DNA of 64,000 bases from Nocardiopsis xinjiangensis YIM 90004 (GTDB lineage Bacteria; Actinomycetota; Actinomycetes; Streptosporangiales; Streptosporangiaceae). A program made the translations under genes and the position numbers. A model generated the notes under the pieces. It was not told the DNA's origin and did no database searches. It saw nothing but the letters and a program-made list of their open reading frames with translations. Of the stretch, positions 1 to 64,000 are shown one piece after another. The DNA is taken from the NCBI RefSeq assembly GCF_000341145.1, contig NZ_ANBE01000006.1:75301-139300 (forward strand), written 5' to 3'. Each line of letters opens with the position of its first letter. Within the stretch, counting starts at the first letter, position 1.

Positions 1-182
1 CCACATACCTCAGGTACTTCTCGTGCACCGGGTCGAAGGGGCACCGCGCGCTGTGGGCAGGCCCACGCCCGCAGAACTGCCCCCGACCCGGCGCTGGGCC
101 CTGCGGCCTGGTCCAACCACCTGCGACAGACCGACCCAGGGCACTAGCGTCGAAGTCCCACCACCGACGACAGGAAGAGCCC

Positions 183-734
183 ATGTCCACCCAGAAGGAA
201 CGCATGCTCGCCGGCCGGCTCTACAAGGCCGGCGACCCCGAGCTCCAGGCCGATCTGGAGCGGGCCGAGAACCTGACCGTGGCCTTCAACGCCACCCCGG
301 TCAACACCGAATCGCGCATGAAGGCCCTGGGCGAACTGTTGGGCAGCGTGGGCGAGGGCGCCTACCTGCGCCCACCCCTGGCGGTCGACTACGGCTACCG
401 CATCAGCCTGGGCGCACACACCTTCGTGGGCACCGGCGCCGTCATGCTGGACGTGGCCCCCATCACCATCGGCGAACACACCCAGATCGGCCCGAGCGTA
501 CAGCTGCTCACCCCCACCCACCCCCTGGACCCCGCCCAGCGCAAGGAAGGCTGGGAGAGCGCTGAACCCATCACCATCGGCGACAACGTCTGGCTGGGCG
601 GCGGGGTCATCGTCTGCCCCGGCGTGAGCATCGGCGACAACACCGTCGTGGGCGCCGGCTCGGTGGTGACCAAGGACCTGCCCCAAGGCGTGGTGGCCGT
701 GGGCAACCCCGCCCGCGTGGTCAAGAGTCTGTGA
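183..734 (+). CDS. maa: Sugar O-acetyltransferase (maltose/galactoside type)
   Basis: Cytoplasmic acetyl-CoA-dependent O-acetyltransferase of the LacA/Maa/NodL group, which acetylates a sugar hydroxyl. The N-terminal 55 residues form the family's helical Mac domain (MLAGRLYKAGDPEL). From about residue 75 the protein is a left-handed beta-helix of hexapeptide repeats such as ITIGDN, VSIGDN and TVVGAGSVVTKDLP. His113 in LTPTHPLD matches the family's catalytic histidine. The 183-residue length is normal. An ATG start follows a GGAAGAG ribosome site. It converges with the next gene and overlaps its end by 14 nt. The natural sugar substrate cannot be told from sequence. Confidence 0.93.
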   Translation: MSTQKERMLAGRLYKAGDPELQADLERAENLTVAFNATPVNTESRMKALGELLGSVGEGAYLRPPLAVDYGYRISLGAHTFVGTGAVMLDVAPITIGEHTQIGPSVQLLTPTHPLDPAQRKEGWESAEPITIGDNVWLGGGVIVCPGVSIGDNTVVGAGSVVTKDLPQGVVAVGNPARVVKSL

Positions 735-1377
735 GCACACCCTCCGGACGCAGGGCCGGGGTGACCTCGCAGCGCTCCTGCCACCCCAGAGAGCGGTAGA
801 GGGCACGCCCGGCCTGGGTGGCCACCAACACCCCCCGCTCGGCGCCCTGATCCGCGCTGATACGGCCCAGCACCCCCATCAGGGCCCGGCCCAGACCGCG
901 GCGCCGGTGCGCCGGAGCGGTACAGACCCGATCAAAGACCGCATGGCCCCCGTGCAGGGCCGCCCACGCCTCAGCGGCCGGCTCGCCCCGCCCGCTCAAC
1001 GCCAACGCCCGGTGGGTGCCCCCCTGGGACTGGATCTGCAGCCGGTAGGGCTCAGGGGCCGGATCGCGCCACACGCTCAACGGGGCGGTCATCAACACCT
1101 CACTCCGGCCCACCCGCCACCCGGGCCCCAACGCCGCCACCGCCTCCGGGCGCGGACCGAAGACCTTCACGACCGTGCCCGGTCCCCTCCAAGCGGGCAC
1201 GTGCCAGGCCAGGACCCGGGCCGAGGCCACCACATAGCGCACACGGTGCTGGGGCAGACCCACCTCCAAACGGTGGGCCTGCCCCGAACGCGTGGGAGCC
1301 CCGACATCGCGGGCCAGGGCCCAACCATGGGCCCAGACCTCGGCCAGGTGCGTGATCTGTTCGCTCGCGGCCTGCAT
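721..1377 (-). CDS. GNAT family N-acetyltransferase
   Basis: Predicted cytoplasmic acyl-CoA-dependent N-acyltransferase with unknown acceptor. The C-terminal half carries the GNAT core: VCTAPAHRRRGLGRALMGVL is the acetyl-CoA pyrophosphate loop (R/Q-x-x-G-x-G/A), followed by AGRALYRSLGWQ typical of the last strand and helix. The N-terminal half is poorly conserved. The ATG at 1377 is the first good start after the upstream ABC transporter gene, which ends 110 nt away. The reading frame stays open further upstream, but that part is low-complexity and overlaps the transporter. GGAAGG lies unusually close to the ATG, so the start is tentative. Confidence 0.8.
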   Translation of the reverse strand: MQAASEQITHLAEVWAHGWALARDVGAPTRSGQAHRLEVGLPQHRVRYVVASARVLAWHVPAWRGPGTVVKVFGPRPEAVAALGPGWRVGRSEVLMTAPLSVWRDPAPEPYRLQIQSQGGTHRALALSGRGEPAAEAWAALHGGHAVFDRVCTAPAHRRRGLGRALMGVLGRISADQGAERGVLVATQAGRALYRSLGWQERCEVTPALRPEGVLTDS

Positions 1378-1486
1378 ACCTTCCAGGATGTCACCACCGG
1401 GGCAAGGCCCGGTCCCGTGGCGTGGCGCCGCCGACGGGACCGGGGCGGGCCCAGGTGTGCCCGCACACGCCTGGGCCCGGTCTTGC

Positions 1487-3370
1487 TCAGAGACCGGCCT
1501 CCACAGGCTCCTCCTCTGAGAACTGGGTGCGATACAGCTGGGCATAGCGCCCACCGCGGGCCAGAAGCTCGGCGTGGGTGCCGCGCTCGAGGATGCGGCC
1601 CTGCTCCACCACGCAGATGGCATCAGCAGCCCGGATCGTGGACAGGCGGTGGGCGATCACCAGCGAGGTGCGCCCGGAAAGCGCCTCACCCAGAGCCTGC
1701 TGCACCGCCACCTCGGAAGTGGAGTCCAACGCCGAAGTGGCCTCGTCCAGGACCACCACCTGCGGCTCGGCCAACAGCAGCCGGGCGATGGTCAACCGCT
1801 GGCGCTCACCCCCGGAGAAGCGATACCCCCGCTCACCCACCACCGTGTCCAACCCCTGAGGCAAACCGGCCACCAACCCACCCAGACGGGCACGCTCCAA
1901 CGCCCGCCAGATCTGCTCATCACTGGCACCGGGCGCGGCAAGGGCCAGATTGGCGCGGATGCTCTCGTGCAGCAGATGGCCGTCCTGGGTAACCATGGCC
2001 ACCTTCGAACGCAACGTGGCAAAGGTCAGATCACGCACGTCGTGCCCGCCCAGGCGCACGGTCCCGGCATCAGGGTCGTACAGGCGCGGGACCAGCGCGG
2101 CGATGGTGGACTTGCCCGCCCCCGAAGAACCCACCAGCGCCACCATCTGCCCGGGCTCCACGGTGAAGGAGACCTGGTCCAACACTTGAGCAGAACGAGT
2201 GGCATCCAAGGTGGCCACATCCTCCAGCGAGGCCAAGGAGACCTGCTCGGCACCGGGATAGGTGAAATCCACCTGCTCCAACTCCAACGACAGGGGCCCC
2301 TCGGGCAGGGCGCGGGCCTGCTCCTTCTCAGCGACCAGGGGATGCAGATCAAGGACCTCAAAGACCCGGCTGAAGCTGACCAGGGCGCTCATGATCTGCA
2401 CCCGCGCCCCGGCCAGCTCGGTCAGGGGCGCATACAACCGGGTCAGCAGCATGCCCATGGACACCACCGTGCCCGCCTGCAGACCCCCCGAGAGCGCGTA
2501 GAAACCACCCAACCCGTAGACCAGCGCCAGCGCCAGCGCCGAGACCAGCGTCAGGGCGGTGAAGAAGACCTCCTGGACCATGGCCGTGCGCACACCGATC
2601 CGGCCCACCCTCTCGGCGCGGCGGGCGAACTCGGCCGACTCGGCCCCGGGGCGGCCCCAGAGCTTGATCAGGGTGGCACCGGGCGCGGAGAAACGCTCGC
2701 TCATCTGGGTGCCCATGGCGGCGTTGTGCACGGTGCGTTCGCGTTCGATCCGCGCCAGACGCGCACCCATACGGCGGGCCGGCAGCACGAACAGCGGCAA
2801 CAGCACCAGGGTGATCAGGGTGATCTGCCAGGACAGGACCAGCATCACCCCCAGCGCCAACAACAAGGTGACGACGTTGCTCATGATGTTCGAGAGCACG
2901 TCACTGAAAGCGCGTTGGGCCCCGATGACGTCGTTGTTGAGGCGGCTGACCAGAGCGCCGGTGCGGGTACGGGTGAAAAACGCCACCGGCATGCGCTGGA
3001 CGTGGTCGTAGACGCTGGTGCGCAGATCCACGATCAACCCCTCACCCACCCGGGCCGAGAGCAGGCGCACCCCCAGCCCCAGACCGGCCTCGGCCAGGGC
3101 CACGGCGGCGATCAGGGCGGCGATGGCCACCACCGTGCGCAGGGGCCCGCCGCCCACGATGACCTCGACCACCTGCCCGGCCAGCAGGGGAGAGGCCACC
3201 GCCAGAGCTGCGGTGAGCACGCTCAAGGCCAAGAACAACACCAAAGGCCGAGCGTAGGGACGGGCGAAGGCACCGATGCGTCTGAGCGTGGCCGCCGAGA
3301 AGGGGCGACGGTCCTGCTCGGCGTGCGTGGCGTGGTACATGGCGCTCCACGCGGCCATCTCCATACTCAT
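1487..3370 (-). CDS. ABC exporter, fused membrane and ATPase domains
   Basis: Half-size ABC exporter (627 aa) of the type I multidrug/lipid family, likely acting as a homodimer in the membrane. Residues about 45-330 hold six transmembrane helices. The ATPase follows with Walker A GSSGAGKST, signature FSGGERQRL, Walker B VVVLDEATSALD and H-loop VIAHRLST, all intact. No accessory protease domain is present. Its promoter region contains a MerR-type dyad (see 3409-3439), which suggests induction by a drug, metal or redox signal. The ATG at 3370 is followed by a second in-frame ATG two codons later. Substrate unknown. Confidence 0.93.
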   Translation of the reverse strand: MSMEMAAWSAMYHATHAEQDRRPFSAATLRRIGAFARPYARPLVLFLALSVLTAALAVASPLLAGQVVEVIVGGGPLRTVVAIAALIAAVALAEAGLGLGVRLLSARVGEGLIVDLRTSVYDHVQRMPVAFFTRTRTGALVSRLNNDVIGAQRAFSDVLSNIMSNVVTLLLALGVMLVLSWQITLITLVLLPLFVLPARRMGARLARIERERTVHNAAMGTQMSERFSAPGATLIKLWGRPGAESAEFARRAERVGRIGVRTAMVQEVFFTALTLVSALALALVYGLGGFYALSGGLQAGTVVSMGMLLTRLYAPLTELAGARVQIMSALVSFSRVFEVLDLHPLVAEKEQARALPEGPLSLELEQVDFTYPGAEQVSLASLEDVATLDATRSAQVLDQVSFTVEPGQMVALVGSSGAGKSTIAALVPRLYDPDAGTVRLGGHDVRDLTFATLRSKVAMVTQDGHLLHESIRANLALAAPGASDEQIWRALERARLGGLVAGLPQGLDTVVGERGYRFSGGERQRLTIARLLLAEPQVVVLDEATSALDSTSEVAVQQALGEALSGRTSLVIAHRLSTIRAADAICVVEQGRILERGTHAELLARGGRYAQLYRTQFSEEEPVEAGL

Positions 3371-3408
3371 GGGCCCTCTTCCGTGGCTCGTGCGGTGTCG
3401 TCGCCACG

Positions 3409-3439
3409 AACGTAGAACCTCAACCTTTGTTCAGGTCAA
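3409..3439 (-). promoter_or_regulatory. MerR-type promoter and operator for the ABC exporter
   Basis: Reading leftward, a -35 hexamer TTGACC (3439-3434) and a -10-like TACGTT (3414-3409) are separated by 19 bp. Between them lies a near-perfect dyad ACCTGAAC / GTTGAGGT (3436-3429 and 3424-3417, 7 of 8 pairs, 4-bp spacer). A 19-bp spacer with a dyad inside it is the hallmark of promoters activated by DNA-distorting MerR-family proteins. It lies 39 bp upstream of the exporter start. Confidence 0.62.
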
Positions 3440-3546
3440 TAGGGGAGTGGCACCCCGACCCGGCCCCACCCCTGCACGGCCCTGCGTACGAGCCGCCCCA
3501 CCAGGGCGGTACTGTGGCCAGCGACGTGCGAGGGGAGGGGAGCCCT

Positions 3547-4110
3547 TTGACCACCACCGACACCGGCCAGAGCCAACCAGAGCTGAGCTACCGCGCCGCC
3601 ACCGAAACCGACGCCGGCGCCCTGGCCGAACTGGTCAACTCCTGCTACCGGGGCGAGAGCTCCCGCCAGGGCTGGACCACCGAGGCCGACCTGCTCAGCG
3701 GCCAACGCATCGACGCCGAGGCCGTAGGCGCCCTGATCCAACGCCCCGACACCACCATCCTGCTGGCCGAGTCCGACCGGGCCCTGGTCGCCTGCTGCGA
3801 ACTCCAGCGCGGGGTCAACGGCACCTACTTCGGCATGTTCTCGGTCTGCCCCCGCTCCCAGGGCATGGGCCTGGGCAGGCGCGTACTGGCAGAGGCCGAA
3901 TACACCGCCGCACGCCTGTGGCGCTCACGCCTGATGCGGATGAAGGTCATCAAGCAGCGCACCGAACTCATCGCCTGGTACGAACGCCGCGGCTACACCA
4001 GCACCGGACGCACCGAACCCTTCCCCTACGGCGATGCCGCCTTCGGCGAACCCCAACGCCAGGACCTGGCCTTTGTGGAACTGACCAAAGAACTGCAACC
4101 CATCGCCTGA
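3547..4110 (+). CDS. GNAT family N-acetyltransferase
   Basis: Predicted acyl-CoA N-acyltransferase of 187 residues. The GNAT fold is visible from LSYRAATETDAGALAELVN (first strand and helix) to MFSVCPRSQGMGLGRRVLAEAE, the acetyl-CoA loop Q-G-M-G-L-G, and to IAWYERRGYTSTGRTEPFPYG. A TTG start at 3547 is chosen because a purine-rich AGGGGAGGGGAG ribosome site ends 4 nt before it. The frame is open back to 3427, but that would run through the exporter's MerR-type operator. A GTG at 3514 is the alternative. Acceptor substrate unknown; members with this PYG ending often modify small molecules. Confidence 0.82.
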   Translation: MTTTDTGQSQPELSYRAATETDAGALAELVNSCYRGESSRQGWTTEADLLSGQRIDAEAVGALIQRPDTTILLAESDRALVACCELQRGVNGTYFGMFSVCPRSQGMGLGRRVLAEAEYTAARLWRSRLMRMKVIKQRTELIAWYERRGYTSTGRTEPFPYGDAAFGEPQRQDLAFVELTKELQPIA

Positions 4111-4131
4111 GCCCGGGCGCCGGCCCGGGTG
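4109..4131. terminator. Hairpin between convergent genes
   Basis: GCCCGGGC and GCCCGGGT pair around a short GCCG loop immediately after the GNAT stop codon and just before the end of the convergent MarR gene. There is no T-tract, as is common in very high-GC actinomycetes. It could serve both directions. Confidence 0.5.
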
Positions 4132-4134
4132 CCT

Positions 4135-4542
4135 TCACCCGTTCTCCAGGTTGGCCGACATCTGCTCCAACACCTGCACCGCCGCCCGGTAATCGCGCTC
4201 ACTGACGCCCTCGCTCAAGCGCCGCTGCGACTGCTGGATCCGTTCGAAGAGCTCTTGGTGCACCCGCCCCCCGGCCTCGGTCACCGACAACGAGCCCTGG
4301 CCCTGCACCCAGCGGCGCGCGCGCAGCTGCTCTACCACCGGGGCCACGGTCTGCTCCTGCTCCTGCAGGAACGGGGCCAGACGATCATCCAGCTCATCCA
4401 CCGTGGCCGAACCCCCGTGCAGCGAGTGCAGCACCTGCCAATGGCGCCGGCCCAGCGACTCAGCAGCCAGGATCCGATCGAAATCACTCTCGATGAGCCG
4501 GTCCAGATGCTTGAGCCAGTAACCGATCGGCAGCTCGGACAT
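4135..4542 (-). CDS. MarR-like winged-helix regulator
   Basis: Small DNA-binding protein (135 aa) with the MarR layout: N-terminal dimerisation helix, winged helix around residues 30-95 (RHWQVLHSLHGGSATVDELDDRLAPF, then a recognition region VEQLRARRWVQGQGSLSVTEAG), and C-terminal dimerisation helices. The ATG at 4542 has a strong GGGAGGAAG ribosome site. It ends just before the hairpin at 4109-4131. The divergent or upstream neighbour is a methyltransferase read in the same direction, 117 nt upstream. Ligand and targets are not evident. Confidence 0.8.
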   Translation of the reverse strand: MSELPIGYWLKHLDRLIESDFDRILAAESLGRRHWQVLHSLHGGSATVDELDDRLAPFLQEQEQTVAPVVEQLRARRWVQGQGSLSVTEAGGRVHQELFERIQQSQRRLSEGVSERDYRAAVQVLEQMSANLENG

Positions 4543-4659
4543 GGACTTCCTCCCGCGCGTGGGCGACCTCGCCTCCGAGCGCCCTGTCAAACACGCCCCG
4601 AGGTGTGGTGGAGCCCTACCCGCCCGCCCCGGCCCCTCCACATCCGCCCCCCGGGCCCC

Positions 4660-5457
4660 TCACACCCGGCACAGCAGAGCCCCGCGCGCAACCACGAACA
4701 CCCCGTCGGGATCCTGGCTCCAGCGCAACCACCCCGCCGAGATCTCCTCCAACTCCTGGCGCGTGGCCAACCCCTCCTCCAGGGCCTGGCGGGCGGTGTC
4801 CGAGTCCAGGATGCGCCGGGCCCACATCTGCCCCCACCAGGTACGGCGCCCAGGACTCGAATGGTTCCAGGACTCGACCACGTAGGTGGGGTCGGCGAAC
4901 CCGGCCGCACGGGCCCAGGCGAGCATGCGCCGGCCCGCATCGGGCTCGCCCCCGTTGCGCCGGGCCAGGCTCTGGTGCAGTGCCATCCACGCCTCCAACT
5001 CGGGCAGAAGCGGATACCAGTACATGCCCGAATAATCGGAGTCGCAGGCCGCCACCACCCCACCAGGGCGGGCCAGGCGGCCCATCTCGGACAAGGCAGC
5101 CACCGGATCACCCACGTGCTGCAACACCTGGTGGGCATGGACCACGTCGAACATGCCATCTTCCAGATCCAGCGCATGCACGTCACCGACCAGGAAATCG
5201 ATGTTGTCGACCCCCGCCTCGGCCGCGCTCTGACGGGCCAGCTCCACCGCCGAAGCAGAAGAGTCCAGGGCCATGACCCGCCCCGGGGCCACCCGCGCAG
5301 CCACATCGACAGTGATACTGCCCGGCCCGCACCCCACGTCCAGGACCCGCCGGCCCGGAGTGAACTCGGCCAAAGCATAGGCCGCGGAGTTGGCCGCGTT
5401 GCGCCAGCGGTAGGAATCGGTGACGGTGGGATGCTGCCCATGGGTGTAGCGGGCCAT
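4660..5457 (-). CDS. Class I SAM-dependent methyltransferase
   Basis: Soluble methyltransferase of 265 residues resembling the UbiE/Methyltransf_11 group. Motif I is VLDVGCGPGSITVDVA, with the acidic end of strand 2 in VMALDSS, motif II-like region FLVGDVHALDLEDGMFDVVHAHQVLQH, and GGVVAACDSDYSG after the fourth strand. ATG at 5457 with GAAGGGCGG seven nt upstream. The acceptor is unknown. It is followed by the MarR gene on the same strand, so the two may be co-transcribed. It diverges from an epoxide hydrolase gene about 195 bp away. Confidence 0.87.
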   Translation of the reverse strand: MARYTHGQHPTVTDSYRWRNAANSAAYALAEFTPGRRVLDVGCGPGSITVDVAARVAPGRVMALDSSASAVELARQSAAEAGVDNIDFLVGDVHALDLEDGMFDVVHAHQVLQHVGDPVAALSEMGRLARPGGVVAACDSDYSGMYWYPLLPELEAWMALHQSLARRNGGEPDAGRRMLAWARAAGFADPTYVVESWNHSSPGRRTWWGQMWARRILDSDTARQALEEGLATRQELEEISAGWLRWSQDPDGVFVVARGALLCRV

Positions 5458-5651
5458 GGTCCGCCCTTCTGCGTGATCGTGCGAGCAAAGCGACCCTAAC
5501 AGCACCATCTCTTCAGGTAAGACCGCCGTCTCTGCATGCGAGAAACACAGGGTGTTTGTCGCCCGGTACCACCCACCCGCGCCCGCGGCCCCGAGCTCGA
5601 ACACACGAGCCCGGCCGGCCCGGGCACCACCGCCGCCGAAAGGACGATTCG

Positions 5652-6647
5652 TTGGCAACCGGCCAGAGGAGCCACCTCACCCACACCCACATCGACACAG
5701 GCACCACCACCCTGCACGTGGCCCAACAAGGCAGCGGCCCCCTGGTGGTGCTCCTGCACGGCTTCCCCGAGAGCTGGTACTCCTGGCGCCACCAGTTCAC
5801 CGCCCTGGCCCGGGCCGGCTACCGGGTCGTGGCCCCCGACCAGCGCGGCTACGGCTCCAGCCACAGCCCAGAAAACATCCAGGACTACACCCTGCCCCAC
5901 CTGGTCGGCGACCTCATCGGCCTCATCAAGGCCCTGGGCCACGAACAAGCAACCGTCGTGGGCCACGACTGGGGCGCCCCCGTGGCCTGGGCCGCGGCCC
6001 TGATGCGCCCGGACATGGTCCGCGCCGTGGCCGGACTGAGCGTGCCGCCCTCCCCGCCCGCCTTCATGCCCCCGCCCTCGCTCACCCGCCGCCTCTACGG
6101 CGAAGGGTTCTACCAGATCCGCTTCCAAGAACCCGGGGTGGTCGATGCCGAACTGGCCGCCGACCCGGCCGCCACCCTGCGCCGCTTCCTCGTGGGCGCC
6201 TCCGGCGACGCCCCGGGCCTGAAGGAACCGGCACCGTGGGTGATACCCCAGGACAAGCAGGTGCTGGACACGATGCCCGAACCCCAGTCCCTGCCCCCAT
6301 GGCTGGACACCGAGGACATCGAGACCTTCGCCCGCGACTACGCCCACCACGGCGAGCGGGCCTTCACCGGGCCGCTGAACTGGTACCGCAACATCGAACG
6401 CAACCAGCACCTGATGTCCCCCTTCGCCGGACGCACCATCGACGTGCCGGCCCTCTACATGGTCGGGGACCTGGACATGGTCACCTCCCTGCACGGGATC
6501 GCCGAACTGCGCCAGTCCCTGCACCTGATCGCCCCCCAGCTGCACGCCCAACACACCCTGGCCGGATGCGGGCACTGGACCCAGCAGGAACGCCCCGAGC
6601 ACGTCAACGAGGCCCTACTGGACTTCCTCGCCCACGTACACGCCTGA
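5652..6647 (+). CDS. Epoxide hydrolase, alpha/beta-hydrolase fold
   Basis: Cytosolic alpha/beta-hydrolase (331 aa) of the epoxide hydrolase group. The oxyanion-hole motif HGFPESWYSW, the nucleophile elbow VGHDWGAP with Asp instead of Ser, a late Asp in VGDLDMVTS and the catalytic His in CGHWTQQERP are all present. Asp as nucleophile distinguishes epoxide hydrolases from esterases. A cap-domain tyrosine region lies between. Haloalkane dehalogenase is less likely because the HGFPESWY motif and cap are epoxide-hydrolase-like. TTG at 5652 is preceded by AAAGGA at proper spacing. Confidence 0.88.
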   Translation: MATGQRSHLTHTHIDTGTTTLHVAQQGSGPLVVLLHGFPESWYSWRHQFTALARAGYRVVAPDQRGYGSSHSPENIQDYTLPHLVGDLIGLIKALGHEQATVVGHDWGAPVAWAAALMRPDMVRAVAGLSVPPSPPAFMPPPSLTRRLYGEGFYQIRFQEPGVVDAELAADPAATLRRFLVGASGDAPGLKEPAPWVIPQDKQVLDTMPEPQSLPPWLDTEDIETFARDYAHHGERAFTGPLNWYRNIERNQHLMSPFAGRTIDVPALYMVGDLDMVTSLHGIAELRQSLHLIAPQLHAQHTLAGCGHWTQQERPEHVNEALLDFLAHVHA

Positions 6648-6666
6648 GCCGCCCGGGGCGGGTTGT

Positions 6667-7413
6667 TCACCCCAGAGCGCAGTCCCCGCACAGCCCGCCC
6701 CCACCCAACCGGTAATACAGGCAACACGTGGTCCGGACGAACCGCTCCTGCCCCGCCGGGCCGGTGCAAGAACCCGACAGCTCCAGGCCCGGGCGGGCCA
6801 ACAACTCCCCCGCCAACTCTCGGCCCGCCCGCCCCCACCCAGGCATCCCGGCGCCCAACGCACCCACCGCCCCCACCAGAGCCGAGGCCGCATTGCCGCG
6901 CAACAACCGTGGTGAGACACGCCCCGCCCCGGCCAGAGCAGCCTCCACACGCCCCAACACCCCCTGCTCGGGGTCCAGGACCGTGCGCCCCACCCAGTCC
7001 GCGGCCCCGCCCAGAACCCGGCTCCCCTCAGGCACGCGGACAGCACGGCCCTGATCAGTAGCCAAAGCGATCGACCCGCCGGTGCGCTCGGGATCCCAAT
7101 GCAACCGGTGCGCCTCGATACCCACCCCGTGGCACAGGGCCGCGGCCACCACCGGTGAGAGCACCCGAGAAGCCAGACCCTGATGCAACAGCGAAGCAGC
7201 CACCCGCCACTCCACCCGCTCCACGCCGGTGCCCGACAACAGGGCCAACCGGGCGCGGGTGCGCTCGACCTCCCCAGCCACCACCGCCACACCCAGACCC
7301 GCTCCGTCCAAACGGCGCCGACCCGGCGCGCACGCCGCCTGCTCCAGGGCGAACATCATGTTGATGCGCCCCACCCGCTCCAACACCGGCCCCACCGCCA
7401 CGTCCTCACCCAC
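6667..7413 (-). CDS. FhuF-like [2Fe-2S] protein (ferric reductase family)
   Basis: 248 residues ending in a cysteine cluster TTCCLYYRLGGGGLCGDCAL, i.e. C-C-x10-C-x2-C, which is the [2Fe-2S] ligand set of FhuF-type ferric-siderophore reductases. The remainder is helical and variable, as in actinobacterial family members. It would reduce Fe(III) from imported siderophores in the cytoplasm. No siderophore gene is adjacent, so the role is inferred from the motif alone. GTG start at 7413 with AAGGAGGGG nine nt upstream. Confidence 0.78.
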   Translation of the reverse strand: MGEDVAVGPVLERVGRINMMFALEQAACAPGRRRLDGAGLGVAVVAGEVERTRARLALLSGTGVERVEWRVAASLLHQGLASRVLSPVVAAALCHGVGIEAHRLHWDPERTGGSIALATDQGRAVRVPEGSRVLGGAADWVGRTVLDPEQGVLGRVEAALAGAGRVSPRLLRGNAASALVGAVGALGAGMPGWGRAGRELAGELLARPGLELSGSCTGPAGQERFVRTTCCLYYRLGGGGLCGDCALG

Positions 7414-7539
7414 CGCGCTCCACCCCTCCTTCGCTCACCAGGCCCGGCCCGCCCCCGCCCGCGGTGGTGATCGCACTACCCCCGAGCCACGTGCTGGTGG
7501 CATCGATCAACACCGGGCCCCGAGCCTAGGTTTGAGAGT

Positions 7540-8898
7540 GTGAGCAGCCACCAGCCCCACACCCCGGCCGCCGAGCCCCAACGCCCCGGCCCCGAACCCG
7601 CCTGGCGCACCCGGGCAGTGCAGGTCCTGCACCTGCTGACCTCCCTACCGCTGGGGCTGTTCTACCTACTGCCCGCACTCATGCTGGCCACCGCCATCAC
7701 CGCACTGGCACTCACCTTCGCCCACCCCTGGCTCGCCTGGACCCAGGAACTGAGCATCACCCCCCTGACCTGGCACACACCCATCTACGCCGCCCTCCTG
7801 TGCGTGGCAGCCACCCTCACCGCCCGCCTGGCCTGCCGGATCCAACGCGAGCGCCTCGACACCGTCTTCGGCATCGTAGAAACCCAAACCCCCGACCCAC
7901 TACCGGCCCCCGGCCCCGCCCTGCGCACCTGGCGCCTGCTGTTCGGCCCACACGCCTGGTCCATGGTCCTCTACAGCACCGCGGCCGGCCTGCACGGCCT
8001 CCTGCTGGCCGGAACCACCGTCCTGCTCGTGGTCTGCGGCACCGCCACCGCCGCCGGAGCCCTCCTGGCCCTGGTGGTGATCCTGGCCGAGACCGCCCCC
8101 GCAAGCCAGGCGTGGTGGCCCCTGGCCCTGATGCTGGCCGCACCCCTGGCCGCCCTGGCCGGCATCCGCCTGGCCCCCCTGGCCGTGGCATCGGAAATGT
8201 ACCTGCACCGCACCCTGCTCCTGGAAGCCCCCCAAGCCCGAGTACGCCGCCGCCTACTACACGTGCACAACAGCCGCCTGCGCATGGTCGACGCCGCCGA
8301 AACCGAACGCCGCCGCATCGAACGCGACCTGCACGACGGCGCCCAACAACGCCTGCTCGCCCTGACCCTGACCCTGACCCGCGCCCGCGCACACCTGGCC
8401 ACCGACCCCGACAGCGCCCTGGACCTGATCACCCAGGCCCAACACGCCTCCCACGAAGTCATGGACGAACTACGCCGAGTCGCCCGCGGCCTGCACCCCA
8501 AGGTCCTGACCGACCACGGCCTGGCCTGGGCCCTGCCCGTGGCCGCCGAACGCGCCCCCGTCCCCGTCCAGCTGCACCTGCACCTGCACCAACGCCCCTC
8601 CCCACGAGCCGAAGGGGTGGCCTACTACGTGGTCTGCGAAGCACTGACCAACGTCGCCAAACACGCCCGCGCCGACCAGGTCACCGTGCGCGCCGAACAC
8701 ATACCCGCCACAGGCCCAACACCCGCCCTGCTGCGCGTGAGCGTGGCCGACAACGGCCGCGGGGGAGCCGACCCCGACCGGGGAAGCGGCCTGTACGGAC
8801 TCTGGGACCGCCTGGACGCCCTCGACGCCACCCTGAACGTGACCACCCCCCAAGAGGGAGGCACCGTCCTGACCGCACACATCCCGTGGAAGGCATGA
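7540..8898 (+). CDS. Sensor histidine kinase, NarL/LiaS type
   Basis: Membrane sensor kinase of 452 residues. Residues about 25-215 contain four to six hydrophobic helices in a compact sensor unit like the putative-sensor domain (PF13796), with no large extracellular loop. The HisKA_3 region ERRRIERDLHDGAQQRL carries the phospho-acceptor His265. The ATPase part ends with SVADNGRGGADPDRGSGL (G-box). GTG start at 7540. The stop overlaps the response-regulator start as ATGA, giving a coupled pair. The compact membrane sensor suggests detection of envelope damage rather than a soluble ligand. Confidence 0.92.
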   Translation: MSSHQPHTPAAEPQRPGPEPAWRTRAVQVLHLLTSLPLGLFYLLPALMLATAITALALTFAHPWLAWTQELSITPLTWHTPIYAALLCVAATLTARLACRIQRERLDTVFGIVETQTPDPLPAPGPALRTWRLLFGPHAWSMVLYSTAAGLHGLLLAGTTVLLVVCGTATAAGALLALVVILAETAPASQAWWPLALMLAAPLAALAGIRLAPLAVASEMYLHRTLLLEAPQARVRRRLLHVHNSRLRMVDAAETERRRIERDLHDGAQQRLLALTLTLTRARAHLATDPDSALDLITQAQHASHEVMDELRRVARGLHPKVLTDHGLAWALPVAAERAPVPVQLHLHLHQRPSPRAEGVAYYVVCEALTNVAKHARADQVTVRAEHIPATGPTPALLRVSVADNGRGGADPDRGSGLYGLWDRLDALDATLNVTTPQEGGTVLTAHIPWKA

Positions 8899-9599
8899 AC
8901 ATGCACGGCCCCAGCGAACACGAACCCGCCCCGGCCCAAGGCCCGCGCGTGATCATCGCCGAGGACTCGGTCCTGCTGCGCGAAGGCATGGCCCTGCTGC
9001 TGCAGGAATCAGGCGTGCACATCCTCGACCAGGTCGGCGATGCCCGAGCCCTCCTGGAATCGGTGGCCACCCACCCCCAAACGGACCTGTGCCTGATCGA
9101 CATCCGCATGCCACCCACCTACTCCGAGGAAGGCATCGAGGCCGCCGTGCACATCCGCCGCCAACACCCCCAGGTGGCGGTCCTGCTGCTGTCCCAACAC
9201 GTGGTCAGCCGCTACGCCGCCGACCTGCTGGGAGCCGGCTCCACCAAAGTCGGCTACCTGCTCAAGGACCGCATCGCCCACATCGAAGAATTCTCGGCCA
9301 CCCTGCGCCGAGTCGCCGACGGCGGCGCCGCCATCGACCCCGAAGTGATCACCCAACTCCTGAGCCGCAACCGCGACCACGCCCTACAGAACCTGACCCC
9401 CCGCGAGAACGAAGTCCTGCAAATCATGGCCCAAGGACTCAACAACGCCGGAATCGCAACGGAACTGACCATCACCGAACGCGCCGTGGAAAAACACATC
9501 CGCTCGATCTTCACCAAACTCGACCTGGGCCAGGACGAACACGAGCACCGCCGCGTCCAAGCAGTACTGCACTTCCTACGCGGCGCCCACCATCTCTGA
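8895..9599 (+). CDS. Response regulator, NarL/LuxR type
   Basis: Transcriptional response regulator (234 aa). The receiver domain has VIIAEDSVLLREG, phospho-acceptor Asp69 in LIDIRMPP and a conserved Lys in GYLLKDRI. The LuxR HTH is NLTPRENEVLQIMAQG with recognition helix TERAVEKHIRSIFTKL. The ATG at 8895 overlaps the kinase stop. An ATG at 8901 has better spacing from GGAAGG (8888-8893), so the true product may start two codons later. It probably controls the downstream DUF4097 gene, 55 nt away on the same strand. Confidence 0.93.
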   Translation: MNMHGPSEHEPAPAQGPRVIIAEDSVLLREGMALLLQESGVHILDQVGDARALLESVATHPQTDLCLIDIRMPPTYSEEGIEAAVHIRRQHPQVAVLLLSQHVVSRYAADLLGAGSTKVGYLLKDRIAHIEEFSATLRRVADGGAAIDPEVITQLLSRNRDHALQNLTPRENEVLQIMAQGLNNAGIATELTITERAVEKHIRSIFTKLDLGQDEHEHRRVQAVLHFLRGAHHL

Positions 9600-9654
9600 A
9601 CGAGCACACAACGAACACCTGAAGGACCACGACCCCCCACGGAAGGCAAACACC

Positions 9655-10635
9655 GTGACATTCAAGGCACGAGGCCTCTACGCCTCCTCCAGCAAGGTAC
9701 CGCGCCGCCCGCGGATGGGCCTGTGGCTGCTTCTGGGCGCCCTGCTGGCCCTGGCCCTGGTGGCGGCCACGGTCCTGTCGGTACTGGGCAACGTCGCCCT
9801 CACCCGCCAGCAGACCTCCGACACCTACCAGAACCAGGAACGGGTGGAAATCGACAACCGCACCAGCGGCTCGGTCGAAATCACCACCGCCGACACCGAC
9901 CAGATCCACATCGAACGCACCCTGAGCACCAGCCCCCTGCACCACGTCGAAGAAACCATCGACGAAACCGGCGACAGCGTGCAGCTACAAGCCCACTGCC
10001 CCGGACCGAACCTGTTCTTCACCACCTGCGCGGCCGACTACGAGATCACCCTGCCCCAACAGAGCGATACACAAGTACACACCACCACCGGCCAGATCCA
10101 CACCCACGGACTCCAAGGACAGATGCAGGCCAGCACCACCACCGGCCAGATCCACATCAGCAACCACCAAGGACCGGTACAGGCCGAATCCACCTCCGCG
10201 CTCCTGCAGCTGTCCCACGTACAAGGCCCGGTCCAGGCCCAGACCGTCAGCGGCGACATCGAACTCACCGGCCAGGGCGAACAGGCCCGAGCCTCCACCA
10301 CCTCCGGCCAGGTGGACCTGAGCGGCTTCACGGCCCAGAACGTGGAAACCACCACCACCAGCGGCGAAGTGAACATCGGCGACTTCACCGAAGCCCAGGC
10401 CTCCAGCGTCTCGGGCAGCATCCACATCCGCAGCAACCAGCCACTGCAGTCACTGACCGTGGACACCACCAGCGGCAACGTGAACGCCCAAATACCCGAG
10501 GAGGACTACCACGTCAGCGGCAACTCCACCTCCGGCGACCGAGAAATCGCCGTGGCCACCTCACCGCAGGCCGGCGCCCGCATCACCATCGACACCGTCA
10601 GCGGCTCGGTGCAACTCACCCACCCCCCGAGGTGA
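9655..10635 (+). CDS. Membrane-anchored DUF4097 beta-repeat protein
   Basis: 326 residues: short basic N-terminus, one transmembrane helix (about 20-45), then an exported right-handed beta-solenoid typical of DUF4097. Internal repeats are easy to see: TTTGQIHTHGLQGQMQ, TTTGQIHISNHQGPVQ, TVSGDIELTGQGEQA, TTSGQVDLSG, TTSGEVNIGD, SVSGSIHIRS and TTSGNVN. The fold is related to the C-terminal domain of LiaF/LiaI-associated proteins. Placed 55 nt after a kinase/regulator pair, it is likely the effector or feedback partner of that envelope-stress system. GTG start with GGAAGG eight nt upstream. Confidence 0.82.
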   Translation: MTFKARGLYASSSKVPRRPRMGLWLLLGALLALALVAATVLSVLGNVALTRQQTSDTYQNQERVEIDNRTSGSVEITTADTDQIHIERTLSTSPLHHVEETIDETGDSVQLQAHCPGPNLFFTTCAADYEITLPQQSDTQVHTTTGQIHTHGLQGQMQASTTTGQIHISNHQGPVQAESTSALLQLSHVQGPVQAQTVSGDIELTGQGEQARASTTSGQVDLSGFTAQNVETTTTSGEVNIGDFTEAQASSVSGSIHIRSNQPLQSLTVDTTSGNVNAQIPEEDYHVSGNSTSGDREIAVATSPQAGARITIDTVSGSVQLTHPPR

Positions 10636-10642
10636 GCGGCCC

Positions 10643-11032
10643 CTACCCCTGCACGGGCTCGAACCGCAACGCCGCCCAATCCGAATCGATCGGCACCTGG
10701 GCGGTACTGCGCCAACCCGCATCGACCAAACTGTCCCACCCCTTCTGAGCAGTCAGATCGGTGATGATGGTGCCACCACGCTGAGGAAAACACACCCACA
10801 ACCGAGTGCCCGGACCCACCGCCGCCAACACCCGCGGCGTCTCACGATCGACCGTGCCCCGATCCAAAGTGAACAAGTGCACGTCGTCATAGACCACACC
10901 CTCGATCGGACCCAGATCGATGTGCAACTCAGCAGGCGGATCCAGCAACCGCACATAACGCTCAGGGGCATTGAGGACGAGCAGCCGGTCGCCGGCCTGC
11001 ACCCCCAGTCGCTGGGCGAGCGTCTCCGACAT
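10643..11032 (-). CDS. DUF3052-like conserved protein
   Basis: Small acidic soluble protein of 129 residues. It opens with a LAQRLGVQAGDRLLVLNAP strand-loop unit and ends with GWRSTAQVPIDSDWAALRF, the ending typical of actinobacterial DUF3052 proteins. The core LWVCFPQRG resembles the family's WV-x-x-P-K strand. Function is unknown for the whole family. The ATG at 11032 follows GAAGGAGGAGG, one of the strongest ribosome sites in the window. It converges tightly (7 bp) with the DUF4097 gene. Confidence 0.65.
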   Translation of the reverse strand: MSETLAQRLGVQAGDRLLVLNAPERYVRLLDPPAELHIDLGPIEGVVYDDVHLFTLDRGTVDRETPRVLAAVGPGTRLWVCFPQRGGTIITDLTAQKGWDSLVDAGWRSTAQVPIDSDWAALRFEPVQG

Positions 11033-11163
11033 TCCTCCTCCTTCGGTGTGCCGCACGGGTTGGCCAGCAACCCCTCTCGGAGGCAACAGTACGACCCCCG
11101 AGCCACCAAACCCAGGATCTACCCCTCTCCCACCCTAGAGGGCCCCATTCTCAGGATGCCTCC

Positions 11164-12168
11164 ATGGCAAAGGAGAACCCCGCCCCCCGCTGGGGCGTGA
11201 TGGGAACAGGCGGGCGCGCCCACGCCCTGGCCCGGGCCCTGGGCCCACACCTGACAGCCGTGGGCTCACGCTCACACGGGCGCGCCCGCGCCTTCGCCCA
11301 CACCTGGAACCTGCCGACGGCCCACGACAACTACGCCGACCTGGCCGCCGACCCCGGCGTGGACGTGGTCCACGTGGCCACACCCCACCCCTGGCACCAC
11401 CCCCACACCCTGCTGGCCCTGCACGCGGGCAAACACGTACTGGTCGAGGCACCCCTGGCCATGAACGCCTCCCAAACAACCCACCTCCTCCACACCGCAC
11501 ACGCCGCCGGATGCTTCCTCATGGAAGGCTCACCCCCGCGCCACCTTCCGATACACCGCCTGGTACACCGAATCGTCGCCCAAGGGGCCATCGGGCAGGT
11601 CAGCTCGGTGCACGCCCAATACCACCTACAGATCCCCTACGACCCCGCACACCGCCACTTCGACCTCGAACAAGGCGGCGGAGCCCTGCTCGACGCAGGC
11701 ATACACCCGCTCCGGCCGACCCACTGGTACCTGGGAGAACTGACCGTGGTGGGAGCCACCCGCCCCCTGGCCCCGGGCCAGATGGTGGACACCGCCACCA
11801 CGGTGCTCGCGCACGGGGCCGGCGGGGCCACGGCCACCCTCTCCTGCGCCTCACAAACACCCAGCACCCAACAAGCCCTGATCACCGGCACCACCGGCCA
11901 GATCCAGATCCAGGGACTGTACAGAGCCGAGCACGCGGTACTGCACCGCCAGGGCCATGCCCCCCAACCCCTGTACCGGCCCGCCCAGAACGGCGCTCAC
12001 CCGCACCAGAGCCAAGAGGTCACCCGGTGCCTGCAACAAGGACGAACACAGAGCCCGGTGATGCCCTGGGCCCACAGCCGAGCCCTGGCCCAGACCCTGG
12101 ACCGGGTCCGCGACACCGCCACCCTGCTGCCCGACCCCGCACACCTCACCAGCACCCCCCGGACCTGA
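11164..12168 (+). CDS. Gfo/Idh/MocA-family oxidoreductase, altered EKP motif
   Basis: 334 residues with an N-terminal Rossmann domain (WGVMGTGGRAHALARAL) and the C-terminal alpha/beta domain marker GGGALLDAGIHPLRPTHW. Family members oxidise or reduce sugars and cyclitols with NAD(P). The normally invariant catalytic motif E-K-P reads E-A-P here (Glu95, Ala96), so the hydride-transfer lysine is missing. His and Asp residues in the second domain (LLDAGIHP) remain. The protein may be a non-enzymatic sugar-nucleotide binder or use other chemistry. The stop overlaps the convergent neighbour by 23 nt. Confidence 0.83.
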   Translation: MAKENPAPRWGVMGTGGRAHALARALGPHLTAVGSRSHGRARAFAHTWNLPTAHDNYADLAADPGVDVVHVATPHPWHHPHTLLALHAGKHVLVEAPLAMNASQTTHLLHTAHAAGCFLMEGSPPRHLPIHRLVHRIVAQGAIGQVSSVHAQYHLQIPYDPAHRHFDLEQGGGALLDAGIHPLRPTHWYLGELTVVGATRPLAPGQMVDTATTVLAHGAGGATATLSCASQTPSTQQALITGTTGQIQIQGLYRAEHAVLHRQGHAPQPLYRPAQNGAHPHQSQEVTRCLQQGRTQSPVMPWAHSRALAQTLDRVRDTATLLPDPAHLTSTPRT

Positions 12169-12988
12169 GCGCACCCGCCCACCCGCGCGCACGCTCGCGC
12201 ACACACCGCGAGGCGAGGGCCCCGGCCAACAACGGCGCGTTCATCCGCGCCACGACCATGAGCGCGTCCTTGCCCGCGACCCGGTCCGTGAAGTAGGCAT
12301 CGATACGCTCATCCCCGCACACCGGCTCACACCCATACACCTGGCCCTGAAACATCCTGTAGGCATCACGCACCAACAGCTCCTCCGGCTCCAGATTGGG
12401 ACCATCCCCCAACCAGTGGGCCGCCTCCTCCGCCACACGCCGGACCTGAGCGGGGACGGCCCGGTACTCGTTGGGAAAGACACGGCCCGCACCCAGGCCC
12501 TTGCGCCACCCCGCATACACGGCCGGATGGCGGGTGCGCAGCAGCACATACGTACTCACCAGCGGATGACGCCAGACCTCCCGGACCATGAAATGCAACG
12601 TCAGAGCGGCCGAGAGCCCGAACCGGCGGTGTTCGGGCACCACCCCGGCCGCATCCAGATACAAGGCCCGACGGCCGGCGAAACAATGCCGGTGGTAGCC
12701 GCCCCAACCCACCGGCCTACCGTCCGGCCCCAGGATCAGGGCCAGAGTGGAGATGCGGTCGAAGAACCCGCCCGCCACACGCGCATCCCAATAGTCGGAA
12801 TGGTCGACCTCGAACGCGCGCGCGGCCAAGGACCGCAACAACACCTGCACACGTTCGCGACACCGGGCCCCCAAAGCCCAAGGCTCCTCCCACAAGGCCA
12901 AGCGGTAACCGGAACTGAGAGCACGGACCTCGGGCTCCACACTGAGACCACGCAACTGCGGGCACGGGGGCCGGATCTGAGCAGGCAA
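12146..12988 (-). CDS. GNAT-like acetyltransferase
   Basis: 280-residue predicted acyltransferase. The only recognisable GNAT elements are LALILGPDGRPVGWGGYHRH (strand before the cofactor loop) and LDAAGVVPEHRRFGLSAALTLHFM (cofactor loop H-R-R-F-G-L-S), then a helical C-terminal extension ending in MVVARMNAPLLAGALASRC. The first 60 residues and last 100 have no recognised domain. TTG start at 12988 with AGGGAG five nt upstream. Acceptor unknown, and the assignment rests mainly on the cofactor-loop region. Confidence 0.6.
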   Translation of the reverse strand: MPAQIRPPCPQLRGLSVEPEVRALSSGYRLALWEEPWALGARCRERVQVLLRSLAARAFEVDHSDYWDARVAGGFFDRISTLALILGPDGRPVGWGGYHRHCFAGRRALYLDAAGVVPEHRRFGLSAALTLHFMVREVWRHPLVSTYVLLRTRHPAVYAGWRKGLGAGRVFPNEYRAVPAQVRRVAEEAAHWLGDGPNLEPEELLVRDAYRMFQGQVYGCEPVCGDERIDAYFTDRVAGKDALMVVARMNAPLLAGALASRCVRERARGWAGALRSGGCW

Positions 12989-13202
12989 CCGAACTCCCTA
13001 CTTTCCTCACTAGACGCAACCAAACGACTCCTCAACGTAGTTGATCACCCGCACGCACGCCCGCAGTTCCCCCACACAAACGATCGATCATCACCGGCCC
13101 GGTCTGCGCCGAACCCGCCGGGCATGTTCAACCAACACCCGTCCCCCGAGGAGAGCGGTCGCTACCATGAGCTCCGAGAAACACGAGCGCAAGGAGCAGA
13201 GC

Positions 13203-13778
13203 ATGGGGGCCCAACCCGTACCCGACTGGATGGTTCCGCCCGTCGACGGGTTCAGATCCCAGGACTTGGACACCCTGCCCGATCTGCCCCCGCACACCGA
13301 GCTCATCGACGGGAGCCTCGTCCTCGTGAGTCCTCAGAAGGGCTTCCACAGCATCGTGCTGGACCACTTGGTTCAGGCTCTGCGCACGGCCGCCCCCGAT
13401 CACTACCGCGTCCGCCGCGAAATGACTGTGACCTTGGGCCCGCGCCAACGCCCCGAACCCAACCTGATGGTGGTGCGCGCCTGCTCCATCGACAACGAGC
13501 AGACCACGTTCGCACCCCAGGACGTGGCCCTGGCTGTGGAGGTCGTCTCCCCCGAGTCCACCGAGCGCGACCGCAACCGCAAACCTTCGTTGTACGCCGG
13601 CGCGGGTATCGCGTACATGTGGCGGGTGGAGAACATCGACGGACTGCCCGTGGTCTACACCTACGAGCTCGACCCCGCCGGACACGCCTACGGCCTGACC
13701 GGCATCCACCACGACCGTCTGCGCACGGTTCGCCCCTACCCGCTCCAGGTCGACCTGACCGAAGTCACACGCCTGTGA
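13203..13778 (+). CDS. Uma2-family (DUF820) PD-(D/E)xK nuclease-like protein
   Basis: 191 residues matching the Uma2 layout: ELIDGSLVLVSPQKGFHSIVLDHL at the N-terminus, RQRPEPNLMVV, then VALAVEVVSPESTERDRNRKPSLYAGAGIAYMWRVE. Uma2 proteins carry a restriction-endonuclease-like fold of unknown role, often in many copies per actinobacterial genome. The usual catalytic P-D of the second strand is P-N here (Asn87), while Glu113 of VEVVSP and a downstream Lys are kept. ATG at 13203 is chosen for AAGGAG six nt upstream. An ATG at 13167 is the alternative. It overlaps the convergent MFS gene by 14 nt. Confidence 0.82.
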   Translation: MGAQPVPDWMVPPVDGFRSQDLDTLPDLPPHTELIDGSLVLVSPQKGFHSIVLDHLVQALRTAAPDHYRVRREMTVTLGPRQRPEPNLMVVRACSIDNEQTTFAPQDVALAVEVVSPESTERDRNRKPSLYAGAGIAYMWRVENIDGLPVVYTYELDPAGHAYGLTGIHHDRLRTVRPYPLQVDLTEVTRL

Positions 13779-14958
13779 CAGCCCCTGAGCCCGGCCGCCG
13801 CAACGACAGCACCCCGTGCGTGAGCGCGGCCAGGAGGTGAACTCCGGCCGCCACCGCCAAGCACAGCATCACAGAGCGCTCGACCAACGGGCCCGCTACA
13901 GCGGCCCCCAGGGCGAAAGCCGAGATCTTCAGGCTCGCACCGACGGTGAAGACCTGCGCCCGCAAATGCCCGGGAGCATGGCGGTGGCGCACCGAGAACA
14001 ACGCGGTCAACTGCGGGCCCTCGGCCGCGCCCAACACCAGCGCGGCCACGGCCATCCCCACCCACGACGGCGCCACCGCAACCAGAGCCGTCCCAGCCGC
14101 CTGGGCCAGTACGCACACCAGGATCAAAGCGCCCGGGGACGGGGCACAAGTGCGCCGCGACAGCACCAGGTTGGCCAGAAGCGAGCACACCGCCATCACC
14201 GACAACAGCCACGCCCCGTGGGCGGCCGCGCCCAGAAAACGCTCACCCAGCATCGGCACACACACCACAACCATGCCGGTCCCGGCCAGCGACAGGGACG
14301 TGACCGCGGTGGCACGCAGCAAAGGAGGCGAACGCAGGCACACGGCCGCCCCCGCCAGAAGTTGAGCCCCGACCCGCCCCTGCTCTTTCACATGGCCCAC
14401 CACGGGCAGGGAACGGGCCAGAGCAGCCGCCAACACCAGAGCCCCCGCCGAAGCCCACACCGCCACCCACGGTCCGGCCCCGGCGGCCACGGCCGCGGCC
14501 AGAGCGGGCCCGATCAGGGCGGCCGCCCCGAAGGTCATCGCGTCCCAGGTCGTGATGTGCTCCAACCGATCGGAGCGAACCAGGGCGGGCAACTGGGCCG
14601 TCCATCCACCCGAGAGCACCGGCCCCAGCACCCCCAGGACCAGCGCCGTTGCCACGGCCCAACCCAGAGGAAGAGCAGAGCCCAACACGAGTGTGAGCGC
14701 CACCAAACCGAACGCGTACAGAGCCAACAACCACGCCAGCAACCGGGCGGGGCGGGCACTACGATCCAGAGCCAACCCCACCAGCGGCCCACCCAGAGCC
14801 GAAGTCGCAGTCAGCGCTGCCCACAGAGTCGAACCGGTACTGATCGAACCCGTCGCGCTCAAGCCGAGCAAGAGCAGGGCAGGCCCGGACATCTCCTCAC
14901 CGGTGCGGGCCCAGGCGGCACCGATCAGATACCGCACCGAGGAACGGGGCATGTGCAT
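13765..14958 (-). CDS. MFS transporter
   Basis: 397-residue inner-membrane transporter with 12 predicted helices, of the drug-efflux-like MFS type. The A-motif-like loop between helices 2 and 3 reads VGLALDRSARPARLLAWLLALYA. Substrate unknown. The start (ATG 14958, with a second ATG two codons in) lies 17 bp from a perfect inverted repeat shared with the divergent CGNR-type regulator gene, so this transporter is the probable target of that regulator. Confidence 0.85.
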   Translation of the reverse strand: MHMPRSSVRYLIGAAWARTGEEMSGPALLLLGLSATGSISTGSTLWAALTATSALGGPLVGLALDRSARPARLLAWLLALYAFGLVALTLVLGSALPLGWAVATALVLGVLGPVLSGGWTAQLPALVRSDRLEHITTWDAMTFGAAALIGPALAAAVAAGAGPWVAVWASAGALVLAAALARSLPVVGHVKEQGRVGAQLLAGAAVCLRSPPLLRATAVTSLSLAGTGMVVVCVPMLGERFLGAAAHGAWLLSVMAVCSLLANLVLSRRTCAPSPGALILVCVLAQAAGTALVAVAPSWVGMAVAALVLGAAEGPQLTALFSVRHRHAPGHLRAQVFTVGASLKISAFALGAAVAGPLVERSVMLCLAVAAGVHLLAALTHGVLSLRRPGSGAVTGV

Positions 14959-14974
14959 GACCGCGACACTAAAA

Positions 14975-15005
14975 GGTAACGCCTCAACACAGAAGAGGCG
15001 TTACC
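14975..15005. promoter_or_regulatory. Perfect inverted repeat between MFS and CGNR genes
   Basis: GGTAACGCCTC (14975-14985) and GAGGCGTTACC (14995-15005) are exact reverse complements separated by 9 nt. The element fills most of the 55-bp gap between two divergent starts. It is the likely operator for the CGNR-type protein, covering both promoters. Confidence 0.72.
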
Positions 15006-15013
15006 ATGGCCGC

Positions 15014-15616
15014 ATGGACACCACTCACCGGTGGCATGCGGTCTCGGGGCAGTCGGTCCGGTCCGTGGCCGAGCGCACCGCCGACCTGCTCAACACCCTG
15101 GCTCAGGAGGATGCGGGCCCCGCCCAGATCGAGGAGGTCCTGCGCGCCCACGGCGAGAGCGAACCACACCTGAGCAGAACCGACCTGCGCTGCCTGCACC
15201 GGGCGGCCGCGCAACTGCGCCACGTGCTGCGCGCGAGCACCACAGAACAGGCCGCCGAACGCCTCAACCACCTGTTGACCGCCACAGCCCACCCGCCACG
15301 CCTGACCGACCACGGCGGCACCACCCACTGGCACCTGCACCTGGACAGCCACGACGACGCCCCCTGGGCCGAATGGGCGGCCTCCTCGGCCGGCATGTGC
15401 CTGGCGCTACTGCTGAGCGACCGCCAACGCCCACCCGGGGGCGTGTGCGCGGCCCACGGGTGCGCCCGGATCTTCATCGACACCGGCAGCGGCAGCCCGC
15501 GCCGCCACTGCTCACGCCGGTGCGCCACACGGGCGCGCGTGGCCGCGCACCGGGCCGCTCCTCAGAACTCGGCGAGCACCGCCACCGCATCGACCTCCAC
15601 GAGCTGGTCCTCATAA
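15014..15616 (+). CDS. CGNR-type zinc-finger / ABATE-domain regulator
   Basis: 200-residue protein with an N-terminal ABATE-like helical domain (RWHAVSGQSVRSVAERTADLLNTL) and a C-terminal treble-clef zinc finger C-x4-C ... C-x3-C (CAAHGCARIFIDTGSG, then RRHCSRRCATRARVAAHRA). The usual C-G-N-R is C-A-T-R here. Such proteins are putative DNA-binding regulators of stress or drug response. ATG at 15014, eight bp after the palindrome. The C-terminal 54 nt overlap the end of the convergent RidA gene, and the tail after AHRA is low-complexity. Confidence 0.78.
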   Translation: MDTTHRWHAVSGQSVRSVAERTADLLNTLAQEDAGPAQIEEVLRAHGESEPHLSRTDLRCLHRAAAQLRHVLRASTTEQAAERLNHLLTATAHPPRLTDHGGTTHWHLHLDSHDDAPWAEWAASSAGMCLALLLSDRQRPPGGVCAAHGCARIFIDTGSGSPRRHCSRRCATRARVAAHRAAPQNSASTATASTSTSWSS

Positions 15617-15957
15617 CCCAGCGCGGCCACCCCCAACAGGGTGCTGGGCGCATCGTGCTCACCCATACGGGCCCGCACCCCCTGCCAGGCCGCCACCAGA
15701 TCCTCCTGACACGAACTGGCCACATACACCGTGGTCCTGACCACATCGGCCAGTCCCGCCCCCGCATCGGCCAGGGCGGTGGCCAGGTTGTCCATCACCT
15801 GTGCGGCCTGCCCGGCCACATCGCCAACGGCGACCGTGCCACCCCGCGCATCCAACGGGCAGGCACCCGCGGTCCACACCACCCGCGCGGGTGTGTGCGC
15901 CACCGCCGCATAGGCATAGTCAACGTGTTCGCTCAGGCTCTGACTGCGTACGAGCAC
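15562..15957 (-). CDS. RidA-family enamine/imine deaminase-like protein
   Basis: 131-residue single-domain YjgF/YER057c/UK114 protein. Recognisable parts are YAYAAVAHTPARVVWTAGACPLD at the start, GDVAGQAAQVMDNLATALADAGAGLADVVRTTVYVAS in the middle, and the closing STLLGVAALGYEDQLVEVDAVAV. RidA proteins hydrolyse reactive enamine/imine intermediates to keto acids. The canonical substrate-binding R-x(C/A)xxV segment is replaced (GVAALGYEDQLVE), so the specificity may differ from canonical RidA. GTG at 15957 with GGAGG five nt upstream. It is divergent from an amino-acid-oxidase-like gene. Confidence 0.82.
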   Translation of the reverse strand: MLVRSQSLSEHVDYAYAAVAHTPARVVWTAGACPLDARGGTVAVGDVAGQAAQVMDNLATALADAGAGLADVVRTTVYVASSCQEDLVAAWQGVRARMGEHDAPSTLLGVAALGYEDQLVEVDAVAVLAEF

Positions 15958-16170
15958 GACATCCTCCACCAGTCGGAAACACTCTCCCCCCAGGAACGGG
16001 CCCGGACCGGTCAGAGTTCGCCCTTCTGCGCCCGGCAGAACCCGCCCAGCACCGCGCACCAGCACACCCAGACAGCTCACCCGGGCCCGGAGCGCCTCGC
16101 ACCCGCAGATGTCGACGCCCAGCACCGACCCCAGGTGTTCGCGCCCCCCGGCCCCGGGCAACACCAACCC

Positions 16171-17289
16171 ATGGACGTGATCGTTGTCGGCAGCGGCATC
16201 GTGGGGGCCAGCACCGCCTACCACCTGTGCAAGAAAGGCATCGCGACCCTGCTGGTGGAGACCAACCACACCGGCCAGGCCACCCAGGCCGGCACCGGAG
16301 TCATCCACCCCTGGCCCTTTCCCCGGGACACCCCCGCCGACTGGGACTTCAAACTCGCCGCCGCCACCCACCTGCCCCACCTGATGAACGAACTGGACCA
16401 GGACGGCCACCCACCCGGCTACGAAATCACCGGCTCCCTGTCAGTGCAGACCCAGGGCTCCCGATCGGCCTTCGAGCTGATGGACTCCCTGTCCCGACGC
16501 GAGGGCTTTGAGACCATGGGGCACGTGCACCGCCTGGGCCCGGGCCAAGCGCGCGAACTCTTCCCCCTGCTGAACGAACACGACCAAGGCGTGCACATCG
16601 AGGGCGGGGCCCGCCTGGACGGCGCCCTGGCCCGCCACGCCCTGCTCGAGGCCGCCCAGGAACGCGGCCTGCACCTGCGCGCCGGCCAGGCCCACCTGCT
16701 GTGGGAGAACCAGCGGGTGAGCGGGGTGCAGGTGGGCGATGAGCACCTACGGGCGCCGGTGACGGTGGTGGCCGCAGGCGCCTGGTCGGCCCAGCTGCTC
16801 TCCCCGACGGGCGTGCAGTTGCCCCTGTTTCCCGTGCGCGGACAGATGGCCCACTTCACCCTGCCCGGACAGCAGACCCGCACCTGGCCGGGGGTGCGCT
16901 TCGGCGACCACGACTTCCACGCGCTCGCCTTCGCCCCCAACCACGTGGCCACCTCCGGCACACGCCGCCCCGAGGCCGGATTCACCCACCAGGCCACCGT
17001 CACCGAGCTGTCCCAGCTTCTCGACACCGCGCTTCAGACCATGCCGGGCCTGGGCCAGGCCTGCCTGTCCCGGACCCGGGTGGGTTTTCGCCCGGCCACC
17101 CACGACGGCCACCAGCTCCTGGGCCCGCTCCAGGATGCGCCGGGGGTGCTCATCGCCACCGGACTGGACTCCCAAGGCCTGACCCTGGGCCCCTTCCAGG
17201 GCAAGGTCGCCGCCCAACTGGCCCTGGGCGAGCCCACCGGCCTGGATCTGGCACCCCTGCGCCCCGACCGGCCCACCCAGGCCCCCTGA
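16171..17289 (+). CDS. FAD-dependent amine/D-amino-acid oxidase (DAO family)
   Basis: 372-residue flavoenzyme. Residues 1-20 form the FAD dinucleotide fold (DVIVVGSGIVGASTAYHL), followed by LLVETNHTGQATQAGTGVIHPW, a substrate-domain strand LFPVRGQMAHF, and the C-terminal FAD contact GVLIATGLDSQGLTLGP. It resembles glycine oxidase and D-amino-acid dehydrogenases, which produce imines. The divergent RidA gene, 213 bp away, would hydrolyse such imines, supporting a shared pathway. ATG at 16171. Exact amine substrate unknown. Confidence 0.85.
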   Translation: MDVIVVGSGIVGASTAYHLCKKGIATLLVETNHTGQATQAGTGVIHPWPFPRDTPADWDFKLAAATHLPHLMNELDQDGHPPGYEITGSLSVQTQGSRSAFELMDSLSRREGFETMGHVHRLGPGQARELFPLLNEHDQGVHIEGGARLDGALARHALLEAAQERGLHLRAGQAHLLWENQRVSGVQVGDEHLRAPVTVVAAGAWSAQLLSPTGVQLPLFPVRGQMAHFTLPGQQTRTWPGVRFGDHDFHALAFAPNHVATSGTRRPEAGFTHQATVTELSQLLDTALQTMPGLGQACLSRTRVGFRPATHDGHQLLGPLQDAPGVLIATGLDSQGLTLGPFQGKVAAQLALGEPTGLDLAPLRPDRPTQAP

Positions 17290-17433
17290 ACAGGCCCTCG
17301 ACCCTTGGGCGCGCTCGCGCTCCCGTGGTCCACCCCCCGTGCCTCTGGGCGGGCACCACCGGCCGCGGCCAGATCTGGTGCACACCCCCGAACTCGGGGA
17401 TCGGCCGTGGGGCCGCGGCAGGCACGGGCCGGG

Positions 17434-18282
17434 TCATGGTTCTTCTCCTGCACTCTCGGGCCCGGTCAGGTTGCGCTCCTCATAACTGTGGCGGGCCCTC
17501 TTGTCGGCCAGCGCGGCGATCTGGTCGGGCACGGCCAGACGCAGCAGGAAGTCACGCAGCCCCTGAGGCAGGACCTGGGCCCACCTGGCCAAGGGCCCCA
17601 CATGAGCGGGCAGACTGACCTCGAAGCGCGGGCGGCGCACCAAGCCGGCCACGGCCCGGGCCACCTCCTCGGGGGTGAGCAGCCGGGCCGCCCCCGTGGC
17701 GGTACCGGCGGCCAGCTCGGTCCGCACCACCCCCGGCAGCACCACCGACAGCTGCACCCCGCTACCGCGCAGCTCCGAGCGCACCCCGCTCAGGTAGCCG
17801 AGCACCCCGTGTTTGGTGGCCGCGTAGGTGGATTCACCCGCAGGTGAGAGCCTGGCGGCAGCCGAAGCGATCGTGATGATGTGGCCGCGGCCGCGTTCAC
17901 GCATGGCCGGCGCGGCCAACTTCACGCCCCGGATCGTTCCGTGGAGGTTGACCTCGATCTGCCGGCGGGCCGCTTCCTCCGGTTCCTGATCGAAGGGGCC
18001 CACCCACATCAGGCCGGCGTTGTTGACCAGTACATCGATCGGGCCCAGGCGCTCGCGCACACTCTGCAGGAAGAGCGAGAAGGAGGAGGTGTCGGTGACA
18101 TCGCAGCCCAAAGCCTCGACCTTCCCGGGAAGCTGCCCAGCGCTCGCACGCGCCTGCTCCAGATCGCGGTCGCCGATGGCCACACGGGCACCGCTGCGGG
18201 CCAGGTGGGCCGCCACCGCCCGTCCGATCCCACGCGCTCCTCCGGTGATGGCCACGACAGGGCCCACCAGTACTCGGCCCAC
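17434..18282 (-). CDS. Short-chain dehydrogenase/reductase
   Basis: 282-residue classical SDR. The cofactor loop is ITGGARGIGRAVA, with NNAG in DVLVNNAGLMWVG, the catalytic Ser in IITIASAAARLSPAG and YAATK (Tyr-x3-Lys). A C-terminal extension (KRARHSYEERNL) resembles membrane-associated SDRs. The GTG at 18282 is chosen for GGAGGA five nt upstream. It shares a divergent control region and a palindromic operator with a TetR gene, the arrangement commonly seen for fatty-acid or steroid SDRs. Confidence 0.88.
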   Translation of the reverse strand: MGRVLVGPVVAITGGARGIGRAVAAHLARSGARVAIGDRDLEQARASAGQLPGKVEALGCDVTDTSSFSLFLQSVRERLGPIDVLVNNAGLMWVGPFDQEPEEAARRQIEVNLHGTIRGVKLAAPAMRERGRGHIITIASAAARLSPAGESTYAATKHGVLGYLSGVRSELRGSGVQLSVVLPGVVRTELAAGTATGAARLLTPEEVARAVAGLVRRPRFEVSLPAHVGPLARWAQVLPQGLRDFLLRLAVPDQIAALADKRARHSYEERNLTGPESAGEEP

Positions 18283-18310
18283 ACCCGTCCTCCGATCCGG
18301 GGATTCCAAT

Positions 18311-18330
18311 CTGACATGCACACGTGTCAG
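18311..18330. promoter_or_regulatory. TetR-type operator of the SDR/TetR divergon
   Basis: CTGACA (18311-18316) and TGTCAG (18325-18330) form a perfect 6-bp dyad with an 8-bp spacer, a half-site pattern typical of TetR-family operators. It is 28 bp from the SDR start and 44 bp from the TetR start, so both genes could be repressed from one site. Confidence 0.65.
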
Positions 18331-18374
18331 ATGCGCGGACAGCGTGCCACAGCCAACAGGACAGGGGAAGAGGT

Positions 18375-19025
18375 TTGACCGGCAAAACAGCACAAACGCA
18401 ACCCAGCAGGAGCCGATACTCAGGACTGGACGCCCCAGAACGCACACGCCGACGCCGACAGGCACTGCTCGAAACAGCCCTGGAACTGTTCACCACCCAG
18501 GGCTATACAGCCACCTCGGTCAAAGACCTCTGCCGCCGAGCCGGACTCACCGAACGCTACTTCTACGAATCCTTCCGCGACCGCCACGCCTGCCTGGTCC
18601 AGCTCTACGACGAACTGGCCGCACAACTGCTCGAGAACACCACCACCGCCACCCGGCAAACAGGCGACCTCGACACGGACCAGATCACCGAGCGAGCACT
18701 GTCGGAGTTCATCGACCACCTGGCCCGCGACCCCCGGCGCGCACGCCTGATCCTGCTCGAGGTCGTAGGCGTGTCCCAGGAACTGGAAGAACGCAGACAC
18801 ACCGTCCTGCGCAGCTTTGCCGAACTGACCGCCAACGTCTGGACGCAACAGCTCGCACACACCAACCCCACCCCCCACCAGCACCTGGCCACCATCGGAC
18901 TCGTGGGCGCCCTCAACCACCTGCTGGTCGACTGGCTGCACCGGAACCAACAGGAAACACAAACCGAACTCGTGCAGGTCTGCACCCGCATGTTCTGCGC
19001 CGTCCGCCGCCAGATGGAGCAATGA
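18375..19025 (+). CDS. TetR family transcriptional regulator
   Basis: 216-residue repressor. The HTH is RRRRQALLETALELFTTQGYTATSVKDLCRRAGLTERYFYESFRDRHACL, a textbook TetR N-terminal domain ending in the Y-F-Y-x-x-F motif, followed by a helical ligand domain. TTG at 18375 follows GGGGAAGAGG. An upstream in-frame GTG at 18324 lies inside the operator and is less likely. Divergent from the SDR gene, which it probably represses together with itself. Confidence 0.9.
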   Translation: MTGKTAQTQPSRSRYSGLDAPERTRRRRQALLETALELFTTQGYTATSVKDLCRRAGLTERYFYESFRDRHACLVQLYDELAAQLLENTTTATRQTGDLDTDQITERALSEFIDHLARDPRRARLILLEVVGVSQELEERRHTVLRSFAELTANVWTQQLAHTNPTPHQHLATIGLVGALNHLLVDWLHRNQQETQTELVQVCTRMFCAVRRQMEQ

Positions 19026-19065
19026 CCCGACCAGAGGCGAAGAAACCCCAGCACAACAGGGTTAT

Positions 19066-19096
19066 GGTGACTTATTGCGCCCCCTGGGGTGACTTA
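19066..19096 (+). promoter_or_regulatory. Direct repeat upstream of the sugar transporter
   Basis: GGTGACTTA occurs twice, at 19066-19074 and 19088-19096, exactly 22 bp apart (two helical turns, same face). It lies about 160 bp upstream of the sugar transporter start in the otherwise featureless gap 19026-19253. It could bind a regulator as a pair of half-sites. Confidence 0.35.
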
Positions 19097-19253
19097 GGTC
19101 AAGTATGCGTAGTAAGGTCCTGCGCAGCCGGTTCGACCTCGGCCACCTGCCATATCGGCCCCACACCGGCCCACCCATACACACACCGCCCGGCACACCC
19201 CGCCCACCCCCCACGGGCACCGGGCGCCACACCCCTGGGGGAAGGAAACCACC

Positions 19254-20771
19254 ATGAGCTCAACCGACACAGTCGGGGACCCGCGCCCCGGCACCGGAGG
19301 GGCGAGCCTGACCCACATCACCCTCATCGCTGCCGCCGCAGCCATGGGCGGGTTCCTGTTCGGCTACGACAGCTCCGTCATCAACGGCGCCGTGGAGGCC
19401 ATCCAAGGCCGCTTCGACGTCGGCCCCGGCACACTCGGCTTCACCGTGGCCTCGGCCCTGCTGGGCTGCGTCCTGGGCGCAGCCCTGACCGGCCAGATCG
19501 CCGACCGGCTCGGCCGCCTGCCCGTCATGCGCATCGCCGGCACGCTGTTCCTCCTCAGCGCCATCGGCTCCGCCCTGCCCTTCACCATCTGGGACCTGAC
19601 CGCCTGGCGCATCCTGGGCGGGATGGCCATCGGCCTGGCCTCGGTCATCGCCCCCACCTACATCGCCGAAGTCTCACCCGCCCCCTACCGCGGACGCCTG
19701 GCCTCCCTGCAACAACTGGCCATCGTCCTGGGCATCGCCGCCTCCCAACTGGTCAACTACGCCATCGCCCAGATCGCCGACGGCAGCGCCGCCAACACCC
19801 TGGGCCCCCTGCAGGCCTGGCAATGGATGCTGGCCATCGAGACCCTGCCCGCCCTGGCCTACATCGCACTGAGCTTCCTCATCCCCGAATCACCCCGCCA
19901 CCTGGTCCGCGTGAACCAGACCGACCGGGCCCGCCAAGTCCTGGCCCGCATCGAGGGCCCCGACGCCGTCCAGGACCGCATCAGCGAGATCCGCCGCGCC
20001 CTGGGCACAGAAGTACGACCCAAGCTGGGCGACCTGGCCGGACGCTACGGCCTACTGCCCATCGTCTGGATCGGCATGGGCGTCTCCGCCTTCCAACAAC
20101 TGGTCGGCATCAACGTCATCTTCTACTACTCCAGCTCGCTGTGGCAGTCGGTAGGCATCGACGAAGGCAGCTCCCTGCTGCTGAGCCTGTTCACCTCCGT
20201 GGTCAACATCATCGGTACCCTCATCGCGATCGTGCTCGTGGACCGCATCGGCCGCAAACCCCTGCTGCTCATCGGCTCAGCCGGCATGACCCTGGCCCTG
20301 GCCACCGCCGCGCTGGCCTTCAGCAACGCCACCGGCCAGGGCGAGGACGTGGCCCTGCCCTTCGCCTGGGGCGTGATCGCCCTGATCGCGGCCAGCTCCT
20401 TCGTGCTCTTCTTCGCCCTGTCCTGGGGCGTGGTCGTGTGGGTGCTGCTGGGGGAGATGTTCCCGCTGCGCATCCGCGCCGCCGCCATGGGCGTGGCCAC
20501 CGCGACCCAATGGCTGGCCAACTGGCTGGTCACCGTCAGCTTCCCCGCCATGAGCGACTGGAACCTGAGCCTGACCTACGTGATCTACGCCCTCTTCGCC
20601 CTGCTCTCCCTGCTCTTCGTGTGGAAATTCGTCTCCGAGACCAAGGGCAAGACCCTGGAAGAAATGCAAGGCTGCCCCGCCCCACCCACCCCGATCCGCC
20701 CCCAGGGCCCAAGAACAGGCCCTGGGGGCACACCTTTGCCCCAGAACACCATGCGCCCGCCCCCGCCCTGA
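19254..20771 (+). CDS. MFS sugar/H+ symporter with C-terminal extension
   Basis: 505-residue transporter of the SP family (XylE/GlcP/GalP type) with 12 helices. Diagnostic motifs are GFLFGYDSSVINGA (helix 1), D-R-L-G-R between helices 2 and 3, PESPRHLV after helix 6, QQLVGINVIFYYSS (helix 7), DRIGRKPLL, and the normal terminus ETKGKTLEEM. About 30 proline-rich residues follow the normal end and are encoded by a perfect 12-bp hairpin region. It imports a hexose or pentose. ATG at 19254 with GGAAGG upstream. Confidence 0.9.
   Translation: MSSTDTVGDPRPGTGGASLTHITLIAAAAAMGGFLFGYDSSVINGAVEAIQGRFDVGPGTLGFTVASALLGCVLGAALTGQIADRLGRLPVMRIAGTLFLLSAIGSALPFTIWDLTAWRILGGMAIGLASVIAPTYIAEVSPAPYRGRLASLQQLAIVLGIAASQLVNYAIAQIADGSAANTLGPLQAWQWMLAIETLPALAYIALSFLIPESPRHLVRVNQTDRARQVLARIEGPDAVQDRISEIRRALGTEVRPKLGDLAGRYGLLPIVWIGMGVSAFQQLVGINVIFYYSSSLWQSVGIDEGSSLLLSLFTSVVNIIGTLIAIVLVDRIGRKPLLLIGSAGMTLALATAALAFSNATGQGEDVALPFAWGVIALIAASSFVLFFALSWGVVVWVLLGEMFPLRIRAAAMGVATATQWLANWLVTVSFPAMSDWNLSLTYVIYALFALLSLLFVWKFVSETKGKTLEEMQGCPAPPTPIRPQGPRTGPGGTPLPQNTMRPPPP
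20698..20729 (+). terminator. Strong hairpin inside the 3' end of the sugar transporter gene
   Basis: GCCCCCAGGGCC (20698-20709) and GGCCCTGGGGGC (20718-20729) are exact complements with an 8-nt loop, followed by a short CACCTTTG. It looks like a terminator but lies within the open frame, 15 codons after the usual protein end. Confidence 0.45.
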
Positions 20772-20914
20772 GGCCCCCGAGCCCCCGCCCCGAGCAAAGA
20801 CACCCGCACAAAAGCAAGGAAGAGGCCAGAGCCGACCCCGCCCGGGCCCGCCCCAGAGCGGCCTTGCACCGCAAGAACTCCTCACGGCCCCCGCACCCGA
20901 GCACAAGGAAGACC

Positions 20915-21286
20915 ATGGACCACAACACCGCCACCCAAGAAGCCATCACCGCAGAGCTGCACCTGCTCGACCCCCACCTGCGCGCCGACCCCGCCCGCGC
21001 CCGGGCCCTGCTGGAGGAAGACTTCACCGAATACGGCTCCTCCGGGACCGTCTACGACCGCGAGGCGATCCTGGACCTGCTCGCGCGGGAAAACAGCGGG
21101 GGAGCGGTGCGGCACCGCCCCCACGTACACGGACTGACCGGCCACGAACTGGCCCCCGGCCTGGTACAGCTGACCTTCACCACCAGCTCCGCCGAACACC
21201 GCTCCCTGCGCAGCAGCCTCTGGCGCCAAGGCACCGACGGCATCTGGCGCTGCCTCTTCCACCAAACCACCCCCACCCGCAGCTGA
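20915..21286 (+). CDS. NTF2-like / DUF4440 protein
   Basis: 123-residue cone-shaped NTF2-fold protein. ALLEEDFTEYGSSGTVYDREAILDLL and the closing LRSSLWRQGTDGIWRCLFHQTTP match the DUF4440/SnoaL-like pattern. Family members are small ligand-binding proteins or isomerase-like enzymes, and no catalytic role can be assigned. ATG at 20915 with AAGGAA upstream. It is 144 nt downstream of the sugar transporter on the same strand. Confidence 0.75.
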   Translation: MDHNTATQEAITAELHLLDPHLRADPARARALLEEDFTEYGSSGTVYDREAILDLLARENSGGAVRHRPHVHGLTGHELAPGLVQLTFTTSSAEHRSLRSSLWRQGTDGIWRCLFHQTTPTRS

Positions 21287-21385
21287 CACACGCACCAACC
21301 CGGCAACAGGGCCCGCCCCCACGTACACGCCACAGCCCCGCGCACCAAAGGGCCGCCCCACCGCGCACACGGTACGGTTACGGCC

Positions 21386-22084
21386 ATGGACAACGCACCG
21401 ACACGACCGTCCACGTCGGTCGAGGACTACGTGAAAGTCATCTACGACCTGCAGGAGAGAGGCACCAAACCGGTGACCATCTCCGGCATGGCCGAACGAC
21501 TGTCGGTGTCCAACTCCTCCGTCTCAGGCATGCTGCGCAAACTCAACGAACTCGGCCTGGTCCAACACCAGCGCTACGGCACGGTCAACCTCACCGAAGC
21601 CGGCACCAAGGCCGCCCTGTCGGTCCTGCGCCGCCACCGCCTCCTGGAGACCTACCTGGTCGCCGAACTCGGCTACTCCTGGGACGAGGTCCACGACGAA
21701 GCCGAAATCCTCGAACACGTGGTCTCCGACAAATTCGTCGACCGCATAGCCCACCACCTGGGCCAACCCATCGTCGACCCCCACGGCGACCCCATCCCCA
21801 CCCGCGAAGGCGACATCGTCCAACGCCCCTCACTCCTGCTCTCCCAAGCCGAGGAAGGCACCACCGGCACCATCGTCCGGGTCAACGACACCGACCCCGA
21901 CCTACTGCGCTACCTCGCCGAAGTCGACCTGGGCATCGGCATGCACCTGCGCGTGGAACGCCACCAACCCTTCGCCGGCTCCATGGAGATCACCGTGCAC
22001 ACCCCCACCCAGGACGAGCCACGCCACCAAGCACTGGGACTGGTGGCAGCCCAAGCCCTGTGGATCAGCCCCGAAAACCCCTGA
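21386..22084 (+). CDS. DtxR/MntR-family metal-dependent regulator
   Basis: 232-residue, three-domain regulator: winged helix (residues 10-70, MAERLSVSNSSVSGMLRKL), metal-binding dimerisation domain (75-140) and a C-terminal FeoA-like SH3 domain. The metal site has Asp14, His84, Glu107, Glu110 and His111. Glu107 replaces the Cys found in iron-sensing DtxR/IdeR, and Asp14 replaces their Met, both as in manganese-sensing MntR. It is therefore a probable Mn(II) sensor. A DtxR-like box precedes a metal ABC transporter 6 kb downstream. Confidence 0.88.
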   Translation: MDNAPTRPSTSVEDYVKVIYDLQERGTKPVTISGMAERLSVSNSSVSGMLRKLNELGLVQHQRYGTVNLTEAGTKAALSVLRRHRLLETYLVAELGYSWDEVHDEAEILEHVVSDKFVDRIAHHLGQPIVDPHGDPIPTREGDIVQRPSLLLSQAEEGTTGTIVRVNDTDPDLLRYLAEVDLGIGMHLRVERHQPFAGSMEITVHTPTQDEPRHQALGLVAAQALWISPENP

Positions 22085-22262
22085 ACCACCCACCCCGGCA
22101 CCCGCACAGGACCAGGGCCTGGCACCGAGAACGAACCTCCCCCTACCCTGAAGCCATGCACAAGCGACGCTGACCCACCACCGGAGGTCGGTCGACCCCG
22201 CGGGCACGCGGGCCCCCACCAGGGCCCGCCACCACCCGCGCCCGGCGACCCGAAAGACCTCC

Positions 22263-23214
22263 ATGCGCGCCCCGTTCACCCGCACCCACCACGCGCGCCT
22301 GCAACGCCTGACCCGCCCCCTGTACACCTACGCCGTGTGCCAGGAGTTCGTGCTCCTGTACCCGGTCTACACACTGCTGTTCGAACAGAACGGGCTCTCG
22401 CTCACCCAGATCAGTTCCCTGTTCGTGATCTGGTCCCTGACCGGCGTCCTGCTCGCCGTGCCCGCCGGCGCCTGGGCCGACCTCCTGCCACGCCGACACC
22501 TGCTGACCCTGGCACCGCTCCTGACCGGCGCCGCCTTCACCCTGTGGCTCCTGGCCCCCTCCTACACCGCCTTCGCCACCGGGTTCGTGCTCTGGGGCGC
22601 CGGCGGAGCCCTGGCCTGCGGCGCGCTGGAGGCCCTGGTCCACACCGAACTGGCCCACCGCGGCGCCACCGGCCACTACGCCCGCATCATGGGCACCACC
22701 CGCGCCCTGGCAGTGGCCTCGGCCGGCGCCGCCACCCTGCTGGCCGTACCCGTCATGGCCCAGGGCGGTTACACGGCCCTGGGCACGGCCAGCATCGCGG
22801 TGTGCGCACTGGGTTCCCTGACCGGGCCGGCCCTGCCCGAGGAACGCACCACCCACCGCCACCCACCGCAGGACCAGCAGCCCGAACCCGAACCGGGCTA
22901 CATCCGCACCCTTCGCGCCGGCCTGCACCAGGCCCGCACCAACCGCCCGGTCAGGTCCGCCCTGCTCCTACTCATCGTGGCCACCGCCTTCTGGCAGAGC
23001 CTGGAGGAATACATCCCCCTGCTGGCCTCCGACAGCGGCGTACCCACCGCCACCGTGCCCGCGGTCCTGTTCCTGGTCTGGGCCTTCCTCACCATCGGCG
23101 GCCTGATGGCCGGGCGCGCGGCCCGGTGGCCCCACCCGGCCCTCTTCACCCTGTTCGCGCTGCCCTACGCCGTGGTGGGCCTGCTCCTGCTGTGCCCGGG
23201 CCGGCGCACACGCA
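22263..23214 (+). pseudogene. Truncated MFS transporter (9 of 12 helices)
   Basis: Clear MFS sequence from the ATG at 22263 (LTRPLYTYAVCQEFVLLYPV, helix 1) through helix 9 (LFTLFALPYAVVGLLLL) breaks off at about 23214. Helices 10-12 and a stop codon are missing. The frame stays open to 24827 antisense to the convergent symporter, encoding no recognisable protein. Two 20-bp near-identical repeats (23217-23236 and 23256-23275, 18/20) mark the breakpoint. It is most likely a 3'-deleted pseudogene, possibly still transcribed. Confidence 0.7.
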
Positions 23215-23285
23215 CCAAGGGCCGCCCCCGCCTCCGACCTCAACAGGACCGGGGCAAGGGCGGCCCCCGCCTTCGCCCAGGACCG

Positions 23286-24635
23286 CTAACCGCCCCCGGG
23301 GCCCCTGCCCGAAGCAGGCGAGGAGAGCCGCTGCTGAGCATGCTCCTCCTCATCCTCCCGGTCCCTCTCACGCAACATCCCCTTCTCGGTGGAGGCGACC
23401 ACACGCGTACCCGCCAAATCACCGGTGACGTTGCACATGGTGCGGGCCATGTCCAACAACGCGTCGATACCGGCCACCAGAGCCACCGGCGCCATGGGCA
23501 GACCCACCGACGTGGTGGCCATCGTCAACATGACCAGCCCCGCCCCGGGCACCCCGGCGGTACCGATGGAGGCCAACACACCCACCAGCACGACCGTGGC
23601 CAACTCGCCCACACTCAGGCTCTGCCCGGCGATATTGGCCACGAACACCGTGGCCGCACCGACATAGATCGCGGTGCCGTCCATGTTGACGGTCGCACCC
23701 AGCGGCAAACTGAACCCGTACACACCCTCGCGCACACCCATACGCCGGGCCGCCGCCGTGGACACCGGCAGGGTGCCGCTGCTGGAACGGGTCACGAACG
23801 CAGTCACCATCGGATCCTTGGCCGCACCGAAGAAACGGACCAACGGCACACGGAACAGCAACAGGATCAACGCATAGACCACGACCATCAACACGACCGA
23901 CCCGTAGACCACACCGGTCAGCTGCAGCAGCGGACCGATCGCCTCGGCCCCGGTATCGGCCAGCACCGCCGCGATCAGCGCGAACACACCCACAGGCGCA
24001 TACTCCAGCACACCACGCACCACCCGAAAAACCAGGTCGGCAGCGGCGTCGATGCCCTTGCGCAAGAACAGCCCCAACTCCTGGGCGCGCTCGTCCTCGC
24101 TGTTCATCATGTAGGTCAGCGCCAGACCGAAGACCAACGCCAAGAACATGATCGCCAGCACATTGCCCTGAACCAGCGCCTGGAAAGGGTTGGCGGGCAC
24201 AATCCCCACCAGCGTCTCGACCACCGAGGGCACCTCAGCGGCCTCTTCCTCGGCCCGGCCGGGCATGCTCAACCCCGCACCGGGCGAGAGAGCCAAAGCC
24301 AGACCGAGCCCCACCACGAGGGAAAAAGCCGACGTGAGCAGGTAGAACGCGAAAACTTTCACCCCGATGCGCCCCAACCTCTGCGGGGAGATCGAGGTCA
24401 CCCCCACGATCAACGTGGTGATGATCAGCGGGAAGATCAGCATCTGCAGCAAGTTCAGGAAGATCTCACCGAGCGGATCCAGCACGGGCAGAGCCCGCTC
24501 CTGCACACCGGCGGCATTGATCACCAGACCCGCCACCACGCCCGCCACCAGGGCCACGGCCATCTTCCAGATCAGGGCGATGTTCAAGTATCGACGCAGC
24601 AACGAGGCAGAAGCTGCCGGGGGTTGGGTGGACAT
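23286..24635 (-). CDS. Dicarboxylate/amino acid:cation symporter (DAACS)
   Basis: 449-residue membrane symporter of the GltP/DctA family. The re-entrant loop FVTRSSSGTLPVS, the NMDGTAIYVG motif of helix 7, and GVPGAGLVMLTM of hairpin 2 are intact, so it should transport glutamate, aspartate or C4-dicarboxylates with Na+ or H+. The C-terminus is a charged cytoplasmic tail (REDEEEHAQQR region). ATG at 24635 with AAGGA upstream. Confidence 0.92.
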   Translation of the reverse strand: MSTQPPAASASLLRRYLNIALIWKMAVALVAGVVAGLVINAAGVQERALPVLDPLGEIFLNLLQMLIFPLIITTLIVGVTSISPQRLGRIGVKVFAFYLLTSAFSLVVGLGLALALSPGAGLSMPGRAEEEAAEVPSVVETLVGIVPANPFQALVQGNVLAIMFLALVFGLALTYMMNSEDERAQELGLFLRKGIDAAADLVFRVVRGVLEYAPVGVFALIAAVLADTGAEAIGPLLQLTGVVYGSVVLMVVVYALILLLFRVPLVRFFGAAKDPMVTAFVTRSSSGTLPVSTAAARRMGVREGVYGFSLPLGATVNMDGTAIYVGAATVFVANIAGQSLSVGELATVVLVGVLASIGTAGVPGAGLVMLTMATTSVGLPMAPVALVAGIDALLDMARTMCNVTGDLAGTRVVASTEKGMLRERDREDEEEHAQQRLSSPASGRGPGGG

Positions 24636-24683
24636 CGGTGTCCTTCATCGTCTTGGCCATTTACTCGGAAAAACACGGCGAGG

Positions 24684-24701
24684 ACCACCAAAACAGGTGG
24701 T
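24684..24701. promoter_or_regulatory. Dyad in the symporter/hibernation-factor gap
   Basis: ACCACC and GGTGGT flank AAAACA, forming a perfect 6-bp dyad 49 bp upstream of the symporter start. It is the only clear structure in the 365-bp gene-free stretch 24636-25000, which otherwise shows A/C-rich sequence with no coding features. Confidence 0.35.
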
Positions 24702-25000
24702 TTCCCCTCAGCCGCCCACAGCAGATACCCCTACAACCCGGCCACCAACCGCTCCGGGCCACCCGTCACCACTTCGATACACACCCGCCACACTCCGCCC
24801 CCACCTGCACCGAAACCACCCGCCTGACCCAGCACAACCAGCAGGAGCGCAGGTCAGCACAGAGCAAATCCTTGGACAAGGTCCACCTTCACCCGCACAC
24901 ACCTATGTCCACATCGCACCCAGTGCCCGAGGATGGACGACAGGGCCGACCCCAAGAAGGAGGTGGAGCAGGGCGGGGGGAACACACGCCCTGCACACAC

Positions 25001-26140
25001 ATGGACCTGGGTTTCCTGCGACCTCTCTACAGCACCGAAGCCCCCGTGGCCTCGGTACACCTGGACACCAGCCGCCAGAGCACCGACTCCGACAAGGAAA
25101 TCGAACTGCGCTGGCGCCACCTGCGCGAACACCTGGCCGAACTGGGCACCGACCACGCCACCCTCCAAGCACTCCACGAAGCCGTGGGCCAAGGCGCCTC
25201 ACGCTCCTACGGCACCCACGGCCAATCCCTGTTCGCCTCCCGAGGCCAACTCCTGAACACCCACACCCTGGCCGTTCCACCCCAACGCGACCACGCCACC
25301 TGGATGCCCGTACCCGACCCGCTACCACTGGTCCTGGACCGCGCACGCCACGTCCCCTACGTCCTCATCGCCCTGGACCGGGTCAACGCCGAGATCGTGG
25401 GCTACACCGACCAACCCGCCCAAGGCCCCGTCCTACAAGAAAACCCCACCGGCCAAACCATGCACGACCTCGACGGCCCCATCGGCCGCAGCGGCCCAGG
25501 ACAACACCGCGGACTGGGCGCACGCGGCAACGCCCAACACGCCGCCCAACAGATGTGGCGCGAAAACACCGCCGCCTTCGCCGAACACGTACGCGAAGCC
25601 GTACGCGCGGTCCAGGCCAAGATCATCCTGGTGGGCGGCGACGAAGAAGCCATCACCTACCTGCGCCAGAACCTGGGCCCGCGCCAACTGAGCATCCCCA
25701 TCCGCATCATCGCGGGCGGACGCGGGGGACAGGCCGCCCGCGACCGCCTGCACCAGGCCGCCGAACAGGCCCTGAACGACTTCATCGCAGACGAACACGC
25801 CCGCGCCCTGGCCGACTACCAGCAAAAACTCGCCAACGAACAAGCCGTGCAAGGAACCGGAAAGGCCGCACACATGCTCACCGAGGCCCGCGTGCAGACC
25901 CTGCTGCTGAGCCCCGACCGCGAAGAGGAGGAGCAACTGTACGCAAGCCTGCACCAACCCGTCCCGGTGGCCCAGCACAGCGCCGACCTGGGCCAACCCG
26001 ACCAGGACGTCTTCACCGCCCCGGCCAGCGCCCTGATGCTGCGCTCAGCGGTGGCTTCCGACGCCTCCTTCACCGAGCTGACCGAGCAGGAGCGCACCGA
26101 CCACGGCGCCCTCCTACGCTTTGCCGACAACAACCACTGA
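25001..26140 (+). CDS. Rv2629/Balon-like ribosome hibernation factor
   Basis: 379-residue protein with the archaeal-eRF1/Pelota-related layout of mycobacterial Rv2629. It opens MDLGFLRPLYSTEAPVASVHLDTSRQ, continues ELRWRHLREHLAELG, has an IILVGGDEEAITYLR Rossmann-like central domain, and ends ERTDHGALLRFADNN, close to the Rv2629 ending. Balon-type proteins bind vacant ribosomal A sites during dormancy and lack the GGQ hydrolysis loop. No GGQ is seen here. ATG at 25001; the frame is open further upstream but without family similarity. Confidence 0.78.
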   Translation: MDLGFLRPLYSTEAPVASVHLDTSRQSTDSDKEIELRWRHLREHLAELGTDHATLQALHEAVGQGASRSYGTHGQSLFASRGQLLNTHTLAVPPQRDHATWMPVPDPLPLVLDRARHVPYVLIALDRVNAEIVGYTDQPAQGPVLQENPTGQTMHDLDGPIGRSGPGQHRGLGARGNAQHAAQQMWRENTAAFAEHVREAVRAVQAKIILVGGDEEAITYLRQNLGPRQLSIPIRIIAGGRGGQAARDRLHQAAEQALNDFIADEHARALADYQQKLANEQAVQGTGKAAHMLTEARVQTLLLSPDREEEEQLYASLHQPVPVAQHSADLGQPDQDVFTAPASALMLRSAVASDASFTELTEQERTDHGALLRFADNNH

Positions 26141-26158
26141 CGGGCCGGCTCAGGCCCG
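26141..26158. terminator. Hairpin between convergent genes
   Basis: CGGGCC and GGCCCG pair around GGCTCA directly after the hibernation-factor stop and overlapping the end of the convergent exonuclease gene. A short shared terminator is likely. Confidence 0.4.
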
Positions 26159-27115
26159 CCCCAACCCCAGCAACGCCAAGAAGTGCGCCTCGTCCACGAC
26201 CCGCACCGCCTGGCCCCGGGCAGCATAGGCCTCGGCCTGGCGCTGCTTGGCGCTCTTACCGCCGTGGTCGTTGCGCCCGGCCACCAGCACACCGGTCTTC
26301 TTGGTGACGTTCTTGGCCGGATGCCCGCCGGCCTCGGCCACCCGCTTCCACGCCTCGGTCTTGTCCATGGACTCCAGGTCACCGGAGACGCACACCACCT
26401 GCCCGAACAGGGCACCCTCCGCATCGGCCTCGGGGTCGGCCCGGGGCAGCTCGGCCCGGGCCTGGCTCTGCCAGCGACCGAAACGCTCCGACCCGGACTC
26501 GGGCGCCGCCTCGGGCCCGACCTCGGGAGCGGCCACCGCAGCCCCGGCCGGCAGATGCGACAGGGCCAGCCCACTGGCCCCGGACAACTCCAACAAAGAG
26601 GTGGTGCCGTGGTGGGCCATGGCCGCCAACATCACCTGCGCAGCCGCCTCGGCATCGGCATCGGCCCGGTGGTGGGCACTCAACACATGACCGATGTGCG
26701 CACACACCGTGGGCAGCTTGTGGTCGGCCAACTGCCCCCAAGTGCGCCGCGACAACGCCAACGTGCACACATAGTCCCACTCGGGGCGGGCCATGGCGCT
26801 GTGCGCACACGCCCGGACCAGCACCCCCATGTCGAAGGCGGCGTTGTGCGCCACCAGCGGGCTCCCCGCGCAAAAATCGACGATGTCGCGGTGCACCTCC
26901 GGCCAACCGGGGGCCTGGGCCACATCAGCGGCAGTGATGCCGTGCACGGCCGTGTTGCGGGCACTGAAGAAATCCACCGCCCGCGGCGGACGGATCAGGG
27001 AACTGTAACGCTCGAGCACACGCCCGCCACTGACCCGCACCAACCCCACCGCGCACGCACTGCCACGGTCGTTGTTGGCGGTCTCGAAGTCGATCGCGGT
27101 CCAGGTGTCGAGCAC
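26150..27115 (-). CDS. DnaQ-like exonuclease with C-terminal BRCT domain
   Basis: 321 residues. The N-terminal DEDDh exonuclease shows AIDFETANNDRGSACAVG (ExoI), HGITAADV, LVAHNAAFDMGVL (ExoII) and HRADADAEAAAQVML (ExoIII). After a linker, residues about 235-320 form a BRCT domain (QVVCVSGDLESMDKTEAWKR, KTGVLVAGRNDHGGKSAKQ). The combination is known from actinobacterial DNA-repair exonucleases. Two consecutive GTG codons follow AGGAGG; the second (27115) has better spacing. Confidence 0.87.
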   Translation of the reverse strand: MLDTWTAIDFETANNDRGSACAVGLVRVSGGRVLERYSSLIRPPRAVDFFSARNTAVHGITAADVAQAPGWPEVHRDIVDFCAGSPLVAHNAAFDMGVLVRACAHSAMARPEWDYVCTLALSRRTWGQLADHKLPTVCAHIGHVLSAHHRADADAEAAAQVMLAAMAHHGTTSLLELSGASGLALSHLPAGAAVAAPEVGPEAAPESGSERFGRWQSQARAELPRADPEADAEGALFGQVVCVSGDLESMDKTEAWKRVAEAGGHPAKNVTKKTGVLVAGRNDHGGKSAKQRQAEAYAARGQAVRVVDEAHFLALLGLGRA

Positions 27116-27221
27116 CACGTACCTCCTGTAAGGCAAGGGCGGGAATCGACCACGAGGATACCGCCCCCACCCCCGCCCCCGGCCCCCGGCGCATCGCCGC
27201 GCAACCGTGCTCAGAACACCC

Positions 27222-28124
27222 TCAGACCGCGCTCTCGACATGAGCACCGGGACCGGCCCCGGGCTCACCCTCAGCCAGGAAATCACGCACCAAGGCATTG
27301 ACCAGGCCGGGGGACTGGCGGTGCAGCCAATGCCCGTGCCCGCGCAACATACGCAACCGCGCCCCCGGCACCCGGCGCATCGCCGCGATGGTGGCCCGGG
27401 GCGAGAGGACCACGTCCCGATCCCCCTGCAGGAACAACACGGGCGAGGCGATACCCCCCAAGTACGGACGCAGATCCACATTCAGCCCGAACGGGTTCAA
27501 CGAAGCCTTCTGCCAATCCGAGGGGCCGGCACCGTTCTGGCGCGCCTCCGCCCAGATCTGCTCCACCACCTCATCGAAATCGGCCACGGGACCGTGGAAG
27601 AGCACACGGCGGGCCATGGCCGCCACCCGGCAGCGCCTGCGGCTGAACATCGCGGGCACCGTGGTGTTGAGCAGACGGCTGCGCCCACTCAACCACAGCA
27701 ACTGGTGCAGCCCCGGCGCGTAAGAACTCACCCCGCCCGGAGCCATGGCCACCACCCGCCCCACCCGGCCGGGACGAGCAAGGGCCTGAGCCAGAGCCAG
27801 AGCCCCGCCCTGGGAGGACCCCACCAGATGGGCGCGCTCGAAGCCGAAGTGGTCCATGAGCGCTTCCACCACCTCCACCAGGCCGGGATGGTCGGCCACA
27901 CCGTTCCAGGGGCGGCTCCGGCCCTGCTTGGGCCAGTCAGGAGCCACCACCCGGTGATCGGCGGCCAGATCAGCGATCAAGGGCCCCCAACTGAGCAAGG
28001 CGTTGTCCAAACCGCCCCCGCCCAGCAACACCACCGGACTGCCCCGCTCTCCGGCGCTCAGAACACTGAGCGGGCCCTCGGGCAACTCCAGGGTGGTGCG
28101 CTGCAACGGCTCAGTGGTGGTCAT
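27222..28124 (-). CDS. Alpha/beta hydrolase
   Basis: 300-residue soluble hydrolase. The oxyanion region VVLLGGGGLDNALL, nucleophile elbow LVGSSQGGALAL (Ser), acid FLQGDRDVVLS and catalytic His in MLRGHGHWLHRQSP are present. The central cap RRVLFHGPVADFDEVVEQIW is variable. Substrate unknown. ATG at 28124. It is divergent from the metal ABC transporter, with about 300 bp between them. Confidence 0.85.
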   Translation of the reverse strand: MTTTEPLQRTTLELPEGPLSVLSAGERGSPVVLLGGGGLDNALLSWGPLIADLAADHRVVAPDWPKQGRSRPWNGVADHPGLVEVVEALMDHFGFERAHLVGSSQGGALALAQALARPGRVGRVVAMAPGGVSSYAPGLHQLLWLSGRSRLLNTTVPAMFSRRRCRVAAMARRVLFHGPVADFDEVVEQIWAEARQNGAGPSDWQKASLNPFGLNVDLRPYLGGIASPVLFLQGDRDVVLSPRATIAAMRRVPGARLRMLRGHGHWLHRQSPGLVNALVRDFLAEGEPGAGPGAHVESAV

Positions 28125-28253
28125 GGTCGAGGAGTCTAGGGCCCGGGCGCACAGCAGGGCGGGCCACCACGCCCACCCCGGCCCGGACCGTACCCCCGGC
28201 TGCGCGCGCTCACCCACCACCGATGTGTTGTGCGCCCAGCCCGTGATAAAAAG

Positions 28254-28272
28254 TTAGGCGAGGCGAACTTGA
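28254..28272 (+). promoter_or_regulatory. DtxR/IdeR-like box upstream of the metal ABC transporter
   Basis: TTAGGCGAGGCGAACTTGA matches the DtxR/IdeR consensus TTAGGTTAGGCTAACCTAA at 14 of 19 positions, including TTAGG, AGGC and AAC. It is 154 bp upstream of the transporter ATPase start in the 301-bp intergenic region 28125-28425, which has no other recognised feature. Confidence 0.62.
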
Positions 28273-28425
28273 GAGATTGGTGCGCTTCATACCCAGGATC
28301 GCGCCCCGGCCCGCCACCCCGGCCGACACGGCCGAGGACACCGGCACCCACGCCCCCCTGCAGGCCGCCCCGAACCTTTTGCACCACCACACCCAAGGAC
28401 CCACACCCCCAGAACAGGAACACCC

Positions 28426-29166
28426 ATGAACCCAGCAGCCATCGACGTCACCGACACCACCGTCCACCACGGCCACATCCTGGCCCTGGACCGCCTCGAC
28501 CTGCACATACCCCCCCAAACCGTCTGCGGCCTACTGGGCACCAACGGCTCAGGCAAATCCACCCTGTTCAAAACCATCCTCGGCCTGACCCGCCCCGACC
28601 ACGGCCGCACACGCATCATGGGCCACACCCCCACCGCCGCCCGCCGAGCCGGCCTCCTCGCCTACCTCCCCCAAGCCGAACAAGTCGACTGGACCTTCCC
28701 CCTACGCGTGGACGACGTGGTCATGATGGGCCGCTACAACCACATGGGCCCCAGACGAGACCCCCGCCCCACCGACCGACAAGCCGTCGACCAAGCCCTG
28801 CACCGCACCGCACTCACCGAACTCGCCCACCGCCAGATCGGCGCCCTGTCCGGCGGACAACGCAAACGCGCCTTCCTCGCCCGCGCCCTGGCCCAGAACG
28901 CCCCCATCCTGCTCCTGGACGAACCCTTCGCCGGCATCGACAAACACTCCGAATCCACCATCACCGACCTACTACGCACCCTCCCCGCCCAAGGCCACAC
29001 CCTGCTCATCTCCACCCACGACCTGACCCAGGTCCCCACCCTGTGCGACCAAGCCCTGCTACTCCAACGCCGCGTCCTGGCCCAAGGCACCCCCGAACAC
29101 GTCCTACGCCCCGAACTACTCATGCAAGCCTTCACCACCCACACCCCCCAAGAAGACCCAGCATGA
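28426..29166 (+). CDS. Mn/Zn-type ABC transporter ATPase
   Basis: 246-residue ATPase of the ZnuC/MntB/SitB cluster. Walker A is GTNGSGKST, Q-loop AYLPQAEQVDW, the family-specific VVMMGRYNHMG, signature LSGGQRKRAFLARAL, Walker B ILLLDEPFAGID and H-loop LISTHDL. ATG at 28426 with AGGAA upstream. The stop overlaps the permease start by ATGA. A DtxR-like box upstream and an MntR-like regulator in the window suggest manganese regulation. Confidence 0.92.
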   Translation: MNPAAIDVTDTTVHHGHILALDRLDLHIPPQTVCGLLGTNGSGKSTLFKTILGLTRPDHGRTRIMGHTPTAARRAGLLAYLPQAEQVDWTFPLRVDDVVMMGRYNHMGPRRDPRPTDRQAVDQALHRTALTELAHRQIGALSGGQRKRAFLARALAQNAPILLLDEPFAGIDKHSESTITDLLRTLPAQGHTLLISTHDLTQVPTLCDQALLLQRRVLAQGTPEHVLRPELLMQAFTTHTPQEDPA

Positions 29167-30029
29167 ACGAAACCCTCACCGCCCTGACCGACTTCTTCGC
29201 CCTGCCCCTGCAATCCCCCCGCATCCAACGCGCCCTCCTGACAGCCGTGGCCGCCGGCCTGGTCTGCGCCGTCCTCTCCTGCTGGATAACCCTCATGGGC
29301 TGGTCCCTGATGGCCGACGCCATCTCCCACGCCGTCCTGCCCGGCGTCGTCCTCTCCTACATGTTCGGCCTGCCCATCACCCTGGGCGCCCTGATCTTCG
29401 GAACCGGATCAGTCGCCCTCATCGGCACCGTCAACCGCACCTCACGCATCAAAGAAGACGCCGCCATCGGCGTCGTCTTCACCACCATGTTCGCCCTGGG
29501 CCTGGTACTGAACTCCCGCATGCCCACCCGAACCGACCTGGAGGACATCCTCTTCGGCAACATCCTGGACGTGAGCAACACCGACACCGCCCAAGTCCTG
29601 ACCCTGACCGCCCTCGCCCTGACCCTGCTCTGGTACAAACACCGCGACCTGACCCTGTACGCCTTCGACCCCGTCCACGCCCACACCCTGGGCCTGCACC
29701 CACGCCGACTGGAAGCCCTACTGCTGGGCCTGCTCGCCCTGACCGTCGTGGTGGCCCTCCAAGCAGTCGGCATCATCCTGGTCGTGGCCATGGTCATCAT
29801 CCCCGGCACCACCGCCCGCCTGCTCACCGACCGCTTCGAAACCATGCTCGCCCTCGCCTCGGCCATCGCGACCACCGCCGCCCTGCTGGGCGTACTGACC
29901 AGCTTCCACCTCAACACCCCCACCGGCGCCACCATCGTGCTGACCCAATCCGGCGCCTTCACCCTGGCCTACCTGCTCTCACCCCGCCACAGCCCGCTCA
30001 CCCGGCCACGCCAACGCACCCGCACCTGA
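29163..30029 (+). CDS. Mn/Zn-type ABC transporter permease
   Basis: 288-residue permease with eight to nine helices, ABC-3 family. LMGWSLMADAISHAVLPGVVLSYMFG is the conserved N-terminal signature of ZnuB/MntC permeases, and ALQAVGIILVVAMVIIPGTTARLLTDR the later coupling and pore region. It starts inside the ATPase stop codon. No substrate-binding protein gene lies next to the pair in this window. Confidence 0.92.
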   Translation: MNETLTALTDFFALPLQSPRIQRALLTAVAAGLVCAVLSCWITLMGWSLMADAISHAVLPGVVLSYMFGLPITLGALIFGTGSVALIGTVNRTSRIKEDAAIGVVFTTMFALGLVLNSRMPTRTDLEDILFGNILDVSNTDTAQVLTLTALALTLLWYKHRDLTLYAFDPVHAHTLGLHPRRLEALLLGLLALTVVVALQAVGIILVVAMVIIPGTTARLLTDRFETMLALASAIATTAALLGVLTSFHLNTPTGATIVLTQSGAFTLAYLLSPRHSPLTRPRQRTRT

Positions 30030-30179
30030 AGAAAAACCCAGCACACAGCGACCACAACAACACACCCACCCCCTCGCCGCCCCGGTTGCCCACACCCAGA
30101 GCCCCCCATAACGTTCTGGCGGAAAAGACCAGTTCAACCACCAAACCGGCAACCCACCCACCGGCGAAGGAAAACCCCG

Positions 30180-30923
30180 ATGACACTTCTACTCGCCCAC
30201 ATCAGCGACCTGCACCTGGACGAAGGCACACGCGCCACCGAACGCGCCACCCACGCCCTGAACCACCTCACCCAACTCTCCCGCCGCCCCGACGCCCTCC
30301 TGGTCACCGGAGACGTGGCCCACACCCCCGCCACCGCCCGATACCACCAGGCCGCCCACCTGCTCGACCTGCCCTTTCCCGTCCTGACCTGCCCCGGAAG
30401 CCACGACGACCGCGCCGCCCTGAGACAACACCTGCTCGGCCTGGCCCCCACCACCGGCCCCCTCAACCAACTCCACCACCTCAACGGCACCGCCGTCCTG
30501 GTATGCGACTCCACCACCCCCGGACGCGAAGGCGGACACCTACGACCCTCCACCCTGATGTGGATCAACCACACCCTGCAGGAACTGCCCGAGAACACCC
30601 CCGCCCTGCTCGCCCTCCACCACCCACCCGCACGCGTGCACCACCCCCTGGCCGACCACCTGCGCCTGGACAACGCCCAAGACCTGGCCGGACTCCTACG
30701 CGCCCACCCCCGCGTAGCCGGCATCCTGGTCGGCCACGCCCACACCGGCGGCGCCACCACCTTCGCCGGACGCCCCCTGCTGCTGGCCCCCGCCCTGATC
30801 CGCAGCGCCCCCATGCCCTGGGACAGCGAACACACCGCCGCCATGGACCAGCCCCCCGGCGTGGCCTTCCACCTGCTCGACGACGAGCACCGCCTGACCA
30901 CCCACTTCCGCGCCCTCGTGTGA
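30180..30923 (+). CDS. Calcineurin-like metallophosphoesterase (CpdA type)
   Basis: 247-residue two-metal phosphoesterase. Motifs are HISDLHLDEG, VTGDVAH, CPGSHDDR, LLALHHPPARVHH and VGHAHTGG. The Asn of the usual G-N-H-D is Ser74 here, while all metal-binding His and Asp residues are kept. The CpdA/Rv0805 group hydrolyses cyclic nucleotides or other phosphodiesters, often with Fe/Mn. It is 150 bp after the metal permease, which fits a Mn-requiring enzyme. ATG at 30180 with GAAGGA upstream. Confidence 0.86.
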   Translation: MTLLLAHISDLHLDEGTRATERATHALNHLTQLSRRPDALLVTGDVAHTPATARYHQAAHLLDLPFPVLTCPGSHDDRAALRQHLLGLAPTTGPLNQLHHLNGTAVLVCDSTTPGREGGHLRPSTLMWINHTLQELPENTPALLALHHPPARVHHPLADHLRLDNAQDLAGLLRAHPRVAGILVGHAHTGGATTFAGRPLLLAPALIRSAPMPWDSEHTAAMDQPPGVAFHLLDDEHRLTTHFRALV

Positions 30924-30935
30924 GGAAGAGGCCAC

Positions 30936-30961
30936 AAAAAAGAGGGGGCCACCGGCCCCCA
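30936..30961 (-). terminator. Rho-independent terminator for the thioesterase gene
   Basis: Reading leftward, GGGGGCC and GGCCCCC pair around a 3-nt loop (30944-30960) and are followed by a T-rich run (complement of 30936-30941, AAAAAA). This is one of the few classical terminators in the window. Confidence 0.75.
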
Positions 30962-30966
30962 CCCCC

Positions 30967-31779
30967 TCACACCAACATCGCCAACTGACGGGCCTGGGCC
31001 ACCAGCACACCCGAGCGGTCCCAGATCTCCATGTCCTCCTCGTGCAACCCACCGCCCACATGCTTGGTGAAGACCCGGCAGGCCAACCACCCCGCCACCG
31101 GACGCGCTCGCACGTGCACAGTCAACTCCACCGTCACCGTGGAGAACTCACCGACCTCCAACACCGCCGGCGCAGCGAAATCCACCATCGAGACCAGAGA
31201 GCGGGTATCGGCCGGACGCCCATCGGCAAAACGCATCCAGAACTCCGCATGGGGACACCCCCCGACCTCACCGTCCAACCAGCCGGGCCGCTGCGCGTAC
31301 CGGTACTGCACACTCGAAGCGATCGTCAGCTCCCGGGGCGCCTCGAACTCGGCCGGAACCAGGCACTGCTCGGGATCGGGCAACTGCGGGGGCCGGTCCA
31401 GACTCAACACCCGCGCCTGGGGATCGGGGGAGAGGTCGCCATAGGTGGCCCCGGCACGCACGACCTCCTTACCGCCCTGCTCCAACACCACCTGGCCCGT
31501 GGCCGTACGCCGCCCCTGGCGCACCACCTCGGTACGCACCACGGCCCCACCCGGGGCGGCCGGACGCAGGAAGAAGGCCGAGACCACCAAAGGATCGGGG
31601 TGAGGCAGCTGCCGGTCCAGCCCGGACAGGGCCGCGCCCAGCACATAGCCGCCGTTGGGATGGGTGGTGAAGGTCCTCCAAGCATCGGTGAGGGTGGCGG
31701 TGAACTCACCCTCGGCGCGCTCCTGCACCGCGGTGTCGCGGTCGAAGCGGTACTCGTGGCAGGTGTCGTGCAGGCTCAT
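30967..31779 (-). CDS. Acyl-CoA thioesterase, TesB-like double hotdog
   Basis: 270-residue double-hotdog thioesterase. The first hotdog includes TTHPNGGYVLGAALSGLDRQLPHPDPLVVSAFFLRPAAPG and the second the region ADTRSLVSMVDFAAPAV with LTVHVRARPVAGWLACRVFTKHVGGGLHEEDMEIWD. It hydrolyses acyl-CoA to fatty acid and CoA. ATG at 31779. A TACCG-AG-CGGTA dyad sits 11 bp upstream, resembling operators of acyl-CoA-responsive TetR regulators. Confidence 0.87.
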   Translation of the reverse strand: MSLHDTCHEYRFDRDTAVQERAEGEFTATLTDAWRTFTTHPNGGYVLGAALSGLDRQLPHPDPLVVSAFFLRPAAPGGAVVRTEVVRQGRRTATGQVVLEQGGKEVVRAGATYGDLSPDPQARVLSLDRPPQLPDPEQCLVPAEFEAPRELTIASSVQYRYAQRPGWLDGEVGGCPHAEFWMRFADGRPADTRSLVSMVDFAAPAVLEVGEFSTVTVELTVHVRARPVAGWLACRVFTKHVGGGLHEEDMEIWDRSGVLVAQARQLAMLV

Positions 31780-31789
31780 ACCCCTATGT

Positions 31790-31801
31790 TACCGAGCGGT
31801 A
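31790..31801. promoter_or_regulatory. FadR-like palindrome upstream of the thioesterase
   Basis: TACCG and CGGTA flank AG, a perfect 12-bp dyad. Known TetR-type fatty-acid regulators (FadR/PaaR group) bind ACCGA-N-CGGT cores, so this is a plausible acyl-CoA-responsive operator. The stretch 31780-32235 (456 bp) otherwise holds only this site and the palindrome at 32010-32021. Confidence 0.5.
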
Positions 31802-32009
31802 GGAAGCGTGGGGGCGCCCACCCTTCCCGCCCCCACGCGCCTCATGCGCGCCCCGGCCCACCGCCCCGGACAGGCCTGCACCGCGCCCCCACGAGCCGGC
31901 CGGAACACCCCTGACCCACGCACGCACCAACCTGTTCCCGCAGGTCATGAACCCGAGCCACCCCGCCCGCGCGAGACCCGGTGAGAAGTTCCACAAACCC
32001 CGCCTTTCC

Positions 32010-32021
32010 GGTAACGTTACC
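32010..32021. promoter_or_regulatory. GGTAACGTTACC palindrome in the RlpA leader
   Basis: A perfect 12-bp palindrome, followed about 5 bp later by GCGTTACTCATAGG. It lies 215 bp upstream of the RlpA start, in a gene-free leader. It may be a promoter-proximal operator; no riboswitch fold was recognised downstream. Confidence 0.45.
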
Positions 32022-32235
32022 CCCGCGTTACTCATAGGCTCAGCGCTCGGACCCCGCAAGAGTCCTCCTCAAGCGCCCACACGCACCCCTTGTTCACCCA
32101 GGTCGCCCTTGCCCACCCGGCCCCGACGCCACCTCCCGGGACCCGGACCGACCACCAGGGGGCACACGCCCACGGCACGGCCCACGGCCACCAGGGCACA
32201 CCGCTCACCCTGTTCCCGTTCGAAGGACACACCTG

Positions 32236-32940
32236 ATGGGCACACACCAACCCGACTCCGGCCAGGACGAGGCCACCACCCTGGGCCCGCGCCGCGCAGC
32301 CACCCGCCACCGCAAGAGGCGCGCACTGTTCTTGGGCTCGGCCCTGAGCGCGACCCTGCTGGTGGCCGCCACCGCCGCGGTCATCGCCACCGACACCGGC
32401 CCCGAGGACGCCACCCAGGCCGCCACCGTCCCCGAAGCGGCCACCGACCCCCTGCAGCCCTCCGGCCAGGACGAGGACGAGACCGGGGGAGAGCACCCCC
32501 AGGCCTCCGGCGAGCGCACAGAGCACAACGCCACCTCCTCCTCCCAGGGCCAGGCCATCACCGAAGAGGACGAACCCACCCACAATCCCTCCCAGACCCA
32601 GGACAACCACACCCCCGATCCCTCCGACTCCTCGGCGCAACCCACCGGAGAAGGCGGCACCTGCCAAGCCTCCTTCTACGGCGACGGCTTCCACGGCTCC
32701 ACCACCGCCAACGGCGAAACCTTCGACACCCACGCCATGACCGCCGCCCACAAAACCCTGCCCTTCGACACCAAGGTCGAAGTCACCAACCCCACCAACG
32801 GCCGATCCGCGACCGTACGCATCAACGACCGCGGCCCCTACATCGACGGCCGCTGCCTGGACCTGTCCACCGCCGCCTTCGACCAAGTCATCGGCACCGG
32901 AGCCGGCGTGGGCACCGTCCAATGGCAAGTCCTCCAATAA
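32236..32940 (+). CDS. RlpA-like double-psi beta-barrel cell-wall protein
   Basis: 234-residue secreted or membrane-anchored protein. A basic N-terminus and a hydrophobic helix (about 30-52) are followed by a long acidic Ser/Thr/Gln-rich linker, and residues 142-234 form the RlpA DPBB domain: CQASFYGDGFHGSTTANGETFD, MTAAHKTLPFDTKVEVTN and VRINDRGPYIDGRCLDLS with the conserved N-D-R-G-P. RlpA acts on peptidoglycan, in some bacteria as a lytic transglycosylase. ATG at 32236 with GAAGGA upstream. Confidence 0.88.
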   Translation: MGTHQPDSGQDEATTLGPRRAATRHRKRRALFLGSALSATLLVAATAAVIATDTGPEDATQAATVPEAATDPLQPSGQDEDETGGEHPQASGERTEHNATSSSQGQAITEEDEPTHNPSQTQDNHTPDPSDSSAQPTGEGGTCQASFYGDGFHGSTTANGETFDTHAMTAAHKTLPFDTKVEVTNPTNGRSATVRINDRGPYIDGRCLDLSTAAFDQVIGTGAGVGTVQWQVLQ

Positions 32941-33172
32941 CCCCCCCACCCCGCCCACCGAGCCCCACACACCCGCACCACCACCAGAAAAAGCCCCACC
33001 ACCACCCGGTTTCGGGCACCGACCCGCGTGGAGTACGTTGGTCACACAAGGCGCCACCACCTGCCCCACCAGCACCGGGGCACCCACCCGAGCCCCACCC
33101 GCAAAAGGGGCGCCCACACCAACCCAGCCGCCATGGCCCGCGCCGCAGAACCCGAAAGGCACCACGGCCCCC

Positions 33173-33496
33173 GTGTCTGACCGTCCCTCCACCACCGGCG
33201 GTGGCCACAACACCCGCCACCCCACCGGAATCCGCATCGTCCTGGCCATCCTGGCCACCCTGGCCCTGATCCTGGGCCCAGCCGGCTACCTCATGGGCCT
33301 GCAAGCCACCGCCCACGCCGGCTCAGCCGCCGAATGGTTCACCATCGCCTTCGGCGCCGCCGTCGGCCTGCCCTTCCTCGGCGCCGCCGTCGCCACCGTC
33401 GCCGGCGACCGCAAAGCCGCCCTGTGGTGCCTGGCCCTGCTGGCCTGGCCCATCGTGTTCGTGTCGGCCATCCACCTGCTCTCCCTGGGCGGGTAA
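33173..33496 (+). CDS. Small membrane protein, three helices
   Basis: 107-residue integral membrane protein of unknown function. Helices are visible at IRIVLAILATLALILGPAGY, FTIAFGAAVGLPFLGAAVAT and LWCLALLAWPIVFVSAIHL. The GTG at 33173 gives a short cytoplasmic lead. The frame is open to a TTG at 33038, but the extra 45 residues are proline-rich and lack a convincing ribosome site. It is followed 10 nt later by another small membrane protein, so the two are likely co-transcribed. Confidence 0.55.
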   Translation: MSDRPSTTGGGHNTRHPTGIRIVLAILATLALILGPAGYLMGLQATAHAGSAAEWFTIAFGAAVGLPFLGAAVATVAGDRKAALWCLALLAWPIVFVSAIHLLSLGG

Positions 33497-33506
33497 GCTC
33501 CCCGGC

Positions 33507-33995
33507 GTGTCACCCAAGAAACGCAAACGCCACCAACACGAGCCGCCCACACACAGCCACGACACCAGCACCGCCACAGAACCGGCCCGGCGCCCCAACC
33601 GCGAACCCGTTCTCGTACCCGACCCGCCCGACCGGCGCATCACAGCCCTGTGGCTGGTCCTGGCCCTGCTGTGGGCCCTGGGCACCCCCCTGGCACTGGC
33701 CCACCTGCTCTTCACCTTCATGGACGTGCAGCAAACCCTCGCCAGCACCCACGCCGACCCCAGCACGCCCCTGCCCGGCGACCACCTCAGCGCCCTGGGC
33801 ACCGCCCTGATCTGGGTCCTGGTCCTGGCCCTGGCCATACCCCTGCTCGCCACGATCCTGGCCGCACTCCTACGCCGCAAGATCGCCTTCTTCGGCTTCG
33901 CCGCCGCCCTGGCCGCCACAGCCCTGCCCCTGTTCCTGCTCATGCCACCAGCAGAACTCTGGCAAGCCCTGACCGCCCACTTCAGCGGCCCCTGA
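33507..33995 (+). CDS. Small membrane protein, basic N-terminus
   Basis: 162 residues: a highly basic and His-rich start (SPKKRKRHQHEPPTHSH), then three predicted helices (ITALWLVLALLWALGTPLAL, LIWVLVLALAIPLLATILAA and FFGFAAALAATALPLFLL). No family recognised. GTG start at 33507, 10 nt after the previous stop, and 17 nt before the recombinase gene, forming a compact three-gene run. Confidence 0.6.
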   Translation: MSPKKRKRHQHEPPTHSHDTSTATEPARRPNREPVLVPDPPDRRITALWLVLALLWALGTPLALAHLLFTFMDVQQTLASTHADPSTPLPGDHLSALGTALIWVLVLALAIPLLATILAALLRRKIAFFGFAAALAATALPLFLLMPPAELWQALTAHFSGP

Positions 33996-34012
33996 AGGCG
34001 AAAAGAACCCAC

Positions 34013-35245
34013 ATGCACCCACCCCAGGACACCAACGACCACCACGACGAGCACGCCCTGCCCGCCCCCGTGGCCCAACGCCTGCACAAAGCCACCCACA
34101 GCGTCCTGGTCGACCCCGACGCCCTCCAAGCCGTCCGCGAACGCTTCGACACCGAACAAGCCCACATCCTGGGCCACTACCTCACCCAGGCCCAATCACC
34201 CAACACCCTGCGCGCCTACCGCACCGACTGGAGCCACTTCACCACCTGGTGCCTGGCCGAACACCGCCAGAGCCTGCCCGCCGACCCCGTCGACGTCGCC
34301 GTCTACCTCGCCGCCTGCGCCCACACCCGCACCACCACCGGAACCTGGGCCCTGGCCACCTCCACCCTCCAACGACGCGCCGCCGCCATCGCCGCCGTCC
34401 ACGCCGCCCACGGCCTGGCCTCACCCACCCGCACCGACGTGGTACGCACCACCCTGCGCGGCATCCGACGCACCCGCCGCACCCGCCCCCAACGCAAGAA
34501 CCCCCTGCTGCTGCACACCCTGGAACACCTGCTCACCCAACGCCCCACCGACGGATGGCCCGGGGGAGTGGCACGCAGACGCGACGCCCTCCTCCTACTC
34601 ACCGGCTTCGCCGGCGCCCTACGACGCAGCGAACTGGCCGACCTGCACCTGGCCGATGCGCACCTGCGCACCGACCCCACCACCGGCCACCCCACCCTCC
34701 TCATCGAACTGGGCGCCACCAAAACCGACCAAGAAGGACAACGCGGCCACCAGGTCGCCCTCCCACGCGGACGCCACCCCCACACCTGCTGCCTGTGCGC
34801 CTACACCGACTGGACCAACCTCCTGGCCCTGCACCACACCCACGGCCACCACACCTTGCGCACCCACCTGCAACACACCGCCCCCACACCACCCCCACCC
34901 ACCACACACCACTGCCACACCCTGCTCACCCACCCACCCCAACTCCCACCCAACACACCCCTCCTACCCACCATCGACCGCCACGGCCGCATCGGCACCC
35001 GCCCCATGTCCGGCCGCGCCGTCACCGAACTCGTCAAACGCTACGCCGCACGCGCCGGCCTGGACCCCGCCGACTTCGGCGGCCACTCCCTACGCGCCGG
35101 CTTCGCCACCCAAGCCGCCCTCGGCGGAGCAGGCGACCGCGAAATCATGCGCCAAGGCCGCTGGACCAACCCCCGCACCGTCCACGACTACATCCGCACC
35201 GCCGACCCCCTCGAAGACAACGCCGTCACCCGCCTGGGCCTGTGA
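34013..35245 (+). CDS. Tyrosine recombinase/phage-integrase family
   Basis: 410-residue site-specific recombinase. A SAM-like core-binding domain (TLRAYRTDWSHFTTWCLAEHRQ) precedes the catalytic domain with Arg in GALRRSELADL, H-x-x-R in GGHSLRAGFATQAAL, Trp in GRWTN and the nucleophile Tyr393 in VHDYIRTAD. All catalytic elements appear intact. A proline/histidine-rich insertion (about 285-315) and CCLCAY may be a zinc- or metal-binding loop. No excisionase, flanking repeats or tRNA target is visible, so this looks like a solitary integrase. Composition matches its neighbours. Confidence 0.87.
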   Translation: MHPPQDTNDHHDEHALPAPVAQRLHKATHSVLVDPDALQAVRERFDTEQAHILGHYLTQAQSPNTLRAYRTDWSHFTTWCLAEHRQSLPADPVDVAVYLAACAHTRTTTGTWALATSTLQRRAAAIAAVHAAHGLASPTRTDVVRTTLRGIRRTRRTRPQRKNPLLLHTLEHLLTQRPTDGWPGGVARRRDALLLLTGFAGALRRSELADLHLADAHLRTDPTTGHPTLLIELGATKTDQEGQRGHQVALPRGRHPHTCCLCAYTDWTNLLALHHTHGHHTLRTHLQHTAPTPPPPTTHHCHTLLTHPPQLPPNTPLLPTIDRHGRIGTRPMSGRAVTELVKRYAARAGLDPADFGGHSLRAGFATQAALGGAGDREIMRQGRWTNPRTVHDYIRTADPLEDNAVTRLGL

Positions 35246-35318
35246 CCCCCACCAACAGACCGGGCGAACCCACCCCAGCGACACATTAAGTTAGTAAGGG
35301 GAGAAAGGGGACGGACGT

Positions 35319-36659
35319 ATGGTCGAACAATTCCGCACCGCATTCCAACAACTCATCGACGCCTCAGCCGCAGCAGACCCCCACCACTTCCCAGACGCCC
35401 TCCACCGCGTCCACACCCAAGCCGCCCACGTACCCACCAACGAACGCGAACTCGCCCTCGAAGCCCTCACCACCCTGCTCCGAACCACACACCTGGCCCC
35501 CGGCATCACCGCCGACCTGTCCGTCCTGGCAGGCGCCCTCGTCGAACTCGGCACCGACCCCGGCCCCACCGGCCCCCACATCCTCCACCTACTACACACC
35601 GTCGGCCAAGACGCCCTCACCTTCCTCCACGCCTGGAACCACACCGGCGAGGACACCCCACCCGCACCCGACCACACCACCGCCGACGCCGAAACCCGCG
35701 TCGCCACCCACCTGGGCCCCCACACCGCCCCCACCGCCACCATGAGCTGGTGGACCCTGGGCCGCCACACCCTGGCCGCACGCACCATGCTCAGCGAACC
35801 CAGCGTCCGCGCCCACCTGCGCCGCACCCCCGCCCTGCACGCCAACCTCATGGCCCTGGCCAACCAACTCAGCCCCCACCTGGCCGACTTCGACGACATC
35901 CGCGCCCTCCTGCGCATGAGCGAAGCCACCTCCGCCCTGGTCCTGCACCGCACCACCGGCCGCGCCTTCCGCGTCCTCTTCGACGGCATCGGCGACAACT
36001 TCCAACTCCACACCCTGCTCGCCCACGCCCTCATCGGCCCGAACCGCCAAGGCCTCAGCGGCCCAGAACCCGACCCCCGCTGGGTCGCCTCCTTCCGCGA
36101 CGGCCCCACCGACCCCGACGCACGAACCGTCTGGGGCTGGTGGAACCTTCTCGCCCACGACGGCACCTGGGTCTGGAACGAAGGCATGCCCGCCGAGATC
36201 CCCACCGTCGAAGGCGAACGCGTCCTGATCCTGGACCCCCAGCCCTACCCGCGCTCCTGGAACGCCGGACGCCGCCACCGCCACGTCCACGGCTGGCTGG
36301 TCGTGGACAGCGAACTGGACCACGCAGAAACCCAACTGTGGTGGAAACACATCGCCCCGGCCGAACCCGCCCTGCCCCACCAGGAGCCGGAGCAGGCGCC
36401 CCTGCCCGAACCGCTCACCACCGCCGACCTGAGCACACCCCCCGCACGGCCCGCAACGGCCCATCCCGCGCCCGAGAGCACGCCGCAACCTGCACCCGAG
36501 ACCACCGCGGACACCGGCCCCGGGTCCGGGTCCGCGCCCCTCGCCCAACCCGCCGCCCCCACTCAGGGCCGGCGCCGCCCCCACCCCGCCCTGGGACTGC
36601 CGCCCCTGCCCCCGGAAGTCTCACGCAGCCACTCCTGGGGCCCCACCTGGCGGCACTGA
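35319..36659 (+). CDS. Hypothetical protein, 446 aa
   Basis: Unrecognised protein. Residues 1-220 are strongly helical and leucine/histidine-rich, residues 220-340 form a mixed domain with VLFDGIGDNFQLHTLLAHAL, WGWWNLLAHDGTWVWNEGMP and RHRHVHGWLVVDSELDHAETQLWW, and the last 100 are a proline/alanine-rich low-complexity tail. No signal peptide or membrane helix. ATG at 35319 with AAAGGGG upstream. It follows the recombinase by 73 bp on the same strand. Function cannot be assigned. Confidence 0.6.
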   Translation: MVEQFRTAFQQLIDASAAADPHHFPDALHRVHTQAAHVPTNERELALEALTTLLRTTHLAPGITADLSVLAGALVELGTDPGPTGPHILHLLHTVGQDALTFLHAWNHTGEDTPPAPDHTTADAETRVATHLGPHTAPTATMSWWTLGRHTLAARTMLSEPSVRAHLRRTPALHANLMALANQLSPHLADFDDIRALLRMSEATSALVLHRTTGRAFRVLFDGIGDNFQLHTLLAHALIGPNRQGLSGPEPDPRWVASFRDGPTDPDARTVWGWWNLLAHDGTWVWNEGMPAEIPTVEGERVLILDPQPYPRSWNAGRRHRHVHGWLVVDSELDHAETQLWWKHIAPAEPALPHQEPEQAPLPEPLTTADLSTPPARPATAHPAPESTPQPAPETTADTGPGSGSAPLAQPAAPTQGRRRPHPALGLPPLPPEVSRSHSWGPTWRH

Positions 36660-36666
36660 AACACCA

Positions 36667-36710
36667 CGGTCCCGGGCCCGGCCCCGGCACAGGAACCAGA
36701 CCCGGGACCG
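36667..36710. terminator. Long-arm hairpin between convergent genes
   Basis: CGGTCCCGGG (36667-36676) pairs exactly with CCCGGGACCG (36701-36710), 24-nt loop, just after the 446-aa protein's stop and before the end of the convergent membrane-protein gene. Probable bidirectional terminator without T-tract. Confidence 0.5.
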
Positions 36711-36725
36711 CCCAGGCCCCACCGG

Positions 36726-37211
36726 TCAATACCGGTGCTTGGGCCCATCCTCCGAAGGATCCTGCCCATACAGGCCCTCGAAGTACTCCTCCTCACTGAC
36801 CTCGCCCTTCTCACGGCCCCTCCACCGCGTTCCCACGAACAACGGCGCCAACAACACCATCACCACGGGCACGAACACACCCAACGGCAACAGCACCATC
36901 GCACCCTCGGCGCCAGGAACCATCGGCAAACGTTCCAAAAGATGCATCCGCACCACCGCCACAGCGCTGGCCCCGCCCATCGTCAAAGCGGTACCGAAAG
37001 CCAACATGGGCGTCAAGCGGGACGGAACGGCCACCAGAGCCAGGATCAGACCAGCGGCCGCCAACCCGGACAGAGCCAAAGGCCCTGAACCGGCCAACAC
37101 AGAACCGTCGTTGGCATGCAGGTTCCTCAAGTGGGAGAACGCCCAGCCGGCAATCAGGACCAACAACGGTCCCAACAGCAGTCCGGACAAGAAGCCGACA
37201 ACATGTCGCAC
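36726..37211 (-). CDS. Four-helix membrane protein
   Basis: 161 residues with four predicted transmembrane helices (VVGFLSGLLLGPLLVLIAGW, LALSGLAAAGLILALVAV, LTPMLAFGTALTMGGASAVA, MVLLPLGVFVPVVMVLLAPL) and a charged cytoplasmic tail containing a tyrosine/acidic EEEYFEGLYGQDPSED segment. A YxxxGL-type tail of this kind occurs in several actinobacterial envelope proteins; the role is unknown. GTG at 37211 with GAGAGGAG upstream. Confidence 0.62.
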   Translation of the reverse strand: MRHVVGFLSGLLLGPLLVLIAGWAFSHLRNLHANDGSVLAGSGPLALSGLAAAGLILALVAVPSRLTPMLAFGTALTMGGASAVAVVRMHLLERLPMVPGAEGAMVLLPLGVFVPVVMVLLAPLFVGTRWRGREKGEVSEEEYFEGLYGQDPSEDGPKHRY

Positions 37212-37335
37212 GGGGAGCTCCTCTCAGGGGTTGCGCAGCACCCTAGCGACAAAACCGATGAGAGCAACACATGCCACAAAACAGGCAACCCACGCGCCCA
37301 CCGCCCCAACTCGCCAAGGCCGCTAGGCTCACCCC

Positions 37336-37743
37336 GTGAGCAACCAACAACCCGACCACACGCCCGACATCGTCGAACTGGCCACCCGCATGTTCGACCA
37401 CGCACGCCAAGGCCAGGCCCAAACCCTGGACCAGTACCTGCGCGCCGGACTGCCGGTCAACCTCACCAACGACCAGGGCGACACCCTGCTCATGCTCGCC
37501 GCCCACCACGGCCACCCCGAAACCGTAGCCACCCTCATCACCCACGGCGCCGACCTGGACCGCCTCAACGACCACGGCCGATCCCCCCTGGCCGCCGCCG
37601 TCTTCCAAGGCCAGAGCGACCTCGTGGCCCTACTCACCCACCACGGCGCCGACCCCGACGCCGGCACCCCCACCGCCCGCGAGAGCGCCCACCTCTTCAA
37701 CAAGAGCACCTACCTCACCCTCTTCCAGGCCCCCACCGAATAA
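37336..37743 (+). CDS. Ankyrin-repeat protein
   Basis: 135-residue soluble protein with two full ankyrin repeats and a half: DQGDTLLMLAAHHGHPETVATLITHGADLD and DHGRSPLAAAVFQGQSDLVALLTHHGADPD, flanked by capping helices. It probably mediates a protein-protein contact. Some actinobacterial relatives lie near catalase genes, but none is seen here. GTG at 37336. It converges with the amino-acid permease. Confidence 0.85.
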   Translation: MSNQQPDHTPDIVELATRMFDHARQGQAQTLDQYLRAGLPVNLTNDQGDTLLMLAAHHGHPETVATLITHGADLDRLNDHGRSPLAAAVFQGQSDLVALLTHHGADPDAGTPTARESAHLFNKSTYLTLFQAPTE

Positions 37744-37754
37744 CCCCCCGCCCA

Positions 37755-37783
37755 CAAAAAAAGGGGGCGCCCCGGCCGCCCCC
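37755..37783 (-). terminator. Rho-independent terminator for the amino-acid permease
   Basis: On the minus strand GGGGGCG and CGCCCCC (37763-37783, 7-nt loop) are followed by a T-tract (complement of the A-run 37755-37762). It ends the permease transcript. Confidence 0.75.
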
Positions 37784-37804
37784 TCAACGCTCACCCGAGC
37801 ACAC

Positions 37805-39328
37805 TCACCCCGGGCCCGCGCCCTCCTGCCCAGAGCCGCTACCACCCTGGCCCTGGTTCCGGTTCTGCCGACGGGCCTCCTCAGGGTCGGCCCCCCGGCG
37901 CAACGCATCAGTACCGGCCCGCTCAGGCACCGGCAGCGCCACCGCACTGGGCTCACCCCCACCCAGACGGCGCCGCAGCTCATAAGCGAGTAGAACCACG
38001 GCCACCGACCCCAACGTCGCCCCCAACGCCTGACGCTGATCAGGGATGACAGCCATGGCCACACCGATGGTCACCAGCCCGGCCAACACCACCCAGGTCA
38101 AGTACGGAAACGCCCACATGCGCAGCGTCAACCGGTGGGGCTGCAACCGGCGCACCCGCGCACCCAACACCAACTGCGACGCACAAATGGTGATGAACAA
38201 CACCAGCAGAATCGCACCGATCGAGGAGACCAGGAACGGAAAGACCTCATCGGGGAACGCATACTCCACCACCACGGCCACATACCCCACCACGGTGCCC
38301 AGCAAGATCGCCCGCACCGGCACACCACGCCGGCTGGTACCCCGAAACACCCGGGGGGCATCCCCCTGACGGGTGAGCATGAACAACATCCGCGAAGAGG
38401 TGTACATCGCCGCGTTCAACACACTCAACACCGCGACGAAAACCACGATCTCCATGATGAGCGAGGCCCCCGGGATCCCCACCCGGTCCATCACCGCAAC
38501 GAAGGGGCTGTAACCCGGCTCCACGCTCTGCCAGGGCAGCACCATCACCACCACCAGGATCGAGGCCACGTAGAACAACCCGATCCGCCACAACACATTG
38601 GTCACAGCCGAGGCCACACCCCGCTCGGGCTCGGTACTCTCTCCCGCAGCCACCGTGATGATCTCCACGCCACCGAAAGAAAAGAGCACCACCACGGTCG
38701 CAGCCAGGACCGCCACCCACCCCTGGGGCACGAACCCGCCCTGAGCAAACAGATGGGACAGACCCGGCGCATCCGAACCCGACCACAAACCCAGCGACCA
38801 CAACACCCCCACCAACAAGAACGCCACGATCGTGGCGACCTTGACCAGGGAGAAGAACGACTCGGTCTCAGCGAAGACCCGCACCGAGATCAGATTGGCC
38901 ACCGTCATCGACACCAGCACCAACAGAGCCAGCATCCACCCGGGCAGAGCCACCCACTGGGCCAGGATCGCCGCACCGGCCGTCGACTCGGCCGCCACCA
39001 GCACCGCATACATCCACCAGTACAACCAACCGATGGCAAAACCGCCCCGCGGCCCGAACGCCAACCGGGCATGGTCGGAGAAGGAACCCCCGGTGGGAAC
39101 GGACACCACCATCTCACCCAGCGCCCGCAAGGTGAAGAAAACCAGCGCCCCCGCCAACGCATAGGACAACACCGCCGCTGGCCCAGCGGTCTGGATCACC
39201 GCCCCCGACCCGATGAAGAGCCCGGCACCGACCGAACCCCCGATAGCGATCAAGGCCATGTGGCGACGGCGCAGACTGTGCGCCAGCCCCGCACCTGCAT
39301 TGTTGTGGGCCGCATCCTGGTGCGGCAT
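37805..39328 (-). CDS. APC-family amino-acid permease (GABA/lysine type)
   Basis: 507-residue amino-acid transporter with 12 helices. The N-terminal SLRRRHMALIAIGGSVGAGLFIGSG signature and the helix 3 region FTLRALGEMVVSVPTGGSFSDHARLAFG are diagnostic of the AAT/GabP cluster. The C-terminal tail is basic/glycine-rich. Likely proton symport of GABA, proline or basic amino acids; the substrate cannot be fixed. ATG at 39328 with GCAGGAG upstream. Confidence 0.9.
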   Translation of the reverse strand: MPHQDAAHNNAGAGLAHSLRRRHMALIAIGGSVGAGLFIGSGAVIQTAGPAAVLSYALAGALVFFTLRALGEMVVSVPTGGSFSDHARLAFGPRGGFAIGWLYWWMYAVLVAAESTAGAAILAQWVALPGWMLALLVLVSMTVANLISVRVFAETESFFSLVKVATIVAFLLVGVLWSLGLWSGSDAPGLSHLFAQGGFVPQGWVAVLAATVVVLFSFGGVEIITVAAGESTEPERGVASAVTNVLWRIGLFYVASILVVVMVLPWQSVEPGYSPFVAVMDRVGIPGASLIMEIVVFVAVLSVLNAAMYTSSRMLFMLTRQGDAPRVFRGTSRRGVPVRAILLGTVVGYVAVVVEYAFPDEVFPFLVSSIGAILLVLFITICASQLVLGARVRRLQPHRLTLRMWAFPYLTWVVLAGLVTIGVAMAVIPDQRQALGATLGSVAVVLLAYELRRRLGGGEPSAVALPVPERAGTDALRRGADPEEARRQNRNQGQGGSGSGQEGAGPG

Positions 39329-39512
39329 CTGACTCCTGCTCACCCGCACAAGCCTATGAGCCCCCACACCCCACACGTCCCATCACCCCACACACAAACA
39401 CCCGCCCCTCGGCCGTTACCACGACACGCCCCACCCACACCACTACACAAAGCAATCACACTGCTACATTCAGCACGCGTTTTTGTGCACACCCCGACCC
39501 CGAAAGGCCCGC

Positions 39513-40283
39513 ATGACCACCACCCCGGCCGCCACCATCAACCTCGACCACATCACCACCCTCTACCGCACCCACCGCGACGACCTCGCCCGCGCACGCG
39601 AACACATGCGCGCCCACCACCTGGCCGCCGACCCCACCATGACCCCCCAACTCGACGACATCGAAGCAGAAATCACCTACCTGCTCCTACGCGAACACCA
39701 ACCCCGGAACGTCGTCGAGATCGGCACCTACTACGGCTGGTCCACCACCTGGATCCTCACCGCCCTAGCCCACAACGGCACCGGCCACCTCCACTCCTTC
39801 GACATCCTCGACCACGCCCCCCGCCACGTACCCGACGACCTCGCCCAAGACCGCTGGACCTTCACCAAAGGCGACGTACGAGCCAAGATCGCCCACATCC
39901 CCACCCACACCGACTACCTCTTCCTCGACGCCGCCCACAACGGATGGTTCGCACGCTGGTACATCAACCACCTGCTGCCCCTGCTCGACCCCCACATCCC
40001 CATCAGCGTCCACGACGTCTTCCACCAGCGCTACGCCCTGCCCTTCACCGAAGGCGCCTTCGTCCTCAAATGGCTCACCAACAACACCACCAACTACTTC
40101 ACCGCCTCAGCCCCCCGCGCACCCCGCGCCCACCAACACCTCAACGACCTCAAAACCGAACTGGGCCTGAACGAACCCATCCGTACCAGCGCCACCAACC
40201 CCATGATCTTCTTCCGCATGCCCCAACGCCCCCGCCCCGGCTACAGCCTCAACACCCCACCCCAACGCCCCGACAACACCTGA
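39513..40283 (+). CDS. Class I SAM-dependent methyltransferase
   Basis: 256-residue methyltransferase resembling Methyltransf_24. Motif I is NVVEIGTYYGWSTTWIL, HSFDILD ends strand 2, and DYLFLDAAHNGWFARWYINHLL resembles the metal- or substrate-proximal region of small O-methyltransferases and macrocin/rhamnosyl methylases. HDVFHQRYALPF follows. ATG at 39513 with GAAAGG upstream. The acceptor is unknown. Confidence 0.78.
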   Translation: MTTTPAATINLDHITTLYRTHRDDLARAREHMRAHHLAADPTMTPQLDDIEAEITYLLLREHQPRNVVEIGTYYGWSTTWILTALAHNGTGHLHSFDILDHAPRHVPDDLAQDRWTFTKGDVRAKIAHIPTHTDYLFLDAAHNGWFARWYINHLLPLLDPHIPISVHDVFHQRYALPFTEGAFVLKWLTNNTTNYFTASAPRAPRAHQHLNDLKTELGLNEPIRTSATNPMIFFRMPQRPRPGYSLNTPPQRPDNT

Positions 40284-40326
40284 CCCCCACCCACAAAAAA
40301 GGGACCAGGGCCCAGAGAACACACCC

Positions 40327-41088
40327 TCACGAGCTCTCAGCACCCGGACCCAACCGCCGCCCACGCTCCCGAACCCCCTCACGCACCGACACCACATCAG
40401 CCGCATCCGCCACGATCCGCGAAAAATTCGCCGGCTGATCCAAACTCACCATGTGCCCCGCCCGCGGAACATTCACCAAACGCCCGTCAGCACACGCATC
40501 AAAAAACTTCTTCTCATGAATCCGGAAATGATCACGCGCCCCGTTGACCAACCACACCGGACCCTCATACGAAGCCAAAGCCGACAACGTATCCAACCCC
40601 TGAACCTGATCAATGACCGCAGTAGCCGCCTCCACAGCCAAACCACCGTCCAACACCGCCTCCGCCGCACCATCACGCAACGTCAACCGATGAAAACGCT
40701 CATTGACCGCCGCACCCCGATCCGGCAACCGATCCATCAACACCGACGGAATCCGATACACCTGCGCCAACGCCTGAGCCGGCCTGGCCGTACAACTGGC
40801 CGCCACCAACCCCGCCACCCGCCCCGAAGACGCACCAGCAGCAGCAATCGAAATGAACCCGCCCAAACTCAACCCACACAACAACGCCCGACCGCCCACA
40901 CCATCGATCGCACCCAGGACCGCATCGACCGCCCCACCCAGCGAGAACTCCTCACCCCGCCGCGAACCATGCCCAGGCAGATCCGGCGCCACCACACGCC
41001 GCCCCTCAGAAGCCAACAACTCCACCTGCGGCCGCCACATACTCGACGACAACCGCAACCCGTGCACCAGAACGATCGGAACGCCCAT
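40327..41088 (-). CDS. Alpha/beta hydrolase
   Basis: 253-residue hydrolase. HGLRLSSSMWRPQ (oxyanion loop), VVAPDLPGHGSR, nucleophile LCGLSLGGFIS, acid in LVNGARDHFRIHEK and catalytic His in RAGHMVSLDQP complete a standard triad. It resembles menH/lactonase-type hydrolases. The ATG (41088) overlaps the exonuclease III stop by one nucleotide (TGATG), so the two genes are translationally coupled. An alternative GTG one codon earlier also overlaps. Confidence 0.83.
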   Translation of the reverse strand: MGVPIVLVHGLRLSSSMWRPQVELLASEGRRVVAPDLPGHGSRRGEEFSLGGAVDAVLGAIDGVGGRALLCGLSLGGFISIAAAGASSGRVAGLVAASCTARPAQALAQVYRIPSVLMDRLPDRGAAVNERFHRLTLRDGAAEAVLDGGLAVEAATAVIDQVQGLDTLSALASYEGPVWLVNGARDHFRIHEKKFFDACADGRLVNVPRAGHMVSLDQPANFSRIVADAADVVSVREGVRERGRRLGPGAESS

Positions 41089-41906
41089 CACGCCCCCTCC
41101 AACTCATAACGCACCGTCACCGGAGCATGATCGGACCACCGCGACCCGTGCTCGGCCGCACGCTCCACGCGAGCCGACACCGCACCCCGAGCCAACCCCG
41201 CCGTAGCCATCTGATAATCAATCCGCCAACCCGCATCATTATCGAAAGCCCGCCCCCGATAAGACCACCACGAATACGGGCCCACCTGATCCGGATACAA
41301 CCCCCGCACCACATCAACCAACCCGGCCCGCTCCAACACCCGCCCCAACCACGCGCGCTCCTCCGGCAAAAACCCTGAATTCTTACGATTACCGCGCCAA
41401 TTCTTCAGATCAGCCTCCGTGTGAGCAATATTCCAATCCCCACACACCACCAACTCACGCCCCCGCGCACACGCCTCCGCCGAAGCCCCCACCACATAAG
41501 GCAGGAACGCCTCCATGAAACGCTCCTTCTCCTCCTGACGCGGCGTACCCACCTCACCCGAAGGCAGATACAAACTCGCCACCGTCACCGACCCCAGGTC
41601 CACCTCCACATACCGACCCGCATCAGCGAACTCACTCACACCAAAACCCACACGCACCGCATCGGGCTCACGGCGTGAATACACCGCCACCCCCGCACGC
41701 CCCTTCGCAGCAGCCGGACACAACTGCACATGCCACCCCTCAGGAGACAACACCTCAGCCGACAACTGCCCAGCCAACGCACGACTCTCCTGAACACACA
41801 CCACATCAGCGCCCGTGCCGGCCAACCAGTCCACGAACCCCGGATCCTTCTTGGCCGCCGCACGCAGCCCATTGACATTGACAGTGGAAATCTCGATGCG
41901 CCTCAC
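41088..41906 (-). CDS. xthA: Exodeoxyribonuclease III
   Basis: 272-residue AP endonuclease/3'-exonuclease of the EEP superfamily. Motifs include TVNVNGLRAAAK, VVCVQESRA (metal Glu), RYVEVDLGSVTVASLYLPSG, VVCGDWNIAHTEADLKNW (catalytic Asp and Asn), RIDYQMAT and SDHAPVTV (catalytic His). It repairs abasic sites. The GTG start at 41906 lacks a strong ribosome site. It forms an overlapping pair with a downstream hydrolase. Confidence 0.92.
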   Translation of the reverse strand: MRRIEISTVNVNGLRAAAKKDPGFVDWLAGTGADVVCVQESRALAGQLSAEVLSPEGWHVQLCPAAAKGRAGVAVYSRREPDAVRVGFGVSEFADAGRYVEVDLGSVTVASLYLPSGEVGTPRQEEKERFMEAFLPYVVGASAEACARGRELVVCGDWNIAHTEADLKNWRGNRKNSGFLPEERAWLGRVLERAGLVDVVRGLYPDQVGPYSWWSYRGRAFDNDAGWRIDYQMATAGLARGAVSARVERAAEHGSRWSDHAPVTVRYELEGA

Positions 41907-41954
41907 ACACCAAAGACTAGGACCTCACCCACCCAGACCTCACCCACACCCGCT

Positions 41955-42974
41955 CTACTCATCAGCAGCCAACTCCCGCAACACCCCATAAGTACGGTTC
42001 ACCGAAGCCGCCTCACGCCGCGCCCCCTCACTCACCTCGATATAAGCCTGCGACGAAGACACCGACGCATGCCCCAACAAATGCATGATCTCGGTGACCG
42101 AAGCCCCGTCCTCGGCCAACCGCGTCGCGAAAGTGTGCCGCAACGCGTGCACCAACGTGCCCCGCGCCACCCGATCACCCACCCCCGCATGCCGATAACA
42201 CTGCTGCACCAAATACTGCAGACCCCCGCGCCGCAACCCCCGGCCACGGTTGTCCACCAACAACGCCTCCTCATCACGCACCGCACGCCCGAACCGCCCA
42301 CGCCGCGAGACCAGATACGCCTCCAACAAAGCCTCCAACGGCCCCTCGATCGGCAACACCCGCTCCGAGCCGCCCTTACCCACCACCCGAACCCGACGCT
42401 CCCCGGGCCGACCACTGACCGCATCCACCCGCAACGACAGCATCTCCGCCGACCGCATCCCCGTCAGCAACGCCAACGCCAACACCGCCAGATCCCGCTC
42501 CGGCCACGGATCCCGCGCCTTACGCGCCCCCTGCGCCAGAGCCCGCAACAACTGCTCCGGGGTGTCCTCACCCCGCAACGGCTTCGGAGCCGCCGAACGC
42601 ACCCTCGGCCGCGGCACCGCCGACATCGGATTGCCCGCCAACACCTGCTCAGCCACCCAGAACCGAAAGAACCCGTTCCACGTCGACCACGCCCGCACCA
42701 CACTCGAAGCAGCCCGCTCAGCAGCAAACTCCGCAAACGCCGACCGCAGCACCACCACCTCCAGCCGACCCAACTCCACCTCTTCGGGCCGAACCTGCAC
42801 CACACGCGCCACACACCCCAGCACCGCATGCAGATCCCGCCGGTAGGCCGCCACCGTGTGCGCCGAGGGCTTGGCCGCACCCCGGGCCCGCAAATACTCC
42901 TCCACCAGATCGACCACCCGATCACCGCCGCGGCGGCCCGACCCGTCTGCGTCCTCGTCGTGTTGCACACCCAT
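41955..42974 (-). CDS. XerC/XerD-type tyrosine recombinase
   Basis: 339-residue Xer-type recombinase. The core-binding domain (VDLVEEYLRARGAAKPSAHTVAAYRRDL) is followed by the catalytic domain with Arg in LLTGMRSAEMLSL, Lys in VVGKGGSERVLPI, HALRHTFATRLAEDG (H-x-x-R), HLLGHASVSSSQAYIEVS and the nucleophile Tyr311. Its gene lies 0.4 kb from a symmetric Xer-like site and 0.8 kb from a dif-like site. That proximity recalls XerS/difSL and XerH/difH, where a single recombinase gene sits beside its site. ATG at 42974; ATG 42986 is an alternative. Confidence 0.9.
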   Translation of the reverse strand: MGVQHDEDADGSGRRGGDRVVDLVEEYLRARGAAKPSAHTVAAYRRDLHAVLGCVARVVQVRPEEVELGRLEVVVLRSAFAEFAAERAASSVVRAWSTWNGFFRFWVAEQVLAGNPMSAVPRPRVRSAAPKPLRGEDTPEQLLRALAQGARKARDPWPERDLAVLALALLTGMRSAEMLSLRVDAVSGRPGERRVRVVGKGGSERVLPIEGPLEALLEAYLVSRRGRFGRAVRDEEALLVDNRGRGLRRGGLQYLVQQCYRHAGVGDRVARGTLVHALRHTFATRLAEDGASVTEIMHLLGHASVSSSQAYIEVSEGARREAASVNRTYGVLRELAADE

Positions 42975-43116
42975 ACCCCACAGCATCCCCCATCGGCCCG
43001 CCCCGGCCCCACCCGCACACAGATCCCGACCGCGCCGCGCCCCAGGCCCAGGAAGAGGGGGTGTGCGCAACGGTCACCGCGGGGGAGCGGACCCGGGGCG
43101 GGGGAGCACCCACAGC

Positions 43117-43131
43117 GTTCGCACAGCGAAC
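43117..43131. repeat. Dyad copy 1 upstream of the recombinase
   Basis: GTTCGC-ACA-GCGAAC, a perfect 6-bp dyad, about 145 bp upstream of the Xer-type gene. A second, nearly identical dyad lies 99 bp to the right. Confidence 0.6.
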
Positions 43132-43215
43132 ATATGGCGGGTGCCTGGAACTGAGGCAACGGGGCAGGGGAGGGCCGAGGAAGATCCGGCAAGCAGCAGA
43201 CCGGGGGAGCGGGTC

Positions 43216-43230
43216 GTGCGCACAGCGAAC
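43216..43230. repeat. Dyad copy 2 upstream of the recombinase
   Basis: GTGCGC-ACA-GCGAAC, one mismatch from copy 1 (43117-43131). Surrounding sequence (GGGGGAGC before, GGCGG after) is also shared, so a segment of roughly 30-40 bp looks duplicated. Possible operator pair. Confidence 0.6.
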
Positions 43231-43372
43231 GTCGGCGGCTCTCTCATGCACGGAGCAGGGGAGGACGCCGGCGCCGAGGGGCCAGGGGAGAAGGTCGACC
43301 GGCCGAGTCGATCACGGCGAAGCGGTCACGACACCACCGAGAAACGCCCAAACAGCCGCAAAGCTCACAAAA

Positions 43373-43398
43373 TCATGCATAACACAGTTTATGCATGA
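43373..43398. other. Perfectly symmetric Xer-like recombination site
   Basis: TCATGCATAA (43373-43382) and TTATGCATGA (43389-43398) are exact reverse complements separated by 6 bp (CACAGT). Arm-6-arm with inner CATAA and TTATG ends is the dif architecture. In a very GC-rich genome this A/T-rich perfect dyad is striking. It differs from classical dif by having two identical arms, as expected for a single-recombinase site. Confidence 0.7.
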
Positions 43399-43787
43399 AA
43401 CATGACAAGAAGGGGCTAGGGGCTAGGAGTCGCCCGGCGCAGAGGACCGGAAGCCCGCACACACCTTCCACCAACACCACCCCTCAGGCCACAAGAGACG
43501 CACACCCACACGCCAGGACGCATCCCCACAGAACCCGCAGGCCAGAACACAAGAACCCCACAAGACCTGCGGAAACACCAGGCACACCGAACCAGCCGAT
43601 CAGCGCCCACAGAACACACAGAGCCACACAACAGACAGCCACGAACCCCAACGGGCCACCGAGCCGAACACACGAGAGCGCGCAGCCTCCCACACGGCCC
43701 GCCCGCGCCACAGCGGCCCACAGAGCAACAACACGCACAGAACGCGCGGGCCCAGCAGCCGCCCACCCCTTCTCCCAGCCCACACAC
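43399..43787. other. Gene-poor segment between the two Xer-like sites
   Basis: A 389-bp A/C-rich stretch with open frames on both strands (140 codons rightward, 129 leftward). The rightward product is a His/Thr/Pro/Arg string with no domain, and the leftward is Cys/Gly-rich. I consider neither a convincing gene. The segment is bounded by two dif-like sites. Confidence 0.5.
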
Positions 43788-43815
43788 AACGCCGATAATG
43801 CACATTATGTCAAGT
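43788..43815. other. dif: dif-like chromosome-dimer resolution site
   Basis: A 28-bp site: left arm ending GCCGATAA, 6-bp centre TGCACA, right arm beginning TTATGTCAAG. It aligns with E. coli dif without gaps at the ATAATG and ATTATGT-AA blocks, and closely resembles actinobacterial dif sites as known in the literature. XerC and XerD bind the two arms to resolve chromosome dimers at the terminus. A Xer-type gene lies 0.8 kb to the left. Confidence 0.85.
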
Positions 43816-43968
43816 AAAGCGGATCAAAGACACCACAACCCCTACCCCACAGGCCACCCAGCACCACACCCACCACCACACCAACACCAACCCAAAACCT
43901 CACCCACCCATCACAACCCCGACCAAAACACTCACACCCCCACCCCGCACCTGCCTATGCTGCCCCCT

Positions 43969-44121
43969 ATGCTCATCCACCTCATGTGCCGCTCCTGCCT
44001 GGGCAGCGGAACACGCGTGGACCTCCACGCCCACCGCGACATGGGACAAGCCCTCGCCAGACGCCCCTGCCCCGACTGCCACGGCAACGGCCACCACACC
44101 CAACCCGCCACCACCCGATAA
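43969..44121 (+). CDS. Mini-protein with two CxxCxGxG zinc motifs
   Basis: 50-residue product from ATG 43969 (alternatives ATG 43957 and 43984) containing CRSCLGSG and CPDCHGNG separated by 23 residues. CxxCxGxG pairs form the zinc centres of DnaJ-type cysteine-rich domains. The longer frame begins inside the dif-like site, but that extension is a His/Pro string and unlikely to be translated. No J-domain is present. Starts 0.15 kb right of dif. Modest confidence because it is short, but the paired motif is unlikely by chance. Confidence 0.5.
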   Translation: MLIHLMCRSCLGSGTRVDLHAHRDMGQALARRPCPDCHGNGHHTQPATTR

Positions 44122-44140
44122 CACCCGAACCACAACACAC

Positions 44141-45181
44141 CTACGACAACCGCACCCAACCCGTCCTCACCCACCACCGACCACCCCGCTCCAACCGATC
44201 CACCACCGCACGCTCCAACCGCGTCCCACGCGGAGCACGCCCCACATCCACCTCCGACATCCCAAACACGAACCGAAACACATCCGCCTCCCCCGCACGC
44301 CCCTCACCCACCAACGTGAACCGACGCTGAAACGCCACGATGTTGGAACCCTCCCCCAACACCTCGGCCCACTGCGGATCCAACAACCACGACGTACACG
44401 TAGCCACCACCGGATCCAACCCCAAACACTCCCGCGCAAAAGCCCCCGCACGCCCCAACGACTCCTCCACACCCGCCGGATCCAACCCACCCGACGGAAT
44501 GTGCAACCGCAACACCGGATCCCCCACACCCATCCCCGCACCCAACCCGGCCGCCTCCCGCGGCCCATACCACTCCACCCCCGCCTCACACACCAACCGC
44601 GCAGGCTCCAACTGCAACGCCCCCACCCAGAACAAACGCCCCCGAAACTGCACAGCCACCCACCCCGACGTCTCCAACGACAACCACCCCCACATCCGAC
44701 GCGACCGCGCCACCTGCACCCCCACATCCGCCAACGTCGCCACCGTCACCGAACGCGGAACCCCCCACCGCGCCTGAACCGCCAACTGCGCCGGCACCAT
44801 CGCCGCGAACGCCCACAAAGACGCCACCCGCACACGCCGATCCCCGACCCCCACCAACGTCGGCCACACCCGAAACTCCCCCACCGGCAGCTCCACATCC
44901 GCCCACAACCGCCGATACATGCACTCCACCACGTGCCACAGCTCCGGCGACCACTCCCCAACAGACCCCCCACGGCCCCCACCGGCATCACCCGGCCACA
45001 ACGCCTCCACCTCGGCACGATCCCGCTCCGCCAACCCGAACATGTCCAACACAGCGGCCGCCTCCGCACCCGTAGGCACCCGCAAAGGCCACTCCGGAAC
45101 CGGCAACCGCTCCGCCTCGGCCAACCACTCCCCCACATCCGGACCCAGACCGAACCGTTCCACCACAACGCTGCTCTCCAT
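44141..45181 (-). CDS. Acyltransferase-domain protein (NAT_N/GNAT_C type)
   Basis: 346 residues similar in layout to actinobacterial acyltransferase-domain proteins built of an NAT_N-like N-terminal half (GPDVGEWLAEAERLPVP, ELWHVVECMYRRLWADVELP) and a GNAT_C-like C-terminal half (LRLHIPSGGLDPAGVEESLG, SWLLDPQWAEVLGEGSNIVAFQRRF). The cofactor loop is not canonical. Function unknown, possibly small-molecule or peptide acylation. ATG at 45181 with GGAGG eight nt upstream. Divergent from the acyl-CoA ligase gene across a 118-bp gap. Confidence 0.75.
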   Translation of the reverse strand: MESSVVVERFGLGPDVGEWLAEAERLPVPEWPLRVPTGAEAAAVLDMFGLAERDRAEVEALWPGDAGGGRGGSVGEWSPELWHVVECMYRRLWADVELPVGEFRVWPTLVGVGDRRVRVASLWAFAAMVPAQLAVQARWGVPRSVTVATLADVGVQVARSRRMWGWLSLETSGWVAVQFRGRLFWVGALQLEPARLVCEAGVEWYGPREAAGLGAGMGVGDPVLRLHIPSGGLDPAGVEESLGRAGAFARECLGLDPVVATCTSWLLDPQWAEVLGEGSNIVAFQRRFTLVGEGRAGEADVFRFVFGMSEVDVGRAPRGTRLERAVVDRLERGGRWWVRTGWVRLS

Positions 45182-45217
45182 GCCCCCATCCTCCAACCAC
45201 GTCAACCACCCACGCGA

Positions 45218-45233
45218 GTGAGGTCACCCTCAC
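45218..45233. promoter_or_regulatory. Dyad between acyltransferase and acyl-CoA ligase genes
   Basis: GTGAGG and CCTCAC flank TCAC, a perfect 6-bp dyad in the 118-bp divergent gap. A TTGACG -35-like hexamer for the ligase starts at 45248. Possible shared operator. Confidence 0.45.
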
Positions 45234-45299
45234 AATTGGGCATAGTGTTGACGTACACGGCCCCGACCCACCAACCACCCAGAACGAGGACCACCACCG

Positions 45300-46919
45300 A
45301 TGCCCGACCCCGCACAGCGCGTGGCCGACTGGCTCGCCACCTACGACACCCCCACCACGTCAGTGGCCCACCTGCTCTGCGACCGCCACGAACCCCACAC
45401 CACCGCCATCACCGAGGTCGGCCCCACCCTCGCCCCCACCACCCTCACCTTCGGAGAGCTCACCGAACGCTCCCGCGCCCTCGCCACCGGCCTGGCCGAC
45501 CTCGGCATCGGCCACGGCGACCGCGTGGCCACCCTCCTGCCCAAAGGCATCGACCTCACCGTGACCGCCCTGGCCGTGTGGCGCCTGGGCGGGGTCCTCG
45601 TTCCCCTGCTGTCCTCCTTCGCCCCCTCCGCCGTCAACGACCGCCTCCTGGGATCCAACGCCCGCCTGGTCGTGTGCCTGGACGAGCACCGCGGCAAACT
45701 CGACCCCCACCCCAACACCACAGACCACCCCACCTGGCAGATCGCGACCGTGGGCCCCGAACCCACCCGCGACGGCGACCACACCCTGAACGAACTCTCC
45801 CGACGCGGCACCGGCCCCGCCCCCGAGGTCGCCGTCGGCGGCTCAGGCACCATCGCCGTGGCGTTCGTGTCCGGACTCGCCGGACCACCCCGAGGCGTGG
45901 TCGTTCCCGCCCGAGCCCTGGCGGCGATGCACTCCTACCACCACTACGGCCTGGGGGTGGAGGACGAGGACGTCTACTGGAACACCTCCGACCCCGGCAG
46001 CGCCTACGGCCTCTACCACGGCCTCATCTCGCCGTTGCTGGCCGGACACGGATCCCTGGCACTGCGGGCAGGCTTCTTCGACCCCGAACTGACCCTGGAC
46101 GTGCTGGGCATGTACCAGGTCACCAACCTGGCCACCGACCCCACCACCTACCGGACACTGAGGGCGGCCACCAAGACCCTGCCACCCGAGGTCATGGTCC
46201 AGCGCCTCTCCAGCGCCGGTGAGCAGCTCTCCCCCGAGGTCATCGCATGGGCCGCCGACATGTTCGGTGTTCCGGTACGCGACCATTACGGACAGACGGA
46301 GCTGGGCTGGTGCGCGGGGGCACCCAACGGCGATACCGGGGAGCAGGACCAGCCCCTGGCCCCGGGGGCGGTCGGCGGATCGCTACCGGGGTGGCGGATG
46401 CGTGTACTGGAGGCCATCAGCGACGAGCCCGCTCCGGTGGGCGCCTACGGACGTGTGGGGGTGGACCTGGCGGAGAGCCCGTTGGCGTGGTTCACCGGAT
46501 ACCTGGACAACGAGGCGGCCTCGCAAGTGCGCTTCACCCCCGAGGGTGACTACTACCTGACGGGCGACACCGGGATCCTGGACCGTGAGGGGCGGCTGCA
46601 CTTCTCCACGCGCGACGACGGGGCGATCCTCACGCACGGGTACCGGATCGGGCCCGCGGAGGTGGAATCGGTGCTCAACGAGCATCCGGCGGTGGATGAG
46701 TGCGGGGTCTACTCGCTGCCCGACGAGATCGCCGGGCAGCTGGTCGGAGCCCGCATCGTGCCGGCGAACGGGTTCGAGGCCGGCGACACATTGGCCGAGG
46801 AGCTGCGTGAGTGGGTGCGCTCGCGGTTCGCCCCGCACGCGGCGCCCGCAGAGGTCGAATTCGTGGCGGAGCTGCCGCGTACCGCCTCGGGCAAGATGCG
46901 GCGGGCCCGGTTGCGTTGA
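45300..46919 (+). CDS. Acyl-CoA synthetase-like (ANL superfamily), divergent P-loop
   Basis: 539-residue adenylate-forming enzyme of the acetyl/medium-chain acyl-CoA synthetase group. Core motifs: DHYGQTELG (A5), YLTGDTG (A7), HGYRIGPAEVESVL (A8, hinge) and TASGKMRRARL with the catalytic lysine (A10). The phosphate loop, normally TSGTTGxPKG, reads VSGLAGPPRGV, so the Thr/Ser cluster and Lys are changed. The strand composition switches within the gene near 46250: C-rich 5' part, G-rich 3' part. ATG at 45300. Substrate unknown. Confidence 0.85.
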   Translation: MPDPAQRVADWLATYDTPTTSVAHLLCDRHEPHTTAITEVGPTLAPTTLTFGELTERSRALATGLADLGIGHGDRVATLLPKGIDLTVTALAVWRLGGVLVPLLSSFAPSAVNDRLLGSNARLVVCLDEHRGKLDPHPNTTDHPTWQIATVGPEPTRDGDHTLNELSRRGTGPAPEVAVGGSGTIAVAFVSGLAGPPRGVVVPARALAAMHSYHHYGLGVEDEDVYWNTSDPGSAYGLYHGLISPLLAGHGSLALRAGFFDPELTLDVLGMYQVTNLATDPTTYRTLRAATKTLPPEVMVQRLSSAGEQLSPEVIAWAADMFGVPVRDHYGQTELGWCAGAPNGDTGEQDQPLAPGAVGGSLPGWRMRVLEAISDEPAPVGAYGRVGVDLAESPLAWFTGYLDNEAASQVRFTPEGDYYLTGDTGILDREGRLHFSTRDDGAILTHGYRIGPAEVESVLNEHPAVDECGVYSLPDEIAGQLVGARIVPANGFEAGDTLAEELREWVRSRFAPHAAPAEVEFVAELPRTASGKMRRARLR

Positions 46920-46946
46920 CACCGCTCCCCCGGGCCCGCCGGCGGG

Positions 46947-47243
46947 TCAGCGTTCGTGGCCGGGCACGAGCTCGTCGATGCGGGCGGCCAGGGACAGGTC
47001 CTTCTCGGTCAGAGCGCCCTCGGAGTGGGTGCTCAGAGCCAGGTGGACCTTGTTGAAGCGGATGTCGATGGCGGGATGGTGGTCGGCCTGCTCCGCGGCC
47101 TGCGCGATGTCGTCGACCAGGGCGATGGCCTGGGTGAACCCCGGGAGCCGAACGGTACGTCGGATGACGGGGGCCGAATCGTCGCGTTCCCAATCCTGGA
47201 GCCGCCCCAGGCCTTCGTCGATCTGTGCGTCGGTGAGTTCCAC
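46947..47243 (-). CDS. 4a-hydroxytetrahydrobiopterin dehydratase
   Basis: 98-residue pterin-4a-carbinolamine dehydratase (PhhB/PCD). The hallmark QADHHPAIDIRFNKVHLALSTH holds the paired catalytic histidines, followed by GALTEKDLSLAARID. The enzyme recycles the pterin cofactor of aromatic-amino-acid hydroxylases, or acts in related dehydrations. GTG at 47243 with GGGAGAGG upstream. Confidence 0.9.
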   Translation of the reverse strand: MELTDAQIDEGLGRLQDWERDDSAPVIRRTVRLPGFTQAIALVDDIAQAAEQADHHPAIDIRFNKVHLALSTHSEGALTEKDLSLAARIDELVPGHER

Positions 47244-47679
47244 GGGAACCTCTCCCCTCGTGTGTGGTCAGCCGTGCGCTGTCCTACCCAACGGGTATCG
47301 AAGGGTCCCGTGTGCAACGTGAACCCCTTGTAATTGGTGCGGCGTAGCCGCGCGATTGTGGTGGTGTTGCTTTTCTCTGGAAAAGCCAGAGCTCCTTTAC
47401 GTTGTAGATTTTAAACTGGCCGAACTCGGCCCCACCCCCTCCCGCCTGGGATGATGCTCCACCTCGACCCCTGCCGCGCCCTGTAGGTCTTGCGTGTTCG
47501 GGTTCTGCGACTGTTCACTCTGGGAGACCCCGGTCACCTCAGGCGGGGACGCCCCGTTCCCGCCGCTTCTCTCTCCCCCCTGGAAGCGAGACCATGTCCC
47601 ACGAGCGCCCCAGAACCCCTCTGCCTTCCGAGAGCGCGTCCGCCCCGGCCCTTCCCTCCCCTGCCAGGGCAGCCGCCCG
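47244..47679. other. Gene-free stretch with one operator-like motif
   Basis: 436 bp between the pterin dehydratase start and the DUF742 gene. The frame of the DUF742 gene is open back to 47494, but that sequence is proline/arginine-rich and not family-like. The only clear element is the A/T-rich motif at 47396-47417. Confidence 0.5.
47396..47417 (-). promoter_or_regulatory. Shared A/T-rich motif, copy 1
   Basis: TTTACGTTGTAGATT followed by TTAAACT. The same TTTACG-x-TGTAGATT core recurs at 49674-49693 upstream of the TauE gene. ATTTTAAACT is shared with the dioxygenase operator at 51378-51395. This copy lies about 150 bp upstream of the pterin dehydratase start. Confidence 0.45.
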
Positions 47680-48048
47680 GTGAGCCGCCCCCTGTGGCCC
47701 CAGGAACCGGGCCCCGAGATGAATGTGATCCGGCCCTACTCGTTGACGGACGGGCGCACCCGCCCCTCACGGTCGGATCTGTCCCTGGCCGCACAGGTGG
47801 TGTCTGTACCGGCGGTGGAGGAACCGCAGGTGGAGACCGAACTGCGCGAGATCCTGGCGATGTGCGTGTATCCGCTTCCCGTGGCGGAAGTGGCGGCACG
47901 GTCCGCTCTGCCGTTGGGTGTGGCGCGGATCCTGATGTCGGATCTGTTGGACCAGGGCCTGTTGATGGTGCGCGAGGCCGGGCCTCCGAACGAGCGGCCG
48001 AGCCTGGACACGCTGCGGCTGGTTCTGGAACGCATCCGCGAGATCTGA
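47680..48048 (+). CDS. DUF742 protein (orphan conservon CvnC-like)
   Basis: 122-residue winged-helix-like protein of the DUF742 family: IRPYSLTDGRTRPSRSDLSL, ILAMCVYPLPVAEVAARSALPLGVARILMSDLLDQGLLMV match the family throughout. DUF742 proteins normally stand third in the conservon operon with a sensor kinase, a roadblock protein and a small GTPase, none of which is here. GTG at 47680 gives the family's usual length; ATG at 47719 is an alternative. Confidence 0.82.
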   Translation: MSRPLWPQEPGPEMNVIRPYSLTDGRTRPSRSDLSLAAQVVSVPAVEEPQVETELREILAMCVYPLPVAEVAARSALPLGVARILMSDLLDQGLLMVREAGPPNERPSLDTLRLVLERIREI

Positions 48049-48108
48049 GGCGCAACGGCCAGGGGGCCACCGGGGCCCGGTCGGTTTCGAGCGGGTCCCG
48101 CGGCCGGG

Positions 48109-48603
48109 TCAGGCGATGTCGTCGTCGATGGCGAGCTTGAACTGAGCGTGCACCAGGCGGCCGCCGGCGTCGTCGTTGTGGGCCACCATCAACGCCAGAG
48201 GTGTGTCCGGGTCCACGAAGATCTCGTGGTGCTTGGTGAAGCACTGCATACCGGGGCCGGGGACACGGTGGTCGGTGGCGGTGGAGTCGGCACCGCCGGC
48301 CAGCTCGAGGGGATCGCGCACGAAACGGTCGCGCAGCTCGCTGTAGTCGCCCGCCTCCCACTGAACCATGGCGATCAGGCTCGCCCAGCCGGCGACGGAG
48401 GGCCAGATGAGCCCGGAGCGCTCCTCCTCGTCCCAGCCCTCGATGATGTGGCCGTCGGGTTGGCGGACCTGATGCATCCCGTGGACGTCGGAGGATTCTG
48501 CGGCCCCGAAGGGGAACCGCACGACGTGGTAATCGCCGTCGGCGGGCACACTCTGGTCGAGGTCGCGGATGAGGGAACAGATGTGCAGTGCCAGGGCAAC
48601 CAA
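48109..48603 (-). CDS. Hypothetical protein, 164 aa
   Basis: Soluble protein with no family recognised. It contains DGDYHVVRFPFGAAESSDVHGMHQVRQPDGHIIEGWDEEERSGLIWPSVAGW and PGMQCFTKHHEIFVDP, giving a mixed alpha/beta look with several histidines. TTG at 48603 is adjacent to GAGGAG, an unusually close ribosome site, so the start is uncertain. Convergent with DUF742. Confidence 0.55.
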   Translation of the reverse strand: MVALALHICSLIRDLDQSVPADGDYHVVRFPFGAAESSDVHGMHQVRQPDGHIIEGWDEEERSGLIWPSVAGWASLIAMVQWEAGDYSELRDRFVRDPLELAGGADSTATDHRVPGPGMQCFTKHHEIFVDPDTPLALMVAHNDDAGGRLVHAQFKLAIDDDIA

Positions 48604-48797
48604 CTCCTCGCTCGGATGCTTCGGGCCCCGATCATTCCACGGGGGACCCGCCCTCGTCCGGGGGTCGGGAAGATCGCCTCGACCATCCGATGATTCGGAG
48701 GCTGAAGTTTCGTTCTGACTCTCCCTGGCCGGTGAGGGTTCAAGAGATTCGGACGTATTTGCCTTCTCAACTGCCGTTCCTGTTACCCGACAAGGGC

Positions 48798-49565
48798 TCA
48801 GGCGAACAGGTCCCAGCCCATGCGCAGGAGCAGGGCGAGCACGACGACGAGCAGGACGGCGCGCACGAAGCCGCTACCGCGTTTGAGTGCGCTGCGAGCA
48901 CCGATCTGGGCACCCAGGATGGTGCACACGGCCAAGGTCAACCCCAGGAGCCAGTCGACATGGCCGCCTACGGCGAAGACGGCGAGAGCACCGAGGTTGG
49001 TACAGGCGTTGACGATCTTGGCCGAGGCGGAGGCGGTGACGAAGTCCAGGCCCAGGACGGCGGTGAGGGCGATGATGAGGAAGACCCCGGTGCCGGGTCC
49101 GATGAGGCCGTCGTAGAAACTGATGCCCAGACCGGCCAGCGCGATGGTGGCCAACAGGCGGTTGCGGGTGCGCAGGCCGGGGTCGGAGGCGGCACCCATG
49201 GTGGGGCGGAAGTAGACCATCAGGGCCACACCGGCGAGCACGACCATGATGATGGGCTCCAGGACTTCGCTGGTCAGTGCTGTGGCCAGGCCCGCGCCGA
49301 GGCCGGATCCGACCAGGGCGAGCAGGGCCGTGGGAACGACGACGCGCAGCTGGATCCTGACTTTGCGGGCGTAGGTGAGGGCGGCCGAGGTGGTGCCGAA
49401 TACCGAGGCGAGTTTGTTGGTGCCCAGGAGGGTGGCCAGGGGCGCGTTGGGTGCGCCCACCAGGAGGGCGGGCAGGAGCAGGAGCCCTCCTCCCCCGACG
49501 ACGGCGTCGATCCAGCCGGCGGCGAGGGCGACGGTGAGCAGGAGTCCGAGGATCTCGGGTTCCAT
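48798..49565 (-). CDS. TauE/SafE-family anion exporter
   Basis: 255-residue membrane protein with seven to eight helices, TauE/SafE (DUF81) family. The first repeat opens LLLTVALAAGWIDAVVGGGGLLLLPALLVGAP and the second has GISFYDGLIGPGTGVFLIIAL, both family signatures. Members export sulfite, sulfoacetate or similar anions. ATG at 49565. The intergenic region upstream contains the shared A/T-rich motif (49674-49693). Confidence 0.9.
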   Translation of the reverse strand: MEPEILGLLLTVALAAGWIDAVVGGGGLLLLPALLVGAPNAPLATLLGTNKLASVFGTTSAALTYARKVRIQLRVVVPTALLALVGSGLGAGLATALTSEVLEPIIMVVLAGVALMVYFRPTMGAASDPGLRTRNRLLATIALAGLGISFYDGLIGPGTGVFLIIALTAVLGLDFVTASASAKIVNACTNLGALAVFAVGGHVDWLLGLTLAVCTILGAQIGARSALKRGSGFVRAVLLVVVLALLLRMGWDLFA

Positions 49566-49673
49566 GGGTCACCGCCCCGGGGACGGGAGTGAGAGGATCA
49601 TGGGTTCTTTCCTGGCGGGGGTGCCAGAGGTGGGGTGTGTTCTGTCGAGAGGAGATTACACAGAAATGTCGCT

Positions 49674-49693
49674 TTTACGATGTAGATTCAAAT
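49674..49693 (-). promoter_or_regulatory. Shared A/T-rich motif, copy 2
   Basis: TTTACGATGTAGATTCAAAT, 109 bp upstream of the TauE start. TTTACG-x-TGTAGATT matches copy 1 (47396-47417), and GACGATGTAGAT recurs at 57751-57762. Probably a common operator or promoter element. Confidence 0.5.
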
Positions 49694-49702
49694 AGGGATG
49701 CA

Positions 49703-49745
49703 GGGCGGTGGTGACGTCCGGGACCAAGGGACGTCACCACCGCCC
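49703..49745 (-). terminator. 17-bp perfect-stem hairpin after the dioxygenase/esterase operon
   Basis: GGGCGGTGGTGACGTCC (49703-49719) and GGACGTCACCACCGCCC (49729-49745) are exact complements with a 9-nt loop, 8 bp beyond the esterase stop. No T-tract. Strong terminator candidate. Confidence 0.75.
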
Positions 49746-49753
49746 GAGAAGGC

Positions 49754-50383
49754 TCAGAAGCCGGAGGCGGAGAACCAGGAACGTGCCTCTGCCAGGACAT
49801 CGGGGGCCAACTGGTGGCCTCCCGGGTGCTCGCGTTCGCTCAAGCGCGCTCCGCGCTCACGCAGCTGCCGGCCCAGCAGGCGGGCCTGGCCGATGGTGGT
49901 GATGGGATCGGCCACACCCGAGCCGAGGAAGACCGAGGTGGCACTCAGATCGACCGGGTCGGGCTCGCGCCCCTGCAGGGGTGCCCCACCCGCGAAGAGA
50001 GCGGCGCCGGCGACCAGGCCGGGGTGGAGCAGCAGCAGGGCCGCTCCGGTGTTGGCACCGTTGGAGAACCCGCTGACCACGATGCGGCCGGGGTCCAGAC
50101 CGTAGGCCTGGGTGGCCTCATCGATCCAGGTGGCCAGCTCGCCGGTGCGTTCGATGAGGTCCTCGACGTCGAAGACCCCTTCGCGCAGGCGGCGGAACCA
50201 GCGGTTCATGCCGTTCTCGTCCACCGTGCCGCGCGGGGACAGCAGCGCCGCGCCGGGTGCCAGGGCACGGCCCAGGGGCAGCAGGTCGTGTTCGTCGGCT
50301 CCGGTGCCGTGCAGCAGCAGGACGGTGGGGGCATCGGGCTCGGTGGCCGGTTCCCACACGTGTTCGTAGTCCTTCAGAGCCAT
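49754..50383 (-). CDS. Carboxylesterase, MhqD-like
   Basis: 209-residue phospholipase/carboxylesterase-type alpha/beta hydrolase: VLLLHGTGADEHDLLPLGRAL, nucleophile VVSGFSNGANTGAALLLL, acid GSGVADPITTIGQ and catalytic His in EHPGGHQLAPDV. It overlaps the dioxygenase stop by one nucleotide (TGATG). The dioxygenase-esterase order is the same as MhqO/MhqD in Firmicutes, which detoxify quinones. Confidence 0.87.
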   Translation of the reverse strand: MALKDYEHVWEPATEPDAPTVLLLHGTGADEHDLLPLGRALAPGAALLSPRGTVDENGMNRWFRRLREGVFDVEDLIERTGELATWIDEATQAYGLDPGRIVVSGFSNGANTGAALLLLHPGLVAGAALFAGGAPLQGREPDPVDLSATSVFLGSGVADPITTIGQARLLGRQLRERGARLSEREHPGGHQLAPDVLAEARSWFSASGF

Positions 50384-51330
50384 CAGCGCACCTGCAGCTC
50401 GGGCAGGGACGCGGCGATCTGTTCGCGGCGCGGTTCCAACCAGGGCGGGAGTTTCAGGGAGCGGCCCAACTCCAGCAGGGGCTCGTCGTAGTCGAACCCG
50501 GGTCCGTCGGTGGCGATCTCCAGGAGCACTCCTCCGGGTTCGCGGAAGTAGATGGAGGTGAAGTAGCTGCGGTCGCGGATCTCGGTCACACCGACCCCGT
50601 CCTGGGCCAGGTTCTGGCGCCAGGACTCTTGGGTCTGACCGTCGGGTGCGCGGTAGGCGACGTGGTGAACGGTGCCGGCGGCGACCAGTCCGCGTTCGGC
50701 GCGGGGACGGGCGAGCACGTCGACGATGGTGCCCACGCCCTCGGTGGCGGCATTGGTGCGAAAGCGCAGGCGCCCCTGGTCCTCGCTCTCCAGACGGAAG
50801 CCGAGTTGACCGTGGAGCATCTCGACGGTGCCGTCCACGTCCTGCTCGGTCAGGGTGACCGAGCGGATACCGCGGATGGCGTGCTGGGGCGGGACCGCTC
50901 CCCCGTCCCAGGGTTCGGTGTCGTGGTGGTCGGCGCCGGCGGCGAGTTCGATGAGCAGGCCGTCGGGGTCGCGCAAGGTGAGCACGTCCTCCTGGCCGCG
51001 TTCGGTGGGACGGCTGGTGGGCACGTCCAGGGCGGCCAGGTGCTGGGCCCACCAGCCCAGGGAGCCTTCGGGCACGGAGAAGGTCGTGGTGGTGGCCTGT
51101 CCTGCGCCGATGCGGCCTTTGGGGGCGTCGGGCCAGGGAAAGAAGGTCATGATGGTGCCGGGGTTGCCCGCGCGGTCGCCGTAGTAGAAGTGGTAGGTCT
51201 CCGGGGAGTCGAAGTTGACGGTGCGTTTGACCATGCGCATGCCCAACGCGTTGAGGTAGAAGTCGGCGTTGGCCTGTGGGTCGCTGGCGATGGCGGTCAC
51301 GTGGTGGATCCCCGCCGGGCGCACATCCAT
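50383..51330 (-). CDS. Ring-cleaving dioxygenase, MhqO-like (VOC family)
   Basis: 315-residue two-domain vicinal-oxygen-chelate protein. GIHHVTAIASDPQANADFYLNALGMRMVKRTVNFD opens the first domain, and GTVHHVAYRAPDGQTQESWRQ and FREPGGVLLEIATDGPGF supply the metal His and Glu of the second. It resembles hydroquinone dioxygenases induced by quinones. ATG at 51330 with GGAG upstream. Operon with the carboxylesterase. A MarR-like operator lies about 50 bp upstream. Confidence 0.88.
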   Translation of the reverse strand: MDVRPAGIHHVTAIASDPQANADFYLNALGMRMVKRTVNFDSPETYHFYYGDRAGNPGTIMTFFPWPDAPKGRIGAGQATTTTFSVPEGSLGWWAQHLAALDVPTSRPTERGQEDVLTLRDPDGLLIELAAGADHHDTEPWDGGAVPPQHAIRGIRSVTLTEQDVDGTVEMLHGQLGFRLESEDQGRLRFRTNAATEGVGTIVDVLARPRAERGLVAAGTVHHVAYRAPDGQTQESWRQNLAQDGVGVTEIRDRSYFTSIYFREPGGVLLEIATDGPGFDYDEPLLELGRSLKLPPWLEPRREQIAASLPELQVR

Positions 51331-51377
51331 GTCGTCTCCGTTTTCCGTGGGGCTCGCCGGTTCTCGGCCCCCTCATA

Positions 51378-51395
51378 TAGTTGAATTTTAAACTA
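51378..51395. promoter_or_regulatory. MarR-type operator of the dioxygenase operon
   Basis: TAGTTGAATTTTAAACTA, an 18-bp dyad with 7 of 9 pairs matching, A/T-rich against a G/C-rich background. MarR/DUF24 redox regulators of quinone-detoxification genes use dyads of this size. It sits 48 bp upstream of the dioxygenase start and shares ATTTTAAACT with 47396-47417. Confidence 0.6.
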
Positions 51396-51476
51396 CACCG
51401 GGTGGCTCTGTCCTCCCCACCCTGCCCGCGGTCAGCCCCTCTGTCGCCCAACGCAGCCCCAAGGCCGCTTGTGGCC

Positions 51477-52700
51477 TCAGTCCAGGCGGCGCAGACGCAG
51501 GGCGATGAGAGCGGCCAGCACGGTCAGGCCGACCGCGAAACCCAGGGCCCCGTTCCAACCCACGGCGTCGTAGACCAGACCACCCATCCAGCCGAACAGG
51601 CTCGATCCCAGGTAGTAGCACAGGGTGTAGATGGCCATGGCCTGGGAGCGGGCGCGTACGGCCCGTGTGCCCACCCAGGCCGAGGCGGTGGCGTGGGCGC
51701 TGAAGAAAGCGAAGGTGAGCACGAGCAGGGCGCCGATCACCACCGTCAGGAAGGGGGCGGCCAGGGCGGCCGTCCCGGCCACCATCAGCGCGCCGGCCGC
51801 TGTCAGGACGGTGTATCCGCCCCAGCGCACCGTCATGGACCCGGCCGCGGCCGAACCGGCCATGCCGGCGGTGTAGGCCAGGAACAGCAGGGAGGCGGCG
51901 GCCTGGCTCAGCCCGAAGGGGTGGTCCATCAGGCGGAAACCCAGCAGGTTGTAGACGGTCATGAAGGCGCCCATGAGCAGCAGGGCCTGGGCGTACAGGG
52001 GCAGTAGTCCGCGGGTGTTCAGGGCGGCGCGCAGGCGTGAGGCCGTGCCCCCTCCCCTGCCGCCGTCGGTGCGGGAGGTGGCGGTGCCGGCCCGGGCACG
52101 GGGCAGGACGAGGACGAAGACGGCCAGGGCGAGCAGGCCCAGCAGGGTGTTGGCGCCCACGCCCCACTGCCAGCCGCCGTAGTCGGCGGCCATGCCGGCA
52201 AGCAGGCGTCCGCCCATGCCGCCCAGGGGGTTGCCGGCGATGTAGAGGCCGGTGGCGCGGGGCACGTCGGCCGGGTGGATCTCCTCGGCCAGGTAGGCCA
52301 CGGCTGCGGCCGGGACCCCGCCCAGGGCGGCGCCTTGGAGGGCGCGCAGGGCCAGCAGCAGGACCAGGTCGCTCGCGAAGGGGGCCGCGCAGCCCACGAG
52401 GGTGGCCAGGAGCAGGGACAGGGTGATGACGCGGGCGCGGCCCAGGCGGTCGGCCAGGCCGCTCCAGACAAGGGTGAAGCCGGCCATGCCGCCGGTGGCC
52501 AGGGAGATGGCCAGGGCGGCCTGGGCGGCGGTGGTGTCGAAGCCCTGGGCCACGGCGGGCAGGATCGGTTGGAGCGACCACAGTTGGGCGAAGGTCGCCA
52601 CGGCTGCTGCGATCAGGGCGATGACCGTGCGCCGGTAGGCCGGGGTACCGGCTCTGGGGCGTGAGTCTCGGTCGGGTGTGGATGTGCTGGTCACGGTCAT
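51477..52700 (-). CDS. MFS efflux transporter (YnfM/AraJ type)
   Basis: 407-residue transporter with 12 helices. The helix 2-3 loop LVWSGLADRLGRARVITLSL is the MFS A-motif, ALRALQGAALGGVPAAAVAYLAEE the helix 4 region. It resembles drug/arabinose efflux proteins (DHA1). ATG at 52700. The divergent LysR gene and the nested dyads between them form a common MFS/LysR divergon. Confidence 0.88.
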   Translation of the reverse strand: MTVTSTSTPDRDSRPRAGTPAYRRTVIALIAAAVATFAQLWSLQPILPAVAQGFDTTAAQAALAISLATGGMAGFTLVWSGLADRLGRARVITLSLLLATLVGCAAPFASDLVLLLALRALQGAALGGVPAAAVAYLAEEIHPADVPRATGLYIAGNPLGGMGGRLLAGMAADYGGWQWGVGANTLLGLLALAVFVLVLPRARAGTATSRTDGGRGGGTASRLRAALNTRGLLPLYAQALLLMGAFMTVYNLLGFRLMDHPFGLSQAAASLLFLAYTAGMAGSAAAGSMTVRWGGYTVLTAAGALMVAGTAALAAPFLTVVIGALLVLTFAFFSAHATASAWVGTRAVRARSQAMAIYTLCYYLGSSLFGWMGGLVYDAVGWNGALGFAVGLTVLAALIALRLRRLD

Positions 52701-52726
52701 GATTCCACGCTAGAAAGGCGCGTTTT

Positions 52727-52773
52727 CATACGTCCAATGCATGATTTTCCGTTGATGCATACTGTTACGTATG
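52727..52773. promoter_or_regulatory. Nested dyads in the MFS/LysR divergon
   Basis: Outer arms CATACGT (52727-52733) and ACGTATG (52767-52773) enclose two ATGCAT hexamers (52737-52742 and 52755-52760). The right outer arm includes the LysR ATG, so binding would block LysR translation start or transcription. Fits LysR-type autoregulation. Confidence 0.6.
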
Positions 52774-53709
52774 GATTCTCCTGAGGTGGACCGTTTTCTG
52801 GGGGCGTTGGTGCCCCGCCTGCGGATGATCACGGCGGTGGCGCGCACCGAGCACATCACCCAGGCGGCCGAGTCGTTGCGGATGCCCCAGCCCACTCTGA
52901 GCAGGTCTTTGGCGCGGCTGCAGGAGGAGTTGGGGTTGGCGCTGGTCGAGCGCACGGGGCGGGGCGTGCGCCTGACCCGGGCGGGGCGGTTGCTGTTGCC
53001 GCACGTGGAGCGTGCCTTGGAGGACCTGACCCATGGGGTGTCGGAGATCACCGGTGGTGAGCAGGGCCGGGTGGCGCTGTCCTTCCTGCCCACCCTCGGG
53101 GTGGAGGTGGTTCCGGCGCTGCTGCGCGGGTTCCGGGTCGAGCACCCCGGGGTGCGCTTCTCCCTGAGCCAGGAGCCGTGGGCGCAGTCGCTGCGGCGGC
53201 TCTCGGCGGGCCGGGCGGACCTGGCGCTGACCTCTCCCCTGCCTTCGTCCCCGGGGCTGGCCGCGGCGGTGCTGCACACCCAGGCGCTGCGGTTGGTGGT
53301 GCCCGAGCATCACCGGCTGGTTTCCACAGGGGCGGCGGAGGTGCCGTTGGCGGCGGTGCCTGAGGAGTTCATCCTGCTCAAGCCCGGGCGCGGGGTGCGG
53401 CACCTGACCGACCGGCTGGGTGAGCGTGCCGGGTTCACGCCCCGGGTGGCCTTCGAGGCCGACGACATCGCCACAGCGCGCGGGTTGGTGGGTGCGGGGT
53501 TGGGGGTGTCGGTGCTGCCTGCGCGGCCGGAGGGCCCGTTGCCGGGGACGGTGGAGCTGGGGATCGCCGACGGGCAGGCCGAGCGCCCCATCGGGTTGGT
53601 CTGGCCCGTGGCGGGTTCGGGGGGCGGATACGAGCCGCCGGCGGTGGGATTGTTCCGGGACTACGTGCGCCGGGTGGGGCCGCGGGTCATCCCGGACCTG
53701 ACCGGGTGA
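52771..53709 (+). CDS. LysR family transcriptional regulator
   Basis: 312-residue LysR protein. The N-terminal HTH (RLRMITAVARTEHITQAAESLRMPQPTLSRSLARLQEELGLALVER) and the substrate-binding domain (GRVALSFLPTLGVEVVPALLRGFRVEHPGVRF, LVGAGLGVSVLP) are complete. No ribosome site precedes the ATG, so a leaderless mRNA is possible. Divergent from the MFS gene it probably controls. Confidence 0.92.
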   Translation: MDSPEVDRFLGALVPRLRMITAVARTEHITQAAESLRMPQPTLSRSLARLQEELGLALVERTGRGVRLTRAGRLLLPHVERALEDLTHGVSEITGGEQGRVALSFLPTLGVEVVPALLRGFRVEHPGVRFSLSQEPWAQSLRRLSAGRADLALTSPLPSSPGLAAAVLHTQALRLVVPEHHRLVSTGAAEVPLAAVPEEFILLKPGRGVRHLTDRLGERAGFTPRVAFEADDIATARGLVGAGLGVSVLPARPEGPLPGTVELGIADGQAERPIGLVWPVAGSGGGYEPPAVGLFRDYVRRVGPRVIPDLTG

Positions 53710-53748
53710 AGGGCGGGCCCGTGTGTGCCGGACCCGCCCTTCACCCGG
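53702..53748. terminator. 16-bp perfect-stem bidirectional terminator
   Basis: CCGGGTGAAGGGCGGG (53702-53717) pairs exactly with CCCGCCCTTCACCCGG (53733-53748) around a 15-nt loop. It overlaps the LysR stop and ends 14 bp before the convergent kinase gene. Confidence 0.8.
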
Positions 53749-53761
53749 TGTGGGGCCGTGG

Positions 53762-55489
53762 TCAGGACCAGAAGCCGAAGCTGTACAGCAGCCCGTTGGT
53801 GGCGGCGATGACGGCCAGGGCCAGTACCGATCCCACCACGTAGGAGGTGCGCAGCGACCGGATCAGGTACTCCAGCGAGACCAGGTTGTTGAGCAGGAAG
53901 TAGCCCAGCATCGTGGCGTGCCAGAAGGAGTCCATGGACAGCGGCTCGAAGTAGGAGGGGGTCCCGGTCCACACGTCGGTCTCGGTGGTGAACCAGGACC
54001 AGGCCAGGGCGGCCCCGTACCCGAGCGGGATCTGGATGAGCGGCAGGACCAGCAGGGGCAGGAGTTTGACGAAGCTCCACAGGCCCGGCTGTGCGGCGCG
54101 GCGTGCCTGGGCCTGGGCGCGGCGGGTGGCCTCCTGTTCGGCGCGCAGGCGTTCGCGGTGGGCGCGTTGTTCCTCCTGCCTGCGGCGCTGGTCCTCCTGC
54201 TGTCGGCGTTGTTCTTCCTGGCGCCGGCGCTGCTCCTGCTGTGGGCGGGCCTGGTCCTGCCGGCCCTGCTGCCGGCCGGTCCGTGAGCGCGGTTCGCCGT
54301 ACAGGTCCGCGTAGGGGTCCTGGTTCTGGGCCCCCTGCCCGTACTGGGCGGTGGGCGGGCTCTGCTGTTGGGTGGCCGGCAGGGGCGCTGTGCCCTGGGG
54401 GCCCTGCTGGGACCGGCCCATGACCGAGGTGGCGTCGTCGGCGCCCTGGCCGGTCTGTGCGTCTCGGGGCGCGGCCTGGGTCCGGGCGTCCTCGCCCGGG
54501 GCGTGTGCGGCCGCGGCGCCGGCGGCGGCCCCTGCGGCCCCGCCCAGGAGCGCGGCTCCGCCCGGGCCCATCCCCTGCTGGGTGCGCTCGTGTGCGGCGG
54601 TCTCGCCGGCGGAGGTGGCCAGAGCCTTGTTGACCTGGGCGACCTGTTCCTGCACCCCGGACATCACCGCGGGGGGCAGCCAGGCGGTTCCTGCGGGGAC
54701 GTCGCCGACGTAGTCGAGGATCTGGCCGGGTGTGGGGCGTGCGTTCGGGTCCTTGGCCAGGCAGGCCGCGACCAGTTGGCGCAGGTTCTCGGGCAGACGG
54801 CTCAGGTCGGGTTCGTGGCTGATGATGCGCATGACCATCGTGGGCATGTTGCCTTCGCCGAAGGGGCCGCCTCCGGTGGCTGCGTAGGACAGGACGGCGC
54901 CGTAGGCGAACAGGTCGCTGGCGGGGGTCATGGTCTCGCCCTGGACCTGTTCGGGGCTCATGAACCCGGGGGTGCCGATGACCGACTGGGTGGCGGCGGT
55001 GCCGTCGGTGGCGCGGGCGATGCCGAAGTCGATGACGCGGGGCCCGTCCTCGGCCAGCAGGACGTTGCCGGGTTTGAGGTCGCGGTGGATCAGTCCCACG
55101 CGGTGGATCTCGGTCAGGGCCTCGGCCAGTCCGGCGGCCAGTACGCGCACGGTGGGTTCGGGCAGGGGCCCGTGGTTCTGGACCGCATCGTCCAGCGGGA
55201 GGGAAGGCACGTAGGAGGTCACCAGCCAGGGGACCTCGTCCTCGGGGTCGGCGTCGATGACCGGTGCGGTGAAGGCGCCGCTGACCTGGCGGGCGGCGTT
55301 GACCTCGCGGGCGAAGCGCTCGCGGAAGGAGGCGTCGGCGGCCATGTGCGGGTGGATGCGTTTGACGGCCACCGCGCGGCCTCCGGCGGAGCGTCCGAAG
55401 AACACCTGACCCATTCCGCCGGCGCCCAACCGGCCGATCAACCGGTACCGGCCGATGCGCTCCGGGTCGCTGCTCTCCAAAGGACCCAA
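53762..55489 (-). CDS. Ser/Thr protein kinase with C-terminal membrane domain
   Basis: About 575 residues. The kinase (about 12-270) has LGAGGMGQVFFGRS, VKRIHP (Lys), HRDLKPGNVLL, DFGIAR and GTPGFMSPEQV. A long linker is Ala/Gly/Gln-rich, then Arg/Gln/Glu repeats (QRRRQEEQRRQQEDQ) predict a charged coiled coil, and the last 140 residues hold three to four helices. There is no PASTA or sensor domain. Several in-frame TTG codons (55498, 55489, 55480) follow GGAGG; 55489 has the best spacing. Confidence 0.87.
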   Translation of the reverse strand: MGPLESSDPERIGRYRLIGRLGAGGMGQVFFGRSAGGRAVAVKRIHPHMAADASFRERFAREVNAARQVSGAFTAPVIDADPEDEVPWLVTSYVPSLPLDDAVQNHGPLPEPTVRVLAAGLAEALTEIHRVGLIHRDLKPGNVLLAEDGPRVIDFGIARATDGTAATQSVIGTPGFMSPEQVQGETMTPASDLFAYGAVLSYAATGGGPFGEGNMPTMVMRIISHEPDLSRLPENLRQLVAACLAKDPNARPTPGQILDYVGDVPAGTAWLPPAVMSGVQEQVAQVNKALATSAGETAAHERTQQGMGPGGAALLGGAAGAAAGAAAAHAPGEDARTQAAPRDAQTGQGADDATSVMGRSQQGPQGTAPLPATQQQSPPTAQYGQGAQNQDPYADLYGEPRSRTGRQQGRQDQARPQQEQRRRQEEQRRQQEDQRRRQEEQRAHRERLRAEQEATRRAQAQARRAAQPGLWSFVKLLPLLVLPLIQIPLGYGAALAWSWFTTETDVWTGTPSYFEPLSMDSFWHATMLGYFLLNNLVSLEYLIRSLRTSYVVGSVLALAVIAATNGLLYSFGFWS

Positions 55490-56196
55490 CGTCCTCAACC
55501 TCCGACTCTGCCGTGTCTGTCTTGCCTGCGGCTCCAGTGATCGTAGCCAACCGCGCGTGGTGCCGGGGACGCAGCGGGGGGGGCGCGGGGCGCGTCATCG
55601 GCCGAGGGCGCCGGGTCCGGGTGCGGCGTGGTGGCGGGGGTTCCCCCACGGTGTGGGCCCCGGTCGGCCCGCGGGTCTCGCGGGGATCCGGGCCGAGCGT
55701 GGCGGCGGTGCTGGTCGGACGGGTCCGGGGCGGGGACGGGACGGTTCCCTGGTGGCCGTCATCGGCCATCGTCGCCAGAGGCAGGACGGGGGCCGGTGCT
55801 GGGCTCTAGGGTCGGTGACATCACGAACAGGACATGGCAGGGACCTCCTCGGCGGGCCGCGCATCGAGGCCCGGTCGTGGACGGCGCACGCGGTCTCCTG
55901 GGCCCGGGCACAGCGCGCTGGTCACCTCGGGCGGCTGTTGTGCGTCGGCTCCGGCGGCTCGGCCCTCGCAACCGCCCACGCGCGGTTGCGAGGCGCGGAC
56001 CCGCAGGTGCGGACGGCGCGGCATCTCGGGCGGGTCCGGCGGGCGAGGGCATCATGGGACGTGCTCTTCGACCGGTTGCCCGGTGCGGCGTCGCGGGTGT
56101 CGGCCGAACGGTTCCCGGGGTGGTGTCGCTGCCGCGGCGGTGCCGGACGTTGACGGTGCGGGGGTTGGCGGACTTCCCGGTGAAGGTGGGTGTGCG
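55490..56196. other. Gene-free stretch with a strong hairpin
   Basis: About 700 bp between the kinase and the xylanase. Several overlapping frames are open because of base composition, but none shows a domain. CCTCGCAACCG (55964-55974) and CGGTTGCGAGG (55983-55993) form a perfect 11-bp stem with an 8-nt loop, which may be a leader structure or terminator. Confidence 0.5.
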
Positions 56197-56199
56197 TTG

Positions 56200-57324
56200 G
56201 TGGCTCGGCAGCAGGGTGGAGCGGGGGCGCCGTGGTGGCGTCGCGGGGCTCTGGCAGCGGTGGCCGTGGGTGTGGTGGTGCTGGTGGTGGGCGCCGCGCT
56301 GGTGTTGGTGCCCTGGTCGGGTGAGCGGGAGAGCGATCACGCCGAGGGTGATCTGCGGCAGTTGGCCGATGCCCGGGGGATGGATCTGGGGGTCGCGGTG
56401 GCGGTGGATCCCTTGGCTCGGGACAGCACCTATCAGGACGTGGTCTCGGGCAACTACACGTCGATGACGGCCGAGAACACGATGAAGTGGTCGTTGGTCC
56501 AACCCGAGCGGGGCGAGTTCGACTTCAGCGGCCCGGACGCGCTGGTGGATTTCGCCGACGAGCACGGGATGTCGATGCGCGGGCACACGCTGACCTGGCA
56601 CAACCAGCTGCCGGAGTGGTTGGCCGAAGGCGAGTGGGAGGAAGAGGAGCTGCGCGAGGTGCTGCAGGAGCACACCGAGGCGCTCCTGGGGCGTTACCAG
56701 GGCCGGATGCAGGCCTGGGACGTGATCAACGAGCCCTTCCAGGACGACGGGCCCGAGCTGCGGGAGAACCTGTGGTTGGAGGCGATGGGCGAGGACTACA
56801 TCGCCCACGCGTTGTGGACGGCCAACGCGGTCGACCCCGACGCCGAGCTCTACATCAACGAGTTCAACGTCGAGGGCGGCGGGGCCAAGTCCGATGCGTT
56901 GTACGAGTTGGCCTCGGACCTGTTGGAGCGGGACGTGCCCTTGCACGGGATCGGGTTCCAGAGCCATTTCCTGCACGGCCAGGTGCCCGATGACCTGGTG
57001 GAGCAGATGGAGCGTTTCACCGACCTGGGGTTGGATGTGGCCGTCACCGAGCTGGATGTGCGTATCCCCGAGCCCGTGGGCCAGGAGCAGATCGAGGAGC
57101 AGGGCCAGGAGTACCGGCAGGTGGTACAGGCGTGCCTGGAGGTGGAGCGCTGCCCGGGTGTGACGGTCTGGGGCGCGGCCGAGCACCATTCGTGGGTGCC
57201 CGAGTGGTTCCCGGGGACGGCACAAGCGTTGCCCTTCGATGAGAACTACGTTCCCAAGCCGGCGCGCAGCGGCATGGTGGACGCGCTCAGCCGCCGACGG
57301 CAGGGGCGCCGCCCTTCGCGGTGA
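56200..57324 (+). CDS. Endo-1,4-beta-xylanase, GH10
   Basis: About 374-residue glycoside hydrolase family 10 enzyme. A basic start (ARQQGG...WWRR) and a hydrophobic helix form a signal anchor. The catalytic domain includes YTSMTAENTMKWSLVQPERG, MRGHTLTWHNQLPEWL, WDVINEPF (acid/base Glu178) and VAVTELDVRIPEP (nucleophile Glu284). It hydrolyses xylan outside the cell. No carbohydrate-binding module. GTG at 56200 or TTG at 56197 after GAAGGTGGG. No GGGAGCGCTCCC-type CelR box was seen. Confidence 0.92.
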   Translation: MARQQGGAGAPWWRRGALAAVAVGVVVLVVGAALVLVPWSGERESDHAEGDLRQLADARGMDLGVAVAVDPLARDSTYQDVVSGNYTSMTAENTMKWSLVQPERGEFDFSGPDALVDFADEHGMSMRGHTLTWHNQLPEWLAEGEWEEEELREVLQEHTEALLGRYQGRMQAWDVINEPFQDDGPELRENLWLEAMGEDYIAHALWTANAVDPDAELYINEFNVEGGGAKSDALYELASDLLERDVPLHGIGFQSHFLHGQVPDDLVEQMERFTDLGLDVAVTELDVRIPEPVGQEQIEEQGQEYRQVVQACLEVERCPGVTVWGAAEHHSWVPEWFPGTAQALPFDENYVPKPARSGMVDALSRRRQGRRPSR

Positions 57325-57449
57325 GTGGCGCGGGTTCCAGCGAGGTGTTGGAGCCTGAGAGGCTCTTGTGCTCGACAGTCGGAGACGCCGTGGCCCCGCC
57401 CCCCTTTCGCGTCCGAGCCGGCCGCCGTGTTGGAGCGCACGGGGCGGCG

Positions 57450-57632
57450 GCACGGGCGGAGGACCTGTCGGGGTTGCCTCCGGCGTTCTTGGACGTGGGC
57501 GCGGCCGAGACGTTCCGGGACGAGGTGGTGGCCTTCGCCTCGCGTATCTGGCCGGTGGGCGGGCACGCGGAGCTGCACGTGTGGCCGGGGGCCTGCCACG
57601 CCTTCGACGAGCCGGCCCGCAGGCGTCGGTGA
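57450..57632 (+). pseudogene. Fragment of an alpha/beta-hydrolase (esterase/lipase)
   Basis: The 60 codons DLSGLPPAFLDVGAAETFRDEVVAF...GGHAELHVWPGACHAFDEPA match the C-terminal end of alpha/beta-hydrolase-3 esterases, including the acid/His region. The 5' two thirds with the nucleophile serine is missing. The preceding 130 bp carry no family-like sequence. Remnant directly downstream of the xylanase; the rest of 57325-57785 has only the hairpin 57721-57740 and a copy of the GACGATGTAGAT motif. Confidence 0.6.
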
Positions 57633-57720
57633 GCAGGGCGGCGGTGGTCCAGCGCCTGCCGTGGTTGTTGCGGGTACTGGGGCGTTGAGGGTTTTGCGTC
57701 TTCGTGTCAGGGCCTGGTGG

Positions 57721-57740
57721 TCGGCTGTGGCTACAGCCGA
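57721..57740. terminator. 8-bp perfect-stem hairpin
   Basis: TCGGCTGT and ACAGCCGA flank GGCT. It lies between the esterase remnant and the convergent pentapeptide-repeat gene and could terminate either side. Confidence 0.55.
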
Positions 57741-57785
57741 CCGCGCCCTTGACGATGTAGATCCATGATTCGGACGGGAACAGGT

Positions 57786-58487
57786 TCAAGTGAGCACGGT
57801 GATGCCCAGGGCAGCCAGGAGCGTGCCGGCCTGGGCGGGTCCGATGCTCGCCCCGCGCAAGGCCCCGGCCTCCTGCAGGGTGGGCTCGCCCAGATCGGCC
57901 CCGCGCAGGTCCGCGCCCCGGAAGTCGGCCGCGACCCAGGTGGCCCCGCGCAGGCGCGCATCGCTCCAGACGGTCTCGCGCAGGTCCGCGCCGGACAGGT
58001 CCGCCTCGTCCATACGCAACCCTTCGAGCGTCTGACCGCGCAGGTTCATGCCCTTGCACCGGGCGAGCATGAGGTTGCACTGGGCGAAGGTGTGGCCGAC
58101 CCCGCGCAAGGAGGTCAGGTCGGCGCCGGTCATGCGGCAGCCGGTGAAGACGGTGTCGGTGAGCAGGGCGCCCTGGAAGCGGGTGTTGGCCAGGTCCATC
58201 CCCTCGAAGCGGGTGTCGGTGCAGTCGGTGTGGGAGAAGGCGGCCCCGGAGGCGCTGCCGCCGGTGAGGCGGGCCTGGTCCAGCACGGCGCGTTCGAGGC
58301 GGGCCCCGTCCAGGCGGCAGTCGGCGAAAGCGGCCCCGGCCAGGTCCGCGCCGCGCAGGTCGGCCTCGGTGAGGTCGCAGCGGGTGAAGACCCGCGGGGC
58401 CGGCGCGGGCGCGGTCAGGGCCCGGCGCAGGTCCGCCCCGGCCAGGTCGGCGTCGGTGTGGTGGGTGGTGTCGGGATCGATACTCAT
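57786..58487 (-). CDS. Pentapeptide-repeat protein
   Basis: 233-residue right-handed quadrilateral beta-helix made of A(D/N)Lxx repeats: DADLAGADLRRAL, CDLTEADLRGADLAGAAF, DGARLERAVLDQARL, DLANTRFQGALL, DEADLSGADLRETV, DFRGADLRGADLGEP. Qnr-like members mimic DNA and protect gyrase. The central loop deviates, as in Qnr. ATG at 58487. Confidence 0.88.
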   Translation of the reverse strand: MSIDPDTTHHTDADLAGADLRRALTAPAPAPRVFTRCDLTEADLRGADLAGAAFADCRLDGARLERAVLDQARLTGGSASGAAFSHTDCTDTRFEGMDLANTRFQGALLTDTVFTGCRMTGADLTSLRGVGHTFAQCNLMLARCKGMNLRGQTLEGLRMDEADLSGADLRETVWSDARLRGATWVAADFRGADLRGADLGEPTLQEAGALRGASIGPAQAGTLLAALGITVLT

Positions 58488-58524
58488 GGGGGTCGAGCTT
58501 AGGCAGGGGCCACGACAGTTCGGC

Positions 58525-60099
58525 TCAATCCCGCAATTTGAGGGCCAGGAAGAGGTCGACGCGGTGTTCGAGGCTGCTCAGGTCTCGTCCGGTGATGTCC
58601 TCGATGCGGCCGATGCGGTAGCGCAGGGTGTTGACGTGCACGTGCATGGCGGCGGCGCAGCGCTGCCAGGAGCCGGAGTGGTCGAGGAAGCGCTGGAGGG
58701 TGTCCACGAGCTCGGAGCGGTGGTCGCGGTCGTAGTCCAGCAGCGGGCCCAGCAGGCGGTCGCGGTAGGAGGACTGGACCTCTTCGGGCACCGAGGCGAG
58801 CAGGAGTTCGTGGGAGTCGATCTCGGCGCCAGCGATGACGCGGGAGCGTCCGCCGCGCAGTTCGGCCAGGCGGCGGGCGTGGCGGGCCTCGACGGCGGCC
58901 CCGCGCAGTTCGGCCACGCCGCGGGCGGCCGAGCTGAGCCCCACGGCCAGGCGATGGTCGAGCAGGCCGCCCTCCAGCACGCGTGCGCGGTGGACCAGGT
59001 CGGCGCGGATGTGGTCGGCGCGTTCGCGGGCGGGGCCGTCGACGTCGGTGACGGGCACGACGGCGAGCGCGTCCTGGTCGCCGGTGACGACGGATCCGGG
59101 CCAGGCGGCGACGAGTTCGGTGAGCACGCGCCGGGCCAGGTCGGGCACGCGGGGGCCGGGGAGCATGGTGGCGCTGACGGCGACGTGTCCGGTGTCGTGG
59201 TCCTCGTCGGTGGGGTCCACGCCCTGCATGAGGGCGGTGACCTCGTCGAAGCGCTGGGCGGCCAGCAGGCGGGGCAGGCCTTCCAGGTGGCGGGCGTGGG
59301 TGAGGGCGCGTTCGTCGGTGCGGCTGCGGCCCAGCACGGCCATGGAGGTGAGTTCGGCGGCGGCCTCGTGCTCCTCCTCGCCCCATTCGTTGTGGTCCCC
59401 GGCGCAGACCAGCAGCCAGGTGGCCAGGGGGTGGGAGTCCTTGCTCTGGACGGGCCAGACGGTGACGACGGTGTGGTCGGGGTCCTCCAGGTGGGTGGCG
59501 TGGGGAAAGTCCGACCAGGTCAGGGTGCGGGCGGCGAGGTCGTCGGCCTCGTGGGGGGCGAGGGGTGTGGTGGAGGCGGCCACGGGTCGGCCGGTGGAGG
59601 ACAGGACCCAGGCGCGCAGGCCCGCCTGGGTGGCGGCCTGGGTGAAGGCGGCGGGGAAGTCGGCGCCGGCGGCCAGGTCGGCCATGTGGCGGCGGTGGCG
59701 GTCGCGGGTCTCGGCGATGGTGGTGAAGCGGTGCCGGGTCAGTGAGCGCAGGACCTCTTCGGTGACAGCGCCGAAGGAGGTGTCGGTGGGCACCTCGACC
59801 AGGGGGATGTCGTGTTTGCGACAGGCGGCGACCAGGTCGGGGGGGATCTCGCCCAGGGCGGTCCCTGCGCCCACGGCCACGGCGCCGGCCTGCACGATCG
59901 AGGCCACGAAGGTCTCGGAGTCCTCGGGGGTGTGGTGCCACATCATTCCGGTGAGGACGAACTCTCCGCCGCGCAGGTAGCGGGCGGGTTCGAGCAGATC
60001 GGTGGTGTAGGCCCACCGGAGGGTGCGGTGGGCCTGGTCGGCACCCGTCAGAAAGCGCAGACGCAGCCGTTTGACCGCGATCAGTTCGCTGATCTGCAT
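58525..60099 (-). CDS. PucR family regulator of purine catabolism
   Basis: 524-residue regulator. N-terminal PucR domain (RTLRWAYTTDLLEPARYLRGGEFVLTGMMWH, IPLVEVPTDTSFGAVTEEVL), a central GGDEF-like/GAF-like region, and the C-terminal PucR HTH (DTLQRFLDHSGSWQRCAAAMHVHVNTLRYRIGRIEDITG). It senses purine or degradation intermediates. ATG 60099 has correct spacing from AGAGGA; ATG 60105 is nearer. Divergent from the xanthine dehydrogenase operon, which it probably controls. Confidence 0.9.
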   Translation of the reverse strand: MQISELIAVKRLRLRFLTGADQAHRTLRWAYTTDLLEPARYLRGGEFVLTGMMWHHTPEDSETFVASIVQAGAVAVGAGTALGEIPPDLVAACRKHDIPLVEVPTDTSFGAVTEEVLRSLTRHRFTTIAETRDRHRRHMADLAAGADFPAAFTQAATQAGLRAWVLSSTGRPVAASTTPLAPHEADDLAARTLTWSDFPHATHLEDPDHTVVTVWPVQSKDSHPLATWLLVCAGDHNEWGEEEHEAAAELTSMAVLGRSRTDERALTHARHLEGLPRLLAAQRFDEVTALMQGVDPTDEDHDTGHVAVSATMLPGPRVPDLARRVLTELVAAWPGSVVTGDQDALAVVPVTDVDGPARERADHIRADLVHRARVLEGGLLDHRLAVGLSSAARGVAELRGAAVEARHARRLAELRGGRSRVIAGAEIDSHELLLASVPEEVQSSYRDRLLGPLLDYDRDHRSELVDTLQRFLDHSGSWQRCAAAMHVHVNTLRYRIGRIEDITGRDLSSLEHRVDLFLALKLRD

Positions 60100-60204
60100 G
60101 GACATTCCTCTGTGGCTCCGGTGGGTCGGTGGCGTGTGTTCGTTCACTTGTAGGAAAAGACCAACTGTAACGCCTGGTTGCAAAGCTCTTCATGTCATCG
60201 CGTT

Positions 60205-60264
60205 CTGGTCGGCCCACCAGCGAAAGTGATGTACTCCACAAACGGGCACCGGTGAGTGGTGCCC
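60205..60264. promoter_or_regulatory. Two dyads in the PucR/xdh control region
   Basis: CTGGT-6-ACCAG (60205-60220) and GGGCACC-7-GGTGCCC (60244-60250 and 60258-60264) lie in the 219-bp gap between the regulator and the xdh operon. Both are perfect. They are candidate PucR operators or RNA structures in the xdh leader. Confidence 0.5.
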
Positions 60265-60318
60265 AGGACCCGATCGTGCGTCGGCTGTGACGGCGTACTG
60301 GCAACGACGAGGACGAGC

Positions 60319-61188
60319 ATGGAATTCCTGAGCCCCTCCACTCTGGAGGAGGCGCTCGAGGCCAAGCACGCCCATCCGGACGGGGTGCCCATCATGGGCG
60401 GCACCGATGTGATGGTGGAGCTGAACTTCGACAAACGCCGCCCCCGGACTCTGATCGACCTGTCGCGTGTTCCGGAGCTGTCCGAGCTGGGCCCCGAGCA
60501 GGGACGGATCCGCCTGGGCGCGGGGGTGTCCTACACCCGGATCGTGGACGGGCTGGGCACGAGCGCCCCGGCTTTGGCCAAGGCCTCGCGCACGGTTGCC
60601 TCCCCGCAGATCCGCAACCGGGGCACGGTGGGCGGGAATCTGGGCGGGGCCTCCCCCGCCGGGGACACCCACCCGGCCCTGCTGGCCACCGACGCGGTGG
60701 TGGAGCTGGCCTCGGTGCGGGGCCGGCGCACGGTACCGGCGCGGGAGTTCTACCTGTCGCTGCGCGAGACGGCCTGCCGTGAGGACGAGCTGATCACGGC
60801 GGTGCTGCTGCCGGAACCGACAGGGCCCCAGCAGTTCGCCAAGATCGGGACCCGCAACTCGATGGTGATCGCGGTGACCTCCTTCTCCCTGGCTCTGGAC
60901 CCGCACACGCGCACGGTGGGCACCGGGCTGGGTGCGGCGGCGCCCACACCGGTGCGGGCCGAGGCGGCCGAGGAGTTCCTGGCCGCGGAGTTCGACTGGC
61001 GGGACGGGTCGAACCTGTCGGAGGCCACGGTGCGCCGTTTCGGTGACCTGGTGGCCTCGGCGGCCCGCCCCATCGACGACCAGCGGGGCAGCGCGGACTA
61101 CCGCAAGCACGCGCTCGCGGTGATGGCGCGGCGTGCACTGAGCTGGTCGGTGACCGACTACCGGAAGGGAGCCACGCGATGCGCGTGA
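60319..61188 (+). CDS. xdhB: Xanthine dehydrogenase FAD-binding subunit
   Basis: 289-residue CO-dehydrogenase-flavoprotein-family subunit. FAD motif VPIMGGTDVMVELNF, second motif TVASPQIRNRGTVGGNLGGASPAGDTHPALLATDA and the C-terminal domain (ATVRRFGDLVASAARPIDDQRGSADYRKHALAVMARRAL) are intact. It passes electrons from the FeS subunit to NAD. First gene of the operon; the end overlaps the FeS subunit by 10 nt. Confidence 0.93.
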   Translation: MEFLSPSTLEEALEAKHAHPDGVPIMGGTDVMVELNFDKRRPRTLIDLSRVPELSELGPEQGRIRLGAGVSYTRIVDGLGTSAPALAKASRTVASPQIRNRGTVGGNLGGASPAGDTHPALLATDAVVELASVRGRRTVPAREFYLSLRETACREDELITAVLLPEPTGPQQFAKIGTRNSMVIAVTSFSLALDPHTRTVGTGLGAAAPTPVRAEAAEEFLAAEFDWRDGSNLSEATVRRFGDLVASAARPIDDQRGSADYRKHALAVMARRALSWSVTDYRKGATRCA

Positions 61189-61697
61189 CGTTCAACGTCA
61201 ATGGTGAAGACGTGAGTGCCGACAACGTCTGGCCGGGTGAGAGCCTGCTGTACGTGCTGCGTGAGCGGCTGGGGCTGCCGGGCAGCAAGAACGCGTGCGA
61301 GCAGGGCGAGTGCGGTTCCTGCACGGTCTACTTCGAGGGACGGACCGCGTGTTCGTGCATGATCGCGGCCGGTCAGGCCGAGGGGCGCCAGGTGCGCACC
61401 GTGGAGGGCCTGGCCGAGGGCCGCGGCAAGGGCACCGACGAGCGGCCCCTGGGCGCGGTCCAGGAGGCGTTCGTGGAGGCCGGCGCGGTCCAGTGCGGGT
61501 TCTGCACGCCGGGGTTGCTGGTGCAGACCGACGACCTGTTGGAGCGCACGGTCGGTGCCCGTGGACAGGCCCCCGACGACGCGGAGATCCGTGAGGCTCT
61601 GGCGGGCAACCTGTGCCGGTGCACCGGTTACGAGAAGATCATCGACGCGGTGCACCTGGCGGCCGAGCGCCGCGCCCGGGCCGGGAGTGGCGCATGA
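61179..61697 (+). CDS. xdhC: Xanthine dehydrogenase [2Fe-2S] subunit
   Basis: 172 residues with two FeS domains: the plant-ferredoxin-like CEQGECGSCTVYFEG plus a fourth Cys in TACSCMIAA, and the helical domain QCGFCTPG and GNLCRCTGYEKI. It conducts electrons from molybdopterin to FAD. Start overlaps the FAD subunit, stop overlaps the deaminase start (ATGA). Confidence 0.94.
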   Translation: MRVTFNVNGEDVSADNVWPGESLLYVLRERLGLPGSKNACEQGECGSCTVYFEGRTACSCMIAAGQAEGRQVRTVEGLAEGRGKGTDERPLGAVQEAFVEAGAVQCGFCTPGLLVQTDDLLERTVGARGQAPDDAEIREALAGNLCRCTGYEKIIDAVHLAAERRARAGSGA

Positions 61698-63055
61698 GCG
61701 GCGGGGCGGCGGTCGTCGAGGGCGCCCATGTGGTGACGGTTTCCGGTCAGGAGTTCGCCGGCGGCCACGTGGTGGTCGAGGGCGGGCGTGTGGCGGCGGT
61801 GGGCGCCGGCCCGGCCCCGTGGGTCCCGGAGGGGGCCGAGCGGGTGGACGGGCGCGGGTGCTTGCTGACGCCGGGCCTGGTCAACACCCACCATCACCTG
61901 TACCAGTGGGCGACCCAGGGGTTGTTCGCCGACGGCACCCTCTTCGAGTGGTTGGTGGGTTCGTACCGGATGTGGGCGGGCCTGGACGCGGCGATGACTT
62001 CGCAGACCACGTCGGCGGGGTTGGCGCACCTGGCGTTGTCGGGGTGCACGACCGTCTCCGACCACCACTACGTGTATCCGTCGGGGCGCGGTGACCTGGT
62101 GGCCGCGCAGGTGGAGGCCGCCCGCGAGGTGGGGGTGCGTCTGGATCTGGCGCGCGGGTCGATGGACCGCGGCCAGAGCCTGGGCGGTCTGCCCCCGGAC
62201 GAGGTGGTGGAGTCCACCGAGGGGGCGTTGGAGGCCACGGCCGCTGCGATCGACGCCCACCACGATCCCTCCTTCGATTCGATGACCCGTCTGGCGGTGG
62301 CCCCGTGTTCGCCGTTCTCGGTCTCGCGGGACCTGATGGTGCGCGGCGCGGAGCTGGCGCGGGACAAGGGCGTGCGGTTGCACACCCACCTGGCCGAGAC
62401 GATGGACGAGCAGGAGCAGTGCCTGGCCGAGTTCGGGTGCACCCCGGTGGAGTACGCCGAGTCGTTGGGCTGGCTGGGTGAGGACGTGTGGTTCGCGCAC
62501 GCGGTGCACCTGTCGGACGAGGCGATCAAGACGGTCGCGCGTACGGGCACGGGTGTGGCGCACTGCCCGACCTCCAACGGGCGTCTGGGCGCGGGGATCT
62601 GCCGGGTCCCGGAGCTGGTGGAGGCCGGTGCCCCGGTGGGGTTGGGTGTGGACGGTCCGGCCTCGAGCGAGATGAGCACGATGGCCGGTGAGATGCATCA
62701 GGCGATGCTGATGGCGCGGGCCCGGTCGGGGCCCACGGCGTTGAGTGCGCGCCAGGCTCTGGGGCTTGCCACCGCTGGTGGGGCCCGGGTGCTGGGGCGC
62801 CAGGAGGAACTGGGCACGGTCGAGGTCGGCAAGGTCGCCGACCTGGCGCTGTGGCGCGTGGACGGACTCGGTCACGACGTGATCGACGACCCGGTGGTGG
62901 CGCTGGTCTTCGGCAGTACGCCGCCGGTGGAGCGGCTCTGGGTCGGCGGCCGGACGGTCGTGGACCGCGGTGAGCTGCGCACGCTGCCCGCTGAGAAGGC
63001 GGCGGCCCGGGGCCGGGCGGCCCACCGGGCCCTGACCAAGGAGGTGAGCCGCTGA
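61694..63055 (+). CDS. 8-oxoguanine / guanine-type deaminase (amidohydrolase)
   Basis: 453-residue metal-dependent amidohydrolase. Metal ligands are in GLVNTHHHLYQ, HTHLAETMDEQEQ, HAVHLSDEAIK and LGVDGPASSEMS. The VNTHHHLYQ form and the ATZ/TRZ layout match 8-oxoguanine deaminases rather than GuaD. Embedded between xdh FeS and molybdenum subunits, it would deaminate (8-oxo)guanine to urate or xanthine for the same pathway. Overlaps both neighbours. Confidence 0.88.
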   Translation: MSGGAAVVEGAHVVTVSGQEFAGGHVVVEGGRVAAVGAGPAPWVPEGAERVDGRGCLLTPGLVNTHHHLYQWATQGLFADGTLFEWLVGSYRMWAGLDAAMTSQTTSAGLAHLALSGCTTVSDHHYVYPSGRGDLVAAQVEAAREVGVRLDLARGSMDRGQSLGGLPPDEVVESTEGALEATAAAIDAHHDPSFDSMTRLAVAPCSPFSVSRDLMVRGAELARDKGVRLHTHLAETMDEQEQCLAEFGCTPVEYAESLGWLGEDVWFAHAVHLSDEAIKTVARTGTGVAHCPTSNGRLGAGICRVPELVEAGAPVGLGVDGPASSEMSTMAGEMHQAMLMARARSGPTALSARQALGLATAGGARVLGRQEELGTVEVGKVADLALWRVDGLGHDVIDDPVVALVFGSTPPVERLWVGGRTVVDRGELRTLPAEKAAARGRAAHRALTKEVSR

Positions 63056-64000
63056 TGGCGGCGACGACACGTGTGACGGACCTGTCGAGCACGACCCGCG
63101 ACGGTGTGGGTACGAGCCCGCGGCGGCCGGACGGGACGTTGAAGGTGACCGGTGAGTTCGCCTACTCGTCGGACATGTGGATGGAGGACATGTTGTGGGG
63201 GGCGACCCTGCGCAGTCCGCATCCGCATGCGCGGATCCTGGGCATCGACATCACCGAGGCGTTGAAGGTCGCGGGTGTGCAGGCGGTGCTCACGCACGAG
63301 GACGTGCCGGGCGAGAAGCGGTACGGGTTGGAGTTCCAGGATCAGCCGGTGCTGGCCTTCGACAAGGTGCGTTACAAGGGTGAGCCGGTGGCCGTGGTGG
63401 CGGCCGACCACCCGGAGACGGCCCGCCGTGCGATGGAGCGCATCCGGGTGGACTACGAGGTCCTGGACCCGGTCAGTGACTCGCGTCAGGCGGCGCTGGA
63501 CCCCGATTGCCCGCTGGTGCACGAGGCCGGCGAGGTACCGCACCACCCCGAGTACAACCCGAGGGGCAACCGGTTGCGGTACCAGCCGATCCGCACGGGG
63601 GCCTTCACGGAGGTCGCCGGTTCGGCCGATCGCGAGCAGGAGGTCCTGGAGGGGTTGCGTGCCGAGGCCGCGGCCGTGGTCACCACCGAGTACGAGGTGG
63701 GGATGCAGGACCAGGCCTTCCTGGGCCCGGAGTCGGGTATGGCCGTGCCGGCCGAGGACGGCGGCGTGGATCTGTACGTGGCCACGCAGTGGTTGCACGC
63801 GGACCAGCGCCAGATCGCCCCGGCCCTGGGTCTGGACCAGGAGCAGGTGCGGTTGACGCTGGCCGGTGTGGGCGGGGCCTTCGGTGCGCGTGAGGACCTG
63901 TCGATGCAGATCCACGCGTGCATGCTGGCGCTGCACACGGGCAAGCCGGTCAAGTTCGTCTACAACCGTGAGGAATCCTTCTACGGGCACGTGCACCGGC
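63055..64000 (+). CDS. xdhA: Xanthine dehydrogenase molybdenum subunit (partial, 3' cut)
   Basis: First 315 residues of the large molybdopterin subunit, cut by the window edge. VKVTGEFAYSSDMWMEDMLWGATLRSPHPHARILGIDI is the conserved N-terminal substrate-channel domain, followed by RYKGEPVAVVAAD, DQAFLGPESG and the molybdopterin-binding GVGGAFGARED. It oxidises hypoxanthine/xanthine. ATG overlaps the deaminase stop. Confidence 0.93.
   Translation, partial: MAATTRVTDLSSTTRDGVGTSPRRPDGTLKVTGEFAYSSDMWMEDMLWGATLRSPHPHARILGIDITEALKVAGVQAVLTHEDVPGEKRYGLEFQDQPVLAFDKVRYKGEPVAVVAADHPETARRAMERIRVDYEVLDPVSDSRQAALDPDCPLVHEAGEVPHHPEYNPRGNRLRYQPIRTGAFTEVAGSADREQEVLEGLRAEAAAVVTTEYEVGMQDQAFLGPESGMAVPAEDGGVDLYVATQWLHADQRQIAPALGLDQEQVRLTLAGVGGAFGAREDLSMQIHACMLALHTGKPVKFVYNREESFYGHVHR

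Follow-up and report, generated by a model that had tools for sequence, protein, structure and literature searches.

A predicted single-recombinase module beside the canonical dif site at the chromosome terminus of Nocardiopsis xinjiangensis and other actinobacteria

Descriptions of dimer resolution usually assign one system to each chromosome, either XerCD/dif or a single Xer recombinase, and dif is the place where linked copies of a circular chromosome normally come apart. In the XerH/difH and XerS/difSL systems, as presented in excerpts of two papers (PMC5357621, PMC2731167), the terminus carries a single inverted-repeat site, to which the gene of one recombinase is linked. For the XerL/dif system of Legionellales, an excerpt of PMC9765430 reports that the XerL orthologue of one species is encoded on a plasmid. 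A dif site has also been suggested for Frankia alni and is quoted in an excerpt of PMC3025954. A companion to dif is not mentioned in the excerpts of these four papers (PMC3025954, PMC5357621, PMC9765430, PMC2731167), and no description of a companion Xer at an actinobacterial dif was found in the open-licence literature; subscription journals and preprints lay outside this search, so the companion module may already be in print.

The window analysed here is the whole stretch of 64,000 nucleotides from N. xinjiangensis YIM 90004. It showed the following features around dif:

43788-43815, + strand: canonical dif (XerC-side arm 43788-43798, centre 43799-43804, XerD-side arm 43805-43815)
43373-43398, + strand: site 1, the companion palindrome (arms TCATGCATAA at 43373-43382 and TTATGCATGA at 43389-43398, centre CACAGT at 43383-43388)
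41955-42974, - strand: Xer1, a third tyrosine recombinase of the Xer type (339 aa when read from the chosen ATG; R174, K200, H276, R279, H302, Y311)
42975-44140, no strand: stretch between well-supported genes that contains dif and site 1

Like a XerC/XerD-dif system, the genome had an 11-6-11 site and best matches to both XerC and XerD; unlike such a system, it had an extra recombinase within 2 kb and an extra site within 0.5 kb of dif.

The initial annotation had proposed a dif-like site from its arms and TGCACA centre, and the letters at 43788-43815 indeed read AACGCCGATAA-TGCACA-TTATGTCAAGT, in an 11-6-11 layout over 28 bp in which the XerD arm is of the conserved form. The likeness to actinobacterial dif sites was likewise borne out, as the F. 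alni site quoted in the excerpt of PMC3025954 has the same layout and differs from the window 28-mer in one base. The site was A/T-rich within a GC-rich region, as had been claimed (39% G+C, 11/28 by hand count, against approximately 67%), and it lay outside any convincing gene, flanked on one side by the recombinase gene, which starts at 42974, and on the other by a well-supported gene with NAT_N and GNAT_C domains at about 44141-45187. The pattern GATAATNNNNATTATGTCAAG was matched once in the window (at most 3 mismatches), whereas 100 dinucleotide-shuffled versions contained no match. At the same tolerance the full 28-mer was single-copy in its own genome, a draft of 5.33 Mb in 90 contigs, with no match for the reversed control, so that the search for a rival dif did not refute the assignment. 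Exactly one copy (at most 1 mismatch) was present in each of 47 of 60 genomes comprising the own genome and relatives, again with no reversed match; within the genus a single dif was found in 35 of 37 members, and in a family sample dif was present in 133 of 200 genomes. The sequence at 43788-43815 is thus a canonical, ordinary dif. Binding and recombination by XerCD and activation by FtsK are predicted. An open frame that overlaps it, 43798-44121, begins with the final base of the GATAA arm and leads out of dif; its DnaJ-zinc match was below threshold (24.4 bits, cut-off 32.7). This frame codes for a small CxxCxGxG zinc-ribbon-like stretch, and its true start is probably downstream.

The claim that a dif site would place the window at the terminus was supported as well. 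Nine genomes of the genus have their chromosome assembled as a single large contig; in these, dif and dnaA were separated by 34-50% of the contig, and by 46-50% in eight of them. The dnaA gene of the own genome was found on contig C24 and is absent from the dif contig, so no nearby origin contradicted the claim. The window holds the chromosome terminus, the position of its own dif being deduced from the relatives because the own genome is a draft.

A Xer-type gene had been noted 0.8 kb from dif, and this distance stood (0.81 kb); what had not been noticed is that the gene encodes a third recombinase, which is neither XerC nor XerD. Xer1 matched Pfam Phage_integrase and its SAM-like domain and scored 165 bits with the XerC and 145 bits with the XerD profile (cut-offs 335 and 330). 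The best matches of the own genome were encoded elsewhere, XerC by L002 (295.7 bits) and XerD by L003 (290.7 bits); both are named by best match because each scores below its equivalog cut-off (335 and 330). An assignment of 41955-42974 to XerC or XerD was rejected on this comparison (165 and 145 against 296 and 291 bits). Xer1 was also not an orthologue of XerS (71.3 bits with the XerS model, cut-off 267), and among PDB sequences it matched XerH (55.8 bits) more weakly than XerD (96.6 bits). The six residues R174, K200, H276, R279, H302 and Y311, which we take to be catalytic, were invariant in all 92 aligned homologues. An AlphaFold model of Xer1 (pLDDT 82, pTM 0.58) matched a mycobacteriophage integrase best, followed by XerD, XerA and XerH; TM-scores were just 0.4-0.6, as would be expected if the two domains of Xer1 differ in arrangement. 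A tree of 31 rows placed Xer1 outside the XerC, XerD and Xer2 groups, Xer2 being a second type, with a long-branch warning from the tool.

Between Xer1 and dif, on the XerC-arm side of the latter and 421 bp from it, lies site 1, TCATGCATAA-CACAGT-TTATGCATGA, the 10-bp arms of which form a perfect inverted repeat about a 6-bp centre. A chance match was ruled out, as the palindrome occurred once in the window and in none of 100 shuffles, and the reversed control was negative in 200 genomes. Site 1 is the predicted recombination site of the linked Xer1. A G-rich repeat of the GGGGAG type was also observed in four copies at 43093-43291, within an otherwise C-rich stretch; the copies sit between the recombinase gene and the palindrome, on the side of the palindrome opposite to dif.

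The arrangement was followed in 33 genus loci, taken from the window and from 32 further genomes, out of 34 in which the genus survey had shown dif. Each of the 33 carried site 1 (at most 1 mismatch), always on the XerC-arm side and 276-774 bp from dif. A Xer1 gene was detected in 31; the remaining two contigs stop no more than 1.7 kb from dif in that direction. An operator controlling the expression of Xer1, bound by Xer1 itself or by a regulator, with dif as the sole recombination site, would be another reading of the palindrome. Such a role would suit Amycolatopsis and Micromonospora, where site 1 and the start of the Xer1 match were often no more than about 100 bp apart, and the similar placing seen in plasmid relatives. 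In 17 of the 31 genus loci, however, Xer1 was more than 2.5 kb from dif, and the palindrome was still at 276-774 bp, its spacing being kept even with Xer1 at 3-8 kb. Two ordinary genes, resembling acetate kinase and phosphoketolase as judged by reading the sequence, intervened between Xer1 and dif in 16 loci, and in two genomes of a lineage without detectable dif the Xer1 gene was about 89 and 306 kb from site 1. Because the palindrome stays fixed while Xer1 shifts, site 1 belongs with the dif neighbourhood and not just with the promoter of Xer1. Its arms were nearly constant and its centres clade-specific: among named loci with a Xer1 match, the centre was GGGATA in 13 of 15 Micromonospora loci and GTGCGA in five genera lacking dif. 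This is what site-specific recombination requires, with equal centres in the partners that are otherwise free, and a clade-conserved 6-bp centre between fixed arms suits a crossover region. We consider the operator unlikely and retain site 1 as the probable recombination site.

The co-occurrence of Xer1 and site 1 was examined in two samples. Among 200 family genomes (Xer1 at E ≤1e-50, palindrome at most 1 mismatch), 71 had Xer1, 61 had site 1 and 59 had both, the overlap being counted by hand. The class sample (n=394) comprised 33 genomes with Xer1, 27 with site 1, 26 with both and one, an assembly of 470 contigs, with the site alone (Fisher p 3e-33, relatedness ignored); since the genomes are related, such counts are not independent. 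Xer1 without site 1 at this tolerance was seen in 7 of 33 genomes of the class and 12 of 71 of the family sample. At least 119 exact site 1 palindromes were present in a collection of 84,980 species. Among the 119 listed, dif (at most 1 mismatch) lay at 266-1197 bp in 88 (median 492), a Xer1 homologue was present in the locus (within 8 kb) in 97, and both were present in 77. Neither was found with 11, some of which came from the lineage lacking dif; the matches of this type in three MAGs titled Acidimicrobiaceae, Rickettsiales and Clostridiales are probably due to chance. The genera among the 80 matches listed with names included Nocardiopsis, Streptomonospora, Amycolatopsis, Kibdelosporangium, Actinokineospora, Micromonospora, Actinoplanes, Kribbella, Streptosporangium, Planobispora, Sphaerisporangium and Actinomadura, presumably organisms of largely filamentous life style, and the linkage of site 1 to dif was present in several named families among these matches. 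Site 1 was on the XerC-arm side of dif in 52 of the listed matches and on the opposite side in 36, so the relative orientation of the two is variable.

Relatives of Xer1 were also found on 59 plasmids in PLSDB records, mostly large plasmids of Mycobacterium, Rhodococcus and kin. The plasmid-borne tyrosine recombinases of mycobacteria and rhodococci belong to the same protein clade as Xer1, but differ in their location, in diverged arms and in sequence (34-37% identity to Xer1 in the 30 rows listed). In 7 of 10 plasmid loci a similar palindrome with a 6-bp centre and arms ending in ATAA/TTAT lay about 90-410 bp before the matched stretch; it was missing in the other three, both figures being raw counts uncorrected for chance. 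Plasmid dimer resolution would be the obvious use of these proteins. The plasmid relatives, together with the frequent exploitation of dif by mobile elements, could also be taken to mean that Xer1 and site 1 are a captured, IMEX-like element that integrated near dif and then decayed. Two flanking sites would be expected of an integrated element, whereas exactly one (at most 1 mismatch) was found in 60 of 61 family genomes with the site. The linkage to dif extends over several families, the Xer1 gene tree runs mostly by family (the exception being Kribbella, which groups with Amycolatopsis), and no Xer1 relatives were found in phages at E ≤1e-15. A captured element is, on these grounds, very unlikely.

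A resolution module remains the preferred reading, and a close comparison is with XerH/difH and XerS/difSL, which share with it a recombinase gene linked to an inverted-repeat terminus site with a short centre. The Xer1 module differs in coexisting with XerC, XerD and canonical dif, and in its site, a perfect palindrome with 10-bp arms; the score of Xer1 with the XerS model was likewise low (71 bits, cut-off 267). Single-recombinase modules replace XerC and XerD, whereas the window genome has both, and in the lineage without detectable dif only XerC and dif are missing. XerL of Legionellales is, in the excerpt of PMC9765430, the resolution system itself, whereas the Xer1 module stands beside XerCD/dif. 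The new part is the companion module, whose single-recombinase-like action is predicted.

Together, Xer1 and site 1 probably form a single-recombinase resolution module beside XerCD/dif at the terminus. XerC and XerD, the genes of which lie elsewhere in the genome, would resolve chromosome dimers at the canonical dif, while Xer1, encoded beside site 1, would serve the symmetric palindrome on the XerC-arm side of dif. Two Xer1 molecules would occupy the two equal arms of each site 1, and a pair of site 1 copies on sister termini would synapse. The active tyrosines of Xer1 would then cleave where the 6-bp centre meets the arms, and the exchange of strands would convert the dimer into monomers, as in XerH/difH and XerS/difSL. 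Binding and cleavage by Xer1, the dimer-resolution product and any use of FtsK are predictions drawn from sequence comparison. In the window genome a second resolution system looks redundant, since XerC, XerD and dif are all kept.

The 71 family genomes with Xer1 fell into two groups. In 39 the protein was at least 64% identical to Xer1 of the window, and 34 of these had dif; in the other 32 (at most 60% identity) dif was found in none at up to 1 mismatch. A search for the XerC and XerD subfamilies was carried out in 44 chosen genomes, 28 outside and 16 inside this dif-less lineage. All 44 had a match at the XerD level (at least 298 bits), one of them, among the dif-less 16, with an in-frame stop. 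A second match at 254-289 bits, corresponding to XerC, was present in all 28 genomes outside the lineage. In all 16 tested inside it, nothing was found between 157 and 298 bits, and so no XerC, and no dif; the same 16 genomes retain XerD and Xer1. The lineage includes Streptosporangium pseudovulgare, Planobispora longispora, Thermocatellispora tengchongensis and an Actinomadura. The retention of a XerD-level gene in 16 of 16 genomes counts against the single-recombinase reading.

It could also be that Xer1 acts on sister termini for another job, such as terminus tethering, decatenation or a step at the sporulation septum distinct from XerCD. The continued presence of XerC and XerD in 28 of 28 genomes outside the dif-less lineage would fit such a role, as would the largely filamentous life style that we assume for the genera among the matches listed. 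A lineage without detectable dif and XerC nevertheless needs some dimer resolver, and the plasmid-borne relatives suggest resolution. We regard another job as rather unlikely and dimer resolution as the probable function of the Xer1 module.

In 17 of 20 loci of the dif-less lineage two palindrome families were present, spaced 310-771 bp apart; of the remaining three, one had a degenerate first site alone and two, in which Xer1 is relocated, had none. The second palindrome, first met in this lineage, is ACCGGACAGAA-N6-TTCTGTCCGGT. It was found in 102 of 200 family genomes (at most 3 mismatches), with the reversed control positive in one. Among the matches listed, 47 nearest pairs of this palindrome and dif on the same contig were read by hand; in all 47 it lay on the XerC-arm side of dif, at 332-3980 bp, and in 39 within 1.2 kb. 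The second palindrome appears to serve another companion recombinase, Xer2, a pairing suggested by co-location only. In eight dif-bearing genomes of genera without Xer1, another Xer-like gene was located, by position, about 2-22 kb from dif. From the distribution of palindromes and Xer genes, the two companion modules seem to be interchangeable, the lineage that holds both being the one without dif and XerC. An interpretation of ACCGGACAGAA-N6-TTCTGTCCGGT as a new, symmetrised dif was dropped, as it also occurs next to intact dif. Several genomes had additional copies of the second palindrome. Members of genus g88 (G125, G155, G176, G196 and G211) showed no match to canonical dif and no Xer1, and some of them had the second palindrome.

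We tentatively propose, at somewhat less than even confidence, a wider reading. Many filamentous actinobacteria would have two systems at the terminus, XerCD/dif and a plasmid-type Xer about 0.5 kb off; in one lineage the companion and a second palindromic Xer site would have taken over, XerC and dif being lost; and the activity of the locus would leave an origin-like skew, as if by synthesis or strand exposure outward over about 50 kb. A conserved second module together with a lineage losing XerC and dif would show how resolution systems are swapped, and the step from two recombinases to one would become testable. The locus would also yield new recombinases of the Cre type, paired with sites whose arms are known and whose centres vary, and the origin-like terminus skew may record a strand-specific process beyond ordinary replication.

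The composition of the strands around dif was described by two further features:

1-46235, no strand: window part of a zone that is C/A-rich on the + strand, starting near 65-73 kb on the contig and ending at the skew flip
45300-46919, + strand: gene for an AMP-binding enzyme, inside which the skew flips (46235)

Cumulative GC skew, when plotted, had its minimum at contig position 121535, i.e. window position 46235. The flip that the initial annotation had placed 2.4 kb from the site was confirmed at 2.44 kb from dif; that it is unlike ordinary replication skew had not been recognised. In 33 genus loci, 2.5-kb bins at 2.5-10 kb to the left of dif on its top strand had a GC skew of -0.12 to -0.45 and a positive AT skew, and the cumulative minimum lay anywhere from 1.6 kb left of dif to the end of the fetched 10 kb on the right. 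As judged by eye, the flip often accompanies the AMP-binding gene or its neighbour in many relatives, and not dif itself. In the complete relative G005, twenty sampled 20-kb stretches were mostly within 0.06 of zero, one having a GC skew of +0.11 and an AT skew of -0.31; to the left of dif the skew passed from -0.28 to -0.03 over 50 kb, and an extra block of -0.18 was seen 20-30 kb to the right. At four-fold sites left of dif, in genes picked by homology among the open frames, the GC skew was -0.61, alike for genes of both strands.

For other genera with site 1, 27 palindrome loci were picked by hand, of which 24 had data on both sides; 23 of these 24 were negative on the left and positive on the right, some weakly, the exception being L199. 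About 14 of 20 loci of the dif-less lineage had the same pattern by eye. In eight dif loci of other families without Xer1 or the palindrome, the skew was between -0.12 and +0.08. Three loci (L243, L266 and L281) had the palindrome and little skew, which disfavours a strict link between the two.

The G/T-rich strand heads away from dif on both sides. The leading strand is usually G/T-rich, and outward G/T-rich strands are the sign usually expected at a replication origin. This origin-like polarity, together with fading within about 50 kb, sets the flip apart from ordinary replication skew. Plain replication skew is an unlikely cause, as the sampled stretches of G005 were mostly near zero and the bias at dif runs counter to the usual G/T excess of the leading strand. 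An effect of codons or gene direction was ruled out by the value of -0.61 at four-fold sites on either strand. Motifs orienting FtsK are also unlikely, as distances of 10 kb or more between flip and dif occur and the G-rich strand leads away from dif. Outward DNA synthesis can follow fork fusion, and such synthesis is one lead to the source of the skew. Another may be the exposure of strands during terminus breakage, which an excerpt of PMC5638614 describes for E. coli recB. In G020 the GC skew rose abruptly from near 0 to +0.43 about 110 kb to the left of dif and faded towards dif, a pattern expected of an inverted relic of once dif-adjacent DNA. A similar skew block was present at 0-15 kb on contig C6 of the own genome.
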